DNA of 64,000 nucleotides, taken from a bacterium (lineage in GTDB: Bacteria > Bacteroidota > Ignavibacteria > SZUA-365). Below are positions 1 through 64,000 of the stretch, one piece after another. The translations under genes were made by a program, and so were the position numbers. Positions within the stretch are counted from its first letter, which is position 1. Every line of letters starts with the position of its first letter. The notes under the pieces are model-generated. The model worked only from the letters and a program-made list of their open reading frames with translations. It was not told where the DNA came from and made no database searches. The DNA is taken from positions 1 to 64,000 of the forward strand of contig JAHLLD010000016.1 in assembly GCA_020444325.1 (NCBI GenBank), written 5' to 3'.

Positions 1-2
1 AA

Positions 3-2180
3 TCCTGTCACATCGGCGGCGATTACAACATCACCTACACCGACTGCTGGCAGTGCCATGAGACAGATTTCAACAATACGACGCAGCCGAATCATGTGAG
101 TGCGCAGTTTGCACATGATTGCACGACCTGCCACACGACCACGACCTGGGTGCCATCGAGCTTCAATCACGCGCAGACGAACTTCCCGCTGACCGGAGCC
201 CATGCATCGCAGGCCTGTGAGTCGTGTCACATCGGTGGTGATTACAGCATCACGTACACCGACTGCTTCCAGTGCCACGAGACGGATTTCAATAACACGA
301 CACAGCCGAATCACGTAAGCGCACAGTTTGCACATGACTGTACGACATGTCATTCGACAACATCATGGGTGCCTTCGAGTTTCAATCACGCGCAGACGAA
401 CTTCCCACTGACCGGAGCACATGCGACGCAGGCCTGTGAGTCGTGTCATATCGGAGGCGACTACAGCATCACGTATACCGATTGCTTCCAGTGTCACGAG
501 AGCGATTTCAACGCGACCACGCAGCCGAATCACGTGAGCGCGCAGTTCGCGCATGACTGCAGCACCTGTCACACGACCACTGCGTGGGTGCCGTCCTCAT
601 TCGATCACGGACAGACACAGTTCCCGCTCACCGGAGCACACGCGACGCAGGCCTGTGAGTCGTGTCATATCGGAGGCGACTACAGCATCACGTATACGGA
701 CTGCTTCCAGTGTCATGAATCGGATTACAATGCGACGCAGAATCCGAATCATGCGGCGGGACAGTTCAGCAAGGATTGCACGACCTGTCACAGTCAGACA
801 GCCTGGACGCCCTCGAACTTCGACCATGCGCAGACGAACTTCCCGCTGCAGGGTGCGCATGCGGCGGAGCCGTGTCAGTCCTGCCACGTTGGCGGGAACT
901 ATAACATCACGTATACCGACTGCTTCCAGTGTCATGCCGCTGATTACAACGCCACGCAGAATCCCGACCACGCGGCGGGACAGTTCAGCCAGGATTGTAC
1001 GACCTGTCACAGTCAAACGGCCTGGACCCCGGCGACCTTCGATCACGCGCAGACGAACTTCCCGCTGCAGGGCGCACATGCGGCGCAGCCGTGCCAGTCC
1101 TGCCACATCGGTGGCAATTACACCATTACGTACGCGGACTGCTTCCAGTGCCATGAGACGGATTACAACGCAACACAGAATCCGGACCACGCGGCGGGAC
1201 AGTTCAGCCAGGATTGCACGACCTGTCACAGTCAGACGGCCTGGACGCCTTCGAGCTTCGATCACGCGCAGACGAACTTCCCGCTGCAGGGCGCGCATGC
1301 GGCAGAGCCGTGCCAGTCCTGCCACATCGGTGGAAATTACAACATTACGTATACGGACTGCTGGCAGTGTCATGAGTCCGATTACAACAGCTCGGTCAAT
1401 CCGGCGCATGCCTCGAACCAGTTCCCGCATGACTGCAGCACCTGTCATGACATGAACGCCTGGGCGCCTTCGAGTTTCGACCATGCCGCAACCGCGTTCC
1501 CGCTCACGGGCGCACATCAGGCGCGTCCATGCATCGACTGTCACACAGGCGGCAACTACGCGCTGACATATACCGATTGTTACCAGTGCCATCAGACCGA
1601 TTATCAGAACACGAGCAATCCTCCACATGCGTCCAACCAGTTCCCACAGGATTGCACGACCTGCCATACCACCACCGCCTGGCAGCCTTCGACCTTCGAC
1701 CACGCCAACACCGCATTCCCTATCACAGGTGCGCATACTTCAGCCACCTGTCTGGATTGTCATGTCGGTGGCAACTTCAACATCACCTATACCGATTGCT
1801 ACCAGTGCCATCAGAGTGATTACAACCAGGCTACCTCGCCTGCGAATCACCAGGCCATGAATCTCAATCACGATTGCACCGTGTGTCACACGCAGTCCGC
1901 CTGGGAACCCGCATCAATCTTCCGCACCGCGCACAACGTCAACGCACCAACCGGTTTCCCGATATACGGCAGCGTGAAGCATAAGTATCAGGATGAGTGG
2001 AATAACTGTTCCGAGTGTCACACCACGAATGTAACGAGCACTTACTGCTGCACGAGCTGCCACGAGCACAGCAACAAGAATGAACTCGATAACGAACATC
2101 AGGGCGTATCGGGATACTCTTTCAGTAATTGCGTTTCCTGCGCCAACAGTGGCTGTCACCCCAACGGAAGGGAGCCATGA
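3..2180 (+). CDS. Multihaem c-type cytochrome built of trihaem repeats (5' end outside window)
   Basis: The reading frame is open from the first base, so the N-terminus and any signal peptide lie upstream. I count 28 complete CxxCH haem-attachment motifs, one truncated motif at the left edge and a terminal CX4CH (CANSGCH). Most of the protein is eight tandem 73-74-residue modules. Each has three CxxCH sites (types DCTTCH, CxSCH, C[FWY]QCH) and three invariant non-motif histidines (near FNH/FDH, TGAH/QGAH and PNH/PDH), exactly enough for bis-His ligation of three haems. The last about 110 residues diverge from the repeat. The architecture recalls chains of cytochrome c7-type trihaem domains, such as the Geobacter dodecahaem proteins, but is much longer. 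Inferred role: long-range electron transfer in or beyond the outer membrane. Its stop codon overlaps the start of the next gene, a beta-barrel protein. The cytochrome assignment is certain; physiological role is inference. Confidence 0.93.
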   Translation, partial: SCHIGGDYNITYTDCWQCHETDFNNTTQPNHVSAQFAHDCTTCHTTTTWVPSSFNHAQTNFPLTGAHASQACESCHIGGDYSITYTDCFQCHETDFNNTTQPNHVSAQFAHDCTTCHSTTSWVPSSFNHAQTNFPLTGAHATQACESCHIGGDYSITYTDCFQCHESDFNATTQPNHVSAQFAHDCSTCHTTTAWVPSSFDHGQTQFPLTGAHATQACESCHIGGDYSITYTDCFQCHESDYNATQNPNHAAGQFSKDCTTCHSQTAWTPSNFDHAQTNFPLQGAHAAEPCQSCHVGGNYNITYTDCFQCHAADYNATQNPDHAAGQFSQDCTTCHSQTAWTPATFDHAQTNFPLQGAHAAQPCQSCHIGGNYTITYADCFQCHETDYNATQNPDHAAGQFSQDCTTCHSQTAWTPSSFDHAQTNFPLQGAHAAEPCQSCHIGGNYNITYTDCWQCHESDYNSSVNPAHASNQFPHDCSTCHDMNAWAPSSFDHAATAFPLTGAHQARPCIDCHTGGNYALTYTDCYQCHQTDYQNTSNPPHASNQFPQDCTTCHTTTAWQPSTFDHANTAFPITGAHTSATCLDCHVGGNFNITYTDCYQCHQSDYNQATSPANHQAMNLNHDCTVCHTQSAWEPASIFRTAHNVNAPTGFPIYGSVKHKYQDEWNNCSECHTTNVTSTYCCTSCHEHSNKNELDNEHQGVSGYSFSNCVSCANSGCHPNGREP
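96..1850 (+). repeat. Eight in-frame tandem repeats of about 219 bp (trihaem modules)
   Basis: Units begin at 96, 315, 534, 753, 972, 1191, 1410 and 1629. The first seven are exactly 219 bp; the last is 222 bp. Units 1-3 form one subgroup (VSAQFAHDC, LTGAH, CESCH) and units 4-6 another (AAGQFSxDC, LQGAH, CQSCH), while units 7 and 8 are more diverged. This suggests recent local duplication of sub-blocks. The array continues leftwards out of the window. Confidence 0.93.
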
Positions 2181-3850
2181 CAGAGCAGGGCGGGTTCATG
2201 AAAGCGCTGGCGTTTTTCCTTTTCCTGCTGCTGTTCCCGGCTGCTGCGCTGCTGGCGCAGGACGACGGGACGCAGGAAGGTGGGATGAAAACGGTCGGGG
2301 GACAGGTGACGTACGTCACCAGTACGCAGGTCTACGGCAGCATCGGACGCAAGCATGGGTTGCGGGAAAACGACACGGTGCGTGTGCTGCAGAAAGGCAA
2401 ATCCGTCGGCGTGCTCATGGTGGCGCACCTGGCATCGTCTTCGTTTTCCGCGAACATCCTCAGCAAGACGGGCACCATCGTCAAAGGCGACAGCGTCGTC
2501 GCCCGCGTGCCGCGCATCGTCGTGCCTCCTCGGACGGAACTCACCGGTGCCGACACCGCGAAAATGCGCACGGTGCAGCGCGAGGCGCCCCCCGCACTCG
2601 CAACGCTCGAAGCCGCTGCATCAGACAGCAGGGAATTCCGGATCCATGGACGTGTGTCCATGCAGTACTATGCATTGTTCAACAGCAGGATCAGCGGTGC
2701 GGCATTCACACAGCCTGCAGCCCGCGTCAACCTGATGATGGACAATATCATGGAGCTGCCGCTGCAGCTGCAGTATTACTCGAATCACCGCTATGACGCC
2801 CGCAGCGATGATGCACGCAGGGGAGTGACGCAGGACCGCTGGCGGCATCGCTTCTATCAGTTTGCGCTCAATTACGGGGAAGACGATGGTCCGGTGCGCG
2901 CGACCGTGGGACGTTTCGTGCCGTACACGGTGGGGGGAATAGGGACGGTGGATGGTGGAATGCTGCGCGTGCAGAACGATGCGTGGGAAGCCGGTGCCAT
3001 TGCCGGATCGCAGCCGGGATATCAGAATTCGGAATTGAATTTCAGGGATCAGAAAGTCGCCGCGTACGGCGCCTACCGCAGTGGCGGGAATGCTGCGTAT
3101 TTCAGGAGCAGCGCCGCGTTTGCACAGACGTACCGGGACGGTGCCGTCGACAGAGGGTATTTCTACCTCGTCAACAGCCTTTCGCTGGGCGGGAAAGTGA
3201 CGCTGTATCAGAATGCGAGCCTCGACCTCTATGACGCGGACGATGGCAGCGGTCATTTCCAGCCGCATCTGACGGATTTGTACCTGTCCACAACCTGGCG
3301 TCCCATACGCTGGGTTTCCACAACCGCCTCGTATGCGAATCGCCGCAGCATTTTCTTCCTGCGCAGCTATGCAGGGATACCCGACTCCCTGTTCCGGGAT
3401 GCGCGCCTGCAGAACTACAGGCTCAGTGCGGGAGTAAACATTCCCGGTGGCATGTACGCGTCGCTGACTGCGTCGCTTCGTACGCAGGACAACAGTTCGG
3501 AAACCGCACAATCGCTGGCGGGTAGGTTCACATGGTCGAATTTCCTTGAATCCCGCAGCAATGTGTACCTGCTCGGGAGCTGGGCCGACAACATATTCAA
3601 TACGTCGACATCTTACGGACTCGAGATCAACAGGGATCTGCTCGAGGGATTGTACACCGCACTGCGTCTGCAGCAGTACCGTTATACCTACAGCGGGGAC
3701 GGTTCCGGAGTCAATCGTACCACAGTCTCGCTGGATGCCTACTACCGGCTGAGCAGACTGTTTTATCTTTCGCTCAGCTACGAACATTACTGGGAAGGCG
3801 TCGTCACCAACGACAGGATTTACACGGAAATCAGCATGCGCCTCAGGTGA
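2177..3850 (+). CDS. Outer-membrane beta-barrel protein coupled to the multihaem cytochrome
   Basis: 557 residues. The start chosen is the ATG whose first bases form ATGA with the cytochrome stop; GGAAGGGAG lies just upstream. An ATG seven codons later gives an even more typical signal peptide (MKALAFFLFLLLFPAAALLAQ). After the signal comes a small domain (about residues 35-120) of the FlgT-C/SH3-like type (GGQVTYV, VYGSIGRKHGL). The rest, about residues 165-557, is a long run of alternating aromatic/polar strands with paired YxxxxR/L endings, as in a 16- or more-strand barrel, ending in YTEISMRLR. No enzyme motif is seen. By position it could be the porin-like sleeve or surface partner of the cytochrome, functionally like MtrB/PioB, although sequence similarity to those is not evident. 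Barrel call fairly secure; partnership inferred from the ATGA overlap. Confidence 0.72.
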   Translation: MTEQGGFMKALAFFLFLLLFPAAALLAQDDGTQEGGMKTVGGQVTYVTSTQVYGSIGRKHGLRENDTVRVLQKGKSVGVLMVAHLASSSFSANILSKTGTIVKGDSVVARVPRIVVPPRTELTGADTAKMRTVQREAPPALATLEAAASDSREFRIHGRVSMQYYALFNSRISGAAFTQPAARVNLMMDNIMELPLQLQYYSNHRYDARSDDARRGVTQDRWRHRFYQFALNYGEDDGPVRATVGRFVPYTVGGIGTVDGGMLRVQNDAWEAGAIAGSQPGYQNSELNFRDQKVAAYGAYRSGGNAAYFRSSAAFAQTYRDGAVDRGYFYLVNSLSLGGKVTLYQNASLDLYDADDGSGHFQPHLTDLYLSTTWRPIRWVSTTASYANRRSIFFLRSYAGIPDSLFRDARLQNYRLSAGVNIPGGMYASLTASLRTQDNSSETAQSLAGRFTWSNFLESRSNVYLLGSWADNIFNTSTSYGLEINRDLLEGLYTALRLQQYRYTYSGDGSGVNRTTVSLDAYYRLSRLFYLSLSYEHYWEGVVTNDRIYTEISMRLR

Positions 3851-3905
3851 GGTGAAGCGGCGCAACAGCATGACTCGATGTTGAGACCTTGCGTCTGCGC
3901 TTCAG

Positions 3906-6194
3906 CTACCTGGCTTCGAGCCGTTTCATGATGAGGAATTCGGCGGTGAGGATGTAGTCGGCCGCAGTCGGGGTGTGTGGGAGGCCACCATAGTAATTCC
4001 CGGAGACAGGTTCAATCAGTTCCGGCAGCATTCCGTCATGTGCGTCGGCCTGTCGCGTCACTTCGGCGAACAGCGCTTCCGCCCGGGGGAGGTTGCCATT
4101 TGCGGCATAGGCACGAGCCAGACGCAGGGCGATCTGGGGACGCGCCTGCCGCGCGAACCAGTCCCCACCCGGCTCCGCGCTGTAGTACAGCGGCATGTCT
4201 TCGACGGCAAAACCGCGCTCGACGATATCGAGTGCCAGCGCAGCTTCCTTGCTGCCCCGCGGGAAGAGTCCCATGGTTATCGCATCGATAATGAAAGGGT
4301 GGAAAAAGCGACGCTGCACGGGAGACAGTGCATCCGCCTGATCCTGCGCGAGTATGTCGGCAGCAAGCGAAGCAACCGCATCCTCCGCCCGCTGCGCCGC
4401 CTGAGCGTAAAGGAAGCGCTTGAGATCGTCATGCATCACAGAGGCGTAACCGGACGCCAGGCGCAGGGAGCGTGCCGCGAGCAAGGTAGTCCACGGTGAA
4501 GGGAGGTCGGAGAGACCGGCGCCCCAGGGACTCTCGTCCTGCGCCAGTAGTCCCGCATCATCCAGCCTGTACATCAGCACATCAGCCACGAGCGATGAAA
4601 GCCGCGTCCAGTGTGGTGCGAGAAAGCTGCTGTCGGAAAACTGTTGTCCATCAATGATGGCGCCGCGCTTCCTTTCCTCACGCAATGCGTCGAAAGCGAT
4701 CAGGTAGCGTGCCATGCCGTCATAACGCAGTACGGCATCATCGGCATTCTGCCACTGCCACTCCTCGCCCGTCCCGAAATACGCGGCGGGGGAGACGAGG
4801 TAGGGGAAGCCTACACCGTGCTGGGTGCCGAAGACATCGAAGAGCTTGTAGCGCTCATGTCCGGCAGCAGCGATGAAATCGAGTGCATGTTCCGCGGCAT
4901 CGGCCATGCCGGCTCCGGCCAGTGCCTGAGCCGCCAGAAGGTGATCAGCGGCATGAGTCGCGGTGCGTGTGGGGGGCTGAAGGGCGGTGAGTATCTGTCC
5001 CTCCGCCAGACCGGGTTCCCGCACCTGGGTAGCGAGCAGGGTGCTGACGGCGCGGCGGTAGACGCGTTTCTCGGCGGGACGAAGGGATTCAGGAAGATAG
5101 CGCATGGTGGAAAGACGCCGTGTGCGCCGGGCGATTTCAGCATCGAGTCCGTACGCTTCTGCGCCACGTTCGAGAAATGCTTCCATATCGCGATCCACCA
5201 GTTCGGTGCAGCACGAATTGTACGCGAGAAGGTGATAGGTCATGCGGGAATCCGCTCCTTCCTCCTCGCGCTCTTCATAGCGCCAGTACGGGCGATCCAT
5301 CACAAAAATTAATCCCGCTTCACGTTCATCTTCAGGACGCTGGCGCACGGCGACGACAAGGATGCGTTCGGCCGCATTGATCGGGTGATACCAGAATACT
5401 TCGCTGCCGAGGCTGCCCTGCGCGTGGCAGATGTCTGTTGCTCCGTAATACGAGAAGCTGTCAGGCAGCCACGCGCGCGTCACGCCGTCCGCATCCATGG
5501 TCAGTGAAAGCCGTGTCAGGATACGCTCCGTCGCAAGATCGGCATTGAAGCGCCCATAGGCATGCGGATGCGTCCAGAGTACCCGGCCACTGTCGCTGTC
5601 GATGGCTGAAACCATGACGCCGTTACTGATGAAATGCGGAGGAGTGAGTGGCGGTGCGTCAACGATTTCGTCGAGCACGCGGTGCATGTCCTGTGCGCGC
5701 ACGATGCGGAAAATATTTCCCGTGATTCCGCCACGATCGCCGCGGTCGTAGACACGGACGGCGAGGAGATTGAATTCCTCACGAATGAAACGCGGCAGGG
5801 GATACACACGCAGCGATCGCAGTTCGGAACGCGCATCCGGAGGGAAGGAACCTGTTTTGCCGACGAGGACGCCGTTGAGAAAGGTCTCGTCGGCATCATC
5901 GACGCCGCTCATCACGAGCAGCAGGCTGTCATCGCGCATCGAGTCGGGGATGCGGAAACGCACGCGGTACCAGGCAAATCCGTCGACGAGGGGAAAACCA
6001 TGCTGCTCCCAGGCACCAGGGACGGGAATGAAGTTCCAGTCTTCCTGTTCATCGATGTATTTCGAACGCCACACATCATCGTCACCGACGCGGAATGCCG
6101 CGAGTCCGCGCAGGTCAATGCTTGTGCTGTCCTGCGCCTCAACTGATTGGAGGGAAAAGGCGATGAGAACGAGAAAGAAGAAGGCGTGGCGCAT
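3906..6194 (-). CDS. Secreted glycosidase-like protein: jelly-roll plus alpha/alpha-toroid
   Basis: 762 residues with a clear signal peptide (MRHAFFFLVLIAFSLQSVEA). Residues about 50-170 look like the sugar-binding jelly-roll of GH2 enzymes and 9-O-acetylesterases (VPGAWEQHG, WYRVRFRIP, ETFLNGVLVG). The C-terminal half (about 360-762) is helix-rich, with a final AADYILTAEFLIMKRL that resembles an alpha/alpha-toroid of the GH15 glucoamylase type. I see no certain catalytic acid pair, so activity is open. It is the last gene of the nucleoside-salvage run, starting 4 bases after the purine nucleoside phosphorylase stop, which suggests co-transcription. The signal peptide places it in periplasm or outside. 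Oligosaccharide or glycoside breakdown that feeds sugar to the cell is the simplest guess. Confidence 0.55.
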   Translation of the reverse strand: MRHAFFFLVLIAFSLQSVEAQDSTSIDLRGLAAFRVGDDDVWRSKYIDEQEDWNFIPVPGAWEQHGFPLVDGFAWYRVRFRIPDSMRDDSLLLVMSGVDDADETFLNGVLVGKTGSFPPDARSELRSLRVYPLPRFIREEFNLLAVRVYDRGDRGGITGNIFRIVRAQDMHRVLDEIVDAPPLTPPHFISNGVMVSAIDSDSGRVLWTHPHAYGRFNADLATERILTRLSLTMDADGVTRAWLPDSFSYYGATDICHAQGSLGSEVFWYHPINAAERILVVAVRQRPEDEREAGLIFVMDRPYWRYEEREEEGADSRMTYHLLAYNSCCTELVDRDMEAFLERGAEAYGLDAEIARRTRRLSTMRYLPESLRPAEKRVYRRAVSTLLATQVREPGLAEGQILTALQPPTRTATHAADHLLAAQALAGAGMADAAEHALDFIAAAGHERYKLFDVFGTQHGVGFPYLVSPAAYFGTGEEWQWQNADDAVLRYDGMARYLIAFDALREERKRGAIIDGQQFSDSSFLAPHWTRLSSLVADVLMYRLDDAGLLAQDESPWGAGLSDLPSPWTTLLAARSLRLASGYASVMHDDLKRFLYAQAAQRAEDAVASLAADILAQDQADALSPVQRRFFHPFIIDAITMGLFPRGSKEAALALDIVERGFAVEDMPLYYSAEPGGDWFARQARPQIALRLARAYAANGNLPRAEALFAEVTRQADAHDGMLPELIEPVSGNYYGGLPHTPTAADYILTAEFLIMKRLEAR

Positions 6195-6197
6195 CGG

Positions 6198-7028
6198 TCA
6201 CCACCGTTCAAGCATGCTGTGCAGCAGTCGCGAAAAGCTGTCGGCGACGCGATCGGCCACCTCGGTAACCTCAGCATGGGAGACATGCTGAGGCATCGTG
6301 CTCGCCTTGTTGGTAATGCAGGAGAGCGCGAGTACGTCGAGTCCGAGTGCGCGCGCGGCAAGGATTTCGGGAAGGGTGGACATGCCGACGGCGTCGGCTC
6401 CGGCCATGCGGAAGAAACCGATTTCGGAGCGGGTTTCGTAGGTGGGACCCGAACAGAATCCGTACGTGCCTTCACGGAGTTCGATGCCTGTTGCTGCCGA
6501 AGCGCGGCGTGCGGCACCGAGCAGTGCGGGAGAAAATATCTCATGGCCTGGTGAAAGCGGGCTGGCGAGATAGCGCTCGAGTTCGAGTCCCATATGCTGC
6601 GTCACGGGAAGGGACAGCAGGTCGGTGATGAGCATGAAATCCCCGGCACGAAATGTCGGATGCAGGCCCCCGGCGGCATTGGTGACCAGCAGTTTCGAGG
6701 CCCCGAAATGCGAGGCGATGCGTGCGGGAAGCACGGCTTCTTCCGGACCGCGTCCCTCATACCCGTGCAGTCGTCCGCGAAACAGGAGCAGACGCTGCTC
6801 GCCGAGTTCGCAGAGTTGCAGTTCCCCCGCATGTCCCTCAACTGTTGAACGCGGGTAGGAGGGCAGATCCGTGGTCGGGATGCTGCGCAGACAGGGGAGA
6901 TGCTGGCTGAAGCCGCCGAGTCCCGACCCCAGCACGACGGCGCCGTCGATGCTCCCATCGAGAAACTCACTGAGCGCCTGCTGCAATGTTCCGGGCAGGG
7001 CGTCGCCGATATGCGGTCGTTGCTGCAT
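6198..7028 (-). CDS. punA: Purine nucleoside phosphorylase, trimeric class (PNP-I)
   Basis: 276 residues, usual length for the trimeric family. Motifs in order: VLGSGLGGF (phosphate loop), LLVTNAAGGL, FCSGPTYET (the GPxYET ribose/base region) and ITNKAS near the end (Asn in the purine pocket). It splits (deoxy)inosine and (deoxy)guanosine with phosphate into base plus (deoxy)ribose-1-phosphate, in the cytoplasm. Its ATG shares one base with the stop of the upstream nucleoside transporter (TGATG on the minus strand), which indicates translational coupling. With the thymidine kinase and the transporter it forms a complete uptake-and-salvage unit. Confidence 0.93.
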   Translation of the reverse strand: MQQRPHIGDALPGTLQQALSEFLDGSIDGAVVLGSGLGGFSQHLPCLRSIPTTDLPSYPRSTVEGHAGELQLCELGEQRLLLFRGRLHGYEGRGPEEAVLPARIASHFGASKLLVTNAAGGLHPTFRAGDFMLITDLLSLPVTQHMGLELERYLASPLSPGHEIFSPALLGAARRASAATGIELREGTYGFCSGPTYETRSEIGFFRMAGADAVGMSTLPEILAARALGLDVLALSCITNKASTMPQHVSHAEVTEVADRVADSFSRLLHSMLERW

Positions 7029-8383
7029 CAGAATCCTGTCAGTATTCCAGCGATGGTGGCTGTCATCATCGTCGCCAGGGTGCCGCCCAGCAGGGCGCGC
7101 AGTCCGAGACGACTGATGTCGGGACGACGTTCGGGGGCGAGGGGACCGAGTCCCCCCATGAGTATCGCAATCGAAGAAAAATTCGCGAAGCCGCAGAGGG
7201 CAAAGGCCGACATGGTGATGGCCTTGTCCGAGAACAGGCTTCCTGCCTTCAGCATTTCAGACATTTCGAGATATGCCACGAATTCGTTGAGCACGAGTTT
7301 GCTGCCCATGAGGCTTCCCACCTGGAAGGCTTCCGCCCAGGGAATGCCGATTCCGTACGCAAGGAATTGCATGACCAGGCCGAACAGCAGTTCGAGACTG
7401 AGTGGTTTGCCGAAGGTCGCGACGAGTGTGGTGTTGAGATCGCCGATGCGTCCTGCAAGTCCGAGCAGATAATTGGCCATTGCGATCAGGGCGATGAAGG
7501 CCAGCAGCATCGCCGCGATGTTGAGTGCAAGCTTGAGTCCATCCGACGCCCCGCTGGCGGCGGCATCGATGACGTTCGCTGCGTTTTTTTCGTGGGGAAT
7601 ATGCACGCGTCCGAGCGTCACCGGCTTCCCGGTTTCCGGGATGAGGATTTTGCTGATCACCATGCCTGCCGGAGCGGCCATGATACTTGCGCCCAGCAGT
7701 TGTCCCGCGAAACGCACCTGCGCCTCATGCACCGCGATGCCATGCAGTTCGGCGTATGAGAATCCGAGCATCTGCACGTATGCCGCCATCACGCCCCCTG
7801 CAATGGTTGCGAGTCCACCCACCATCACCGTCAGCAGTTCCGATTCAGTGAGGTCCTTCAGGAAAGGACGAATCATCAGCGGTGCTTCCGTCTGTCCCAC
7901 AAAAATGTTGGCGGTGTTCGACAGCGTTTCCGCGCCGCTGGTACCGAGCAGCTTGACCATGATCCAGGCCATGCCCTGCACGATTTTTTGCATGATGCCG
8001 AGGTAGTACATGACGGACATCAGGGAGGCGAAGAAGATGATGGTGGGGAGTACCTGGAAGGCGAAGAAGAAACCGAGGGAGGCGGGCTGGCCGGGACTGA
8101 TTGCGAGGTCGCCGAAGATGAACATGGCACCGTCGGTGGTGAATTGCAGCACCTTGACGAAGCCACGGCTGAGAAAATCGAATGCGACGCGGGGCCAGCC
8201 CAGTGGCGACCACAGGGCTGCGAGAGCTGTACCCTTGAGCACGAGGATGCCGAAAAACAGCTGCACCGAGAGTCCCTTGACCACCAGCGGCCACCGCACG
8301 CTGCGACGGCTGCGGGAAAAGAGCAGGGCGATACCGAGAATGAGCAGCATGCCCAGGAGTCCACGACCGATACTTTCGATCAT
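7028..8383 (-). CDS. nupC: Concentrative nucleoside transporter (NupC/CNT family)
   Basis: 451 residues with about ten hydrophobic segments. The CNT core is present: [13 protein letters not shown] (re-entrant hairpin with the G-x-E-A-P-x substrate-site residues), followed by [10 protein letters not shown], and later [18 protein letters not shown]. Imports nucleosides with H+ or Na+ symport across the inner membrane. The ATG overlaps the stop of the thymidine kinase as ATGA, and its own stop overlaps the start of the nucleoside phosphorylase. The length is slightly above the E. coli NupC length, because of N-terminal helices. Confidence 0.93.
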
Positions 8384-8976
8384 CCGGCTTTCGTGACCTC
8401 CTCGAGATTGGTCGTAAAGCAGTTGCGGCAGCGGGCTTCGTAGGAATCGGCCGCGCCGACGAGCACACGGGCGTCATTACGTGTCACGCGCTGCGTCCTG
8501 TTCGCGGGATTTCCGCAGACCATGCAGATAGCCAGGGTTTTCGTGATGTATTCCGCCACGGCCAGCAGCTGCGGCATGGGTTCGAACGGTTTCCCGAGGT
8601 AATCCTGATCGAGTCCCGCCACAATCACCCGGTGTCCGTCATTTGCCAGTTTCTCGCAGACATCGACCAGGTCAAGATCGAAAAACTGTACTTCATCGAT
8701 GCCCACGACATCCACATCACCGATGTTTTCGAGAATGTCGGCAGCGCAGCTGACCTGAATGGATGCAAGGGACACACCGCTATGCGACACGATGCGGTCT
8801 TCGGCGTAGCGGTTGTCAATTTCCGGTTTGTATATCGCTACGCGCTGACGCGCGATCTGCGCGCGGCGCAGGCGGCGGATCAGTTCCTCGGTTTTACCGC
8901 TGAACATGCTGCCGCAGATGACTTCAATCCATCCGGTATCTCGGGGAAGACTCTTGACGGGAATACTGTCGACCAT
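8380..8976 (-). CDS. tdk: Thymidine kinase
   Basis: 198 residues from the chosen ATG; an upstream extension exists in the same frame but is not homologous-looking. The P-loop [11 protein letters not shown] lies at residues 22-32, the catalytic-base region is IDEVQFF, and the lasso/zinc site has CMVCGNPA and CRNCF, giving four cysteines. Phosphorylates thymidine (and deoxyuridine) with ATP. First gene of the salvage operon: its stop overlaps the transporter start by four bases. The Shine-Dalgarno sequence is poor. Confidence 0.94.
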
Positions 8977-9137
8977 GTGCTCTACATGCTGTAAATAATG
9001 GATATGGAGGTGCCGCGCAGCGGCAGGATCAACACGGAAACAATCGCCGCCGGCAGGAAGAAAAGTACAGCGATTTTTCTCCCGAATGAAATGCAGACGT
9101 GCAGTGGTCTGCCGTCGTGAGAAATCCCATTGCCGAC

Positions 9138-9166
9138 TTGCAGAGGACGGCAAACATGCTGATATT
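9138..9166 (+). promoter_or_regulatory. Candidate promoter of the TPR hybrid kinase
   Basis: TTGCAG at 9138-9143, a 17-base spacer and GATATT at 9161-9166. Transcription would begin near 9173, which fits the downstream GTG start at 9194 rather than any start further upstream. The gap 8977-9193 is otherwise the divergent region shared with tdk; nothing else stands out in it. Confidence 0.35.
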
Positions 9167-9193
9167 TCCGTTACGACGAGAGCACATCCATTC

Positions 9194-11986
9194 GTGAAGA
9201 ATATATACTCCATACTTACTCTCCTGCTCCTGCTTGTAGGACCCTCCTGCCGTTCGCTGTACGGACAGGAAGAGGTGTCGCTGTTCTATCTGCGTATCGA
9301 CAGCGCGAGAACGTTTCTCGACACCGATCCTGTCAAGTCCGCCGCCATTGCCCAGCGGGCCTCGGCCATTGCCAGCAGGGACGAGCAGCGTCTCGAAGCC
9401 GCGGAACTGCGTGCACATGCGTTGGAACATGCAGGTGAGAATGTGATCGCGCTTTCAGCATTTGAGATGGCTGAAGGACTCTCACTTCGTCTCCATGACG
9501 CGCAGGCAAGGGGGCGGCTGCTGAACGGACTCGGCAGCGTCTATCGCAGTATGGGACGATATGATCAGTCACTCACCCTGCATCTCAAGGCGCTCTCGGT
9601 GTTCGATTCGCTCGGGAACGATCTCGGCCGGGCGCAGACCATGCACGACCTCGCGGAAACGCTGTTTGCCCTCGGACAGCTGCAGGAGGCGCGTCAGAAC
9701 ATCGACCGCTCCCTCCGCCTGCGGCTGGAACAGGACAACAAGCGCGGGATCGCACAGTCATACAGCAGTCTCGGCCGTCTGTATATGCAGTCCGGAGATA
9801 TGGATTCCGCCCGTATCAGCTACACCCGCGCACTCGCGGAACTGAAATCCATCGGACTCCACAGTGCTCCGGTAGCGGAAAACTTCAGTCGTCTCGGCGA
9901 TGTGTACCTGCGCATGGGTGATATCCGTGAGGCTCTCGATTCCTACAACCAGGCACTGTCCATTGCGGAAGCTGTCGGCAGCAGCAATCTCGCCGCGGAG
10001 ATCAAAACGCATCTCGGACGCGGCTACCGCATGATCGGTGATCTGAAACGAGCCCGTGAAGCCCTGGCTTCAGCTGTGAAGCTGGCGGATGCCGGCGCAG
10101 TCGGAAGTGTGCTGGCCGAAGCGCTCGACGAAGCTTCGCAGGTCGAGAAACTTTCGGGCAATGATGACGCGGCATTCCGGCTGCTGCGCCGCTCGGTTGC
10201 CATTCGCGATTCAATGTTTTCGCTGCTCGATCGTGAACGTCTGGTCGAAGCGGAAAATCTGTATCGCAAAGAACGCAGCGGTATGGAGTTCAGGGATTTC
10301 GAGGAATCGCGCGAGCAGGATCTCCTGCTGTTCCTTCTTGTCGTTGCGGTTCTTTTACTCATCCTTGCCGGAATCGCCCTGTACCTGAGTCGCGTCAAAG
10401 CACAGGGCAGCAGGGAAATGGAGGCGAAGAGCAAGGAAATACGTGACATGAACGCCCGGCTGCAGACGCTCAACAAGGAGCTGGCGCAGTCCGAGGAAAA
10501 ATACCGTATGCTCTTCGAGCGTCTTCCGGTCGGTGTCTTTCTCTACGACAATAGTCTGCAGCTCATCCAGGTCAATCAGGCCTTTGTCGATATCGTCGGC
10601 TCGACACGTGAACGCCTCGAAGGTTTTCAGATGACGGAGCTGAATGACGATCGCATCGTTCCCGCGCTGCGCAATGCCATCGAGGGCGAACTCGGTGCAT
10701 ACGAAGGGGAATACACAACGACGACAAGCCAGGTGCTCATCGACATTTCCATGCGCACTGCACCGCTGACATGGTCAGGAAGCAAGGCGCGGTATGGAAT
10801 CGGCTTCATGCTTGATGTGACGAACTGGAAACGTATAGAACGCGATTTGATTGAGGCCAAGGAAATGGCCGAGATGGCTGATGGCATGAAGCACGCCTTC
10901 CTTACCAGCATCTCGCATGAAATCCGCACACCGCTCAACGTGATCATGGGATATTTCGGCATTCTGAAAGGCGATCTGCGCGACCGCCTGAGCGCCGATG
11001 AAATCGACCACTTCAACAAGGTCGACCTCGCGGTGCGGCGTCTGCTGCGTACCGTTGATCAGATTCTCAACCTTTCCATTCTCGAATCGGGCACCTACGC
11101 GGTCAGCAGGGAGGCATGTTCGGTTCTCGACATGATCATGGAGCTTGTTGAGGAAGTTCGTCCCCTCGCCGAGGATAAAGGACTGAAGGTGGATCTGATC
11201 CCATCCTGCGCGGATGTGACCGTGCATGTCGATCGCTACTCCATCGCGCAGGCGCTGCGCAACCTGCTCGACAATGCCGTCAAATTCACCGACGAAGGCA
11301 CGATTCGCATCAGCCTCGAATGCCGGCACAGCGCATTGTCGGTCATTATCGAAGACAGCGGCATCGGGATGTCGGAAGAATACATCCAGCGCCTGTACCA
11401 GAGTTTCTCGCAGGAGGAAGGCGGGTATACGCGGGCGTATGATGGACTCGGACTCGGACTGACATTGACCAAACGCTATGTCGACGTGAACGACGGCAGC
11501 ATCCTGGTCAAGAGCCGCAAGGGACTCGGTACGACTTTCACGGTGCATCTGCCTGTGGTATCCGAGGAGGAGAGGGAATCCGCACCGATACCCATCATCG
11601 ACCCCGAACCTGCCAGGGAAGGCAAGGTGCATGTGCTCGTCGTGGAAGACGACATGGAGACGCAGAAATTCCTGCAGCTCATCCTCAAACCTCTGTACAT
11701 GCTCTCCTTCGCTGACGACGCCATGGCTGCATGGTCCGTTCTTGAAAGTGAGGATATTGATATTATCCTCATGGATATTTCGTTGCGCGGTGATGAAGAT
11801 GGACTACAGCTCACGCGACGCATCCGTCAGAATCCGGCCTATTCCGCGCTCCCCATCATCGCCGTCACCGCACACGCATTCGCAGACGATCGCCGACGCA
11901 GCCTCGAAGCAGGCTGTACCGACTATCTACCCAAGCCGTTTCGCATGAAACAACTGCGGGAAGTGATTACCCAGTACACATCCTGA
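9194..11986 (+). CDS. Hybrid sensor histidine kinase: TPR sensor, TM, PAS, HisKA, HATPase, receiver
   Basis: 930 residues from GTG 9194. This start gives a signal peptide ([25 protein letters not shown]) and follows a plausible promoter; an ATG at 9086 is possible but adds non-membrane sequence. Residues about 40-340 hold repeated tetratricopeptide helices ([20 protein letters not shown] and similar), placed outside the inner membrane. A single transmembrane helix (about 376-398) and a short coiled coil lead to a PAS domain (about 430-540), then HisKA with [10 protein letters not shown] (phosphorylated His575), and HATPase with [16 protein letters not shown] and GLGLGLTL. The C-terminal receiver carries ILMDIS (phospho-acceptor Asp861) and the conserved Lys in YLPKPF. 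The periplasmic TPR plus hybrid kinase layout is common in Bacteroidota. No partner gene nearby reveals the stimulus. Confidence 0.9.
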
Positions 11987-12044
11987 CTCCCTGGTGAGGA
12001 ATGAAGAGAGCACTGCACTGACAGTGTCTGCAATGGATGTTTGC

Positions 12045-12086
12045 TTGAAAAAAAGAAATTCCTGGCTTATGGTCCTATAAAGGAGG
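12045..12086 (+). promoter_or_regulatory. Candidate promoter and strong RBS of the DUF362 operon
   Basis: TTGAAA (12045-12050), 17-base spacer, TATGGT (12068-12073), then AAGGAGG ending at 12086, four bases before the ATG. The leader from the predicted start to the ATG would be very short. The gap 11987-12090 holds nothing else recognisable. Confidence 0.4.
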
Positions 12087-12090
12087 CCGT

Positions 12091-13077
12091 ATGAAAGACC
12101 GACCACTTAATCGCAGGGAATTCCTGGAACGCACCGGCAAAGCTGCTGGACTCGCCGTATTCGCATCAGGTGGAGCGTTTCTCCTCCATGAACCCGTACG
12201 CCATCCCTTCCGGCAGGAAGGCAGTGAAGTGCAGCGGCGTGACCTTCGGGCAAAAGGAAAAGACGCCAGACTGGCCATCGTGCGCGGATCGGAACAGTCG
12301 AAGGATCCCGCGCGCATGACTGCAGCGGCGCTTGCGGCGATGGGAGGGATGTCCGCCCACATACAGCCGGGTGAAGTCGTCGTGGTCAAACCCAACATCG
12401 GCTGGGATCGCAAACCCGAGCAGGCCGCCAACACGAATCCCGCTGTCGTCGGTGAGGTCGTCAAGCAGTGTTATGATGCCGGGGCCGCTCGTGTAGTAGT
12501 GACGGATGTCACCTGCAACGATGCCACGCGCTGTTTCAATCGCAGCGGCATTGCCGCCGCGGCGCGGGAGGCCGGGGCGGAAGTGCAGCTTCCGCAGGAT
12601 GCGCATTTCCGGGAAGTGAATCTCGGTGGAGGAATGCTGGGAAAGCAGGAGGTATACGACATTTATCTCGAAGCCGACCGCTTCATCAATCTGCCCATCG
12701 CCAAGCATCACAGTCTGACACGTGCCACCCTGGGCATGAAAAATCTCTACGGCATACTCGGCGGCAATCGCAGTCGCCTCCACCAGGAAATCCATCAGAG
12801 CCTCTGCGACCTGGGCGCCTTCCTGCGTCCCACACTCACCTTGCTCGACGCCACACGCGTCCTTCTCCGTAACGGACCCCAGGGCGGCAGTCTCGCCGAT
12901 GTCGAAGAACGTGGCATGCTGGTCATTTCCAATGATCAGGTGGCGCTCGATTCCTGCGGCGGCGAGCTGTTTTTCGATCTTGCGCCTGAGGACATGCCGT
13001 GGATAGCGCTGGCGGCGAAAGAGGGACTCGGCAGTGCGGACTGGCGCAGTTTGCCATTCGACGACATCACGATCTGA
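12091..13077 (+). CDS. Tat-exported DUF362 protein
   Basis: 328 residues. The N-terminus has a twin-arginine signal (NRREFLERTGKAAGLAVFAS). The DUF362 core follows: VVVKPNIGWDRKPEQAANTN, VTDVTCND, LPIAKHHSLTRATLGMKNLYG and the C-terminal ISNDQVALDSCGG. Unlike many DUF362 proteins it has no ferredoxin domain fused; instead the next gene, 9 bp downstream, is a membrane polyferredoxin, so the two domains are split. The family is associated with iron-sulfur redox proteins but its reaction is unknown. Tat export suggests a folded, cofactor-containing periplasmic protein. Confidence 0.82.
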   Translation: MKDRPLNRREFLERTGKAAGLAVFASGGAFLLHEPVRHPFRQEGSEVQRRDLRAKGKDARLAIVRGSEQSKDPARMTAAALAAMGGMSAHIQPGEVVVVKPNIGWDRKPEQAANTNPAVVGEVVKQCYDAGAARVVVTDVTCNDATRCFNRSGIAAAAREAGAEVQLPQDAHFREVNLGGGMLGKQEVYDIYLEADRFINLPIAKHHSLTRATLGMKNLYGILGGNRSRLHQEIHQSLCDLGAFLRPTLTLLDATRVLLRNGPQGGSLADVEERGMLVISNDQVALDSCGGELFFDLAPEDMPWIALAAKEGLGSADWRSLPFDDITI

Positions 13078-13086
13078 TCCGCGGGC

Positions 13087-14763
13087 ATGAAGACACCCAA
13101 CACACGTTTCCGCACCTATCAGCGACTCCGCTGGCTTCGCCGCATTTCACAGGCGTTCTTCCTGCTTCTGTTTCTTTTTCTGCTGCTGCAGACCAATATC
13201 GGCGCGCTCGACTCGCCGGATGCCCTTCCGGAAATCTCGGCACCCGTCGATCTTTTCCTCGAACTTGATCCGCTCGTGGCCATCACCACGGTGATCAGTA
13301 CGCATACGCTGTATCGCAACCTCTTTCTCGCGCTGATCGTCATTGTCGGTACGCTGTTCGTGGGACGCTTTTTCTGCGGCTGGGTGTGTCCGATGGGCAC
13401 GATTAATCACATGATCGCGTATGTGCGATCCGGGGTCATGAAGGGGAAAAGGCGACTGGAGCGCAATCGCTGGAAACCGTATCAGAACATCAAATATGGC
13501 ATTCTCGCCTTCATGCTGGCGGCGGCGCTGTACGGCTCGGCGCAGATCGGATTGCTCGATCCCATTGCGCTGCTGACACGATCGATGGCGCTGATCATCC
13601 TTCCCGGCTGGAATGTGCTGACGCATGACATCTATGCATGGAGCGTGCAGAGCAGCGGTCCTGCCGATTTCCTTCTCACTCCACTCGCCTGGCTCTCGCA
13701 CCTGCTGTTGATCCGATCGAACGTCGTCGTGTTCGATCAGACTTTCCTGATACTGTTGCTGTTTGCCGGCATCCTGCTTGCAAACCGTTTCATTACGCGC
13801 TTCTGGTGCAGGGGACTCTGTCCCCTCGGCGCATTGCTGGGCCTCATGTCCAAAACCTCGATTCTCGGACTGGAAAAACACGCATCGCTGTGTACGGACT
13901 GTGGGAAATGCGGACTCAACTGCCAGGGTGGCGACAATCCCGAGCCGGGGGAGACATGGCATCAGACCGAATGCCATCTGTGCATGAACTGCGTCGCCAG
14001 CTGTCCCGAATCCGGTATTGATTTCCGCTTCTATCCTTCACGTGAGGAAAGCACGCAGGCGGTGAGCATCAAGCGTCGGACCGTGCTTGCTTCGGCGGGT
14101 GCCGGACTCCTGAGCATTCCCGTCCTTCGCGCAGCCACGCAGCCCGACGGCATCCCTGACCCCACGCTCGTGCGTCCCCCGGGTTCACTTCCGGAGAAGG
14201 AATTCCTTTCGCGCTGCATCCGCTGCGGGGAGTGCATGAACGTCTGTCCCAACAACGCGCTGCATCCGACCTTCATGCAGGCCGGTGCGGAGGGAATATG
14301 GTCGCCGATGCTCATGCCGCGCATCGGTTACTGCGAGCCCACCTGCGTGCTGTGTTCGCAGGTTTGTCCCACCGGCGCCATTGACGAACTCACTGAAACC
14401 GAGAAAGCCTGGGTGCCCGAAGCGGGGAAAGAGGAGACGGAGAATCCTCCGCTGCGCATCGGCACGGCATTCTACGACACGGGCCGCTGCCTGCCCTACG
14501 CCATGGCGAAAGAATGCATCGTGTGTGAGGAATGGTGTCCCACCACCCCCAAAGCCATTTACTTCGAAGAGCGCGAAGTACAGAACCGCGAAGGCGAGTA
14601 TCTCTACCTGAAGCAGCCGCATGTCGATCCCGCGCTCTGCGTCGGCTGCGGCGCCTGCACCTACGCCTGTCCCGTCAAAGGCGCTCCCGCCATCACCATC
14701 AGCAGCGTCGGCGAAACCCGCAATCCCCGCAACCGCATCCTCCTTGACACCCACCGGAGCTGA
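13087..14763 (+). CDS. Membrane-bound polyferredoxin (NapH/CcoG-like, six 4Fe-4S motifs)
   Basis: 558 residues. The first about 260 residues have five or six transmembrane helices and two CxxxCP motifs (CGWVCPMG, CRGLCPLG), typical of NapH/RdxA/NosR-type electron conduits. Then come CTDCGKCGLNC and CHLCMNCVASCP, followed by a second hydrophobic segment that resembles a twin-arginine signal (IKRRTVLASAGAGLLSIPVL). The C-terminal part carries CIRCGECMNVCP, CEPTCVLCSQVCP, CIVCEEWCP and CVGCGACTYACP. Inferred role: pass electrons between the quinone pool or cytoplasm and a periplasmic acceptor, with the adjacent DUF362 protein as likely partner. The internal Tat-like segment suggests that the last four clusters are periplasmic. 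Confidence 0.87.
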   Translation: MKTPNTRFRTYQRLRWLRRISQAFFLLLFLFLLLQTNIGALDSPDALPEISAPVDLFLELDPLVAITTVISTHTLYRNLFLALIVIVGTLFVGRFFCGWVCPMGTINHMIAYVRSGVMKGKRRLERNRWKPYQNIKYGILAFMLAAALYGSAQIGLLDPIALLTRSMALIILPGWNVLTHDIYAWSVQSSGPADFLLTPLAWLSHLLLIRSNVVVFDQTFLILLLFAGILLANRFITRFWCRGLCPLGALLGLMSKTSILGLEKHASLCTDCGKCGLNCQGGDNPEPGETWHQTECHLCMNCVASCPESGIDFRFYPSREESTQAVSIKRRTVLASAGAGLLSIPVLRAATQPDGIPDPTLVRPPGSLPEKEFLSRCIRCGECMNVCPNNALHPTFMQAGAEGIWSPMLMPRIGYCEPTCVLCSQVCPTGAIDELTETEKAWVPEAGKEETENPPLRIGTAFYDTGRCLPYAMAKECIVCEEWCPTTPKAIYFEEREVQNREGEYLYLKQPHVDPALCVGCGACTYACPVKGAPAITISSVGETRNPRNRILLDTHRS

Positions 14764-14836
14764 CATCCTATTGTGGTAGTTGTCTAACTTCCGTACGGAA
14801 ATGCCGGACCAATTCCTGGCTTGACCAAAAAGAAAA

Positions 14837-14868
14837 GGGCTCGCATGCTATCTAATAGCAGCGAGCCC
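14837..14868 (-). terminator. Strong hairpin with a T-rich tail on the minus strand
   Basis: GGGCTCGC (14837-14844) pairs with GCGAGCCC (14861-14868), and TGCTAT pairs with ATAGCA inside; the loop is three bases. On the plus strand no T-run follows, but read on the minus strand the hairpin is followed by TTTTCTTTTT. It could stop plus-strand readthrough from the polyferredoxin gene as a stem alone, or terminate a minus-strand transcript starting between here and pfkA, where no gene is visible. Confidence 0.5.
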
Positions 14869-15003
14869 TGAAATGATGTCCAGCGGGGCGAACCCTATCG
14901 AGCCTACTCAGAGGCACTGGACCAATCTCATTCGCAAATTACTTTTCTGTATCTATATTGTCAAGTTAAAAAAACAGCTCAAGTGTTTCTGTTTGCTGTG
15001 CAC

Positions 15004-15063
15004 TGCCCCAGGGCAGTTAACCTTTGCCCCGGGGCTGATGACCTTTGCCCCGGGGGGATTCAC
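15004..15063 (+). repeat. Three 21-bp-spaced direct repeats upstream of pfkA
   Basis: TGCCCC recurs at 15004, 15025 and 15046, in units like CTTTGCCCCGGGGCTGATGA. Each core is itself a short palindrome (GCCCCGGGGC, TGCCCCAGGGCA). The 21-bp period would put the three sites on the same face of the DNA, as in an operator array. The rest of the gap 14764-15151 is AT-rich and shows no gene. Confidence 0.7.
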
Positions 15064-15151
15064 ATTATATATTGATTCATGGTTGTGATGCGAGATGGCG
15101 CGAGGCCATATCCGCAACCTGCATAATTCCGAAAGGCACGGCAGCATATAC

Positions 15152-16198
15152 ATGACTAAATCCGTTGGTGTACTGACAGCGGGCGGCGACAGTCCCGGAC
15201 TCAACGCCGCTCTTCGCGCGCTGGGCAAAGCCCTGGCCGGTTCCTACCAGATGAATCTCGTCGGTTTCCGCGACGGGTTTCGCGGACTCGTGGAGAACCG
15301 CATTATTCGTCTCGACAAGAACAATCTGTCGGGGATTCTTACGCTGGGAGGTACCATTCTGGGTACCAGCAGGGAAAAGCCGCATCGTATGCCCGTGGGC
15401 GGCAAGACGCTCGACATGCGGGATGTGATCGTCGAGAACTATCACAAGCATCATCTCGATGTGCTCGTATGCATGGGCGGCGGCGGCACGCACAAGAATG
15501 CCTGGAAGCTGGCGCAGAAGGGACTCAATATCGTCACGCTGCCGAAAACCATCGACAATGATATTGCAGGGACGGACATCACCTTCGGTTTCGATACGGC
15601 ACTTTCGATCGCGACCGAGGCCATTGACCGCCTGCACAGCACGGCGCACAGTCATCACCGCATCATCGTGCTCGAAGTGATGGGACACAATACGGGCTGG
15701 CTGGCGCTCGGCTCGGGTGTAGCCGGCGGAGCAGATGTCATCCTCATCCCGGAAATCCCCTACGATCTCGACACCGTCGAAGCCAGTATTCAAAGGCGGA
15801 GCAGGGGAGGAAAGAACTTCAGTATTGTCGTTGTGGCCGAAGGTGCGCGTCCCACAGGCACCGAAGAAGGCGAAAGCGGCGATACCATGCAGCTCGCGCG
15901 TGAGCTGGAGAAGCGTACCGGACTCGAATCGCGCGTCACCATTCTCGGCCACCTCCAGCGTGGTGGGGCCCCCACGGCCTACGACCGCCTGCTCGCCACC
16001 CGGCTCGGTACCGCCTGTGCGAATTTCATTCATGAAGGGAAATACGGCATCATGGTCGCCTCGCAGGGAGAAGGTGTCGTCGCCGTTCCTCTCGAAGATG
16101 TTGTCGGCAAACGCAAATCCGTTCCCCTCGATCACCCGTGGATATTGAGTGCCCGGGGTGTGGGGACCTGCCTGGGAGACGGACGCACCCCCGGATAA
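15152..16198 (+). CDS. pfkA: 6-phosphofructokinase with mixed ATP/PPi signature residues
   Basis: 348 residues from the ATG giving the family-typical start [16 protein letters not shown]; an earlier in-frame ATG at 15095 would add 19 unlikely residues. Motifs: [10 protein letters not shown] (nucleotide/phosphate loop), [10 protein letters not shown] (residues 108-117), PKTIDNDI with catalytic base Asp135, EVMGHNTGW, and [12 protein letters not shown] (sugar phosphate). In E. coli PfkA the equivalent sites are GGDG and PGTIDND. Here the third position is Gly rather than Asp, and Lys132 sits where ATP enzymes have Gly124. A Gly at position 104 suits ATP while Lys at 124 suits PPi, so donor specificity cannot be read off. 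Catalyses phosphorylation of fructose-6-phosphate in glycolysis. Confidence 0.9.
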
Positions 16199-16239
16199 CC
16201 ACTGCGCACACCCGGATATGCATTTCGCACACCCGGATA
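16184..16239 (+). repeat. Three 21-bp-spaced direct repeats between pfkA and the APC transporter
   Basis: CGCAC[A/C]CCCGGATA recurs at 16184, 16205 and 16226, exactly 21 bp apart; the first copy overlaps the pfkA stop codon. A short (CA)n run follows at about 16245-16261. The remaining 16262-16377 has no recognisable element apart from the start region of the next gene. Confidence 0.75.
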
Positions 16240-16377
16240 AGCGTTCCACACACACACACAAGTTGCTTTTTAAGCCTCATTTACCAATTATGCGGCAAAG
16301 TATTGATGTACTTGCGCATAACCGCTGCGCTATGTCGCAGCGAGACGGACCGATCCGAGCACGACCGGGAGACACTG

Positions 16378-18507
16378 GTGATAGAAGTCAAAAAACAGCG
16401 CCGCCTGAACAAGGAGCTCAAGCTTCTCGACGTATACGCAATTGCGACGGGCACGACGCTGAGCGCGGGCTTTTTCCTGCTTCCCGGCATTGCGGCAGCG
16501 CAGGCGGGGCCTGCCATGATTCTCGCCTACCTGATCGCCGCCATCCCGCTGATCCCCGCCATGTTCAGCATTGTAGAACTCGGCACGGCCATGCCGCGCG
16601 CCGGGGGAGTGTATTATTTTCTCGATCGCACACTGGGTCCCGTGACCGGGATGATCGGGGGACTCGGAACCTGGCTGGCGCTGGTGCTGAAAGTCGCCTT
16701 TGCACTGGTGGGCATGGGGGCGTATATCGGACTCTTTTACAGTGACCTCCCGATGACGGTTTTCGGAGTGGCGGTGGCCATCGCACTGGCAATCCTCAAT
16801 ATTTACGGGGCAGGGAAGAGCGGGCGTTTCCAGGTGTTTCTCGTGATTTTTCTGCTGGGCATGCTGGCCGTGTTTATCGGGGACGGGAGTGTGCATCTGC
16901 AGGCGGTGCGTTTCGAGGGCTTTTTCGATGCCGGCAGCGCCGCCCTTCTGTCGACTTCCGGACTCGTGTATATCAGCTACGTCGGCGTCACCAAGGTGGC
17001 CAGTCTCTCCGAGGAGGTGCAGAACCCGGAGCGCAATCTTCCGCTCGGCGTGTTCCTCGCGCTCGGCAGCGCCCTGGTGATATACGCGCTCGGGACCATC
17101 ATCATGGTCGGCGTGCTGCCGATGGAGAAGCTCGCCGGAGATCTGACTCCTGTCGCCACGGCAGCGGAGCAGTTCCTGGGTCGTCCGGGTGTCGTCCTAC
17201 TCAGTCTCGCCGCCCTCGCCGCCTTCATCTCCGTCTCCAATGCCGGGATGATGAGCGCATCACGCTATCCGCTCGCCATGGCGCGTGACCATCTCATGCC
17301 GCGCATCTTCTATCGTCTCAGCCGCAAGGGCACACCGGTCATTTCCATCCTTGTCACCCTCGCGGTGGTCGTGATCATCCTTGTATTTCTCGACGCAGCG
17401 GGCATCGCCAAGCTTGCAAGCGCCTTCCAGCTGCTGATGTTCGCCCTGGTGAACCTGGCGGTGATCGTCATGCGGGAAAGCCGCATCGACAGTTATGATC
17501 CCGGCTACCGTTCGCCGCTGTATCCATGGATGCAGATCCTGGGACTGCTGGCACCGATGGTGCTGATCGCGAATATGGGATTCATGAGCATTGTGTTTAC
17601 GGTCGGACTCGTGGTTGTCGGGGTGGCCTGGTATTCCTGGTATGCGAAGGGACGCATCGGACGCACCGGAGCGATTTACCATGTGTTTGAGCGCCTGGGA
17701 CGGTCGCGGTATGACGGACTCGATCAGGAACTGCGCGGTATCATGAAGGAAAAGGGCTTGAGGGATGAGGATCCCTTCGATCAGATCGTCGCACGCAGCA
17801 TGGTCATCGATCTCAAGCAGCAGGTGACGTTTGAGAGTGTAGTCGACCAGGTGTCGGGCTGGCTCTCGCGCATCGTGCCGCATACAGCGGATGAAATCCG
17901 TCAACTCTTTATGGAGGGAACGCGCATCGGGGCAACGCCTGTTACCCATGGTGTGGCCCTGCCCCATCTGCGGGTCGACGGACTCGAGGAAGCAGAGATG
18001 ATACTCGTCCGCGCGCGGGAAGGCATTCACATCTGTTTCAACAATCCCCTGACGGGCAAAGACGAGGAGGAAGACGTCGCAGCGACATTTTTCCTCGTCA
18101 GTCCCGAACGGAATCCCGGTCAGCATCTCCGTATCCTGGCACAGATTGCCGGACGCGTTGACGATGAGAATTTCATGAATTCATGGGAAAGTGCTGCCTC
18201 AACCGAAGAACTGAAGGAAGCCCTTCTGCATGACGAACGCTCGCTGCTGCTGACGATTCGCGATGCCGGGGAAACCGCACCGATGGTCGGACGCTCGCTG
18301 CGTGAACTGCAGCTTCCCGACGGCTGCCTGGTGACCTGGCTGCATCGAGGCGATGAAGTCATCGTCCCACGCGGCGGAACAGTGCTTGAAGTGGGCGACC
18401 GCATCACCGTCATCGGCGATCCCGCAGCCATGCGCACCTTTAGGGCCAATTATGTTGCGGGCAGTGCTCCCGCGCGGGGCTTTGCCGGACTGCGCAGAAA
18501 AATCTGA
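16378..18507 (+). CDS. APC-family amino-acid permease fused to PTS-EIIA-like and RCK-C (TrkA-C) domains
   Basis: 709 residues from GTG 16378, preceded by GGGAG at good spacing; an upstream ATG at 16306 is in frame but has no clear RBS. Residues about 20-440 form 11-12 transmembrane helices of the APC superfamily, starting TGTTLSAGFFLLPG and with SEEVQNPERNLP between helices. Residues about 470-610 resemble a PTS EIIA type-2 domain, with THGVALPHLRV carrying the histidine (His530) that is phosphorylated in true EIIA proteins. The last about 75 residues resemble the TrkA-C/RCK-C ligand-binding fold (RSLRELQLPDGCLVTW, EVGDRITVIG). No PTS genes are in the window, so the EIIA part is probably a sensor or regulatory domain of the transporter. 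Substrate unknown. Confidence 0.87.
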   Translation: MIEVKKQRRLNKELKLLDVYAIATGTTLSAGFFLLPGIAAAQAGPAMILAYLIAAIPLIPAMFSIVELGTAMPRAGGVYYFLDRTLGPVTGMIGGLGTWLALVLKVAFALVGMGAYIGLFYSDLPMTVFGVAVAIALAILNIYGAGKSGRFQVFLVIFLLGMLAVFIGDGSVHLQAVRFEGFFDAGSAALLSTSGLVYISYVGVTKVASLSEEVQNPERNLPLGVFLALGSALVIYALGTIIMVGVLPMEKLAGDLTPVATAAEQFLGRPGVVLLSLAALAAFISVSNAGMMSASRYPLAMARDHLMPRIFYRLSRKGTPVISILVTLAVVVIILVFLDAAGIAKLASAFQLLMFALVNLAVIVMRESRIDSYDPGYRSPLYPWMQILGLLAPMVLIANMGFMSIVFTVGLVVVGVAWYSWYAKGRIGRTGAIYHVFERLGRSRYDGLDQELRGIMKEKGLRDEDPFDQIVARSMVIDLKQQVTFESVVDQVSGWLSRIVPHTADEIRQLFMEGTRIGATPVTHGVALPHLRVDGLEEAEMILVRAREGIHICFNNPLTGKDEEEDVAATFFLVSPERNPGQHLRILAQIAGRVDDENFMNSWESAASTEELKEALLHDERSLLLTIRDAGETAPMVGRSLRELQLPDGCLVTWLHRGDEVIVPRGGTVLEVGDRITVIGDPAAMRTFRANYVAGSAPARGFAGLRRKI

Positions 18508-18603
18508 CGACAGCTATAACATACTGACGACTGCGACCGTACAATGTGACGCATACGAGACACATGCGACGCGGATGTATTCACCTTCAAGCAAGGAGTT
18601 TTC

Positions 18604-19053
18604 ATGAAACTGCTCGCCATTTGTTGTATTGTCCTGCTGTTTACCGCCTGTGACGACGACACGTCCGTCACCCCGCGCGATTGGACCGAGTTGACGCAGC
18701 AGCGTACCGCCTGGGAAAACCTGAACATCCACGACTACGAAATCACGCAATCGCGCCTCTGTTTCTGCTTCCACGGCGGAGCGCCCGTACGCCTTGTCGT
18801 CCGTGCCGACACGCTTGTCTCCGGCATGCTGCTTGAAGACAGCACCATGCTGACGCGGGAAGAATTGCAGTGGTACAAGACCGTAGACCAGCTCTTCGAT
18901 TTTGCGCAGGACATCGATCCAAACGATGTGGCGCAATTCGATCTGGAATACGATTCACTGCAGCATTATCCATCACGCATCTGGGTCGATTACTCAGTGA
19001 ACGTGGCCGATGAGGAGATGGGATACAACAGCGGGGACCTTACGCCCCAGTGA
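18604..19053 (+). CDS. DUF6174-family lipoprotein
   Basis: 149 residues. Lipoprotein signal with lipobox LFTAC (Cys17) followed by Asp-rich DDDTS. The body (RTAWENLNIHDYEITQSRLCFC, later LFDFAQDIDPNDVAQFDLEYDS and a final YPSRIWVDY) matches the pattern of DUF6174 proteins, small exported lipoproteins of unknown function. AAGGAG lies 6 bases upstream of the ATG. Downstream is mscS, with a 58-bp gap. Confidence 0.75.
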   Translation: MKLLAICCIVLLFTACDDDTSVTPRDWTELTQQRTAWENLNIHDYEITQSRLCFCFHGGAPVRLVVRADTLVSGMLLEDSTMLTREELQWYKTVDQLFDFAQDIDPNDVAQFDLEYDSLQHYPSRIWVDYSVNVADEEMGYNSGDLTPQ

Positions 19054-19111
19054 TCCCGGAATATTGAATTCGACACACGAAAACACTTTTTCAACAACAG
19101 GACAGGATATT

Positions 19112-19927
19112 ATGCAGGACATCTGGAACTATCTCGAGCAGGCTGTGCAGCTTTACGCGGTCGACATTGTCATTGCCATTGTCATCGTCATACTCGGACG
19201 CATTGTTGTCAAAATGCTGGGCGGCCTCGTCAGCAAACTGATGCAACGCAAGGGAGTGGACGAGACGCTGAACAAATTCGCCGTCAGCATCATCACGGCT
19301 CTGCTCATGGCTGTGGTGTTCATCGCTGCACTCGGACAGCTCGGTGTGGAAACCACGTCCCTCGTTGCTATTGTCGGTGCGGCCGGTCTCGCGGTGGGAC
19401 TCGCCCTGCAAGGATCGCTCTCGAACTTCGCATCAGGTGTGATGCTCATCGTACTGCGTCCCTTCAAAGCCGGTGATTTTGTGGAAGCCGGCGGCGTGAG
19501 CGGCAGCGTGCAGGAAGTGTCCGTCATCACCACAACACTGCTGACACCGGACAAAAAGCGCGTCGTCATTCCGAACGCGCAGATCACGGGCGGCGCCATC
19601 ACGAACTACTCCGTCGAGGAGACGCGCCGCATCGATTTCGTGTTCGGCATCGGCTATGACGATGACATCAAGAAAGCCAAGCAGGTGATGACGGAAGTCG
19701 TCAACAGCGACGAACGTGTGCTCAAGGATCCCGCTCCCACGATCGCCGTGCTCGAGTTGGCCGACAGCAGCGTCAACTTCGCCGTGCGTCCCTGGGTGAA
19801 AACCGCCGATTACTGGGCTGTGTATTTCGATATCACCGAGCGCATGAAGCTGCGACTGGACGAGGAAGGCATATCCATCCCGTTCCCTCAGCGCGACGTG
19901 CACCTGTTCCAGCAGACCAGCAACTGA
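19112..19927 (+). CDS. mscS: Small-conductance mechanosensitive channel MscS
   Basis: 271 residues, E. coli MscS length. The start is the ATG after CAGGATATT; an earlier in-frame ATG overlaps the preceding gene. Three N-terminal transmembrane helices; the third is the Gly/Ala-rich pore helix (GAAGLAVGLALQGSLSNFASG), followed by the beta domain (RPFKAGDFVEAGGVSGSVQEV and VVIPNAQITGGAITNYS). Opens under membrane tension to release solutes on osmotic downshock. A hairpin just downstream likely ends the transcript. Confidence 0.94.
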   Translation: MQDIWNYLEQAVQLYAVDIVIAIVIVILGRIVVKMLGGLVSKLMQRKGVDETLNKFAVSIITALLMAVVFIAALGQLGVETTSLVAIVGAAGLAVGLALQGSLSNFASGVMLIVLRPFKAGDFVEAGGVSGSVQEVSVITTTLLTPDKKRVVIPNAQITGGAITNYSVEETRRIDFVFGIGYDDDIKKAKQVMTEVVNSDERVLKDPAPTIAVLELADSSVNFAVRPWVKTADYWAVYFDITERMKLRLDEEGISIPFPQRDVHLFQQTSN

Positions 19928-19941
19928 TTTGTCGATTATGA

Positions 19942-19972
19942 GGCAGTCCCGCAACAACGGCGGGACTGCTTC
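19942..19972 (+). terminator. Hairpin downstream of mscS
   Basis: GCAGTCCCGC and GCGGGACTGC pair around a seven-base loop, followed by TTCGT. The stem is nearly identical to the terminator after the LiaF-like gene at 20842. The T-run is weak. Confidence 0.6.
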
Positions 19973-20014
19973 GTATGACTTGGAAATCATTCGCAACAGC
20001 ACTGGTTTTCGATC

Positions 20015-20701
20015 GTGAGTTCAAAATCCTTTTCCCTTACATCCCGTACTGTCATTGGCGTCGTCGTGCTCATGCTCGGCGTCGTCCTTACCCTCGGCAA
20101 TTTCGACATCATCGACGCCCGGGGAGTTCTCAGATTCTGGCCCGTTCTTCTCATTATTTTCGGCGGCGTTCGCCTGGTGGAACCCGGTCCGGGCAGCGGA
20201 CGCATCTTCGGCGCTTTTGTGGCCGTCGTGGGCGTCATCCTGCTCCTGAACCGGCTGGACATCATCGACACGCGCATCTGGTCGTTCTGGCCACTGCTGC
20301 TGATCGCCATCGGCGGTGCGCTGATCTGGCGCACGCAGGGCTCGACCGAACATATCACCGAAGAAGCTGACGATCTCATTTCCGGCACTGCCATACTCGG
20401 CGGACTCGAGCAGCGCAGCACGTCACAGCATTTCAGGGGCGGCAATCTCAGTGCCATCATGGGCGGACATGAAGTCGACCTCCGTGACGCCGACATGCCC
20501 GAAGGCGAAATCGCCGTACTCGACATCTTCACACTCATGGGCGGCGTGGAACTCCGCGTCCCTGAGCAATGGAATGTCGCCCTCGAAGGCTCGGCCTTCC
20601 TCGGCGGCTACGAAAACAAAGCCCGCGGCAGCGCCACCTCCAACAAACGCCTCATCATCCGCGGACAATCCATCATGGGCGGCGTGGAGATAAAGAACTG
20701 A
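20015..20701 (+). CDS. LiaF-like transmembrane protein
   Basis: 228 residues from a GTG start. Four short hydrophobic helices come in two repeats (VLMLGVVLTLGNFDIIDARG and VVGVILLLNRLDIIDTRI, each followed by FWPxLLI), the LiaI/LiaF-type transmembrane region. Then a soluble beta-rich domain (SGTAILGGLEQRS, AIMGGHEVDLRDA, FTLMGGVELRVPE, SFLGGYENKA, SIMGGVEIKN) typical of the LiaF C-terminal domain and its relatives in Bacteroidota. In Firmicutes LiaF restrains a cell-envelope-stress kinase; no such kinase is adjacent here. Likely membrane-stress or toastrack-type protein. Confidence 0.8.
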   Translation: MSSKSFSLTSRTVIGVVVLMLGVVLTLGNFDIIDARGVLRFWPVLLIIFGGVRLVEPGPGSGRIFGAFVAVVGVILLLNRLDIIDTRIWSFWPLLLIAIGGALIWRTQGSTEHITEEADDLISGTAILGGLEQRSTSQHFRGGNLSAIMGGHEVDLRDADMPEGEIAVLDIFTLMGGVELRVPEQWNVALEGSAFLGGYENKARGSATSNKRLIIRGQSIMGGVEIKN

Positions 20702-20716
20702 TTTCTCTGTGCTCAT

Positions 20717-20800
20717 CGTCCCCACGCTCCGCGTGGGGACGTCGCTTCCGAACGCTCTGCGTTCATTCTGACCATGGAAAGATCGAAAAATCGAAAAATG
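20717..20800. repeat. REP-type palindrome copy 1
   Basis: CGTCCCCACGC (20717-20727) and GCGTGGGGACG (20731-20741) form an 11-bp palindrome with a 3-base loop, followed by an A/T-rich purine tail (ATGGAAAGATCGAAAAAT). The same palindrome recurs at 42709-42882 and a degenerate form near 41139, so it is a dispersed intergenic repeat. Confidence 0.75.
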
Positions 20801-20841
20801 GAATCATACCAGGTCAATGCCCACTCGTGTGGCACTACTGA

Positions 20842-20869
20842 GCAGTCCCGTTTCGGCGGGACTGTTTTG
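20842..20869 (+). terminator. Rho-independent terminator after the LiaF-like gene
   Basis: CAGTCCCG pairs with CGGGACTG around a short loop, followed by TTTT. Confidence 0.75.
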
Positions 20870-20962
20870 CATTGGGGGCGAAATTGCTATGTTACCTTCT
20901 CATGTCGCGTTCATCTTTTTTCTCATACAGATCACTGATTTCCCAACTCAGAGGAGAAAACC

Positions 20963-21550
<588 letters not shown>

Positions 21551-21582
21551 TCCCCATCAAAATTTCACTCTCTCGAAAGAAG

Positions 21583-21619
21583 CACCCCGGTCGGAACCCT
21601 CTGGCCGGGGTGTTTGCTT
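21583..21619 (+). terminator. Rho-independent terminator after sodB (copy A)
   Basis: CACCCCGG and CCGGGGTG pair around a 14-base loop, followed by TTTGCTT. The whole stem-loop, loop included, is repeated at 23782-23815. Confidence 0.85.
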
Positions 21620-21766
21620 GTGTTTCCAGTCGAAACCTTCAACCCAGTGGCGTTTGGATGCAGTGCGGAGAACCCAGGATGTGCCGGGCACTCCTGTCAG
21701 GCGGTCCGGCAGGGTACATCGTCCACACGTTGAATCGGCCAAAATGGTACTCCCTGAGACAGTTTT

Positions 21767-21820
21767 ATGCAGATTCTGCATAATGGTGGCATCGAGGTGG
21801 GGATGGTGCTGGTGAGGTGG
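21767..21820 (+). pseudogene. Orphan T9SS sorting-tail fragment (tail 1)
   Basis: 54 bp reading MQILHNGGIEVGMVLVR, almost the same as the last 17 residues of the FG-GAP protein that ends at 23700. In frame upstream there is a stop 12 bases before the ATG, and the tail's own stop codon has become TGG, so it is a remnant. It opens with a palindrome (ATGCAGATTCTGCAT). The rest of the gap 21620-22026 holds no gene; it is AT-rich after 21860. Confidence 0.75.
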
Positions 21821-22026
21821 CGAAATTGGACCCGCTTCAATCTCGGTAAAACCTTCTCTACCAGGGTGTTAACGGCATCTGGCTTGCATTTTCAGATTTA
21901 TTTCACCTTTTTTTGTCCACCATGGGCATTCGAGAGGTATATAGAGGTAAGGAAAGGCCGATGTAGATATCTCTCCCACCGGCCTGAACAGGTTTTGTGT
22001 TTCATCTATCGCAACGGTAAAGAACA

Positions 22027-23700
22027 ATGAACTCAAATGCTATCCTGATCTGGACACTTGTTTTCTGCATGTGGGGACCGGTTGATGTGCTCGGGCAGCC
22101 AGGGGAAATCGCAAAGAACAGAGCCCTGAACGAAATATCGACCAACGAAATAAAAGAAATCGCACGAATTCGGGGTACAAACCACCCGGCCCTTGGCTGG
22201 AGTTCAGTGGAACTCGGTGATCTGAACAATGACGGGTATGACGATTACGCCATAAGCTCGTACATGGATACGACCTTCGTCTACCTCGGCGGCGACCCAA
22301 TACCTGATGAACCGATATGCTTTGTACGTGGAGGTTCAGCAGGGCTGAGAGCTGGTGACGTCAACGGAGATGGGTTGGTTGATCTTGTCACGTCGATACG
22401 GCTCGGACAAGTGAATGACCCAGACCCGAATAATACAGGCAGAATTCGCATTTACATCAATACGGGGACGGCTCCATTCTTTAATTCCACTCCCAACTCG
22501 GTGTTGGAGGGCGACGGTGACAATGGTGAATTGATTTTTCTGGGAATTGGGGATGGTGGTAATAGGTTCATGGGGATAGATCTGGTAGACGTCAATGGTG
22601 ATGGTGCATCAGATATGCTTGCGGTGGTATTTTCTGTGGAAGCGCATGACCAACGCTACTCAGTTTTCTTAGGTCCATACCCGTTTAGTCCGAGACCGGA
22701 CATTTACCTCCCACCTCCGCATGGGGAGGAAGGGAGCGATTTGACTTCAACATATCGTACAGGGGATTTAAATGGTGATAAGTGTACAGACGTAATGATC
22801 CAAGGACTCTGGATTATTAACGACAGCACAAAGCCCATGGTCTGGGACGTGATATATGGAAATAAAAATCTTGAGTTCAATCCAAATGGTCCGACGTTAC
22901 GAGCTGACACGGGATGGTATTTTGACTATGCTGGGCTATGCATAGCCGATATCAATGATGATGGATATGACGATATATTCGATACGGATCAGGATGGTTA
23001 TTTACAAGGGAACGTCCCCTATTGGCACGGTCGGGCAGAAATACCGGATACCTTTGTTCCAGATGATTCATTAATGAATCCAGATCCACAGGTGCTTTAC
23101 TATGCTCGTTCTGCGAATCCAGTTGGCGATCTCAATGGTGATGGAACCAGAGATGTGATGGTCGCCTGGGTAACTGATATATTTCCAGAGGCCTCGTCGT
23201 TTTATTTTTATGCGAATAGAAGCGACAACATAGGGAGGATCCCGTTTGGGTCGGTAGGCGTCAATGGTGATAACGCCTTCCTCGATGTAGGCAGAATCTA
23301 CCCGGCCGGGGATGTAAACGGAGATGGGTATGATGACTTGATACTGTTGGGGCGGCCAACAAGAAAAAACGAGGTAAGTCTGAAAAATGGTTTTAGGCTC
23401 TATGGAGGAACGCCAAAGCTTGTGTCAGTTCAGCAAACTCGACCGTACCCGCAAAGCAGCAGCCTGACAGCGTATCCCAATCCTTCCTCCGGTTCAATCT
23501 CCCTCAGCTGGAACAATGCCATGAATCATCCTGCTCAACTCCGCATCGTGGACCAGCTCGGACGAGTAGTACACATTCAGAATATCCAACCAGGCACAAC
23601 CTCCACTACCTGGAACGCCTCAAACGTTTCTTCAGGCGTGTACATTATGCAGATTCTGCATAATGGCGGAATTGAGGTCGGGAAGGTGCTGGTTAGGTGA
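22027..23700 (+). CDS. Secreted FG-GAP/VCBS repeat protein with T9SS sorting domain
   Basis: 557 residues. N-terminal signal peptide (SNAILIWTLVFCMWGPVDVLGQ). At least seven FG-GAP/dockerin-like Ca-binding repeats (GDLNNDGYDD, GDVNGDGLVD, VDVNGDGASD, GDLNGDKCTD, ADINDDGYDD, GDLNGDGTRD, GDVNGDGYDD), so an integrin-alpha-like seven-bladed propeller is expected. The last about 80 residues (YPNPSSGSISLSW ... SSGVYIMQILHNGGIEVGKVLVR) are a type-A T9SS C-terminal domain, so the protein is exported across the outer membrane and likely surface-anchored. It is AT-richer than its neighbours and uses less biased codons, which suggests transfer. It is bracketed by duplicated tail and terminator sequence. 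Confidence 0.85.
   Translation: MNSNAILIWTLVFCMWGPVDVLGQPGEIAKNRALNEISTNEIKEIARIRGTNHPALGWSSVELGDLNNDGYDDYAISSYMDTTFVYLGGDPIPDEPICFVRGGSAGLRAGDVNGDGLVDLVTSIRLGQVNDPDPNNTGRIRIYINTGTAPFFNSTPNSVLEGDGDNGELIFLGIGDGGNRFMGIDLVDVNGDGASDMLAVVFSVEAHDQRYSVFLGPYPFSPRPDIYLPPPHGEEGSDLTSTYRTGDLNGDKCTDVMIQGLWIINDSTKPMVWDVIYGNKNLEFNPNGPTLRADTGWYFDYAGLCIADINDDGYDDIFDTDQDGYLQGNVPYWHGRAEIPDTFVPDDSLMNPDPQVLYYARSANPVGDLNGDGTRDVMVAWVTDIFPEASSFYFYANRSDNIGRIPFGSVGVNGDNAFLDVGRIYPAGDVNGDGYDDLILLGRPTRKNEVSLKNGFRLYGGTPKLVSVQQTRPYPQSSSLTAYPNPSSGSISLSWNNAMNHPAQLRIVDQLGRVVHIQNIQPGTTSTTWNASNVSSGVYIMQILHNGGIEVGKVLVR
23647..23700 (+). repeat. 54-bp T9SS tail module (tail 2, intact)
   Basis: Last 18 codons of the FG-GAP gene including TGA. 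With tail 1 (21767-21820) and tail 3 (46167-46220) it forms a three-copy family. The first 21 bases around it (ATTATGCAGA T TCTGCATAAT) are a perfect palindrome. Confidence 0.8.
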
Positions 23701-23781
23701 TGCAAGTGCGCCAAGCAGATGAATTAGTGCGCGCTGGGGAGCTGCTATTTACCTGTAAATAGGCGAACTCTATGCAGATAT

Positions 23782-23815
23782 CACCCCGGTCGGAACCCTC
23801 TGGCCGGGGTGTTTG
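23782..23815 (+). terminator. Rho-independent terminator after the FG-GAP gene (copy B)
   Basis: Same stem and loop as the post-sodB terminator, followed by TTTGC. It lies in the short gap before the convergent outer-membrane protein gene. Confidence 0.8.
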
Positions 23816-23822
23816 CGGTATG

Positions 23823-24704
23823 CTACCAGAGCTCGATTCGCCAGGCGGCGCCGAGTTCGACGGCGAGGTCGGTGGCGATGAGTTGGGAGAAGTCGAGGGT
23901 GGTTGAGGTTTCGCCCGGACTGTTCAGCCCGTAGGCGAAGGCGGCGTCGATTGCGAGGTTGGCGTCGGGACTCCAGGTGAGGCCGGCGTTGACGTAGTGG
24001 AGGGGAGGGGCGTGGCCGGGGAGGTCGCCGTAGAATTCGAGGAAGCCGTCGAAGCGCTCGAGGAAGTGGACGGAGACGAGGGCGGTGTAGTAGCCGATGG
24101 GGGTGGCAACGAAGCCGTCCCACCGTGAGCCGGCATTGCATGTCAGCCGCACACGCGATGAAAGTGCGTGACTCGCGACGAGCGAGAAATCGGGCGCCAG
24201 GTACAGTACCTGGAAGCCGCCGCTGCCGGTGTGCGGGAGTCCCAGCGCCGTGATCAGCGACACCGCGGGCAGCAATCCTTTCTCTTCGAAAAGCACGCTT
24301 TTGATTCCTACCGTCAGGTACTGCAATCCCGCATCCAGCTCGCGCTGCACGGGATCCGCGACTTCATCGCCGTCGTAGTAGTTGGGGTCGTAGGCCCAGT
24401 CCCACCGCCGGTAGGAGGATGAGAGACGCAGCTCGAAGGTCGGACCGAGTCCCACCCGCGCCATGCCCACGGGCAGCACAAGGATGTCATGCGAATAGAT
24501 AGTACCGGGATTGACGAATGATTCCGGATCGTACGGCTTGAATTCGGCCCGCTCGTAACGGAAGCCAGCTTCGAGGGAGACTTCTCCCACTGGCAGCACG
24601 TACGGCGAATTCGTTCGGCCGGGACGCTCGGGGGACCATTGCTGTGCCTGCAAGGACAGCGTGGAAATAAGGAAAAGGGATATGAGAACGAGGGTTGCTT
24701 TCAT
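23823..24704 (-). CDS. Outer-membrane transporter-like beta-barrel (MetA-pathway/phenol type)
   Basis: 293 residues with signal peptide ending LQAQ. Body is beta-rich with the layout of the PF13557-type outer-membrane proteins: YVLPVGEVSLEAGFRYER, GLGPTFELRLSSSYRR, YLTVGIKSVLFEEKGLLPAVSLI, YGDLPGHAPPLHYVNAGL and a final AWRIELW. It is a paralogue of the next protein upstream in the operon (same order of segments, same YGDLP motif). Third gene after the DtxR-family regulator, 66 bp from its paralogue. By association it may serve metal or small-molecule passage, but that is inference. Confidence 0.7.
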   Translation of the reverse strand: MKATLVLISLFLISTLSLQAQQWSPERPGRTNSPYVLPVGEVSLEAGFRYERAEFKPYDPESFVNPGTIYSHDILVLPVGMARVGLGPTFELRLSSSYRRWDWAYDPNYYDGDEVADPVQRELDAGLQYLTVGIKSVLFEEKGLLPAVSLITALGLPHTGSGGFQVLYLAPDFSLVASHALSSRVRLTCNAGSRWDGFVATPIGYYTALVSVHFLERFDGFLEFYGDLPGHAPPLHYVNAGLTWSPDANLAIDAAFAYGLNSPGETSTTLDFSQLIATDLAVELGAAWRIELW

Positions 24705-24770
24705 GTCTGCTGTGCTGTCTGGTGATGCGCGGTGGCGTGGTTTCCCACACGATGCATTGTTCAGCGCAAG

Positions 24771-25649
24771 TTACGGTTTGGAGGGGACAAGCGGAAAGCG
24801 CCACGAGACGCCGACGCCCGCGAAATTGGCCATACGCGCATGCGGCACGTCCGTCACCGGTTCGCTCAGCGCCATTCCCGCCGAAAGATCCAGCTGCAGG
24901 TCGGGAGTGAGCAGATAGGTTACGCCGGCATCCGCACGATGCAGTCCGGGCATGTCCGCCGGCAGATCGCCGTATACTTCGGCGTAGGCGCCGAGTGATT
25001 CGGTGATTCCTGCTCCGAGCGCGAGGGAATAATACCCGATGTGTGAATCGTGTCCGGCAGCCCACGCCACGCCCAGGTTGTAGCCGAGTGAGAAGACGTC
25101 TGACAGCGTATGCGCGAAAGCGAGACGGATTTCCGGAAGAAGATATTCCATGTCGAAGTACTCCGATCCCGTTCCCGGGAGTCCGACATGCACAAGCACG
25201 GCGGACTGCGGGATGATGCCGTTTTCTTCGGTCAATGCCGCTTTCATGCCCAGGGAAAAGGGCTCGACGCCGAGTGTGTCATACAGATAATCCGGCCATT
25301 CCGCATGAGACCTGTCCTGCGGAAAATCAAACACGGTCCCTTTATCCCTCGTCACAGCGCCGCCGAGACGCAGCTCGAAATTCTCATTGATGCCGAAGCG
25401 GAGGAGGAAGCCGGGCAGCTGTGTGGTCCACGTATTGGCATAGTCCCTGCCCTGATACCGCAATGTGCCTTCCTCATACGTCACGCCCGCTTCGACCTGC
25501 AGCCAGCCGGCAGGAACGATGGATGCGCTCTCGGTCTGATCGGGACGATCGGTCACCAGCGGTTCGCGCTGCTGCGCTTGCAGTGAGGTGGAGGAGAGGA
25601 TGAGCGTGATGATGAAAACGATGAATGGCGCGATGCGTCGCTGCTGCAT
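24771..25649 (-). CDS. Outer-membrane transporter-like beta-barrel, paralogue in DtxR operon
   Basis: 292 residues from the ATG that follows the regulator stop by one base; a longer in-frame extension overlaps the regulator and lacks a signal peptide at its start. Signal peptide ends SLQAQ. Motifs TDRPDQTESASIVPAGWLQ, FGINENFELRLGG, LGMKAALTEENGIIPQ, LPGTGS and YGDLPADMPGLHRADAG are characteristic of the Bacteroidota 'transporter' PF13557 group. The tight spacing implies co-transcription with the metal-responsive regulator. Confidence 0.75.
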   Translation of the reverse strand: MQQRRIAPFIVFIITLILSSTSLQAQQREPLVTDRPDQTESASIVPAGWLQVEAGVTYEEGTLRYQGRDYANTWTTQLPGFLLRFGINENFELRLGGAVTRDKGTVFDFPQDRSHAEWPDYLYDTLGVEPFSLGMKAALTEENGIIPQSAVLVHVGLPGTGSEYFDMEYLLPEIRLAFAHTLSDVFSLGYNLGVAWAAGHDSHIGYYSLALGAGITESLGAYAEVYGDLPADMPGLHRADAGVTYLLTPDLQLDLSAGMALSEPVTDVPHARMANFAGVGVSWRFPLVPSKP

Positions 25650-25650
25650 G

Positions 25651-26361
25651 CTACTGTACCCTGTAGTGTATTCCTGAAAGAAACTCTTCGAAGCAGGACT
25701 GTGCCTGGGGGGTGGATGGAACGAGCTGAATGGCCTGCGTGCGTTCGATGGACAGGCTCTCCTCCCGTTCTCCGAGTTGAATCGTGGCGATGCCGCTTCC
25801 TTCATCCCTCATCTTCAGCGTGAGGGGCGCGCCGGGTACGCAACCGATATCCACCAGCCGGCGAAGGAAAAGCGTGTCGTGATCGGGCACGACCGCCACG
25901 CGTCCTTCATATCCTTCCTCCACTTCCGAAAGCTGCGTGCCTTCGAACGCCGGCATTTCCCCCTCAGCATCCGGAATCGGGTGTCCATGAGGATCGAAAC
26001 GCGGCGAACCGAGCTTGCCGCACATGCGCTCTTCGAGATAATCGGACATATGATGCTCGAGCGCATCGGCTTCGTCGTGCACGAGATAGAGGGGATAATC
26101 CAGCTCCGTGAAGAGATAGCTCTCCGCGATGCGATGCCGGCGCAGAAGACGCACGGCAATCTCTCGTCCCTTCGCCGTCAGCTCAATCCCGCCATAGGAG
26201 ACGTGCAGCAGCAGTTCCTGCGCCGCCAGACGCTTCACCATTCCCGTCACAGACGCCGGAGAAACCTCCAGAACGCGTGCAACATCCGTGAGCGTGGGGG
26301 AAGGACGTCCCTCATGCGTCAAAATGACCTTCAAATACTGTTCCGCGGTGCGCGTTGCCAT
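25651..26361 (-). CDS. DtxR/MntR-family metal-dependent repressor
   Basis: 236 residues. N-terminal winged helix (SPTLTDVARVLEVSPASVTGMVKRLA), then the metal-binding dimerisation domain with HDEADALEHHMSD and CGKLGSPRFDPHGHPIP, and a C-terminal FeoA/SH3-like domain (VAVVPDHDTLFLRRLVDIGCVPGAPL). All three domains are present, as in IdeR/DtxR rather than short MntR. Whether it senses Fe(II) or Mn(II) cannot be told. Two tandem palindromes abut its start codon, so autoregulation is likely, along with control of the two outer-membrane proteins behind it. Confidence 0.9.
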   Translation of the reverse strand: MATRTAEQYLKVILTHEGRPSPTLTDVARVLEVSPASVTGMVKRLAAQELLLHVSYGGIELTAKGREIAVRLLRRHRIAESYLFTELDYPLYLVHDEADALEHHMSDYLEERMCGKLGSPRFDPHGHPIPDAEGEMPAFEGTQLSEVEEGYEGRVAVVPDHDTLFLRRLVDIGCVPGAPLTLKMRDEGSGIATIQLGEREESLSIERTQAIQLVPSTPQAQSCFEEFLSGIHYRVQ

Positions 26362-26401
26362 TTTAACATATCCTAAAAATAAATTTTAACATGTGTTAAA
26401 A
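26361..26401 (-). promoter_or_regulatory. Tandem palindromic operators before the DtxR-family gene
   Basis: Site 1, TTTTAACATATCCTAAAA (26361-26378), touches the start codon. Site 2, TTTTAACATGTGTTAAAA (26384-26401), is an almost perfect inverted repeat of TTTTAACA. Centres are 23 bp apart. Both resemble DtxR/MntR-type boxes in length and dyad shape. The rest of the divergent gap to 26580 contains only a TTGACC at 26471 and no clear -10. Confidence 0.7.
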
Positions 26402-26580
26402 TCCAATAACGGGCAGTGATCGGAGAAAATCAAGGGAGTGGAGGGAAAATCGCGGTGCAGGGGGAGCTAATTGACCAAAAAAGAACAGCTTAGCGGGATG
26501 CGGGGCATGTGCTCCCGCCTTGTATTTTCAGCCTCTCAATCGTACTTTTACTTTTTGCATCCAACGGGACAATTCCGGTC

Positions 26581-27645
26581 ATGCACGAGTACATCGGCGC
26601 AGTTCATATCCACTCCAAATATTCCGACGGCACGGGCGAAATCTCCGATATCGCGCGCGCGGCGTCGGAGGTGGGATTGGATTTCCTGATGCTCAGCGAC
26701 CACAACTCCCTGCGTCCGAAAAAGGATGGTCATGAGGGGTGGACCGACAATGTCGCGCTGCTCATCGGCTATGAGATCAACGATCGCGACGACCGCAATC
26801 ACTACCTGGCGTTCGGGCTGGACAAGGAGGTGGGCGTGCGCATCGGGGCGAAGGAGTACGTGCGCCGCGTCAACGAACAGGGCGGCATCGGCTTCATCGC
26901 GCATCCGGACGAAAAGCGGAACAGCATGCCCGAGCATCCGCCGTATCCTTGGACGGACTGGGACGTCGAAGACTTTACGGGGATCGAGATCTGGAATCAC
27001 ATGAGTGAGTGGATGGAGGGACTCACGGAGGAAAACAAGTTTCAGCGCTTTATCCATCCCCTGCGATCCATCACCGCGCCGCCGCCCGAAACGCTGGCGC
27101 GCTGGGATGCGCTCAGCCGTTCGCGACGCGTGGTCGGCATCGGGGGAACGGATGCGCATGCCCACAAGGCCGACGTCATGGGCTTTTTCGACGTCGAAGT
27201 GTTTCCCTACAAAGTCATGTTCAAATCCGTCCACACACACGTGCTGCTCGACGAGCCGCTGCGCAAAGGTGATGCGGCGCATTTCGAAGAGGACAAGTGG
27301 CGGATTTACGAGGCGCTGCGCAAGGGACGCTGCTTCGTGGCCAATTCCTATCACGCCGATCCCCGCGGCTTCGCCTTCTTCGCCACCACGGCGACGGAAA
27401 GCTGGCAGCAGGGCGACGAAATTGAATTTCCCGGCGAGGGCAAACTGGCCCTGCATGTCGAAACGCCCCATCGCGCACGCCTGCGCCTGTTCTGCAATGG
27501 CGAACTGGTGCGGGAAAAAGACTCCCGGGAGATGGTACAGCCCGTGCATGCGCCCGGCGCCTGGCGCGTCGAAGCATGGCTGGAAGACAAGGGCTGGATT
27601 TTTTCCAATCACATCCGTATCGGCGATGCCGACGGAAACTGCTGA
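26581..27645 (+). CDS. PHP-domain phosphoesterase
   Basis: 354 residues from the ATG giving MHEYIGAVHIHSKYSDGTGEI. A GTG at 26509 in the same frame would add a hydrophobic N-terminus and cannot be excluded, in which case the protein would be exported. Metal-site motifs of the PHP fold: HIHSKYSDG (HxH), LSDHNS, IGYEIN, FIAHPD and GGTDAHAH. A C-terminal beta-rich domain of about 90 residues follows (GDEIEFPGEGKLALHVE). Such proteins hydrolyse phosphoesters or phosphate groups using a trinuclear metal site; substrate unknown. 27 bp upstream of purF, so possibly in one transcript. Confidence 0.8.
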   Translation: MHEYIGAVHIHSKYSDGTGEISDIARAASEVGLDFLMLSDHNSLRPKKDGHEGWTDNVALLIGYEINDRDDRNHYLAFGLDKEVGVRIGAKEYVRRVNEQGGIGFIAHPDEKRNSMPEHPPYPWTDWDVEDFTGIEIWNHMSEWMEGLTEENKFQRFIHPLRSITAPPPETLARWDALSRSRRVVGIGGTDAHAHKADVMGFFDVEVFPYKVMFKSVHTHVLLDEPLRKGDAAHFEEDKWRIYEALRKGRCFVANSYHADPRGFAFFATTATESWQQGDEIEFPGEGKLALHVETPHRARLRLFCNGELVREKDSREMVQPVHAPGAWRVEAWLEDKGWIFSNHIRIGDADGNC

Positions 27646-27672
27646 ACACGGCCGCTCCGCCGCGAGGCGCGA

Positions 27673-29223
27673 ATGCTCGCTCCGGTTCCGGCCACATCAC
27701 CACCTGATATGCACTGCACGATCAATTCCCGCCTCCCACAGAACAGAGAAATCGACAAGCCGGAATCCAATTGCGGCGTCATCGGCGTCTACGGCGCACC
27801 CAATGCGTCGACGCTGACGTATTACGGACTCCATTCCCTGCAGCACAGGGGACAGGAGGCCTCGGGCATCGTTTCCTGCCGCCGTGGCAATGGCGACGAA
27901 AGCGGCACGAAGCTGAGGATATACAAAGGTCCCGGACTCGTGACCGAGGTCTTCTCGGATCCGGCCATCATCAACGACCTGCTGGTCGGCGATGTGGCGA
28001 TCGGACACAACCGCTATTCCACCACCGGCTCCGATAACCTCGAGAACATACAGCCGTTCATGGTCAACTATCGTGATGGACAACTGGCCGTCGCGCATAA
28101 CGGCAACCTGACCAACACGCGCTCGCTGCGCCGCAAGCTGCAGGAATCGGGCACGATTTTCCAGACGTCCACCGACACCGAGGTGTTCCTGCATCTCACC
28201 GCACGGAGCAAGGCCGAGACGCCGGAAGACCGCATCATGGACGCCCTCAATACCGTGCGCGGCGCCTATTCGCTGGTCATGATGCATGACGACACGCTGA
28301 TTGCGGCGCGCGATCCCCACGGCATTCGTCCCTTGTGCCTCGGACGCCGCGGCGATGCGTGGATCGTCGCCTCCGAAACCTGCGCGCTGGATATCATGCA
28401 GGCCGAGTATGTGCGCGACATCGAACCGGGCGAAGTGCTGTTCTTCGACAGCCGCATGGAAGCCAACGGTGAGCCCGTGCAGCGCTGGCTCGACAACAAA
28501 CCCGAGCAGCATCATCACTGCATTTTCGAGTACATCTACTTCTCGCGTCCCGACTCCCGCGTCTTCGAGGAAAACGTCGACAAGGTACGGCGCAAGCTCG
28601 GGAAGGTCCTTGCCGAAGAACATCCGGTCGAAGGCACGGAAGACGATCCGGTGTTCGTCATGGCCGTGCCCGACAGTTCGAATACCGCCGCGGTGGGATT
28701 CGTGCGCGGTGCGGTCAAGCAGGGCATCGAGGCGAGGGTGGAAATCGGACTCATCCGCAATCACTATATCGGTCGCACGTTCATCCAGCCCGGACAGGAG
28801 AAGCGCGAGGTGAAGGTGCGCATGAAATTCAACACGGTGAAAGGCGTGGTCGAGGGACGCAAGGTGGTGATCATCGACGACTCGATCGTGCGCGGCACCA
28901 CCAGCCGTCTGCTCATCAACCTGATCCGGGAAGCCAATCCCCGCGAACTGCACGTGCGCATCAGCTCACCGCCCATCATGAATCCCTGTCCCTACGGCAT
29001 GGATTTCCCCAGCTCGAGCGAACTCATCGCCGCGCAGAACGACGGCGACGTCGAGAAAATCCGCCAGGAAATCGGCGCCGACACGCTCGGCTACCTTTCA
29101 GTCGAGAAAATGCTCAGCTCCGTCAGCCACGAAGGCAAACGCAGCTACTGCACCGGCTGCTTCACCGGCGAGTATCCCGTTCCCGTCGAGGAAAACATGC
29201 GCAAGGACGAACACGAGGTCTGA
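27673..29223 (+). CDS. purF: Amidophosphoribosyltransferase
   Basis: 516 residues from ATG 27673 (GAGG just upstream); an ATG at 27709 is the alternative. The catalytic Cys (SNCGVIGVYG, Cys34) follows a propeptide, which must be removed to expose it. Class-II glutaminase domain first (LQHRGQEASG, GHNRYSTTG, AHNGNLTN), then the PRTase domain with VVIIDDSIVRGTTS. The four cysteines of the B. subtilis-type 4Fe-4S enzyme are present: HCIFEYIYF, NPCPYGMD and YCTGCFTG. First committed step of purine synthesis: PRPP plus glutamine to phosphoribosylamine. Its TGA shares a base with the next ATG. Confidence 0.96.
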   Translation: MLAPVPATSPPDMHCTINSRLPQNREIDKPESNCGVIGVYGAPNASTLTYYGLHSLQHRGQEASGIVSCRRGNGDESGTKLRIYKGPGLVTEVFSDPAIINDLLVGDVAIGHNRYSTTGSDNLENIQPFMVNYRDGQLAVAHNGNLTNTRSLRRKLQESGTIFQTSTDTEVFLHLTARSKAETPEDRIMDALNTVRGAYSLVMMHDDTLIAARDPHGIRPLCLGRRGDAWIVASETCALDIMQAEYVRDIEPGEVLFFDSRMEANGEPVQRWLDNKPEQHHHCIFEYIYFSRPDSRVFEENVDKVRRKLGKVLAEEHPVEGTEDDPVFVMAVPDSSNTAAVGFVRGAVKQGIEARVEIGLIRNHYIGRTFIQPGQEKREVKVRMKFNTVKGVVEGRKVVIIDDSIVRGTTSRLLINLIREANPRELHVRISSPPIMNPCPYGMDFPSSSELIAAQNDGDVEKIRQEIGADTLGYLSVEKMLSSVSHEGKRSYCTGCFTGEYPVPVEENMRKDEHEV

Positions 29224-32200
29224 TGACGCGACGCCTTTCCATACTGCCTGCCATCCTCACACTCGGCGCACTGCTGCTTGCCGCTACAGGCGCCGTTGCG
29301 CAGAACAACGGCACCGCTTCGCAATCCAGCGGCACCGCTTCGCAGTCCAGCGGCACCGCTGCGCAGTCCACCGAACAGTACAGCGGACGCATCATCCTGC
29401 GTCTGCGATCCGATGCCACGCAACTGGCCGAGGGAAGCGTACAGGTGCTTTCCCCGCAGTTGCGGGAAACCCTGAGCCGCTGGCAGTCCGGTGAACTTAC
29501 GCCGCTGCTGCCTCCCGCGGGTCCCACCGCCGCTCTCGCGAAAGCGGGGGAAGAGCATCCTCTTGCGGACGTCTACGTCTTCGCTCCCGCCCCGCAGTTC
29601 GACATCGAAACCGTGCTGCGCGATGTCGCCGCGCAGGGAGACGTCGTGTACGCCGAGCGTGAAGTGCTGTATCATCTGCATGCCGTGCCCAACGACAGCG
29701 CATGGTCCGCCCAGTGGGGCACACAGCGCATCGGCACCGTCGCCGCCTGGGATGTGACGCGCGGGTCGAAGGCTGTTCCGGTGGGAGTGATTGATACGGG
29801 ACTCGATTACCTGCATCCTGACATGGAAGGTCAATACTGGATCAATGCGGCGGAGGATGCGAACGGTGACGGACGCTTTCAGCCGTGGCCGGTGGGGGAG
29901 ACGCGCGCAGGGGTGAGCGGTGATTTTGATGGAATGGACAATGATGGAAACGGCTTCGTGGACGATGTGATCGGCTACGATTTCGTGGATCAGCCTGGCG
30001 AAGGGAATGCGGCCGGCGGGGATCACGACGTACCGGATCCCGATCCGTACGATGATATGGGACATGGCACCAGCGTGGCGAGTATTATCGCGGCGCGTGC
30101 GGACAACGGTATCGGCATCGCGGGCGTAGCGCCGGATTGTCCGGTGCTCATCCTCCGCGCTTTCGATGCGCGCGGCATCGGTGCGGAAAGCGACGTCGCC
30201 CGCGCCCTGGCATACGCTGTGCAAAACGGTGTGCGCGTCGTCAACATGAGCTTCGGCGACGTCATCTATTCCCGCGTCCTTCGCGACGTCATCCGCTGGG
30301 CATACGCGCGCAACACCGTACTCATCGGCTCGGCGGGGAATTCACAGTCCACCGCCCTGCACTACCCGAGCGCCTACGACGAAACCATTTCCGTCAGCGC
30401 CACGGCACAGAATGATATCCTCGCCGGATTTTCGAATTACGGACAGACCGTGGATATTGCCGCGCCGGGACTCGACATCGTCACCGCCGATCGTGAGGGA
30501 CGCTATGGAAGCTTCAACGGCACCTCCGCATCCACGCCTTTCGTGAGTGCGGTTGCGGCACTGGTGCTTTCGGTGCATCCCGACTTCACTCCTGAGGAAG
30601 TCCGCGGCGTGCTCATCGCCTCTGCCGAGGATCTCGGTCAGCAGGGGTGGGACGAGCGTTACGGTGCGGGGCTCTTGCGGGCCGACCGCGCGGTGGCGCT
30701 GGAAAATCCTTCCTTCGTGCGGATTACCGCGCCGCGAACGGACTTCGCGACCAACGGTGAGGAAATCACTGTTGTCGGCACGGCGGCATCACCCGTGATG
30801 CGCGGTTACCGGCTGCAATACGGTGTGGGTGTCAATCCCACGCGATGGACGGACATCACCTCCACCGTGCAGCGCCAGGCCGTGGCCGAGACGCTCGCGG
30901 TGTGGAATGTGCGTACGCTGCCCGACAGCACATACACCCTGCGCCTGATGGCGGAAAGCGACCGCGGCGTTTCACTCGACGACCGCGTGGTTCTGCATAT
31001 CGACCGCACAGCTCCGATCTTCCGCGGTGCCGGCATCGTGCCCGCCATCGAAGGCACGGCATACGGCGTGGGCGTGGGCTTTATCACTGACGATGTGACC
31101 ATCGGAAAGGTGTGGTACCGCGAACTCAATTCCGGTCAGCAGTGGCAGTGGATCTCGGCGGAAGGGGAGACGGAAAACAATCTCTTCGCCGGCACCACGC
31201 ATCGCGTGTATATGGGACCAAAGTATTTTCGTCCCGGCCGCCGCTACGAATTCTACATCAGCGCCGAGAATGCGGTGGGACTCGAATCCATCGCCCGCGC
31301 GGAAGGCGGGGGAAACTTCGAGCTGGAAATCCCCACTCCCGTGCGCACCTTCGGCTACAACCGGAAGCCGTATGGATTGCCGCTGCACCGGTTGTTCAGG
31401 AAGACGGCTGATCTCAATGGGAATGGACTGCCGGAGCTTTACGGCAACAACCTCGAAGACGATAATGCGTTTTCTGCCTGGGAGTTCAACGGACTGAATT
31501 TTACACGGGTCGATGGCGGCGCGCAGGGACAGGAGTTTCCGCGCGGCTGGGGTGATCTCGACGGCGACGGCAATGCGGAACTGCTGACCAGTTTCGTGCG
31601 CAACGGTTTTCTCTATCGCGGCGAGGCGAACGCATTTCCTTCGCAGCGCATCTGGGCGGATACGACCGACGGCGATTTCTGGTCCGTCGACATCGCCGAC
31701 CCGGACGGTGACGGCGTGCAGGAAGCCATGGCCGTGATCGATGACAGCACCTTCGGATTTTTCCACTGGAACGGCACGCAGCTGGTCGAAGAAGCGCGCA
31801 TCGTGAACAAGACCGGGGTTGATAGGGGTCCACGCAACAGTTACTCCGCTCCCCGCGCGGCCTACGGCGATTTCAACGCAAACGGAAAACCCGAGATTCT
31901 CGTCGGCGATGCGGATGGCGATTTCTTTATTGCCGAGTACAACGGTTCTTCCTGGGAGACCATCTGGTATTCGGAAAACGATTATACGCTGGGCAGTGAA
32001 TTCGTGGAGGCGGGGGATTTCAACAATGACGGACGCGACGAGATCGCGGTAGGTTTCCGCACCGGCGGCGACGACGTCATTCCCTTCTGGTATTTCGCGA
32101 TACTGCGGACGGGACCCGACAATGCGACGGATGTGCTGTGGAGCATGCAGTTTCACGGCGTGACCGAGAGCGCGGCGTACGGATCCTTCACCCGCATTCA

Positions 32201-33605
32201 GAACAGCCTGACCGCGGGCAATCTCGATGACGATCCCGAACCCGAACTGGTCATCACCACTTTCCCGGAACTATATGTGATCGACCATCGTCCGGGTGGC
32301 GGTTTCGAAGTCGCCTGGCAGTATCCGCTCGTGAACACCGATGCCGTAAGCATTGCGGATTTCGACCGTAACGGCATCCCCGAACTTGCCGTGGCCACGC
32401 CCGACAGCGTCATCTTCTTCGAGCGCAATCTTCCGTATGGCGGACCCCAGCCGCCGCGTGAAGTCACCGCGGTATACGAATCCGCCACCAGCGTGCGTGT
32501 CACCTGGGTGGCCGACGCCGGGGAAGCCCCGCAGTACCGTCTCTACCGCGGTTCCACTCCCGCCGCAATGGAACTCATGGGAAGCTTCAGCGGAGCAGTA
32601 TCCGTCGCCGATCCCACCCTGACCGCAGGCGATACATTTATCTATGCTGTGACGGCAGTCGACAGCACGAAGGAGCCCGCGGAGAGTCCGAGAGTGTATT
32701 CCCGCATGCTGCATCCCCACGCCACACCTGTCATTTCCGAACTCACGTATTCGGGTGAAGGACAGTTGACGGCGGTGGTATCGCAGGACATGGGCAGCGT
32801 GCTGCCTTCGGTGCAGCGCTTTCTGCTCAACGGACAGCGTGAGCCGGAGAGCGTTGCGCTGATCGATCCGCGCACGCTGCTGCTTTCCTTCGGTGCGCTT
32901 GAGGACGGACAGTACGGTCTGACGCTGCGTGGACTACGCGACGAGGAAGGCATTCCATTCGAGGACCGCAGCTATGGTCCCATCGACGTGCAGAACGCCG
33001 TCCTCAGCGAATGCTTCATCGAACGCGTGGAATATCATCCTCCACGCAGTTTCGTTGTTGTGTTCAATCAGCCCGTGCAGCTGCCCGGAGCTGAAGTCGC
33101 CGCCAACTACGAACTGCAGCCCGCGGGATTTGCACAGTCCGCCGTGCTGGACAGCCAGGATCCCACCCGCGTGCGTATCGAAATGCCGGAAGGAACGCCC
33201 ATCGGCGCCCTCGGCAAGGAATACGTGCTGAAAGTGCGTAATGTGCTCTGCGCCTCCGGTGCAGCATTTGGTGATGGTCCGGGAAGCACGGCCGGTGTGA
33301 TACTCAACCGGCAGACACTCGAGGATGTGTTCGTCTACCCGAATCCCCTCAAGCCCGAGCACGCGCAGGATTTCATCACCTTCGCCAATCTCACGCCGCG
33401 CGCCACGATACGCATTTACACGCTGTCGGGACATTTCATCGCCGAGGTCGAAGAAACCGACGGCAACGGCGGCGTGCAGTGGGATACGCGCAGCGACCAG
33501 GGTGAGCTCGTTCCCTCGGGCATTTACGTCTACCGCGCTGCGGGCACGAACAGTGATGGAGTGGAAGTGGAAGCAGTACTACAGAAATTCGCCATTATAC
33601 GGTAA
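29223..33605 (+). CDS. Large secreted subtilisin-like protease with T9SS-type tail
   Basis: 1460 residues. Signal peptide, then a small repeat (GTASQSS three times). Peptidase S8 triad: Asp191 (VGVIDTGLDY), His281 (GHGTSVASI) and Ser435 (NGTSASTPF), with the oxyanion Asn in GSAGNS. The mid-region (about 700-1090) holds FG-GAP-like repeats (ADLNGNGLPEL, GDLDGDGNAEL, ADPDGDGVQEA, GDFNANGKPEI, GDFNNDGRDEI, ADFDRNGIPEL), a likely beta-propeller, then a fibronectin-III-like part (PREVTAVYESATSVRVTW). The end (VYPNPLKPEHAQDF ... GIYVYRAAG ... FAIIR) is a FlgD-like/T9SS sorting domain. Exported protease, perhaps for polypeptide scavenging. The ATG overlaps the purF stop, an unusual pairing for a secreted protease. 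Confidence 0.9.
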   Translation: MTRRLSILPAILTLGALLLAATGAVAQNNGTASQSSGTASQSSGTAAQSTEQYSGRIILRLRSDATQLAEGSVQVLSPQLRETLSRWQSGELTPLLPPAGPTAALAKAGEEHPLADVYVFAPAPQFDIETVLRDVAAQGDVVYAEREVLYHLHAVPNDSAWSAQWGTQRIGTVAAWDVTRGSKAVPVGVIDTGLDYLHPDMEGQYWINAAEDANGDGRFQPWPVGETRAGVSGDFDGMDNDGNGFVDDVIGYDFVDQPGEGNAAGGDHDVPDPDPYDDMGHGTSVASIIAARADNGIGIAGVAPDCPVLILRAFDARGIGAESDVARALAYAVQNGVRVVNMSFGDVIYSRVLRDVIRWAYARNTVLIGSAGNSQSTALHYPSAYDETISVSATAQNDILAGFSNYGQTVDIAAPGLDIVTADREGRYGSFNGTSASTPFVSAVAALVLSVHPDFTPEEVRGVLIASAEDLGQQGWDERYGAGLLRADRAVALENPSFVRITAPRTDFATNGEEITVVGTAASPVMRGYRLQYGVGVNPTRWTDITSTVQRQAVAETLAVWNVRTLPDSTYTLRLMAESDRGVSLDDRVVLHIDRTAPIFRGAGIVPAIEGTAYGVGVGFITDDVTIGKVWYRELNSGQQWQWISAEGETENNLFAGTTHRVYMGPKYFRPGRRYEFYISAENAVGLESIARAEGGGNFELEIPTPVRTFGYNRKPYGLPLHRLFRKTADLNGNGLPELYGNNLEDDNAFSAWEFNGLNFTRVDGGAQGQEFPRGWGDLDGDGNAELLTSFVRNGFLYRGEANAFPSQRIWADTTDGDFWSVDIADPDGDGVQEAMAVIDDSTFGFFHWNGTQLVEEARIVNKTGVDRGPRNSYSAPRAAYGDFNANGKPEILVGDADGDFFIAEYNGSSWETIWYSENDYTLGSEFVEAGDFNNDGRDEIAVGFRTGGDDVIPFWYFAILRTGPDNATDVLWSMQFHGVTESAAYGSFTRIQNSLTAGNLDDDPEPELVITTFPELYVIDHRPGGGFEVAWQYPLVNTDAVSIADFDRNGIPELAVATPDSVIFFERNLPYGGPQPPREVTAVYESATSVRVTWVADAGEAPQYRLYRGSTPAAMELMGSFSGAVSVADPTLTAGDTFIYAVTAVDSTKEPAESPRVYSRMLHPHATPVISELTYSGEGQLTAVVSQDMGSVLPSVQRFLLNGQREPESVALIDPRTLLLSFGALEDGQYGLTLRGLRDEEGIPFEDRSYGPIDVQNAVLSECFIERVEYHPPRSFVVVFNQPVQLPGAEVAANYELQPAGFAQSAVLDSQDPTRVRIEMPEGTPIGALGKEYVLKVRNVLCASGAAFGDGPGSTAGVILNRQTLEDVFVYPNPLKPEHAQDFITFANLTPRATIRIYTLSGHFIAEVEETDGNGGVQWDTRSDQGELVPSGIYVYRAAGTNSDGVEVEAVLQKFAIIR

Positions 33606-33609
33606 CACC

Positions 33610-34293
33610 ATGGCAAAGCACGCGAACAAAGGAAACAGCAAAGGCGGAGGAAAGCAGAAGTCGCAGTCCGTCAAGGCGCAGCCTGGAAAGGCACAGCCTG
33701 GAAAGGCGCAGCCTGGGAAGGCACACTCCGGCAAGACGCAGCAGCAGCCGGCGGACCGCATCTGGACGCCATCGAACATGCTGAGTTTCCTGCGCATTCT
33801 TCTCGTTATCCCCTTCGCCATCCTGCTCGAGGATGCGTATGCGAATCAGCTCTTGCTGGGCGCGATCTGTCTGCTGGCGTATGCGACGGATCTGCTCGAC
33901 GGATGGATTGCGCGCACGTTTGAAGGCGAGTCGAAGCTCGGACGCATCATCGATCCGCTGGCGGACAAGATTTACATCACCGTGGCCGTGATCATGATGG
34001 TGGTGTTGGAAATGCTGCCTGTGTGGTTCGTGCTGGTGGTCGTGCTGCGCGATCTCATCATTTTCGCCGGCGGCATGCATCTGAAATCCCGCACCGGCAT
34101 TCTCGTGCAGAGCAATTGGCTGGGCAAGGCCACGGTGGTCGCCATCGGCTTCACGTTGCTGGCCACAATTTTTCATGACGGGGGACGCAACATGCCGCAG
34201 CAGGTGCTGATGATTATCAGCCTCGCGCTCATCGTGGTGTCCCTTTACAAGTACGGCGAGCGCTACCTGGATCTCATGCGCAAGCATGGATAG
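33610..34293 (+). CDS. pgsA: CDP-alcohol phosphatidyltransferase (phosphatidylglycerophosphate synthase-like)
   Basis: 227 residues. The family signature D-G-x2-A-R-x8-G-x3-D-x3-D is intact: DGWIARTFEGESKLGRIIDPLAD. Four or more transmembrane helices follow (ITVAVIMMVVLEMLPVWFVLVVV, LGKATVVAIGFTLLA, VLMIISLALIVVSLY). The N-terminus carries about 45 charged residues with KAQPG in tandem, unusual for PgsA. Joins CDP-diacylglycerol to glycerol-3-phosphate for phosphatidylglycerol, in the inner membrane. A related alcohol acceptor is possible. Starts 4 bases after the protease stop. Confidence 0.85.
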   Translation: MAKHANKGNSKGGGKQKSQSVKAQPGKAQPGKAQPGKAHSGKTQQQPADRIWTPSNMLSFLRILLVIPFAILLEDAYANQLLLGAICLLAYATDLLDGWIARTFEGESKLGRIIDPLADKIYITVAVIMMVVLEMLPVWFVLVVVLRDLIIFAGGMHLKSRTGILVQSNWLGKATVVAIGFTLLATIFHDGGRNMPQQVLMIISLALIVVSLYKYGERYLDLMRKHG

Positions 34294-34341
34294 TCGCGCT
34301 GACGCAATTCAATCACGCATGGAACGGAAAAGAAGTATATC

Positions 34342-35334
34342 ATGGGCTTTCTCGACAAACTGAAATTCAATCGCCTGAAGGAGGGACTCGCGAAAACGCG
34401 CGATTCCGTCATGCAGAAGGTCACTCGCGTCATCAAGGCCAAGCGCAAGATCGACGACGATCTGCTCGATGAGATCGAGGAGATTCTGATTCTCGGCGAC
34501 GTGGGCGTTTCCACCACCACACGCATCATTGAGAATCTGCGCGAGCGCGTGCGCCGCGAACGTTTTGAAGACGCCGGTGAGCTGCACCGCCTGCTGCGCG
34601 AAGAAATCGCCGCGCTGTTCGAAAAGAACGATGTAACGACTGATGGAGCAGCGATCGAAATTCCTTCAGGCGTTTCCCCCTACGTCATCATGGTGGTCGG
34701 TGTCAACGGCGTGGGCAAGACCACGACCATCGGAAAGCTGGCCTACAATTACCGCAGCGCGGGGAAGAAAGTCATCATCGGCGCGGCCGACACTTTCCGC
34801 GCGGCGGCCAATGAGCAGCTCGAAGTGTGGGCGCAGCGCGCTGAAGTGGATATCATTCAGCAGAAGCACGGTTCGGATCCCGCCGCCGTGGCCTACGACA
34901 CGCTGCAGAGTGCGCTGTCGAAAAACTCCGACGTGGTCATTATCGATACGGCAGGCAGACTGCACACGAAATCCAACCTCATGGAAGAGCTGAAGAAGAT
35001 CAAGCGCGTGATGTCCAAGCTCATGCCCGACGCGCCGCATGAGGTCCTTCTCGTGCTGGATGCTACCACCGGACAGAATGCGATTCAGCAGGCGAAGCAG
35101 TTCGGCCTGGCGGTGGATGTGACCGGACTCGCGGTTACCAAGCTCGACGGCACGGCCAAGGGCGGCGTGGTCATCGGCATCTCTTCCGAACTCGCCATTC
35201 CCGTCAAGTACATCGGCGTGGGCGAGCAGATCAACGACCTGCAGGTGTTCGACGATGAAGCCTTCGTCCAGGCGCTCTTCGGCGACCTGCGTACCGAGGA
35301 CGAAACCACCATTGAAGAGGAAGTGCGCGAGTAG
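34342..35334 (+). CDS. ftsY: Signal recognition particle receptor FtsY
   Basis: 330 residues. N domain, then the GTPase with G1 GVNGVGKTTT, the DTFRAAANEQLEVW insertion-box region, G3 DTAGRLHTKSNLM, G4 TKLDGTAKGG and the closing GVGEQINDLQVFDD. The acidic A domain is short, as in many non-enteric bacteria. Docks ribosome-SRP complexes at the membrane translocon. Followed by a small membrane protein and mutL. Confidence 0.95.
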   Translation: MGFLDKLKFNRLKEGLAKTRDSVMQKVTRVIKAKRKIDDDLLDEIEEILILGDVGVSTTTRIIENLRERVRRERFEDAGELHRLLREEIAALFEKNDVTTDGAAIEIPSGVSPYVIMVVGVNGVGKTTTIGKLAYNYRSAGKKVIIGAADTFRAAANEQLEVWAQRAEVDIIQQKHGSDPAAVAYDTLQSALSKNSDVVIIDTAGRLHTKSNLMEELKKIKRVMSKLMPDAPHEVLLVLDATTGQNAIQQAKQFGLAVDVTGLAVTKLDGTAKGGVVIGISSELAIPVKYIGVGEQINDLQVFDDEAFVQALFGDLRTEDETTIEEEVRE

Positions 35335-35349
35335 ACGCGGAGATAGCCC

Positions 35350-35544
35350 ATGTTCATGCGCAAGCCCCGACATAAAAGCTTCGACTACACCCCGCGCTAT
35401 TATGATCCGAAAAAGGATGAGGACGCGCGGCGGCGCAGGCGCTTTCACTTCGAAAGCAATTCGAGGAGAGGCACGACCAGGCCCATGATCGTGCTCATCC
35501 TGCTCTTTATTCTCGCGTATCTTTTATACACCAATTTCTCCTGA
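35350..35544 (+). CDS. 64-residue single-span membrane protein
   Basis: Highly basic N-terminal half (MFMRKPRHKSFDYTPRYYDP, then RRRRRFHFESNSRRG) and one C-terminal transmembrane helix (MIVLILLFILAYLLY). It fits exactly between ftsY and mutL, 15 bp after ftsY and 5 bp before mutL, with no other use for the space. Function not recognised; topology is basic side in the cytoplasm. Confidence 0.75.
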   Translation: MFMRKPRHKSFDYTPRYYDPKKDEDARRRRRFHFESNSRRGTTRPMIVLILLFILAYLLYTNFS

Positions 35545-35549
35545 GTTTT

Positions 35550-37505
35550 ATGGCATCAGTCGTACCGGCAAGTTCCATCCAGATCCTTCCGCAGCATCTC
35601 GCCAATCAGATCGCCGCAGGCGAAGTCGTGCAGCGGCCGGAATCCGTGGTGAAGGAATTGGTGGAAAACGCCATTGATGCCGGCGCCAGTCATGTCACCG
35701 TGAATATCGCCGCAGCGGGGAAGTCGCTGATACAGGTTATCGACGATGGACACGGAATGACCGAGGAGGATGCGCGCATGGCCATCGAGCGGCATGCGAC
35801 CAGCAAACTGCGTTCGATAGAGGATCTCGAACAGATCCGCACCTTCGGTTTCCGCGGGGAAGCGCTGCCGTCGATTTCCTCCGTCGCGAAAGTGGAACTG
35901 CGCACGCGCATGGAAGATCAGGATGTCGCCACGCTGCTGCGCATCGAGGGAGGCGAAGTGCGCGAAGCGGATAAAGTTGAGGGTCCGGTCGGCACCTCCA
36001 TCAGCGTCAAGAATCTGTTTTACAACACGCCCGCACGGCGGCAGTTCCTCAAATCCGACACCACCGAGTACCGGCATATAACGGACTGCGTGCAGCGCTT
36101 CGTGCTGTCCTACCCCGACGTACGCATCACACTCATCTCCGACGGCAGCACGGTATACGACGCGCAGCCTGCGGATCTGGCGGGACGCATCTCCTACCTC
36201 TTCGGCGACCGCGTGGCAGATTCGCTGCTCGAAGTGCATGAGGAAACAGACCTGATCACGGTGACGGGATTTGTGGGCAAGCCGAATTTTGCGAAGAAGT
36301 CCCGCGGCGAGCAATTCCTTTTCGTCAACGGACGCTACGTGGTGAGCCGCTATCTGAATCACGCCGTGGTCAGCGCCTACGAGCACATGCTCGAACAGGG
36401 TGCGTTTCCGATGTACATGCTTTTCCTGAACATCGATCCGCGGCAGGTGGACGTCAACGTGCATCCTTCCAAGCTGGAAGTGAAGTTCAGCAACGAGCGC
36501 AACATCTACACCATCGTCAACGCCGTCGTGCGCCGCAGCCTGTACAGTCACGACCTGACTCCCTCGATCGGCTTCCGTGAGAGCGGGGAAGGCGGACAGC
36601 CGCAGGACTTCACGCGCATGCGCATCGAATCGCCCGACGAAGCCTCCGCACGCACCGAGCGCAAATACGACAACTTCGATTCCCTCAGCCGCGGTATGGG
36701 AAGCAGTGGATTGGGCGCCGGATCAGGGGGCGGCAGCGGAACAGGTGGCAGCGGCGGCACGGGGTACGGCTCTCGTCCTTCAGACAGCGGCGGCGCGGGT
36801 TCGCGCATGGATCCCCGGCAGATCGACGATCTCTTCCGTTCGCTGGATGTGAGCGGTGAGGGTAGTCGCAGCGGCATGGCGGCCGAGCCCGAGCGTGAGA
36901 CCGTCATCCTCCCGAGCGAGAAACCGATATCTGACACGCAGTTTCTCTGGCAGCTGCATAACAAGTATATTTTCACGCCGATCAAATCCGGTCTCATGAT
37001 CATCGACCAGCACGTGGCGCATGAGCGCATCCTCTACGAGAAAGCGCTGGCTGCGCTTCAGGACGCCGCGCCGTTTTCCCAGCAGCTGCTCTTCGAGCAC
37101 AGCACGCGGGTGTCGGCCGGTGATTATGCACTGCTGGAGGAGATCCGCGCCGAGTTCGAGCATCTCGGTTTCGTGCTGCGTCTGAAGGCGCCGCATGACG
37201 TCACCGTGGAAGCCGTGCCGCAGGACGTGCGTCCCGGCATGGAGGAAAGCATACTCGAAGAAATGATCGAGCAGTACCGAGAGTACAGCGCTTCTGGTGT
37301 GACCGACACCCGGCACAACGTGGCCGCTTCCTACGGCTGCCGCGCCGCGATCAAGGCGGGCGACAAACTGAATCCCGCCGAGATGCAGAATCTCATCGAT
37401 CAGCTGTTCGCGACCTCGAACCCGTACGTTTGTCCCCACGGACGACCGATACTCATCAAACTCTCGCTCGGCGATCTCGACCGCCGTTTCGGCAGAAGCA
37501 GTTAA
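35550..37505 (+). CDS. mutL: DNA mismatch repair protein MutL with endonuclease domain
   Basis: 651 residues. GHKL ATPase with ANQIAAGEVVQRP, ELVENAIDAGA, IDDGHGM and GFRGEALPSI, then a Gly/Ser-rich linker (about residues 385-425, GSGGGSGTGGSGGTG). The C-terminal domain has DQHVAHERILYE (from Asp486), the DQHAx2Ex4E metal-site motif with Val for Ala, and CPHGRP near the end. It is thus a nicking MutL, which fits an organism without MutH. Acts with MutS in strand-specific repair. Confidence 0.95.
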   Translation: MASVVPASSIQILPQHLANQIAAGEVVQRPESVVKELVENAIDAGASHVTVNIAAAGKSLIQVIDDGHGMTEEDARMAIERHATSKLRSIEDLEQIRTFGFRGEALPSISSVAKVELRTRMEDQDVATLLRIEGGEVREADKVEGPVGTSISVKNLFYNTPARRQFLKSDTTEYRHITDCVQRFVLSYPDVRITLISDGSTVYDAQPADLAGRISYLFGDRVADSLLEVHEETDLITVTGFVGKPNFAKKSRGEQFLFVNGRYVVSRYLNHAVVSAYEHMLEQGAFPMYMLFLNIDPRQVDVNVHPSKLEVKFSNERNIYTIVNAVVRRSLYSHDLTPSIGFRESGEGGQPQDFTRMRIESPDEASARTERKYDNFDSLSRGMGSSGLGAGSGGGSGTGGSGGTGYGSRPSDSGGAGSRMDPRQIDDLFRSLDVSGEGSRSGMAAEPERETVILPSEKPISDTQFLWQLHNKYIFTPIKSGLMIIDQHVAHERILYEKALAALQDAAPFSQQLLFEHSTRVSAGDYALLEEIRAEFEHLGFVLRLKAPHDVTVEAVPQDVRPGMEESILEEMIEQYREYSASGVTDTRHNVAASYGCRAAIKAGDKLNPAEMQNLIDQLFATSNPYVCPHGRPILIKLSLGDLDRRFGRSS

Positions 37506-37529
37506 CAATCATCCTTTCCCTACAGCACT

Positions 37530-40500
37530 ATGGAAACACAGGTCTATACTCCGAAGAATCACATCCGCATCGTCACCGCCGCCTCGCTATTCGACGGCCA
37601 CGACGCCTCGATCAACATCATGCGCCGCATCCTGCAGTCCAGCGGAGCCGAGATCATCCATCTCGGTCACAACCGCAGCGTCGCCGAAATCGTGGATGCC
37701 GCGATACATGAAGACGTGCAGGGCATCGCCATCTCCTCCTACCAGGGGGGACATATGGAATACCTGCGCTACATGAAGGATCTGCTGCGGCAGCGTGGGG
37801 CGGAACATGTTCGCATTTTTGCCGGTGGTGGAGGAGTGATCGTACAGGATGAGATCGACGCGCTGCACGCGTACGGTATCGACCGCGTGTTCTCGCCTGA
37901 GGACGGCAGGCAGTTGGGACTGCAGGGCATGATCAACATGGTGCTCGAAGCCTGTGATTTCCCGGCCGGCGCCGACAAGCGGCTCGACATCCGCGACGCC
38001 ACGCTGTTTATCGGCGAGAAAGCTCTTACCGAGACCAACGGCGAACTGATGGCAGACCGTCGCCTTTTCGGCAGCGCACTGTCCTTGCTCGAATATCATC
38101 ATGAAATTCACATCGAAGCGCCGAAAGGGAAGACCATTCCCGTGCTCGGCATTACGGGAACGGGCGGCGCCGGGAAATCTTCTCTCACCGACGAAATCGT
38201 GCGCCGCTTTCTCCGGAATTTCCCTGACATGCATATCGCCATTCTCTCGGTGGATCCTTCCAAGCGAAGGACCGGAGGAGCGCTGCTGGGCGACCGCATC
38301 CGCATGAATGCCATTGCCGCCACGGCGCCGGAGGGACACGAGCAGGTGTTCATGCGCTCGTTTGCCACGCGTGCGGCGAACACCGCGACCTCGGCCGCAC
38401 TGCATCGCGCCATCGATCTCTGCAAATGTGCAGGGTATGATTTTGTGATCGTTGAAACTGCGGGCATCGGACAGAGCGATTCGGAGATCGTGGATCTGGT
38501 GGACGTCGCCATGTATGTCATGACCCCGGAATACGGGGCGCAGACGCAGCTCGAGAAAATCGACATGCTCGACCTGGCAGACCTCGTGGTGCTGAACAAG
38601 TTCGAGAAGCGCGGTGCGGAAGACGCATTGCGTGATATCCGCAAGCAGGTCAAGCGCAACCGCGGTACCTTCGAAGTGGCGGACGAAGATCTGCCCGTGT
38701 ATCCGACCATCGCCAGCCAGTTCAACGACGCTGGCACCAATCACCTGTTCTATCAGATTGTGCAGTCCATCAACGAACGCACCGGCACGACATGGGAAAC
38801 CGCATTCGGCCGGGAAGCGAAGGAACCGGATAAGTCCGCCGTCATTCCCCCCGAACGCGCGCGCTATCTTTCGGAAATTTCCGACACCGTACAGAAGTAC
38901 AAGGCATGGATCGAGGAGCAGGCGGGCTTTGCCGAGCGTCTCGATCAGCTCGAAGGCGCACGCGCTTCGCTGGTGGAAGCCGGTTCGCGCCGCGAGCTCA
39001 ACATCAGCGGCGAAGGCGGCGTGGTGGAAATCGGCAGTCACCAGGTGCGAGAGGAACTGCTGTCCGAGCTCGACCGCCAGATCGAGTATTACCGCGAGAA
39101 CATCGCGCCCGAGAATCGTGATCTGCTCGAGCAGTGGCCCAATGCAGTGGAAGCGTATCGGCAGGACACCCTGACCACGCGCATCCGCGACCGGGAAATC
39201 GTCAGTCAACTGTTCCGTACCTCCCTTTCGGGGACGCGTATCTCACGCGTGGCCATGCCGCGGTATAAAGGACGCGGGGACATCCTGCGCTGGATTCTTC
39301 TCGAAAACGTGCCCGGCAGTTTCCCGTACACTGGCGGCGTGTTTCCCTTCAAGAGGGAAGGCGAGGATCCCACGCGCATGTTCGCGGGTGAAGGAACGCC
39401 TGAGCGCACGAACAGACGTTTTCATTACGTGTCGGAGGGACTCCCCGCCGCGCGGCTTTCAACGGCTTTCGATTCGGTTACGCTGTACGGTGAGGATCCC
39501 GATGAGCGTCCCGACATTTACGGCAAGATCGGCAACTCGGGTGTGAGCATCTGCACGCTCGACGACATGAAGAAACTGTACTGCGGCTTCGACCTCACCT
39601 CGCCGACGACTTCCGTATCGATGACCATCAATGGTCCCGCCCCCATGATCCTGGCCATGTTCATGAACACGGCCATCGATCAGCAGATAGAGAAGTGGCT
39701 GGTGCAGAACGGCAGCTTCGATGCGGCGCAGAAAGCCATTGATGCGCATTACAAAAAGATTGATCTGCCTCGTCCCACCTACACCGGAGCGCCTGATCTC
39801 GCAGCAATGCTGACGGAGTTGAACGACGTGGCGCAGTTCGAAGACGGCGGCAAGCCGCACCGGTATTTCGGACTCGGTACGCTGGGCGTATGCGGCGATT
39901 TCTTCGTGAGTGAAGGTCTGCTGCCGCAGGAGGAATACGACCGCATCCGTGCGGCGACAATGTCCTCCGTCCGCGGCACCGTGCAGGCGGACATCCTCAA
40001 GGAAGACCAGGCGCAGAACACCTGCATTTTCTCGACCGAATTCGCATTGCGTATGATGGGCGACATACAGCAGAACTTCGTGCGCAATCGCGTGCGGAAT
40101 TATTACTCGGTATCGATCAGCGGTTATCACATTGCCGAGGCCGGTGCGAATCCCATCACGCAGCTGGCCTTCACCTTGGCGAACGGCTTCACCTATGTCG
40201 AGTATTATCTTTCGAGGGGAATGCACATCGACGAGTTCGCCCCGAACCTGTCGTACTTCTTCTCCAACGGCATTGACGCCGAGTACGCCGTGATCGGACG
40301 CGTGGCGCGGAGGATATGGTCCGTCGCCATGAAGCGTCTTTACGGCGGCAACGACCGTTCACAGAAGCTGAAGTATCATATCCAGACCAGCGGACGCAGT
40401 CTGCACGCCATGGAAATCGACTTCAACGACATCCGCACCACGCTGCAGGCGCTGTACGCCATTTACGACAACTGCAACAGTCTGCACACCAACGCCTACG

Positions 40501-41078
40501 ACGAGGCCATCACGACTCCGACAGAAGAGAGCGTGCGCCGCGCCCTGGCGATACAGATGATCATCAACCACGAGCTGGGACTGGCGAAGAACGAGAATCC
40601 ATTGCAGGGCTCTTTCATCATCGAAGAACTGACCGATCTCGTCGAAGAAGCCGTCCTCTCCGAATTCCGCCGCATTTCCGACCGCGGCGGCGTACTCGGC
40701 GCAATGGAGACCATGTATCAGCGTGGGAAAATCCAGGAAGAGTCCATGATTTACGAGCACAAGAAGCACACAGGCGAGCTGCCGATCATGGGCGTCAACA
40801 CCTTCCTGCGTCCCGACCATCTGAAGAGCGGCGAAAAGCAGGCCATCGAGCTCATCCGTTCCACCGAGGACGAGAAAAAGCAGCAGATCGCCAACCTCCG
40901 CGCCTTCCAGCAGCGCAACCAGAACAATGGCTCCGCCGCCCTCGAGAGCGTCCAGCACACGGCCCAGGCCCACGAAAACGTCTTCGACCAGCTCCTCGAA
41001 TGCGTCAAATACGCCTCCCTCGGCCAGATCTCCACCGCGTTATATGAGGTCGGCGGCCAGTATAGGAGGAATATGTAG
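37530..41078 (+). CDS. icmF: Fused isobutyryl-CoA mutase-type acyl-CoA mutase
   Basis: 1182 residues. N-terminal cobalamin domain with DGHDAS (His24 is the Co ligand), a central MeaI-like G-protein chaperone ([44 protein letters not shown]) and a C-terminal TIM-barrel mutase ([43 protein letters not shown]). The FPFKR form of the substrate loop is that of IcmF, rather than the YxxRPWT of methylmalonyl-CoA mutase. Rearranges isobutyryl-CoA to n-butyryl-CoA (some members also pivalyl-CoA), using B12 and self-repair by GTPase. Length exceeds most IcmF by about 90 residues, mostly in the linker after the G domain. Confidence 0.93.
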
Positions 41079-41100
41079 GGGGGGATTCATGAATCCCCCC
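41079..41100 (+). terminator. Perfect palindrome directly after icmF
   Basis: GGGGGGATTCATGAATCCCC and two more C form a perfect 22-bp dyad starting at the icmF stop codon. It can form a stem for 3'-end protection or termination. A second copy of its arm GGATTCATGAATCCCC begins at 41114 and a diverged copy, AGGGCGATTCACGAATCGCC, at 41227. Confidence 0.6.
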
Positions 41101-41284
41101 ATCACCCCGGAAGTGGATTCATGAATCCCCCCAACGTAACCACGCTCTGCGTCGGGACGCCATGGAAAAATGGAAAGATAGAATGATGGAAACATCAGGT
41201 AACCGATCCGGAAGGTTATAGACGTAAGGGCGATTCACGAATCGCCCTGGATACACGGAAGGAAAGACCAAATCAGGAAAAATC
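41101..41284. repeat. REP-like palindromes and degenerate REP copy
   Basis: Contains the GATTCATGAATC copy at about 41115-41128, a degenerate CACGCTCTGCGTCGGGACG element near 41141, its purine tail (ATGGAAAAATGGAAAGAT) and a third palindrome (GGGCGATTCACGAATCGCCC, 41228-41247). No gene is visible. The same components occur at 20717 and 42709. Confidence 0.6.
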
Positions 41285-41995
41285 ATGAACATCTTATTCA
41301 CCGGTCCCGCGGGACTGATCAGCGAATGGCTGGAATTATGCAAGGATCACAACTGTGTCGTGTATGCGCGCGGTGTGAAGAAGAAACTCGATGACGACGT
41401 GCAGCTGGTGCATGCGCTGGACGAAGCGCCGCATGTGGATCTCGTCATCGATCTGCACGTGCGGATGTCCAAGAACCGCCGCATTGTACTGAGCGACATC
41501 ATTGCCGACCTGAGCCACGACGCGCCCATTCTGTGCAACACCGTATCCACCACCGCGACCGAGCTGGCATCGCGCGTGAAGGCGATGGACCGGCTTGTCG
41601 GACTCGCGGCGCTGCCCGGACTGACATCCTCAGATGTTATCGAAATCGCCTTCCCGTACGGTGCGAAGCACGGACATCAGGAAATGCTATCGGATTTCAT
41701 TGCCGGACTCGGGAAGAGGATGGAAGTGGTGCGGGATGAAGTGGGACTCGTGACACCGCGCATGCTGGCAGTGATGATCAACGAGGCCGTGCTGATCTGT
41801 CAGCAGGATCTCACGGGGCAGGAGTCCATCGACGCGTTGATGAAGGTAGCCATGTCGGGTATGGGACCACTGTCCTGGGGACACCGCATCGGCTGGCGTC
41901 ATCTGTACACTATCCTCAGCGCGATGCATGAAGAACTCGGTGGTGAGCGCTACCGTCCCGCGCCGCTGCTCAAGAAAATGGCCATGATCGAATGA
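41285..41995 (+). CDS. 3-hydroxyacyl-CoA-dehydrogenase-like protein with degenerate NAD domain
   Basis: 236 residues. The C-terminal half (VGLVTPRMLAVMINEAVLIC ... IDALMKVAMSGMGPLSWGHRIG) closely follows the helical dimerisation domain of 3-hydroxybutyryl-CoA dehydrogenases. The N-terminal half is shorter than a full Rossmann domain and lacks GxGxxG (it has FTGPAGLISEW), and it keeps LPGLTSSDVIEIAF in place of the catalytic His-Glu region. It may be a non-catalytic CoA-ester-binding relative or an enzyme with unusual cofactor use. Lies downstream of icmF and overlaps the next gene start (ATGA), so a role in branched or short-chain acyl-CoA metabolism is plausible. Confidence 0.65.
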   Translation: MNILFTGPAGLISEWLELCKDHNCVVYARGVKKKLDDDVQLVHALDEAPHVDLVIDLHVRMSKNRRIVLSDIIADLSHDAPILCNTVSTTATELASRVKAMDRLVGLAALPGLTSSDVIEIAFPYGAKHGHQEMLSDFIAGLGKRMEVVRDEVGLVTPRMLAVMINEAVLICQQDLTGQESIDALMKVAMSGMGPLSWGHRIGWRHLYTILSAMHEELGGERYRPAPLLKKMAMIE

Positions 41996-42612
41996 GAACA
42001 CACCCGGGTATCCTGACAGCCGTCCTCATCCTTCTCCTCATCGCCCCGACGCTGCAAGCGCAGGACGAAACCACCTCCGACATTCTTCGCAACGAAGAAT
42101 GGATCAGCACCGGTCCGGCCGTGGGTCCCATCGTCACCTGGCACAACTTCCGGCAGGACAAATCCGGTGTCGACATCCTGCCCGGCGTGTACGCCACATA
42201 CGACCTCATGCTCGCCCAGCCCTTCCCGCGCTGGTACATCACATTTCGTCCTTCCGTGAGCATACTCTATCCCACCGCCATGATCGACGCGGTATTCCGC
42301 TTCCGCCTGCCGATCCCGTTTGCCTTCTTCGGCGGCGCCAGCTTCGATCCGACCTGGACCCGCGAATTCGCCGAAGACCCCAACCACCCGGAATTCCAGT
42401 ACGACCGCATCCTCTCCACCATCGGCCAGCGCAGTTTCGGCCTCATTGGCGCCCAGTACGTCACCAGCTTCGCCTTCTACGAACTCCAGTACCGTATCCA
42501 GCTCGAAGAAGGCGTTGACGCCTACTACCGCAAAGACGAAGCCAGTCCGCTCTCCTACACCGGAACGCGGCGGTACTTCCTCCTCTCCTTCGGAATGGGA
42601 ATAAGATTGTAG
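41992..42612 (+). CDS. Small outer-membrane beta-barrel-like protein, function unknown
   Basis: 206 residues with signal peptide (AVLILLLIAPTLQAQ). Beta-rich, with alternating strands (WYITFRPSVSILYP, IDAVFRFRLPIPFAFFGGASF, SFGLIGAQYVTSFAFYELQYRI) and a C-terminal strand RRYFLLSFGMGIRL. Probably an 8-stranded outer-membrane barrel. No family recognised with confidence. Overlaps the preceding gene by four bases. Confidence 0.65.
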   Translation: MRTHPGILTAVLILLLIAPTLQAQDETTSDILRNEEWISTGPAVGPIVTWHNFRQDKSGVDILPGVYATYDLMLAQPFPRWYITFRPSVSILYPTAMIDAVFRFRLPIPFAFFGGASFDPTWTREFAEDPNHPEFQYDRILSTIGQRSFGLIGAQYVTSFAFYELQYRIQLEEGVDAYYRKDEASPLSYTGTRRYFLLSFGMGIRL

Positions 42613-42657
42613 ATCCCAGATTGCAGATTCCAAATTGCAGATTGCAGATTACAAACT
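42608..42657. repeat. Short degenerate ATTGCAGATT repeats
   Basis: The element GATTGCAGATT and variants occurs four times in about 50 bp immediately downstream of the beta-barrel gene. Confidence 0.6.
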
Positions 42658-42708
42658 CAGCAGGAGCAGGGATTGCTTTCCTCTGAGTGTACCTGGGAGT
42701 CTGCTTTT

Positions 42709-42950
42709 CATCGTCCCCACGCTCTGCTACATGTTCATCGTCCCCACGCTCTGCTACATGTTCATCGTCCCCACGCTCTGCGTGGGGATGTCTTTATGCG
42801 CCGCTCTGCGGCGATTGGGACGACTAAATGAACGCGGAGCGTTCGGGAATCACGTCCCCACGCGGAGCGTGGGGACGATGAGCTGCTACGCCTGGGGACG
42901 ATGAAGATATTTCCATCTTTCGATATTTCCATTTTTCCATCCCCCCGCAT
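42709..42950. repeat. REP cluster: three 27-bp direct units plus an inverted palindromic unit
   Basis: CATCGTCCCCACGCTCTGC repeats at 42709, 42736 and 42763 with a 27-bp period (joined by TACATGTT). The third copy completes the palindrome with GTGGGGATG. An inverted full palindrome (CGTCCCCACGC/GCGTGGGGACG) sits at about 42853-42880, and an A/T-rich stretch (TTTCCATCTTTCGATATTTC) follows. No gene is visible in 42613-43041. Confidence 0.75.
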
Positions 42951-43041
42951 AGGGACTCCCTGGGAATTCCGTCCGTCACTCGTGTGTCTATCATCTGCGT
43001 CGGACTGAAATTCGTTCCACATTTCTGCGGGGGGACTGAGA

Positions 43042-43881
43042 GTGAAGCTTTCCACGAAATACAAGATGTACGGAGCGCAAGTGCTGTATCGGGCGCTGCG
43101 GATGCTGGGTGTGCCGCGGTTTCAGAGGAAGATAATCGACGGCATCACCTATGCGCTGGATCTGTCCGAAGGTATTGACCTGTCGCTGTATCTGACCGGG
43201 GGATTCCAGAAGCATCTTCTGCAGCGGGCGGGAGTATCAGGCACTGTACGCACCGTGTTCGACGTCGGTGCCAACAGCGGCGTCATGAGTCTTCAGTTCG
43301 TACAGCGCTATCCGGAAGCGACCGTGTATGCATTCGAGCCATCGGAGTACGCCAACCGGCGCTTCGACGAGAATCTCGCATTGAACCCGGAACTCGCCGA
43401 ACGCATTGTGCGCGTGAAGAGCTTCGTTGCCGACAGGAAGGTCGTCCCTGATTCATATACCAGCTACTCCAGTTGGCGCGTGGATACGCTCCGGCGCAAC
43501 GGCCATCCGCGTCATCCCGTCCATTACGGCGTCTCCCACGAAAGCGTCGACCGCTACACCACCCTCGACGATTTCTGCTCCGAGCACGCAATTCAGAGTG
43601 TTGATCTGATCAAGATTGACACCGATGGCTACGAGTACGAAGTGCTGCAGGGAGCCGCACGCATCCTCCGTGAGAACCATCCCACGGTCTTATTCGAACT
43701 CGCCCTGTACATGCTCGAAGAGCGGCACATCACCTATCCCGCGCTCGTCCAGCCCCTGCTCGACAACGGCTACTGGCTCAGCGACCTCCAGAGCTGGAAG
43801 CACGTCAGCATCGCCACCGTGCGCGAGCTGGTCCCACGCTTCGGTTCGATTGATGTGCTGGCCGTGCCGTGCGACCGTTAA
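43042..43881 (+). CDS. FkbM-family methyltransferase
   Basis: 279 residues from GTG, with GGGGGGA about 10 bases upstream. SAM-binding motif VFDVGANSGVMSLQF and acidic loop VYAFEPSEY; the FkbM signature IKIDTDGYEYEVLQGA is intact. Likely an O-methyltransferase acting on sugars or another secondary product; no glycan cluster is adjacent to name the substrate. It sits alone between a REP cluster and a promoter. Confidence 0.88.
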   Translation: MKLSTKYKMYGAQVLYRALRMLGVPRFQRKIIDGITYALDLSEGIDLSLYLTGGFQKHLLQRAGVSGTVRTVFDVGANSGVMSLQFVQRYPEATVYAFEPSEYANRRFDENLALNPELAERIVRVKSFVADRKVVPDSYTSYSSWRVDTLRRNGHPRHPVHYGVSHESVDRYTTLDDFCSEHAIQSVDLIKIDTDGYEYEVLQGAARILRENHPTVLFELALYMLEERHITYPALVQPLLDNGYWLSDLQSWKHVSIATVRELVPRFGSIDVLAVPCDR

Positions 43882-43910
43882 TTGACAAAGCGCTCCCAAT
43901 ACGCTAATAT
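43882..43910 (+). promoter_or_regulatory. Consensus promoter for the BNR-like T9SS protein
   Basis: TTGACA (43882-43887), 17-base spacer, TAATAT (43905-43910). It begins at the FkbM gene stop and would start transcription near 43917, 35 bases before the ATG at 43952, with GGGGGA before the ATG. Confidence 0.7.
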
Positions 43911-43951
43911 GCTTCTTACATGTTGTCAGAAATTGTTTCGGGGGAAATTTC

Positions 43952-46132
43952 ATGTTTACATCCACAACTCAGACCGCGAACACGCAATACTGTCCTGAAC
44001 CGATTCGCGGACTCATGCTCCTTCTCATGGCCGTTGTGTTCACCGGCATGCACGCGCAGGCACAGATTGTATGGACCCAATGCGCAATGCCGCACGCAGC
44101 AACGCCGCCGATTCTGCTGAGTGCGGAAGACAGTCTGCGCTGTTTCGCTTTCTTCGAGCAAAGCGGTTTCAGGACGGCCGATGGAGGAGAGACATGGTCG
44201 AAGACACTTGATATCTCCGGACACATGAAATGTTTTGATATGAGTGCTGACGGCAACGCAGTGCTCTTCGGTTCTGATGCTGTGTACAGCAGTTCGGATT
44301 TCGGGGTGACGTGGACAACAGAACCAAGACTGCCCGACAGTTTGCTTCCTTCACCGTACGAGAGCCTGTCCCAGGTTGAAATTCTTTCTCCTTCGGTGCA
44401 GATGCTTTGCTTCGACAGCACGTTTTACCGCATGGTCGATGGAAGCATCCTGCCGGATCCCGTTCTCACTGTCGAGCGAGACGTGGAGACGTTCACATTC
44501 AGCGATTCGCTTGTCGGGTGGGTAGCCGCTGGGGACAAGGTCATGCATACCACCGACGGGGGAGTGACCTGGTCGCAGCAGTACGTGGAAGATTGCACGG
44601 GACTCCTTGCTGCCTCCCGTGCCGGAGTGGCGATTGTGGAACGCGGACTGACTCCAAATCCGGACCCGGTTCTCACCTTCGATTTCGGCGCGACGTGGGA
44701 GGACATTCAGTGGCCGCAGGAGGCGGAACAGATCGTCTGGCCACGGGTGCCGGAGTATGATCCATTCTCTCACCGAGATGTCGGCATGATTCCTGGATGG
44801 CAGGAGGACCGCATCTGGCTGCAGTATCGACTCGGCAGCTATAACACGGGCTTGCTCTACGAGCTGAAGGAGGGATCGGCGCGCTACCTCGGAATCGTTC
44901 CGCAGGCGGACACGCTCGTCTCGGTGATGGATGGCTCATTCTGGGCTACAGCACAGGGGATTTCCCGCGGAAAAGATTTGCGTGTACAGCTGCCAATCGT
45001 CGTCGCAGAGAACGTGAGCTCACGCGATGCTCTCTGCGGTCTCGTCACGCTGAAGGAAGGGGCAGGTCCCGCATGGACAGAGGCCGAGATTGAGCGCAGC
45101 AGTTCAGATTCCACATGGAAGCGCATGGGTACACTCACCGCGCCGTTGCGTGTATTGAGAGATACGACAGTAGAGGAGGGACAGTCCTACCGCTACCGGG
45201 CGCGCATCACAACGGAAAGCGATGTGGCGCTGGTGTACAGTGACATCGTGCATGTCGGAGGAGAAACGGTTGTGGACCTGCTGGAATACCTGCTTCCGGC
45301 GCCAGGCACGAAGCTTACCTATACGCAGGAGCAACTGCGGTGGCCGGGACCGGTTGTCGTAGGAAGCCTGACCGAGACCTACACATACGTGGGCACATCC
45401 GATACGCTGGGATTCGGACGCGTGCACGTGTTTCGGGGAGAATCCTTCACACATCCGGATACGGTTCTCTACGAGAGCACTGTCGGTATACTTGAACTCC
45501 TGAGTGACCCACCATCGGTGCAGTTTCTGAGGGAGCCGGATTATGGATACGGCCTCGTCTGGCCGACGTTTGCGCGATATCCGGATTCCACCGGTGAAGC
45601 GTACTATTCAACGATATACGAGTTGGATGATTTCGGGGTGTGGCATTTCGAACGCTACATTCCGCTGTCGTCGTATGCACCTGAAGACGATGAGATTGAC
45701 TTTTCCGTTCAGGAGTATTTCCCAGCATACAACGACAGAACCATCAACGTTCAGGCTCGACATGGACTCGGAATCACCATGATGTCAGCTTACACGCACA
45801 TCATGCCTTCACAAGTCGAGTACCGAATCTCCCTGGACAACATTACCGGGGCCGGGGACATTCCAACTCCCGGTACTCTACAGCTCCACACGAACTGGCC
45901 GAATCCCTTCACTTCAACAACGAGCATCGCCTGGTCCCTCGATCGAGCCGGCACAGTGCGCATTGCGCTCCACGACGCACTCGGGAGGGAAGTACGTGTC
46001 CTTACTGACGGATTCAACGACGCCGGTCGACACATGTACCAGCTTAGCGCTACGGGACTCTCCCCGGGCCTCTACTTCATCCGCGCCACGACACATGGCA
46101 GAACACAGGTCCGGAAGATGGTGATTCAATGA
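43952..46132 (+). CDS. Secreted BNR/YCF48-like repeat protein with T9SS sorting domain
   Basis: 726 residues. Hydrophobic N-terminal segment (GLMLLLMAVVFTGMHAQA) acts as signal peptide although it begins about 25 residues in. BNR/Asp-box-like repeats follow: TADGGETWSK, SSDFGVTWTTE, TTDGGVTWSQQ and DFGATWED, suggesting a beta-propeller of the photosystem-assembly/sialidase fold, without sialidase catalytic residues I can identify. A type-A T9SS C-terminal domain closes the protein (NWPNPFTSTTSIAWSLDRAG ... GLSPGLYFIRA ... RKMVIQ). Surface-located; ligand unknown. Has its own strong promoter. Confidence 0.8.
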   Translation: MFTSTTQTANTQYCPEPIRGLMLLLMAVVFTGMHAQAQIVWTQCAMPHAATPPILLSAEDSLRCFAFFEQSGFRTADGGETWSKTLDISGHMKCFDMSADGNAVLFGSDAVYSSSDFGVTWTTEPRLPDSLLPSPYESLSQVEILSPSVQMLCFDSTFYRMVDGSILPDPVLTVERDVETFTFSDSLVGWVAAGDKVMHTTDGGVTWSQQYVEDCTGLLAASRAGVAIVERGLTPNPDPVLTFDFGATWEDIQWPQEAEQIVWPRVPEYDPFSHRDVGMIPGWQEDRIWLQYRLGSYNTGLLYELKEGSARYLGIVPQADTLVSVMDGSFWATAQGISRGKDLRVQLPIVVAENVSSRDALCGLVTLKEGAGPAWTEAEIERSSSDSTWKRMGTLTAPLRVLRDTTVEEGQSYRYRARITTESDVALVYSDIVHVGGETVVDLLEYLLPAPGTKLTYTQEQLRWPGPVVVGSLTETYTYVGTSDTLGFGRVHVFRGESFTHPDTVLYESTVGILELLSDPPSVQFLREPDYGYGLVWPTFARYPDSTGEAYYSTIYELDDFGVWHFERYIPLSSYAPEDDEIDFSVQEYFPAYNDRTINVQARHGLGITMMSAYTHIMPSQVEYRISLDNITGAGDIPTPGTLQLHTNWPNPFTSTTSIAWSLDRAGTVRIALHDALGREVRVLTDGFNDAGRHMYQLSATGLSPGLYFIRATTHGRTQVRKMVIQ

Positions 46133-46166
46133 CACGACGAATTCCCCAGGCGGTATGACGGGAAAT

Positions 46167-46220
46167 ATGCAGATTCTGCATAATGACAGGATCGAGACGG
46201 GGAAGGTGGTGATGAGGTGA
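46167..46220 (+). pseudogene. Orphan T9SS sorting-tail fragment (tail 3)
   Basis: 54 bp reading MQILHNDRIETGKVVMR then TGA, 34 bp downstream of a gene that already ends in a different tail. It starts with the same ATGCAGATTCTGCAT palindrome as tails 1 and 2. No open frame connects it to the preceding gene. Confidence 0.65.
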
Positions 46221-46222
46221 TC

Positions 46223-46320
46223 GTATCCTAAAACAACTGGTGGTCTTATTTTAGGATACGGGGCCAGCGTAAAATAGCGGCATTTGTTGTTTTAGGATGA
46301 TGGTGGATCCTAAAATAAGA
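46223..46320. repeat. Interlocked inverted repeats (A-B'-A'-B)
   Basis: A, ATCCTAAAACAAC (46225-46237); B', TCTTATTTTAGGAT (46244-46257); A', GTTGTTTTAGGAT (46286-46298); B, ATCCTAAAATAAGA (46307-46320). A is the exact complement of A' and B of B'. All share the core ATCCTAAAA, so neighbouring hairpins (A with B', A' with B) compete with long-range pairings. No coding sequence in this stretch. Confidence 0.75.
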
Positions 46321-46354
46321 TGGGATGTGAAGACTCAGTTTTCGGATACCCAAT

Positions 46355-46702
46355 TCACCCCAGATTCAGCTTTTTCACTTCTTCCTTTGAAACGCTGATG
46401 ACCTCCCCGGAAATTGCTTCACGGTGTTCCGGGTCGATGCTGTCGAGTTCAAATCCCGCCTGGAGGTTCATCCAGAATTTCTCTGAAGTGCCGAATCGAC
46501 GCGACAGGCGATAGGCCGTGTCCGCGGTGATGCTTCTCTTACCGTTCACGATTTCATTGATCCGCCTCGGTGAAACACCGATCTGCCTGGCGAGGAGATT
46601 CTGTGAAAGTCCCAGCGGCTTCATGAATTCTTCGATTAGGATTTCTCCTGGATGGATGGGGGTGGAGACGTCATTTTCGGAAAATGGATCAAGCATACTC
46701 AC
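46355..46702 (-). CDS. higA: HigA-type antitoxin
   Basis: 115 residues. XRE-type helix-turn-helix of the HigA/VapI group: HPGEILIEEFMKPLGLSQNLLARQIGVSPRRINEIVNGKRSIT, then ADTAYRLSRRFGTSEKFWMNLQ. Neutralises the toxin encoded 9 bp upstream and represses the pair. An ATG two codons in is an alternative start. Toxin-first order is the usual hig arrangement. Confidence 0.93.
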   Translation of the reverse strand: MSMLDPFSENDVSTPIHPGEILIEEFMKPLGLSQNLLARQIGVSPRRINEIVNGKRSITADTAYRLSRRFGTSEKFWMNLQAGFELDSIDPEHREAISGEVISVSKEEVKKLNLG

Positions 46703-46711
46703 CGTCCTTAC

Positions 46712-46993
46712 TTAATGGTAGTCTATGATCTCTACGAAACTTGCTATGCCATCATTCCAGCTGAAGCACAATCGCCACTGACTATTGATTCGTATGCTGT
46801 ATTGTCCAGCACGGTCTCCACGTAACTTTTCAAGATGGTTTGACGGGGGAGTGCGCAAATCGTCTATGGTGACTGCTGCGTGGAGCAATTTCAACTTTCT
46901 TTTTGCAGCACGTTGAATGTGTTGTGGCAACTTCTTTGAGGTAGAGCCTTGCCAAATATCGCGTGTTTCCTCGCAAGCAAATGAAGCGATCAT
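46712..46993 (-). CDS. higB: HigB-type ribosome-dependent mRNA interferase toxin
   Basis: 93 residues, typical RelE/HigB size. Starts MIASFACEETRDIWQG and has the family segments RAAKRKLKLLHAA, RTPPSNHLEKLRGDRAGQYSIRINSQWRLCFSW and VEIIDYH. The conserved basic and aromatic residues of the HigB site (Lys in LEKL, Arg in SIRIN and QWR, terminal DYH) are retained, so it looks active. First gene of the pair. Confidence 0.93.
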   Translation of the reverse strand: MIASFACEETRDIWQGSTSKKLPQHIQRAAKRKLKLLHAAVTIDDLRTPPSNHLEKLRGDRAGQYSIRINSQWRLCFSWNDGIASFVEIIDYH

Positions 46994-47009
46994 TTAAAAA
47001 GTTCTCCCT

Positions 47010-47038
47010 AAACTATGACGCATGACGTTATATGTCAA
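47010..47038 (-). promoter_or_regulatory. Promoter of higBA
   Basis: On the minus strand TTGACA (47038-47033), a 17-base spacer and TAGTTT (47015-47010). The spacer holds two CGTCATG-like direct repeats, a possible HigA binding site. The rest of the gap 46994-47129 shows nothing further. Confidence 0.55.
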
Positions 47039-47129
47039 GTCTATGTGTGATGCATGCCAATAATGAACAGGAGACCGGATCGATGCCAGTCAGATCGCAA
47101 TGACTCCTGAGATTTACCGACAGTCGTGT

Positions 47130-48152
47130 TTATTCCGGGGTGCTGGACAGTGACTGCTGTCGCTGTTCGAGCTGGTGTTGGAGGCTGCGACGATGGTGGG
47201 ATTTGAGGAGTGCGCCGAGCGGTGTGCGGTCTACGCTACAGTTGGTGTAAGCGGAGAGGCCGGCGAGGGTGAAGCCGCCGGTGGACATGCTCTCGGTCAG
47301 GTCGAGGATGCGTGTGAGGATGTGGAGGTCGTGATGCAGATTGGCGTTGACGGGATCCCAGGGGAAGAGGCCGGATGCGTATCGGTCCCGCAGGGGATTG
47401 CGCAGGTAGATGGGTTTATCCGGGGCGTCTTCGCGAATGGCGATGAGGCGGAGGGAGTCGGGTGCGATGTGCGCGCCGTCGAAGTGGCGGAGGTACATCT
47501 CGGGGGTGGCGGCGGAGTCGAGGCGGATTTCCAGCGAGCCCGCGTAGAGCTTGCGCATGTCGGTGATCAGGGCCAGCCACTCGGTGGCGGAGACGCTGGG
47601 CTCTCCGAAGAGGGCGTCGAGCAGAATGGCGTCGGCGCCGGAGGTGGTGGCGTGACCTGCGAGGTCGAGGAGCAGGACGCGGTAGGACTGCAGGAAGGCC
47701 GCCCCAAGCTCGCCTTGAGGAGCTGTCGACAGTGTGTCGCCGTTCCAGTACAGCGGCACCAGCGTGATGCCGAAGTCCTGCTCGCGCAGATTGTGGATCA
47801 TGTCCGTTGTCGCGCGCAGGTCGAAGCTGTTGTATTCGAGATTGCGGGAGGTGGCCTGCCAGACGGGGAGAGGGACTTCCAGCCAGTTGATGCCGTATTC
47901 TTTCATCTGCGCTGTTGCGCGATTCCTCTCAGTGGCTTCCTTTTCCATGAAATTCAGCGGGAGCATGACAGCCCGACGGAACTGTCCCCTGTGGTACGGA
48001 GGCATTTCCTGCTCAACTGATTCACTGCCTCCGAGTATGTCCTTCAGCAGTCCCCCCTGCGACACGATGTACACGATGGCGACCAGCATGGCCGCGGCAA
48101 TGAACCACGCGGCCCGGCGTTCGCGTCCCGCTGCTCCGGCATCATTCCGCAT
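47130..48152 (-). CDS. Membrane-anchored protein of unknown function (TIM-barrel-like)
   Basis: 340 residues from the ATG that overlaps the mfd stop by 11 bases. One N-terminal transmembrane helix (AAWFIAAAMLVAIVYIVS, about 15-32) with the body outside the cytoplasm. Segments such as MKEYGINWLEVPLPVWQ, DFGITLVPLYWNGDT and SGADAILLDALFGE alternate strand and helix like a glycosidase barrel, and LYAGSLEIRLDSAATPEMY may be another strand pair; no catalytic residues can be asserted. Last gene of the DUF971-mfd operon. Confidence 0.65.
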   Translation of the reverse strand: MRNDAGAAGRERRAAWFIAAAMLVAIVYIVSQGGLLKDILGGSESVEQEMPPYHRGQFRRAVMLPLNFMEKEATERNRATAQMKEYGINWLEVPLPVWQATSRNLEYNSFDLRATTDMIHNLREQDFGITLVPLYWNGDTLSTAPQGELGAAFLQSYRVLLLDLAGHATTSGADAILLDALFGEPSVSATEWLALITDMRKLYAGSLEIRLDSAATPEMYLRHFDGAHIAPDSLRLIAIREDAPDKPIYLRNPLRDRYASGLFPWDPVNANLHHDLHILTRILDLTESMSTGGFTLAGLSAYTNCSVDRTPLGALLKSHHRRSLQHQLEQRQQSLSSTPE

Positions 48153-51100
48153 GCGCGTTTTCCTCCTCCACTGCTGCGGTAGCTTCCGCGAGCATTGTTT
48201 CGATTTCAATGAGCAGGTCGCGTACGGCTTCGGGACCCCCGATGTTCTGCACGATCATGCGCACCTGACGGCTGTCCTGCTCGAGCTTCACACGGTCCTT
48301 GTGCGACAGCACCCACGCCATGAGGTGCTGGAAATGCCGCTCGTAGAAGATTTCATCCTCCGGCGGCGGCAGGGCGATGTTCAGCTGTCCCTGCTCCAGC
48401 GTCACGCGGGCGAGTCTGATGCGTGCGGCAATCAATCGCACCTGCACGCTGAATATCAGCGCCTTGCCTTCCTCAGGCAGCGAGCCGAAGCGATCGGTGA
48501 GTTCCTGTTCTATCTCCGTGATTTCTTCGTCCGTCACGCAGTTGTACAGCCTCTTGTAAAGGTCGAAGCGCTCGGTGGAATTGCTGACGTAGCTGTTCGG
48601 GAGGTAGGCGTCCATCCCGAGTTCCATGACCACGTCGGCCCTGGGACGCACTTCCTGCTCTTCGTCGGCAAACAATCCTTCAAACTCTTCCGCCTTCAGT
48701 TCGGCCACGGCTTCTTCCAGCGTGAGCATGTACAGGTCGAAACCGATTTCTGTGATGAAGCCGTGCTGCTCGGCGCCCAGAAGATTGCCGGCGCCGCGGA
48801 TTTCCAGATCGCGCATGGCGAGCTGGAAGCCGGTGCCCAGTTCGGAAAATTCTTCGATCGCCTGCAGGCGCTTGAGCGCATCGCGCGTGAACTTCGCCTG
48901 AGGGGGAATGAGCAGGTAGGCATAGGCCTGCGTGTTCGAGCGTCCCACACGTCCCCGCAGCTGATACAGCTCGGCCAGTCCGAAATGATTGGCCTTGTTG
49001 ATGAAAATCGTATTGGCGTTCGGGATGTCGAGTCCGCTCTCAATGATTTTCGTGGCGACGAGGATGTCGACTTTCTTCTCCATGAAACGCATCATCACGC
49101 GCTCGAGCTCGGACGATTTCATCTGTCCATGCGCCGTCGCGATGCGCACGCCGGGGAGATAGCTGCGCAACGTGTCGGCGAGGATTTCCAGATCCTGCAC
49201 ACGGTCGTTGACGAAAAATACCTGTCCACCGCGCTGCAACTCGCGCTCCACTCCTTCCACAATGGTTTCCTGTTCGAAGGGGAGGATGTGCGTGATGATG
49301 GGGAGGCGGTTGCGTGGTGGCGTCTCGATCACCGAGAGATCGCGTGCACCGAGCAGTGAGAAATTCAAGGTGCGGGGAATGGGCGTCGCCGTCATCGTCA
49401 TCGTGTCCACATTCGCACGCAGCTCCCGCAGCTTTTCCTTTGCCGCGACACCGAAACGGTGTTCCTCATCGACGATGAGCAGACCGAGATTCTTGAAATG
49501 CACATCCTTGCTCAGCAGACGATGCGTACCGATGAGAATGTCCACATTTCCGCGCGAAAGCTTTTCCACGATTTCCGTCTGCTGCTTGCGGGACTTGAAG
49601 CGGGAAAGGGATTCGACGATGACCGAGTAGCGTCCCAGGCGATCGCGGAAGGTGTGGTAGTGCTGCTGTGCGAGGATAGTGGTTGGAACGAGCACAGCGA
49701 CCTGCTTTCCATCCACCACGGCCTTGAACGCCGCGCGCACGGCCACTTCGGTTTTGCCATAGCCCACGTCGCCGCAGACCAGGCGGTCCATCGGCACGGC
49801 TTCTTCCATATCATTCTTCACATCCACCGTCGCCTTGGCCTGGTCGGGGGTGTCCTCGTAAATAAAGGACGCTTCCATTTCCTTCTGCCACTGTCCGTCA
49901 GGCGAGAACGCGTATCCTTCACTGAGCTTGCGCTTCGCGTAGAGCTGAATCAGGTCGCGCGCGATATCCTTGAGTCGCTTCTTGGTTTTCGCCCGTGCGC
50001 GCTCCCAGGCACCGGAGCCGAGTTTTGACAGCTGCGGCGTGTGTCCCTCTTCCGAGCTGTATTTCGACAGCTTGTGGATGTAGTTCAGGTTGACGAAAAG
50101 CGCATCGTCGTCCATATACGTCAGGCGCGCGGTTTCCTGCAGTCCGCCATTCACCGTGATGGTCTCGAAGCCCTGGAAGCGTCCGATCCCCTTGTCCGTA
50201 TGCACGACGTAGTCGCCGATGCGCAGCTGCTTCATCTCGCGAAGGGAGAGTCCTTTCGTCCCATGCGACGCCCGCTTGCGAATGTGATGCCGGTTGAACA
50301 CCTGGTGTTCGGTGAGCACTGCGACGCGGAGGGAAGGGAGGAGAAAGCCCTCGGTGAGGGGACAGTAGCGGATCTGGTATTGCAGCGGCGGAAGGGCGGG
50401 CGCGTCATCTTCCTGTTCCTCGGCGCTGTGTAGGAGGTCCTCAAGTCGGGAGGACTGCTGGGGAGAATCCGCCACCAGCCAGGTGCTGTATCCTTCTTCC
50501 TGCAGGCGGACGAGAAGTTCCTGCAGCTGACGAATCGAGCCGTTGAGGGAGGGCTGGGATTCCGACCCGAGATCGCGGCTTTCACTGCAATGGGCATCCA
50601 TGACACCGAAAAGCAGTGTGGCAAAACGTTCGCGCAACTGTGCCGGAAGATCCGCCGCCGCGGTATCCGCCGCTTTCGCGTCGATGGCTTCCACACCGTC
50701 CATCACCAGCAGTGCATCCTTCGAGAAGAAATCCGGCATGCCGCTGTGGGCGACTTCGGCCTCGTCATCGAGGAAAAGCGATGCCACGAACGCCGTTTCC
50801 TCGAGGGGAGTAATACTGCGCTGATTCAGGGCGTCGAACTCGCGAATGGAATCGATTTCGTCGCCAAAAAATTCAATACGGATGGGATTGTCGAAACCGA
50901 CGGGGAAGACGTCGACGATGCCTCCGCGAAGTGCGTATTCACCCGTGGCGGAGACAAATTCGGTCTGCTCGAATCCCCCGAATGCCACGCGTTTGATCAG
51001 TTCGAGTTGGGGGATGGTGTCGCCGCGTGCGAGGTGCACGGACTGCTCACGGATATCCTTCACCGAGGGGAATTCCTGCGCCACGGTGTGGATGTCTGTC

Positions 51101-51495
51101 AGCACGAGACGCACCGGCTGCTCGGTGAGCGAGCGCAGAGCATCGGCATTCTCCGCAAAGGTGCTGGAAATGTTGCGGATCTTCTTCTGCATGCGCGAAT
51201 AGCGCTCCCCGATGTACAGCACGCGCTGCTCATCGAGAAGCAGGGTGCAGTCATTCCACAGCTCCTGCGCCGCGGCAGCATCGGGGGCGACGACAACGAT
51301 CTGTCGTTCGGCGCGTGTAAACAATTCTGCAAGCAGGATGCCCTTAAGCGAACCGTGCACGCCATGGAGCTGAAGACAGTTCTGCTCCGTCGGCAACGCC
51401 TTCACGAGCGTCCCGAATAGTGTGTCACGCCGCAGCGCGTCGAGGAAAGCGGTGTCGGGGAGGAAATCCTGCATGTTCTTCGTCGCAGCACTCAC
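48142..51495 (-). CDS. mfd: Transcription-repair coupling factor Mfd
   Basis: 1117 residues, normal length. UvrB-like N-terminal region (LHGVHGSLKGIL, RGGIVDVFPVG), CarD-like RNA-polymerase interaction domain (RIGDYVVHTDKGIGRFQGFE), then the RecG-type translocase: GDVGYGKTEVA, DEEHRFGV, TATPIPRT, VATKIIESGLDIPNANT and QLRGRVGRS. The C-terminal TRCF domain follows (LPNSYVSNSTERFDLYKRL). Removes stalled RNA polymerase at lesions and recruits UvrA. ATG overlaps the upstream DUF971 stop by four bases. Confidence 0.97.
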   Translation of the reverse strand: MSAATKNMQDFLPDTAFLDALRRDTLFGTLVKALPTEQNCLQLHGVHGSLKGILLAELFTRAERQIVVVAPDAAAAQELWNDCTLLLDEQRVLYIGERYSRMQKKIRNISSTFAENADALRSLTEQPVRLVLTDIHTVAQEFPSVKDIREQSVHLARGDTIPQLELIKRVAFGGFEQTEFVSATGEYALRGGIVDVFPVGFDNPIRIEFFGDEIDSIREFDALNQRSITPLEETAFVASLFLDDEAEVAHSGMPDFFSKDALLVMDGVEAIDAKAADTAAADLPAQLRERFATLLFGVMDAHCSESRDLGSESQPSLNGSIRQLQELLVRLQEEGYSTWLVADSPQQSSRLEDLLHSAEEQEDDAPALPPLQYQIRYCPLTEGFLLPSLRVAVLTEHQVFNRHHIRKRASHGTKGLSLREMKQLRIGDYVVHTDKGIGRFQGFETITVNGGLQETARLTYMDDDALFVNLNYIHKLSKYSSEEGHTPQLSKLGSGAWERARAKTKKRLKDIARDLIQLYAKRKLSEGYAFSPDGQWQKEMEASFIYEDTPDQAKATVDVKNDMEEAVPMDRLVCGDVGYGKTEVAVRAAFKAVVDGKQVAVLVPTTILAQQHYHTFRDRLGRYSVIVESLSRFKSRKQQTEIVEKLSRGNVDILIGTHRLLSKDVHFKNLGLLIVDEEHRFGVAAKEKLRELRANVDTMTMTATPIPRTLNFSLLGARDLSVIETPPRNRLPIITHILPFEQETIVEGVERELQRGGQVFFVNDRVQDLEILADTLRSYLPGVRIATAHGQMKSSELERVMMRFMEKKVDILVATKIIESGLDIPNANTIFINKANHFGLAELYQLRGRVGRSNTQAYAYLLIPPQAKFTRDALKRLQAIEEFSELGTGFQLAMRDLEIRGAGNLLGAEQHGFITEIGFDLYMLTLEEAVAELKAEEFEGLFADEEQEVRPRADVVMELGMDAYLPNSYVSNSTERFDLYKRLYNCVTDEEITEIEQELTDRFGSLPEEGKALIFSVQVRLIAARIRLARVTLEQGQLNIALPPPEDEIFYERHFQHLMAWVLSHKDRVKLEQDSRQVRMIVQNIGGPEAVRDLLIEIETMLAEATAAVEEENAHAE

Positions 51496-51830
51496 GCCGA
51501 GTCGCCGTCCTTTGCCTGCGAAGCGAGTTCAGCGCAGAGATCCTGCAGGTAGGTGTAATCGTAGATGCCCGTATGGTGTCCATCAGCCCAGGTGAGCTGA
51601 ATTGCGTAATGTCCCTGTTGCTTGACATCCGTGAGGGTCAGCGCATCAGCGGTGAATAGCGGGATGTAGAATGCGCCTTTTTCCTTCTGATCTGCCTGGC
51701 AGGTGGCGCAGGGACAACGTTTACGCAGGAAAACGAGCGGGAAATGACAGGTTTTTCCGTCAGACCAGGTGATATCCAGCGTTTTGCGGTCCTCAGCCAG
51801 ACGGATACGTGAGGGAGTGAGCTGTGCCAT
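51492..51830 (-). CDS. DUF971-family protein
   Basis: 112 residues from the ATG giving MAQLTPSRIRLAEDRKTL. Matches the DUF971/gamma-butyrobetaine-hydroxylase N-terminal fold: LDITWSDGKTCHFPLVFLRKRCPCATCQ with its Cys cluster, then IQLTWADGHHTGIYDYTYLQDLC. In other bacteria such proteins accompany iron-sulfur carrier genes, or stand alone. Heads the operon with mfd (ATGA overlap). Confidence 0.85.
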   Translation of the reverse strand: MAQLTPSRIRLAEDRKTLDITWSDGKTCHFPLVFLRKRCPCATCQADQKEKGAFYIPLFTADALTLTDVKQQGHYAIQLTWADGHHTGIYDYTYLQDLCAELASQAKDGDSA

Positions 51831-51970
51831 GCGTGGTCGTGAAATCCTCAAAAAATACGATGAAACAGTCCCGGAATTCGCGGTCCGGAACGCCGCGGCG
51901 CATTGCCTTTGATACGCCCGCAGTCTATTTTTACATGTTACGCATTTTTAGACAAATCTTCTGGCTTCAC

Positions 51971-52783
51971 ATGCAATTTTATGAAAAACTGGACGCCGTT
52001 TCCACCCGAAATACCAGCCTTGTGTGCGTGGGACTCGATACCGATCCCGCCAAGATTCCGCAGCATTTGCAGGAGCAGCCCGATGGCGTGATCGCTTTCA
52101 ACCACGCAATTATCGAAGCAACGTCCGATCTCGTCCAAAGTTACAAATTGAACCTCGCGTTTTACGAGGCGCTGGGGAAAGAGGGATATGACATCGTGCG
52201 TAAGACGCTCGAAGCCATTCCCGATCATGTGGTCACCATCGGCGACGCGAAGCGAGGCGATATCGGGAATACATCGCTCATGTATGCACGGGCCATGTTC
52301 GAGGATTTCGGTTTCGACGCCACCACCGTCGCGCCGTATATGGGATACGACTCGGTCGAACCCTTCCTGCGTTACGGCGACAAAGGGGTGTTCGTGCTCG
52401 CGCTGACGTCCAATAAAGGTTCACGCGATTTCCAGTACCTGGAAGTGGACGGCAAGCCGCTGTATACGCATGTGGTCCGCACCGTGGCCGAGTGGAATGA
52501 GCATCGTAACATCGGCTTCGTGGTCGGTGCGACGCATCCCTCCGAACTGGCGGACATCCGTTCGATGGTCGGCGATGTGCCGCTGCTGATTCCCGGACTC
52601 GGTGCGCAGGGCGGAGATGTCGAGCAGAGCGTACGCGCGGGGTGTACAGTCGAGGGACTCCGTGGCGTATTCAATTCCAGCCGCGGCATCATCTATGCCG
52701 GCGACGGTGAGGACTTCGCAGACCACGCACGCGACGCGGCGATGAAGTTGCGTGAGCAGATCAATCAGTATCGCGGACAGTAA
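51971..52783 (+). CDS. pyrF: Orotidine 5'-phosphate decarboxylase (group 2)
   Basis: 270 residues from ATG 51971 (MQFYEKLD); a longer in-frame extension lacks similarity. Active-site signature TIGDAKRGDIGNTS holds the catalytic Lys-Asp network; VAPYMGYDSVEPFL and GLGAQGGDVEQ complete the site. Length and order fit the longer group-2 PyrF. Last step of UMP synthesis. Its TAA shares a base with the larC ATG. Confidence 0.95.
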   Translation: MQFYEKLDAVSTRNTSLVCVGLDTDPAKIPQHLQEQPDGVIAFNHAIIEATSDLVQSYKLNLAFYEALGKEGYDIVRKTLEAIPDHVVTIGDAKRGDIGNTSLMYARAMFEDFGFDATTVAPYMGYDSVEPFLRYGDKGVFVLALTSNKGSRDFQYLEVDGKPLYTHVVRTVAEWNEHRNIGFVVGATHPSELADIRSMVGDVPLLIPGLGAQGGDVEQSVRAGCTVEGLRGVFNSSRGIIYAGDGEDFADHARDAAMKLREQINQYRGQ

Positions 52784-53961
52784 TGACGACAGCCTTTTTC
52801 GATATTATCTCGGGTATCAGCGGCGACATGACGCTGGGTGCGTTCGTGAGCGCTGGCGTGTCGTTCGACGCATTGAAAGCCGAGCTGGCGAAACTCCCGC
52901 TCAAGGGCTATACGATTTCACAGCGCACGCTGATGCGCAGTATGGTGGCGACGGTGAAAATCGATGTGGAGATGGATGCGGGTGAGCACGAGCACCATCA
53001 TCGCGGACTCCATGCCATCGAGGAAATTATCACCACGAGCGGACTTTCCTCCCGCGTGCAGGAACGGGCGATGGACATGTTCCGTAACCTGGCGCATGCC
53101 GAGGCGCGGGTGCATGATACGACGCCGGATAAAGTGCATTTTCACGAAGTGGGCGCGGTGGATTCCATTGTCGATATCGTGGGCGTCGCCATCTGCATGG
53201 AACTTTCCGGGGTGGAGCGGGTGTATACGTCCCCGGTGCGCACCGGTTCGGGCGGCTTCGTCAACACGCAGCACGGACGCATGCCCATTCCCACTCCCGC
53301 AACAGTGGAATTGCTGAAAGGATATCCCACGGAACTGACCGACATCCCCTACGAACTGACCACTCCCACTGGCGCAACCATCGTGGCCACACTGTCTGAC
53401 GGCATGCTGCCCCCGGAAGCCGGTTTCATTCCGCGTTCGATTGGCTATGGCAGTGGAGGAAAAGACATTCCAGGGACGCCGAATATGCTGCGTCTGATGA
53501 TCGGGGAAGTGGACGATCAGCCGCGGGACGAAACGCTGCTGCAATTCGACACGAATATCGACGACATGAATCCGGAGCTGTTTCCTTTCGTGCTCGAGCG
53601 TTTGCTCGCGGCAGGAGTAAACGACGCCTGGCTGACCCCGATACAGATGAAGAAAGGTCGTCCCGCCATGCAGCTCAGCGTCCTTGCCGTCCCTGGTCTG
53701 CGAGATGACGTTCTTCAACTGCTCTATGCCGAAACCAGTACCGCGGGCGTGCGCGTGCAGGAAATTCGCCGCCACCGTCTTCCGCGTGAACAGCGTCGCT
53801 GCATGACGCGCTTTGGCGAAGTCGTGGTCAAGGCTGTGGGTGAAGGAGAGGACATCCTGCTCATCCCCGAGCATGAAGAATGCCGCCGCGTTGCGCAAGA
53901 ACACAATCTTCCGTTAATTCAGGTATATCGTGAAATCGAACAGGATCTTGCCCAGCTGTAA
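52783..53961 (+). CDS. larC: Nickel-pincer cofactor biosynthesis protein LarC
   Basis: 392 residues in one unbroken frame, unlike species that need a frameshift between LarC1 and LarC2. Starts TAFFDIISGISGDMTLGAF, the LarC signature, with His-rich GEHEHHHRGLHAI (Ni binding) and VHFHEVGAVDSIVDIVG. LarC inserts Ni into the pyridinium bis-thiocarboxylate nucleotide using CTP. No larB, larE or racemase gene lies in the window, so the client enzyme must be elsewhere. Coupled to pyrF by TAATG. Confidence 0.93.
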   Translation: MTTAFFDIISGISGDMTLGAFVSAGVSFDALKAELAKLPLKGYTISQRTLMRSMVATVKIDVEMDAGEHEHHHRGLHAIEEIITTSGLSSRVQERAMDMFRNLAHAEARVHDTTPDKVHFHEVGAVDSIVDIVGVAICMELSGVERVYTSPVRTGSGGFVNTQHGRMPIPTPATVELLKGYPTELTDIPYELTTPTGATIVATLSDGMLPPEAGFIPRSIGYGSGGKDIPGTPNMLRLMIGEVDDQPRDETLLQFDTNIDDMNPELFPFVLERLLAAGVNDAWLTPIQMKKGRPAMQLSVLAVPGLRDDVLQLLYAETSTAGVRVQEIRRHRLPREQRRCMTRFGEVVVKAVGEGEDILLIPEHEECRRVAQEHNLPLIQVYREIEQDLAQL

Positions 53962-53971
53962 CCGGAGCTTG

Positions 53972-55270
53972 ATGAAACGCCTGCTGAACATACTTCTCTT
54001 CATCCTTCTCGCCACCACCGCGGTGCATGCGCAGGAGGATCTCGTGCGTCCCGAAGAAGTACCGCAGGATCTGCGGGATGCGATCATCGAGGAATATTTC
54101 GGTGAGAATTTCTCGCTTGCCATTCTGTGGGAGCATTATCGTACCGAGACACTTCTTCTGCTGATTGTGGCGCTCGGCTTCATCATCGGCGTACGGAATT
54201 ACGCCAAGAGTCTGGCTCGGCAGGAGCAGCGAGTATTCGACACCCTGCAGTCCAACGCCGTGATCATCTTCGACCGTGCCGCCGATCTGAAAATGATCAA
54301 TCGCGCGGCGAAGCAGCTGCTCGGACTCGATGAGTACGTTTCCATGACGGAGGACTACAAGTATTATCTCAAGAACGCTCCTTCGCCCGAAATCCTCGAA
54401 GTGTTCGATGAACTGCAGAATTCCCGTCACGCGGTGGAGCGGGAAGTAGTTTTCAATCACGGCAAGGTCATGCGCACGCTCATCGTCAAAGCCTATCCGC
54501 TGTACACCGAGAGCAAGCGGCACGACGGTTACATCATGATCATCGCCGATATCACCGAAGCGATTGAGAAAGACCGGCGTGTCAACTGGTCCGGCGTCGC
54601 CCAGCACGTGGCGCACAAGGCCAAGACGCCGCTGTCCACCATCACCCTCACCGCACAGCACCTCGAGATGGTGCTCAGCGAGCGGGATGATGACAGTGAT
54701 TCGGCGGAAACGACGCGCTACATTGATCGTATCGTAGGTGAGTCACGCAAGCTCAATGAAATCGTGCACAATCTCACGCGTCTTGCGAACAAGGAGCAGA
54801 TGAACCTGCTGCCCAACGATGTGAACATCGTGCTGCAGAACATCGCCGATGAATATCGTTCCAAGGTCACGCGCAACGTGGAAATCATCACGCATTTCTA
54901 CCGGAACATCCCGAAGGTGGGAATCGACATTGCGCATTTCCCCGAAGCCGTGGAAAACCTGCTCGACAACGCCGTGCGCGCACTTGGTTCGCGTGAAGGA
55001 CGCATCATTATTGCCACGGCACCGGGACAGTGGATCAATCGTCCCGGAGAGTACGTGGAAATCACCATACAGGACACCGGCGTGGGTATGGATGAGGAAG
55101 TGAAAAAGAGTATCTTTCGGCCATTCTCCACGCACAGCAAGGGCGGGACGGGACTCGGTCTCGTCATCGTGCAGAAAATCATCCAGGAGCATCACGGCGA
55201 GATCACGTTCAACTCATCGCCAGGACTCGGTACCACGTTCCAGATTCGTTTACCCGTCACCAAATATTGA
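53972..55270 (+). CDS. Sensor histidine kinase (PAS, HisKA, HATPase) paired with the NtrC-type regulator
   Basis: 432 residues from ATG 53972, preceded by CGGAG. Signal-like N-terminal helix and a second transmembrane helix (ETLLLLIVALGFIIGV, about 60-74), a PAS-like domain (about 85-200), HisKA with VAHKAKTPLS (His215), and HATPase with NLLDNAVRAL, DTGVGMDEE and GGTGLGLVI. The H-box HKAKTPL is a variant form. Divides 9 bp from the response-regulator gene behind it, so the two form a two-component system. Confidence 0.92.
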   Translation: MKRLLNILLFILLATTAVHAQEDLVRPEEVPQDLRDAIIEEYFGENFSLAILWEHYRTETLLLLIVALGFIIGVRNYAKSLARQEQRVFDTLQSNAVIIFDRAADLKMINRAAKQLLGLDEYVSMTEDYKYYLKNAPSPEILEVFDELQNSRHAVEREVVFNHGKVMRTLIVKAYPLYTESKRHDGYIMIIADITEAIEKDRRVNWSGVAQHVAHKAKTPLSTITLTAQHLEMVLSERDDDSDSAETTRYIDRIVGESRKLNEIVHNLTRLANKEQMNLLPNDVNIVLQNIADEYRSKVTRNVEIITHFYRNIPKVGIDIAHFPEAVENLLDNAVRALGSREGRIIIATAPGQWINRPGEYVEITIQDTGVGMDEEVKKSIFRPFSTHSKGGTGLGLVIVQKIIQEHHGEITFNSSPGLGTTFQIRLPVTKY

Positions 55271-55279
55271 CGCAAAACC

Positions 55280-56647
55280 ATGGAAAAACCCCTCATACTC
55301 ATCGTCGACGACGAAGAAGACTTTTGCCAGACCGTATCCGACATCCTCGAGCATTCCGGTTATCGCACTGTCGTCAAGCAGAATCCCGTTGAAGCCCTCG
55401 AGCTTTTGCAGGTGCAGCAGGTAGACCTCGTGCTGCTCGACATCCTGATGCCGCAGATGGACGGCAGGCAGGTGCTGACCGAAATCGTGCAGGCACATCC
55501 CGAGATTCCCGTCATCATGATTACGGGACAGGCATACAACGTTCCTGTCGCCATTGAAACGGCGAAAAAGGGAAGTTTCTCCTTCCTTGCCAAGCCCATT
55601 GACCTCGTGCAGCTGAAGGAATCCGTCAAAATGGCGCTCGACAGCAAGCGTCCCAAGGTCATTTCCAACACCATCGAAGAAGTGATGAAGGAAGTGGGCA
55701 TTGTGAGCGCCAGTAAGTCCATCGAACAGATCATGGGCATGGCCGAGAAAGTCGCCAAAACCACCGTCTCGGTGCTCATCACTGGCGAAAGCGGTGTGGG
55801 GAAGGAAGTGCTCGCTACGTCCATCCACAAGCTCAGCAATCGCCGCGAGAAGCCTTTTGTCAGTGTCGACTGTGGGACGCTCACCGAAACGCTGCTCGAA
55901 TCAGAGCTCTTCGGTCACGTCAAGGGTGCCTTCACCGGCGCGCACACGGACAAGAAGGGACTGTTTGAAATCGCCGATGGCGGGACGATTTTCCTCGATG
56001 AAATCGGCAACACCACCGTCACCTTCCAGCAGAAGCTGCTGCTCGTGCTCAACAACGGCAAAGTGCGCCGCGTGGGCGATACGCAGGAGAAGGATGTTGA
56101 TGCGCGCGTGATCAGCGCAACAAACAAGAACATCCCCGAGCTGATTGAACGCGGGGAATTCCGGGACGACCTGTATTTCCGTCTCAACAAGTTCGCCATC
56201 CACATTCCGCCCCTGCGGGAGCGTTCCGAAGACATTCCGCCGCTCATCAGGCATCTGCTGTCCAAAGCCTGCAAGGAGCACAACCTGCAGAATCATTTCT
56301 TCTCGCCGGCGGCACTGGATCTGATGACGAAACAGGACTGGCGGGGTAACGTGCGTGAACTCGATTCTGTCGTCACCAAGCTCGCCATCTTCGCTGAATC
56401 CGAGGAAATCGACGTCCACACCGTGGCGCACGCCCTCAAAGCCGAAATCCAGGGACAGCGCTCGTATCAGATCGACAATCGTCCCCTCATGGAACAGGTC
56501 GAAGACTTCGAGAAAAAGCTCATCATCGAAGCCCTGCGCGCCAACGGCGGCAATCAGACACGCGCCGCAGAACAGCTCGGCGTCGAACGCACGAACTTCG
56601 TCAAAAAAATGCGCAAGCACGCCCTGCACAAGGAAGACTTCGCATAA
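55280..56647 (+). CDS. Sigma-54-dependent response regulator (NtrC family)
   Basis: 455 residues. Receiver with Asp10/Asp11 and phospho-acceptor Asp54 (LLDILMPQ), AAA+ domain with GESGVGKE (Walker A), KGAFTGA (sigma-54 contact loop) and GGTIFLDEIG (Walker B), and a Fis-type HTH (NGGNQTRAAEQLGVERTNFVKKMRKH). All elements needed to open sigma-54 promoters are intact, so the genome should encode RpoN. Controlled by the kinase upstream; targets unknown. Confidence 0.95.
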   Translation: MEKPLILIVDDEEDFCQTVSDILEHSGYRTVVKQNPVEALELLQVQQVDLVLLDILMPQMDGRQVLTEIVQAHPEIPVIMITGQAYNVPVAIETAKKGSFSFLAKPIDLVQLKESVKMALDSKRPKVISNTIEEVMKEVGIVSASKSIEQIMGMAEKVAKTTVSVLITGESGVGKEVLATSIHKLSNRREKPFVSVDCGTLTETLLESELFGHVKGAFTGAHTDKKGLFEIADGGTIFLDEIGNTTVTFQQKLLLVLNNGKVRRVGDTQEKDVDARVISATNKNIPELIERGEFRDDLYFRLNKFAIHIPPLRERSEDIPPLIRHLLSKACKEHNLQNHFFSPAALDLMTKQDWRGNVRELDSVVTKLAIFAESEEIDVHTVAHALKAEIQGQRSYQIDNRPLMEQVEDFEKKLIIEALRANGGNQTRAAEQLGVERTNFVKKMRKHALHKEDFA

Positions 56648-56691
56648 GGAAAAAGCAGAGTTCGCCTCCCGCGATTTTTCGCCGCGAGCTC

Positions 56692-56722
56692 TTGCATTTT
56701 TATCCGGCTCAATCTATATTTG
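56692..56722 (+). promoter_or_regulatory. Promoter of tRNA-Gly
   Basis: TTGCAT (56692-56697), 17-base spacer, TATATTTG (56715-56722). The downstream element fits both the sigma-70 -10 and the Bacteroidota TAnnTTTG -7 element. An inverted repeat (ATTCACCTCG/CGAGGTGAAT, 56724-56757) follows, just in front of the tRNA, in the 5' leader. Confidence 0.7.
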
Positions 56723-56759
56723 TATTCACCTCGACGCACTGAAAATACGAGGTGAATCT

Positions 56760-56832
56760 GCGGGAATAGCTCAGTTGGTAGAGCGCAACCTTGCCAAGGT
56801 TGATGTCGCGAGTTCGAGTCTCGTTTCCCGCT
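56760..56832 (+). tRNA. tRNA-Gly (anticodon GCC)
   Basis: 73 nt cloverleaf: acceptor GCGGGAA/TTCCCGC, D-arm GCTC/GAGC, anticodon stem CAACC/GGTTG with loop TTGCCAA (anticodon at 56793-56795), T-arm GCGAG/CTCGT with loop TTCGAGT. Discriminator U; the 3' CCA is not encoded. One G-U pair in the T-stem. Confidence 0.96.
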
Positions 56833-56840
56833 CGAAGCAC

Positions 56841-56877
56841 AAAAAAAGTCCCGCGCTATTCGCGCGGGATTTTTTTT
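56841..56877 (+). terminator. Rho-independent terminator after tRNA-Gly
   Basis: TCCCGCGC (56849-56856) pairs with GCGCGGGA (56862-56869) around TATTC, followed by eight T and preceded by seven A, so the A/T arms extend the stem. It would work in both directions. Confidence 0.92.
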
Positions 56878-56882
56878 GTGCT

Positions 56883-57038
56883 CGATGGCGAGGGCGAGGG
56901 CGAGAGCGAGGGCGAGGGCGAGAGCGAGGGCGAGGGCGAGGGCGAGAGCGAGAGCGAGGGCGAGAGCGATGGCGAGGGCGAGGGCGAGAGCGAGAGCGAT
57001 GGCGATGGCGAGAGCGATGGCGATGGCGAGAGCGATGG
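56883..57038 (+). repeat. Hexanucleotide array, left (GCGAGG/GCGAGA/GCGATG)
   Basis: About 26 units of a six-base repeat with the pattern GCGA[G/T][G/A]. It starts directly after the tRNA terminator. It is mirrored, in opposite orientation, by the array at 57459-57590. Confidence 0.92.
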
Positions 57039-57119
57039 GTTTTTGGGGTGTTTTTAGAGGTTGTTTTCAGGATGTTTGTATAGACAATCTAGTTCATCAC
57101 TAATAGGGAGTATTGTGTG

Positions 57120-57458
57120 ATGTTTGCACATGAACAACTGGACGTTTATCAATGCGCACTTGAATTTGTTGAGTGGTCATCGAGAATTCGACAACGACTT
57201 AATTCAATGCAGCGAAACATCAATGATCAACTACAACGCGCAGAAGAGTCCATACTTCTGAATATTGCGGAAGGAAATGGCAAACGCCGTGGTCCAGACC
57301 GTAGACGGTATCTGGAATCCGCACGCGCAAGTGCAGGCGAATGTGCAGCAGCCATCGATATTCTAAGGGTCACAAACAGAATAAGTGAATCTCAGGCCGA
57401 GACAGGAAAGGAGCTTCTCGATCGCATTGCAGGGATGCTAACGAAAATGATCAAGTGA
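57120..57458 (+). CDS. Four-helix-bundle protein (23S-rRNA intervening-sequence/S23 family)
   Basis: 112 residues from ATG 57120 (GGGAG nine bases upstream; a GTG one codon earlier is possible). The family pattern is clear: LDVYQCALEFVEWSSRI, QLQRAEESILLNIAEGNGKRRGPDRRRYLESARASAGECAAAIDI, then SQAETGKELLDRIAGMLTKM. These proteins are named from ORFs in 23S-rRNA intervening sequences and are structurally related to the Avd proteins of diversity-generating retroelements; molecular role unclear. AT-richer than its flanks. It is held exactly between two inverted hexamer arrays, and its stop codon abuts the right one. Confidence 0.9.
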   Translation: MFAHEQLDVYQCALEFVEWSSRIRQRLNSMQRNINDQLQRAEESILLNIAEGNGKRRGPDRRRYLESARASAGECAAAIDILRVTNRISESQAETGKELLDRIAGMLTKMIK

Positions 57459-57590
57459 TCGCACTCGCCATCGCTCTCGCACTCGCAATCGCCATCGCTC
57501 TCGCACTCGCAATCGCCATCGCTCTCGCACTCGCACTCGCACTCGCACTCGCACTCGCTCTCGCCATCGCTCTCGCACTCGCAATCGATC
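57459..57590 (-). repeat. Hexanucleotide array, right (inverted orientation)
   Basis: About 22 six-base units; on the minus strand they read GCGAGT, GCGAGA, GCGATG and GCGATT. Starts at the base after the four-helix-bundle gene stop and ends at the stop of the PAP2 gene on the minus strand. Stretches such as GCGAGAGCGATGGCGA occur in both arrays, so the two can pair into a long stem enclosing the gene. Confidence 0.92.
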
Positions 57591-58535
57591 TTATATTCTC
57601 TTCACAGCGAGTTTGTGTGCGGTTTTCTCTCTCCACCTCGTCCATGCGTAGTCGAGGTATCCTCCCATCTCCATTGTGAGCCAGGCGAATATTCCGCCGG
57701 CGATGAGATCGATGACGTAGTGGTATCGGAGGTAGACGGTGGCGATGATGAGGAGGCTGCCGCCGATGAGGAGGTACCAGCGTGTTCGGGCCCGGTAGCG
57801 GAAGGCGATGAGCATGACGAGGAGGGTCATTTCGGTGTGTCCGCTGGGGAAAACGTCGCGCTGGACTCTGGCAGCAGGGTGGGTTGTGCCGGGGGGAATG
57901 GATTCGCCTGCGTTGGTGTTGTCGCGCAGGAAGCTGGTGACAAGCAGTCCGGGCAGTTCTTCGTCGGTGCGGTCGAATTCGTGCTGGGTGAAGCGGGGAC
58001 CGATGCCGGGCACGGCGATGTACCCGAGATATGACAGGTAAAAGCCGAGCATGACGAAGAGGAAGACGTGCTTGAAGGCGCGCACGCGTTTCTTGCGGTA
58101 CAGGTCGATGGTCAGGATGAGGGGCAGGAAGTAGTACGTACCGTAGGCGATCTGCAGGATTTCGGTCAGCAACGGGTGCCGCAGGCGCATGGTCCATTCC
58201 GTCACATGCACGCCGAACAGGGCGCGGTCGATGGCGATGAGTGCGGCGTCGTAGTCGATGGGATGGATGGCCGGAACGAGAAAGTACAGTTCCTTGAATG
58301 CCAGCGGGACGCAGAGGAGGAGATAGTATCCATGCAGGAGGTTCCAGAAATGTCCTTTGCGCGCAGCCACGTGCGCAAGGAAACCGACGAGAACCACGAG
58401 CAATATGTTGCTGATGGCGAAGAGATGCCAGTTCGGGAAGTCCTCGGACCAGATCATCACGGCGATGGTCAGGAGCACGAAGAAGACCGAATTGACGAGG
58501 TCCGTGGTGTTATAGTGGAGGAGGAGTTTCTTCAT
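57591..58535 (-). CDS. PAP2-family membrane phosphatase
   Basis: 314 residues from the ATG giving MKKLLLHYNTTD; a TTG three codons earlier is an alternative. At least six transmembrane helices. PAP2 sites: VFPSGHTEMT (PSGH) and YLRYHYVIDLIAGG (Rx4-Hx3D), with AFPSGH-like context of the Aur1/Ipt1 subgroup. Acts on a lipid-linked phosphate such as undecaprenyl pyrophosphate or phosphatidate outside the cytoplasm. 47 bp after mgtE, probably same transcript. Confidence 0.87.
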   Translation of the reverse strand: MKKLLLHYNTTDLVNSVFFVLLTIAVMIWSEDFPNWHLFAISNILLVVLVGFLAHVAARKGHFWNLLHGYYLLLCVPLAFKELYFLVPAIHPIDYDAALIAIDRALFGVHVTEWTMRLRHPLLTEILQIAYGTYYFLPLILTIDLYRKKRVRAFKHVFLFVMLGFYLSYLGYIAVPGIGPRFTQHEFDRTDEELPGLLVTSFLRDNTNAGESIPPGTTHPAARVQRDVFPSGHTEMTLLVMLIAFRYRARTRWYLLIGGSLLIIATVYLRYHYVIDLIAGGIFAWLTMEMGGYLDYAWTRWREKTAHKLAVKRI

Positions 58536-58582
58536 GGTTGTCAATCAATCACCGCGGGATGCTGCGGTGAAGGGCAGCCTGA

Positions 58583-60004
58583 TCACAGGTAAATCAATGT
58601 CAGGAATCCGAGGTAGATAAACAATCCCAAAGCGTCGTTGGAGGTGGTGATGAAGGGACCGGTTGCAAGGGCGGGATCGATTTTCATACGATCGAGCATG
58701 AGCGGGACTGTCGCACCCACAAGTGTTGCGTTGATGATGACGACGAGGAGGGAGAGTCCGACAGTAATGCCGAAGTTGATGTCGTTGATCCAGAGGTAAA
58801 CCACTCCGAATAGAAGCAGGCTGCAGATTGTCCCGTTCATCAGAGCAGCAAGCAGCTCTCTACCCAGTCTGAGAAATGTGCTGCTCAGTGCAAGTTCTCC
58901 GGTTGCAAGTCCACGAACAACGATGGAGGAAGCCTGAATGCCGGCATTGCCGCCCATGGCCATGATAACAGGAATGAAAAACGCGGCGGCAATGACCTGA
59001 CTGATTTCCACTTCGAAGCTGGAGAGCACGAGCGCAGCCAGTAGTTCTCCGGCGAAGCCTACCAGGAGCCAGGGGAGGCGTCCTTTGAATATATCGAAAA
59101 CGCCGGAGGAGGAATCCGCATCGTCGAGAATACCGGACATGCGCTGGATGTCTTCCTGTGCTTCCTCGTGGATAACGTCGGCGATATCATCGAAGGTAAT
59201 GAGTCCAACGGGACGATGTTCATCATCCACAACAGGCAGCGTCAGCAGATCGTATTTACGCATGACGTTGGCGACGTCTTCCTGGTCGACATCGGTTCGC
59301 ACACTGATCACTTCCGCATCCATGATTTCGGCGACAGGTGTGCTGCGGCTGCGGAGCACCAGCGTCTTCAGGTCGATGATACCGCGCAGTTTTCCCTCGT
59401 CGTCCACCACATACACTTCATAAATGTCTGGCGTTTCCTCGGAAATCATCCGCACCGCGTCAATTGCGTCGCGTATGCTTCCCCCGATTTCGACAACGGG
59501 AAACTCCGTCGCCATGAGTCCGCCGGCCGTATCCTCTTCAAATGCCAGCAGTTCGCGCAGCTCGGCACTGTCTTCGGGCTCGAGTTTTTCGAGGATCTGC
59601 TCGGCAATTTCCTCGTCCATTTCCGAGACAATATCCACCGCATCATCGGAGTCCAGTTCCTCGACGATTTCGGTCAGACGGCGAGCGCTGAGTTCTTCCA
59701 GCAGTTCTTCGCGCACATGCTCGTGCAGGTCGAGAAGTACTTCGGATGCTTCTTCGGGCGGGAGCAATTCGAAAAGATAGCGCGCATCCTCGTCCGGCAA
59801 CTCGTTGATGATGGTTGCGACGTCGGCCGAGTGCAGGTCGGTGAGGATGTTCATCAGCGCGGCGGTCGACCGCGCGTCCACCAGCACGCGTATGTCTACC
59901 AGCAGTTCTTCGTCCGCAATGGTGGTGGTAGACTGCACACCGTCGACGGAGTCGAAGAATACCTCTTCTTCTTCGTTCAGGTCTTCATGTCTGTCATCAG
60001 TCAT
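58583..60004 (-). CDS. mgtE: Magnesium transporter MgtE
   Basis: 473 residues from ATG 60004, which overlaps the end of ksgA by 8 bases; an in-frame extension upstream lies wholly inside ksgA. Order: N-terminal superhelical domain rich in acidic residues (SADVATIINELPDEDARYLFELLPPEEASEVL), two CBS domains (GLMATEFPVVEIGG, AEIMDAEVISVRTDVDQEDVA), five transmembrane helices with MAMGGNAGIQASSIVVRGLATGEL. The acidic pocket closes the pore when internal Mg2+ is high. Confidence 0.95.
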   Translation of the reverse strand: MTDDRHEDLNEEEEVFFDSVDGVQSTTTIADEELLVDIRVLVDARSTAALMNILTDLHSADVATIINELPDEDARYLFELLPPEEASEVLLDLHEHVREELLEELSARRLTEIVEELDSDDAVDIVSEMDEEIAEQILEKLEPEDSAELRELLAFEEDTAGGLMATEFPVVEIGGSIRDAIDAVRMISEETPDIYEVYVVDDEGKLRGIIDLKTLVLRSRSTPVAEIMDAEVISVRTDVDQEDVANVMRKYDLLTLPVVDDEHRPVGLITFDDIADVIHEEAQEDIQRMSGILDDADSSSGVFDIFKGRLPWLLVGFAGELLAALVLSSFEVEISQVIAAAFFIPVIMAMGGNAGIQASSIVVRGLATGELALSSTFLRLGRELLAALMNGTICSLLLFGVVYLWINDINFGITVGLSLLVVIINATLVGATVPLMLDRMKIDPALATGPFITTSNDALGLFIYLGFLTLIYL

Positions 60005-60806
60005 GCGGCACCATGATATTGCTGAGAGTGATGAAATCGGTGACAGACAGCGCTTCCGGGCGGAGCGGGAGATAATCCGCCGCCGCAGGGGGGAAGTCCC
60101 CACGGTCGCGTCCCAGCTGTCTGAGCGAGTTGCCGAGCGTCTTTCTTCTCTGTCCGAATACGGCCTTTACCAGCATTCTAAAAAACGAATAATTTTCAAT
60201 TTCTCCCAAACGGTTGTCCCGAAAGTCGAAATGAACCACGCTCGACCACACTTTGGGCCGCGGCACGAATACGTTGGGGGAGACATGAAAGCACTTCCGC
60301 ACGCTGCAATGCACGCCGCAGAGAACGGACAGGATGCCGTATTCCTTTCCTCCCGGAGGAGCCAGGATGCGCTCGGCCACTTCCCGCTGCATCATGAATA
60401 CGGCGTCGCGCAGGTACTGCTCCTCACGGAAACAGTGGAAGAGAATCTGGCTTGTGATGTTGTACGGCAGGTTGCCGATGAGGCGGAGAGCACGTGAAGT
60501 GCCGGACGCAAGTGCTTGCATATCAAGCTCCAACACGTCTTTATGCAGAAAGTGCATAAAGGCGGGATGGTCGTCGCCGAAACGCTCTTCAAGCGCTGTC
60601 ACCGCACGCGCATCCACATCCACTGCCGTCAGGTGGATATCCTTTTCAGCCAGAATGGCAGTGAGCACACCGGGTCCGGGACCGATTTCCAGCACATGCT
60701 CACCGGCTGCGGGATCCAGCGCGCCGACAATATTGCGCGCCACATTCCCGTCATGCAGGAAATGCTGTCCCAGACTCTTCTTCGGTGTATACGGTGCGCG
60801 GCCCAT
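59997..60806 (-). CDS. ksgA: 16S rRNA (adenine1518/1519) dimethyltransferase KsgA
   Basis: 269 residues from the ATG giving MGRAPYTPKKSLGQHFLHDG; longer in-frame starts lack family similarity. Motif I EIGPGPGVLT, the acidic VDVDARAV, catalytic motif IV NLPYNIT, and VFVPRPKVWSSVVHF. Dimethylates two adenines in helix 45 of 16S rRNA. First gene of ksgA-mgtE-PAP2; divergent from era. Confidence 0.95.
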   Translation of the reverse strand: MGRAPYTPKKSLGQHFLHDGNVARNIVGALDPAAGEHVLEIGPGPGVLTAILAEKDIHLTAVDVDARAVTALEERFGDDHPAFMHFLHKDVLELDMQALASGTSRALRLIGNLPYNITSQILFHCFREEQYLRDAVFMMQREVAERILAPPGGKEYGILSVLCGVHCSVRKCFHVSPNVFVPRPKVWSSVVHFDFRDNRLGEIENYSFFRMLVKAVFGQRRKTLGNSLRQLGRDRGDFPPAAADYLPLRPEALSVTDFITLSNIMVPHD

Positions 60807-60922
60807 GCCCCAAGATACAAAAATCACCTCACCCTGTGTGAATGGTGTTTCACGACCACATCGGCAGTGTGTGGTAAACATTGCGAATACGGCGGGAAAC
60901 ATCTACTTTGATCGACAGGTAC

Positions 60923-61855
60923 ATGAGTTTTGCTCACCTGACGGACCCTATGGAACAGATACCGGAAGATTTCCGCTGCGGCTATGTCGCACTGATCGGC
61001 GCCCCGAATGCGGGGAAGTCCACCCTCATGAATGCCATTCTCGGCATGAAAATTTCCATCGTTACGGCGAAGCCGCAGACCACGCGCAAGCGGGTGCTGG
61101 GCTTTCACACCGGCGACGATGCGCAGATGATTTTCATCGATACGCCCGGACTCATCAAACCGAAGTATGTGCTGCAGGAGTCCATGGTCAACGCGGCCTA
61201 CAGCGCGATCGCGGAAGCGGATCTGTGCTGTTATCTGATCGACGCCCCACGTGTGCTGGAAACGGGACGCGCGCTGCCTGAGGGACTGTTTGAGATATTC
61301 CGCGAAAGTGGTCGTCCTGTACTCGCCGTGCTCAACAAGGTGGACCTCGTCGAGAACAAACGCGAGCTTCTGCCGCTGATGCAGACGGTGAAGGAAAGCT
61401 ACGAGTTCGCTGATATCATCCCGATTTCCGCGCTGGAGGGGGAAGCCGTCCCCGCGCTGCTGGACGCAATTGAAAAGCGGCTGCCGACGGGACCCCCGCT
61501 GTATCCGGAGGACATGCTGTCGGATCAGCCCGAGCGCTTTTTCGTGAGCGAAATCATACGGGAAAAGATTTTCGAGCAGTTCCGCCAGGAAGTGCCGTAT
61601 GCCACCGAGGTGTACATTGCTGAGTACCGCGAGGAGGAGGAACGGGACTATATCGCCGCGGAAATCATTGTCGAAAGGGAAAGCCAGAAGCGCATCATCA
61701 TCGGTGCGAAAGGCGCCGCAATCAAGCGCATCGGGATGTCCGCCCGCGAAAGCATTGAAGAATTTCTCGACCGCCGCGTCTTTCTCGATCTGCACGTGCG
61801 CATCCGCGAAGGCTGGCGTGACAACGAGGCGTGGATACGGCGTTTCGGTTATTGA
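60923..61855 (+). CDS. era: GTPase Era
   Basis: 310 residues from ATG 60923 (ACAGG upstream); an ATG at 60950 is the alternative. G1 GAPNAGKST, G2 KPQTTRKRV, G3 DTPGLIKP, G4 NKVDL, and a C-terminal KH domain (ESQKRIIIGAKGAAIKRIGMSARESIE). Binds the 3' end of 16S rRNA during small-subunit assembly; being next to ksgA, which acts in the same step, is functionally sensible. Confidence 0.95.
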   Translation: MSFAHLTDPMEQIPEDFRCGYVALIGAPNAGKSTLMNAILGMKISIVTAKPQTTRKRVLGFHTGDDAQMIFIDTPGLIKPKYVLQESMVNAAYSAIAEADLCCYLIDAPRVLETGRALPEGLFEIFRESGRPVLAVLNKVDLVENKRELLPLMQTVKESYEFADIIPISALEGEAVPALLDAIEKRLPTGPPLYPEDMLSDQPERFFVSEIIREKIFEQFRQEVPYATEVYIAEYREEEERDYIAAEIIVERESQKRIIIGAKGAAIKRIGMSARESIEEFLDRRVFLDLHVRIREGWRDNEAWIRRFGY

Positions 61856-61939
61856 CGCCTCCTGCACATCGTACGGTTACTTCATGCAGGGAAGTCAGGG
61901 TTATTTCCGCAGCACATTTCGCCTGATACCGGAGAACGA

Positions 61940-63025
61940 ATGAACGATCTGAGCACATTGACCCGCCGTTTTTTCCTCAAGGCTGCCGCTCTCGCAGGAG
62001 CAGGAGCCGCACTGGATCCCATGCGTGCACTCGCGCGGAGCAGTACAGCTCCTGCCGCTGCGATGCACAAGGCAGCATCGCTCCCGATATCCATCGCGAG
62101 CGCCAATGGACTCGAGGCCACCAAACGTGCGGTGGCGATGATGCGGGATGGGAAGGATACGCTCGATGCGGTGATCGCGGGAGTGAACCTGGTGGAGAAT
62201 GATCCGGAGGATGATACCGTCGGGTATGGCGGACTCCCAAATGAGGACGGCGTGGTGGAACTCGATTCCTGCGTCATGCATGGTCCGACCATGCGCGGCG
62301 CCGGAGTTGCGGCTTTGCGCAACATCAAGAATCCCTCACTCGTCGCACAACGTGTGATGGAGCGCACCGATCATGTGCTGCTCGTCGGCGAAGGCGCCCT
62401 GCGTTTCGCACGCGCGCATGGCTTCCGCGAGGAAAATCTGCTGACGGATGCTTCGCGCGAAAAGTGGCTTTCATGGAAGGAACATCTGAGCAAACAAGAC
62501 GACTGGCTGCCGCCGCATGGGGAGGAAGACAGGGACATCGGCGCGCTGTTCGGAGTGGAAGGTCGTCCCACCGGCACGATCAACTGTCTCGGACTCAACG
62601 ACAGGGCGGAGATTTCCGGCGTGACGACGACGAGCGGACTCGCGTTCAAAATTCCAGGACGTGTCGGGGATTCCCCGATTCTCGGTGCGGGACTGTATGT
62701 GGACGGCAGCATCGGTGCCGCGGGATCGACCGGTCGCGGGGAAGCCAACCTGCTGTCGCTGGCGAGTTTCCTGATCGTCGAGCGTATGCGGGCGGGGGAT
62801 GCGCCGACGGATGCCTGCCTCCAGGCCTGCCAACGCATCGTTGCGCAGACAAAGATGAAGCGCCTCCTCAGCGAGGATGGCATGCCCGCATTCAACGTGA
62901 ATTTCTACGCACTCAACGTTCGTGGTGAATTCGGCGGTGCTTCGATCTGGTCGGGCCGGCGGTTCGCCGTCAATGAAGGCGGAGAGAGCCGTCTCGTCGA
63001 CAGCGCATATCTTTTCGAGCGCTGA
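61940..63025 (+). CDS. Tat-exported N4-glycosylasparaginase/isoaspartyl-type Ntn hydrolase
   Basis: 361 residues. Tat signal (TRRFFLKAAALAGAGAALDP). Body of the Ntn asparaginase-2 family: SANGLEATKRAVAMMRDGKDTLDAV, DDTVGYGGLPNEDGVVELD and HGPTMRGAGVAAL (glycosylasparaginase pattern), then a low-similarity linker. The autocatalytic threonine should be in TGTINCLGL, after which TTSGLAFKIPGRVGDSPILGAG completes the site. Cleaves Asn-linked GlcNAc or related amides outside the cytoplasm. The nucleophile assignment rests on the pattern only. Confidence 0.87.
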   Translation: MNDLSTLTRRFFLKAAALAGAGAALDPMRALARSSTAPAAAMHKAASLPISIASANGLEATKRAVAMMRDGKDTLDAVIAGVNLVENDPEDDTVGYGGLPNEDGVVELDSCVMHGPTMRGAGVAALRNIKNPSLVAQRVMERTDHVLLVGEGALRFARAHGFREENLLTDASREKWLSWKEHLSKQDDWLPPHGEEDRDIGALFGVEGRPTGTINCLGLNDRAEISGVTTTSGLAFKIPGRVGDSPILGAGLYVDGSIGAAGSTGRGEANLLSLASFLIVERMRAGDAPTDACLQACQRIVAQTKMKRLLSEDGMPAFNVNFYALNVRGEFGGASIWSGRRFAVNEGGESRLVDSAYLFER

Positions 63026-63034
63026 TTTCCCAAT

Positions 63035-63057
63035 AAATATGCAGTTTCTGCATATTT
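63035..63057. promoter_or_regulatory. Perfect 10-bp-arm palindrome upstream of ruvB
   Basis: AAATATGCAG and CTGCATATTT separated by TTT, 28 bp before the ruvB ATG. A dyad this regular in front of a recombination gene looks like an operator (for example of a LexA-type repressor), although it does not fit CTG-N10-CAG. Its core differs by one base from the ATGCAGATTCTGCAT palindrome in the T9SS tail modules. Confidence 0.5.
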
Positions 63058-63084
63058 TGAAACAGAACATCACTCGCATACTGC

Positions 63085-64000
63085 ATGACTACACCACGCG
63101 ATTCCGATATAACTGCTCCTGAGGGACGACGCGACGACCGCGAACTCGACCGCGCGCTGCGTCCCATGCACTTCGAGGATTTCACGGGACAGAAATCCAT
63201 CGTCGACAACCTCCACGTGTTCATCACCGCTGCGCGTCAGCGCGGAGAGGCGCTGGACCACGTATTACTTACGGGTCCCCCGGGACTCGGGAAAACCACG
63301 CTGGCGCATATCATTGCGAATGAAATGGGGGCGTCACTGAAAATGTCCTCCGGTCCCGTACTCGACAAACCCGGCGACCTGGCCGGACTGATCACCGGAC
63401 TCGAGGAAGGCGACGCGTTGTTCATCGATGAAATCCACCGCCTTTCTCCCGTGGTCGAGGAATACCTGTATTCCGCCATGGAGGATTACACGCTCGACAT
63501 CATGATCGACAGCGGTCCCAACGCCCGCAGCGTGCAGATCGAACTGAAACCGTTTACGCTTATCGGCGCCACGACGCGGGCTGGACTCCTGACCGCTCCG
63601 CTGCGTGCGCGCTTCGGTATCACCAACCGGCTCGACTACTACGACGTGGATCAGCTCAAGCGCATCGTGCTGCGTTCGGCACGCATCCTCGACATCGCGG
63701 TGGACGAGGATGGCGGCGCATCTGAAATCGCCCGCCGTTCGCGCGGCACGCCCCGCATCGCCAACCGTCTCCTCCGCCGTGCAAGGGATTTCGCGCAGGT
63801 GATCGGCGACGGCGTCATCACACGCGAGATCGCCGACCACGCGCTCAACGCGCTGGAAGTGGACGAGAACGGACTCGACGACATGGACAAGCGCATCCTG
63901 ACGACCATGCTGGAGAAATACGCTGGAGGACCGGTCGGACTCAACACCCTCGCCATTGCGGTCGGTGAGGAACCCGGGACTATCGAGGAAGTCTACGAAC
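63085..64000 (+). CDS. ruvB: Holliday-junction branch-migration ATPase RuvB (3' end outside window)
   Basis: 305 codons to the edge of the window. [14 protein letters not shown] leads to the RuvB core: [12 protein letters not shown], Walker [14 protein letters not shown], Walker [10 protein letters not shown], sensor [19 protein letters not shown], and the beginning of the winged-helix domain ([24 protein letters not shown]). Forms hexameric rings that drive branch migration with RuvA. The gene is intact up to the cut. Confidence 0.96.

Follow-up and report, generated by a model that had tools for sequence, protein, structure and literature searches.

The window analysed here, 64,000 nt of an Ignavibacteria genome, carries a small S23 gene between two tandem arrays of hexamers in opposite orientation, and this arrangement recurs far beyond the locus. 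Many S23 genes of other genomes lie between inverted arrays of short repeats whose two arms match each other and whose unit tracks the protein. S23-less derivatives of such arrays are dispersed in genomes, and related species differ at syntenic sites in the presence and orientation of the cassette. From sequence comparison we consider it probable that the S23 cassette is an S23 gene between inverted arrays of its cognate repeat, that the protein acts on the repeat hairpin and that the cassette and its derivatives are copied. S23 proteins, the intervening sequences (IVSs) of rRNA and heptamer arrays were each known beforehand; the link between them is the new part. Searchable open-access papers yielded no earlier report of this link, and the only relevant one on S23 or GxxExxY together with tandem repeats is the Coxiella IVS paper (PMC4990558), subscription journals and preprints lying largely outside this search.

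The cassette between the tRNA-Gly and PAP2 genes

The left neighbour is a tRNA-Gly(GCC) gene (56760..56833, forward strand; ARAGORN and Rfam RF00005), followed on its 3' side by a bidirectional terminator-like stem with T runs (56843..56880), recognized in the sequence and in a scan of the minus strand. The tRNA terminator stem itself occupies 56849-56869 and precedes a T run, and the left array begins a few bases after it. This 5' arm (56883..57035, forward strand; TRF and arm alignment) comprises 25.5 hexamers of the types GCGAGG, GCGAGA and GCGATG and is G-rich on the gene strand. A leader (57036..57116, forward strand) with a Shine-Dalgarno-like AGGGAG at 57105-57110 connects it to the S23 gene (57117..57458, forward strand), which starts at GTG 57117 or ATG 57120, ends with TGA at 57456-57458 and encodes 113 aa. 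The 3' arm (57458..57587, reverse strand; TRF, alignment and fold) begins at the stop codon and consists of about 21.7 hexamers that read GCGAGT, GCGATT, GCGAGA and GCGATG in reverse complement. It ends 3 nt short of the stop of the convergent right neighbour, a PAP2-superfamily gene (57591..58544, reverse strand; ORF list and Pfam).

GCGANN is the unit of both arrays, and each arm aligns locally to the reverse complement of the other in a gap-free stretch of about 124 nt (score 153). The coordinates agree with the sequence-only reading of this DNA, which had the arrays frame the gene in opposite orientation, the left one starting after the tRNA terminator and the right one running from the stop codon to the next gene. 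Its description of an AT-rich gene in a GC-rich setting also holds, the GC content being 46% for the gene, 36% for the leader and 58% for the whole window. Folding of the cassette RNA, which had been proposed as a check, yields one long stem with the ORF in its loop (z = -24 against 20 dinucleotide shuffles). The fold and the arm alignment both support the proposed IVS-type plan of a stem with an ORF outside rRNA, a plan far more general than was suggested.

The S23 gene is the sole ORF with family support between the arms. Its product matches PF05635 with 76.1 bits (cut-off 33.8) and TIGR02436 with 65.6 bits (cut-off 24); the enclosed gene matched no other Pfam family, and no nuclease or transposase was found between the arms. 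The predicted structure is a four-helix bundle (pLDDT 96), closest among solved structures to 2gsc (XCC0516, TM 0.92) and 2rld (BT_0352, TM 0.84). The next structural neighbour is the DGR protein Avd, which has the same fold (TM ~0.8) and a weak sequence match (PHROG 3206, E 0.0074). Solved structures of S23 proteins have been available since 2006 (2gsc), and we know of no function assigned to them. Codon differences among S23 relatives are concentrated at third positions, and the protein is therefore under purifying selection. The Rfam search of the window matched only the tRNA, a sigma-70 promoter scan for the S23 gene found none, and PADLOC gave no defence-system match.

Inverted arms around other S23 genes

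The genome has three S23 genes in total, each between tandem arrays with a unit that differs per gene. One of the two further genes has CAGATTA heptamers on one side and their reverse complement on the other, and the remaining one lies between a 24-mer and a 22-mer array with a common inverted AAACACCT core. Across 43 regions of this and related genomes, TRF showed most S23 genes to be flanked left and right by short arrays, the units usually being 6-8 nt or multiples of this and differing from place to place.

Arm complementarity was scored by aligning the 400-bp left flank locally to the right flank after reverse complementation. Control scores came from random positions within these regions (median 19), and their 99th percentile of 29.6 was used as threshold. 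Among related genomes, 36 of 45 S23 loci exceeded it in inverted orientation and 6 of 45 in direct orientation. A score above 40 was reached by 60% of the true pairs and by 1% of the pairs obtained when arms were swapped among loci. A multi-phylum sample of 78 loci, including Planctomycetota, Chloroflexota, Acidobacteriota, Bacteroidota, Clostridia and archaeal Methanophagales, contained 41 loci above the control in inverted orientation and 6 in direct orientation; the genome-contig scan was queried with six closer S23 proteins, and the resulting sample is biased to one subfamily. In a 30-locus sample of the class, 18 of 29 S23 loci exceeded the control, and none of the HepT (0/23) or ParE (0/24) control genes from the same genomes did so. 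Clear complementary arms also flank six of eight S23 genes on finished plasmids of Nostoc, Anabaena, Calothrix, Trichormus and Riemerella, for example GGGAGTA...TACTCCC and GGGAACA...TGTTCCC. By these counts the arrangement is not an isolated oddity of the window locus. The flank test is blind to short arms, giving scores of only 22 in Xanthomonas and 26 in Rhodanobacter despite plain GGGAATC-type arms, and the reported fractions are therefore probably low; for about half of the distant S23 loci, no arms are indicated at this threshold. The arrangement also occurs in a single-contig genome (G008) and in complete plasmids, which rules out an artefact specific to a genus or an assembly.

Genes of the GxxExxY family (PF13366; loci L199-L228) have inverted arrays on both sides as well, with 17 of 25 above the control and a more uniform unit of the CACNGAG/CGCNGAG type. 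Judging by these flanks, GxxExxY is a second gene family on the same plan as the S23 cassettes. On plasmid pANA02 of Anabaena sp. 90, an S23 gene with GGTGACA arms (L406, 1177-1545) lies between cas6 and cas4, inside a type I-D CRISPR operon.

The similarity of units correlates modestly with that of the S23 proteins (r ~0.2), and units soon differ once proteins diverge; the Mantel r is 0.20 overall and 0.17 across genera, values reached by 0 of 2000 permutations, and the opposite-strand control gives r = 0.03. Two relatives of the window S23 in another genus, G009:C80 (the nearest, 60% aa) and G009:C70 (49%), have units of the window type, which in this clade is [T/G/C]CGANN or TCGANNN. At a site where S23 lies between accB and accC (both named by eye from flanking sequence, without a family search), the unit is GGGAATC in Xanthomonas, GGGATTC in Rhodanobacter and GTGATTC in Luteimonas; the two arms agree in each genus and therefore change in concert. 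In 75 of 84 elements, the upstream arm contains more G than C when read on the gene strand (p = 4e-14). Such a polarity is what would be expected if a single strand, either RNA or ssDNA, were the functional form.

Syntenic sites and arrays without S23

For the second S23 gene, the syntenic site holds a cassette in the own genome (G000) and in G001 and G002; in G003 the cassette is absent and three GTGCAAM heptamers remain with no S23. The S23 proteins of congeners at one syntenic site are 48-58% identical and have different units, which could be due to replacement rather than co-evolution. At the site of the third S23 gene, the cassette has opposite orientations in G000 and G002 and is absent from G001, where a neighbouring OsmC-like gene (identified by eye) is flipped with respect to the genes around it and has repeat arrays at its borders (L388, G001:C34, ~2515-2930 of the reverse complement). 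This suggests that the OsmC-like gene was inverted through the arrays. The comparison of presence and orientation between strains that the sequence-only reading had proposed is answered, for related species, by cassettes that are present, absent or inverted at syntenic sites. At the window site, G002 has other sequence and no S23 between PAP2 and tRNA-Gly. A clean paired empty site was sought at this locus and none was found, the G002 junction being unreadable with other sequence in place; the window arms are repetitive, and no clean empty site was found from which a target-site duplication could be read.

Beside the third S23 cassette lies a stretch of ~260 nt (L005 ~3720-3980, G000:C1) that is 84-90% identical in G001 and G002. 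It contains a strong GACCGCCGCAAGG...CTTGCGGCGG stem, has no Rfam or tmRNA match and is a candidate structured RNA.

Unit families of the arms also occur as arrays and hairpins without S23; all array censuses are samples of genomes. Dispersed CAGATTN arrays occur in three congeners with a matching-clade S23 at one syntenic site and are almost lacking in two congeners without it at the same site. Solo YCGANN arrays are found in only 5 of 61 genomes, mostly in G000, G009 and G011. The window-clade S23 is present in G000 and G009, both rich in these arrays; G011 has the arrays and no window-clade S23 in its 88%-complete assembly. A solo hairpin at G009:C119 joins both arm variants of the S23 element at G009:C80, with the gene missing. 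Octamer mini-hairpins of the form ATGGAAAT...ATTTCCAT number ~20 in G000, as against 9 in G002, its closest relative, and none in three congeners. Short-unit arrays are tenfold rarer in G021, which lacks S23 (0.3 per 100 kb in a 323-kb sample), than in G000 (3.0 per 100 kb), a comparison that is weak because a congener carrying four S23 genes reaches no more than 0.6 per 100 kb.

In the own genome, solo arrays are more numerous than S23 cassettes, so that arrays may exist independently of the gene. The sequence-only reading had held that random low-complexity expansions, equally common without the gene and free of co-variation or insertion polymorphism, would speak against it. For the most part the data are otherwise, with arrays enriched around S23, arms that co-vary and syntenic sites that differ; what does apply is the existence of gene-free arrays in excess of cassettes.

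Further repeats were observed in the window and at contig ends. Two other array families, ATGGAAAN octamers and CAGATTN heptamers, are present without S23 at 41162-42937, and 42707-42781 is a perfect tandem repeat of 27 bp. Long 219/438-bp tandem repeats at 3-1705 have a consensus resembling multihaem cytochrome (CxxCH) repeats. At L066 (5434-6106), a GCGANN array comes after a nucleotidyltransferase-HepT-like pair; contigs C16 (end) and C3 (start) both terminate within such an array, probably a single one split by assembly.

Known systems, rival explanations and meaning

The fold relates S23 to the accessory protein of DGRs, Avd, which acts in an RNA-protein complex. In contrast to a DGR, a reverse transcriptase did not stand out among the ORFs at 53000-61000, nor did a template/variable repeat next to the gene. 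Unlike in a DNA transposon or IS, the inverted repeats of the window cassette enclose no transposase gene.

Like the window cassette, the 23S IVSs of Leptospira and Coxiella have an S23 ORF looped out of a stem that terminal inverted repeats form. In the Coxiella IVS, which RNase III cuts out, S23 is directly preceded by 2-3 tandem GACAGAT heptamers, in a copy number that varies among strains (PMC4990558). The window cassette differs from these IVSs in its intergenic position between tRNA-Gly and PAP2, in arms that are long tandem arrays of locus-specific units, and in the dispersal of related S23-less arrays through the genome. An IVS in the 23S rRNA of this genome, for which a check had been suggested, did not turn up: model positions 15-1955 of 2925 (about two-thirds, the rest being off the contig) contain no insertion of IVS size.

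REP/BIME/REPIN sequences with their RAYT proteins resemble the S23 system in pairing dispersed short hairpin repeats with a cognate protein gene (PMC2817692, PMC3116915); REPs are palindromes of 20-40 nt, whereas S23 units are tandem 6-8-mers. S23 is, unlike RAYT, a four-helix bundle without a known nuclease domain, and no Y1/HUH transposase is enclosed. Short tandem arrays of 7-mers like the S23 arms have been described as GGGAATC in Xanthomonas campestris (186 arrays, 70 convergent inverted pairs, cause not agreed) and as intergenic GGGGA(T/C)T in Nostoc (PMC4692102), as TAACTGA in Beggiatoaceae (PMC4679880) and as cyanobacterial STRR. Neither S23 nor four-helix genes came up in word searches of PMC4692102 and PMC4679880. 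In our data, X. vasicola has an S23 gene between GGGAATC-type arms, and plasmid S23 genes of Nostoc and Calothrix lie between G-rich heptamers.

The best reading of these data is a two-part, IVS-like element, made of an Avd-like protein and a hairpin of cognate short repeats. The cassette transcript would form a long hairpin whose loop contains the ORF, and the S23 protein would bind the hairpin of its own repeats, most likely as RNA because the arms keep a fixed polarity relative to the gene. Through this complex, cassettes and derivatives lacking S23 may reach further intergenic sites by copying and may be tolerated in transcripts. The enzymes would come from the host or from other elements, with RNase III doing the processing and either a reverse transcriptase or a repair polymerase the copying; within rRNA, a cassette of this kind is the known 23S IVS. 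Counting against this reading, no catalytic residues have been shown in S23. The earlier suggestion of a fold-back element or a structured RNA with its own protein is in large part supported, its mobility and RNA function being what we infer, along with hairpin binding and action at the RNA level.

Its main rival makes the arrays primary, spreading by slippage, template switching or another element, with S23 and GxxExxY genes merely inserting or surviving in inverted pairs. Such a scheme fits the many solo arrays that these families have in the own genome, the three S23-less heptamers of G003 and the enclosure of GxxExxY genes by another unit family. We nonetheless judge it unlikely, as the unit follows the S23 protein across genera, the arms are inverted rather than direct with a strand polarity fixed relative to the gene, and YCGANN arrays are missing from 56 of 61 genomes, the cognate S23 clade being present in two of the three rich ones. 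Chance low-complexity sequence beside an ordinary gene could appeal to hexamer and heptamer slippage, which is common in bacteria; the random-position, swapped-partner, direct-orientation and control-family tests and the unit-protein correlation rule it out, and we grant it next to no probability.

A distinctly unlikely alternative is an ssDNA element like REP/RAYT, with cruciform or lagging-strand hairpins as substrate and S23 as a DNA-binding accessory. It shares the anatomy of REP/BIME-like dispersed hairpins with one protein gene, strand polarity fits ssDNA as well, and a gene is inverted between arrays in G001, but the enclosed protein matches PF05635 only, with no nuclease, and its closest relatives of known context act with RNA (Avd) or sit in rRNA (IVS). 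The long stem might instead be a local regulatory device without mobility, serving to isolate or stabilise the S23 mRNA or to provide autoregulation, possibly via repeat number. Dispersed S23-less hairpins with the same units, and presence, absence and inversion among congeners, are left unexplained by this very unlikely proposal, which draws on the strong stem with the ORF in its loop, the start of the 3' arm at the stop codon and the differing repeat copy number of Coxiella strains (PMC4990558).

Taken more broadly, the two-part element proposed here may represent a class of mobile elements without their own transposase, in which an Avd-like protein recognizes hairpins of cognate 6-8-nt repeats and spreads cassettes and S23-less hairpins. 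STRRs, Xanthomonas GGGAATC arrays, many intergenic heptamers and rRNA IVSs would then be products of one S23-repeat system and GxxExxY a second such system, a generalization that we put forward tentatively and at somewhat less than an even chance. The data join S23 proteins with heptamer arrays, which have no agreed cause (PMC4692102), and with IVSs, whose source is not known (PMC4990558). Each S23 protein is predicted to bind the repeat of its own genome, and array families to rise and fall with the cognate S23 clade. The recurrence of gene and cognate repeat in many bacterial phyla and in archaea suggests that the S23 family and the unexplained short repeats scattered in many bacterial genomes are parts of one genetic element.
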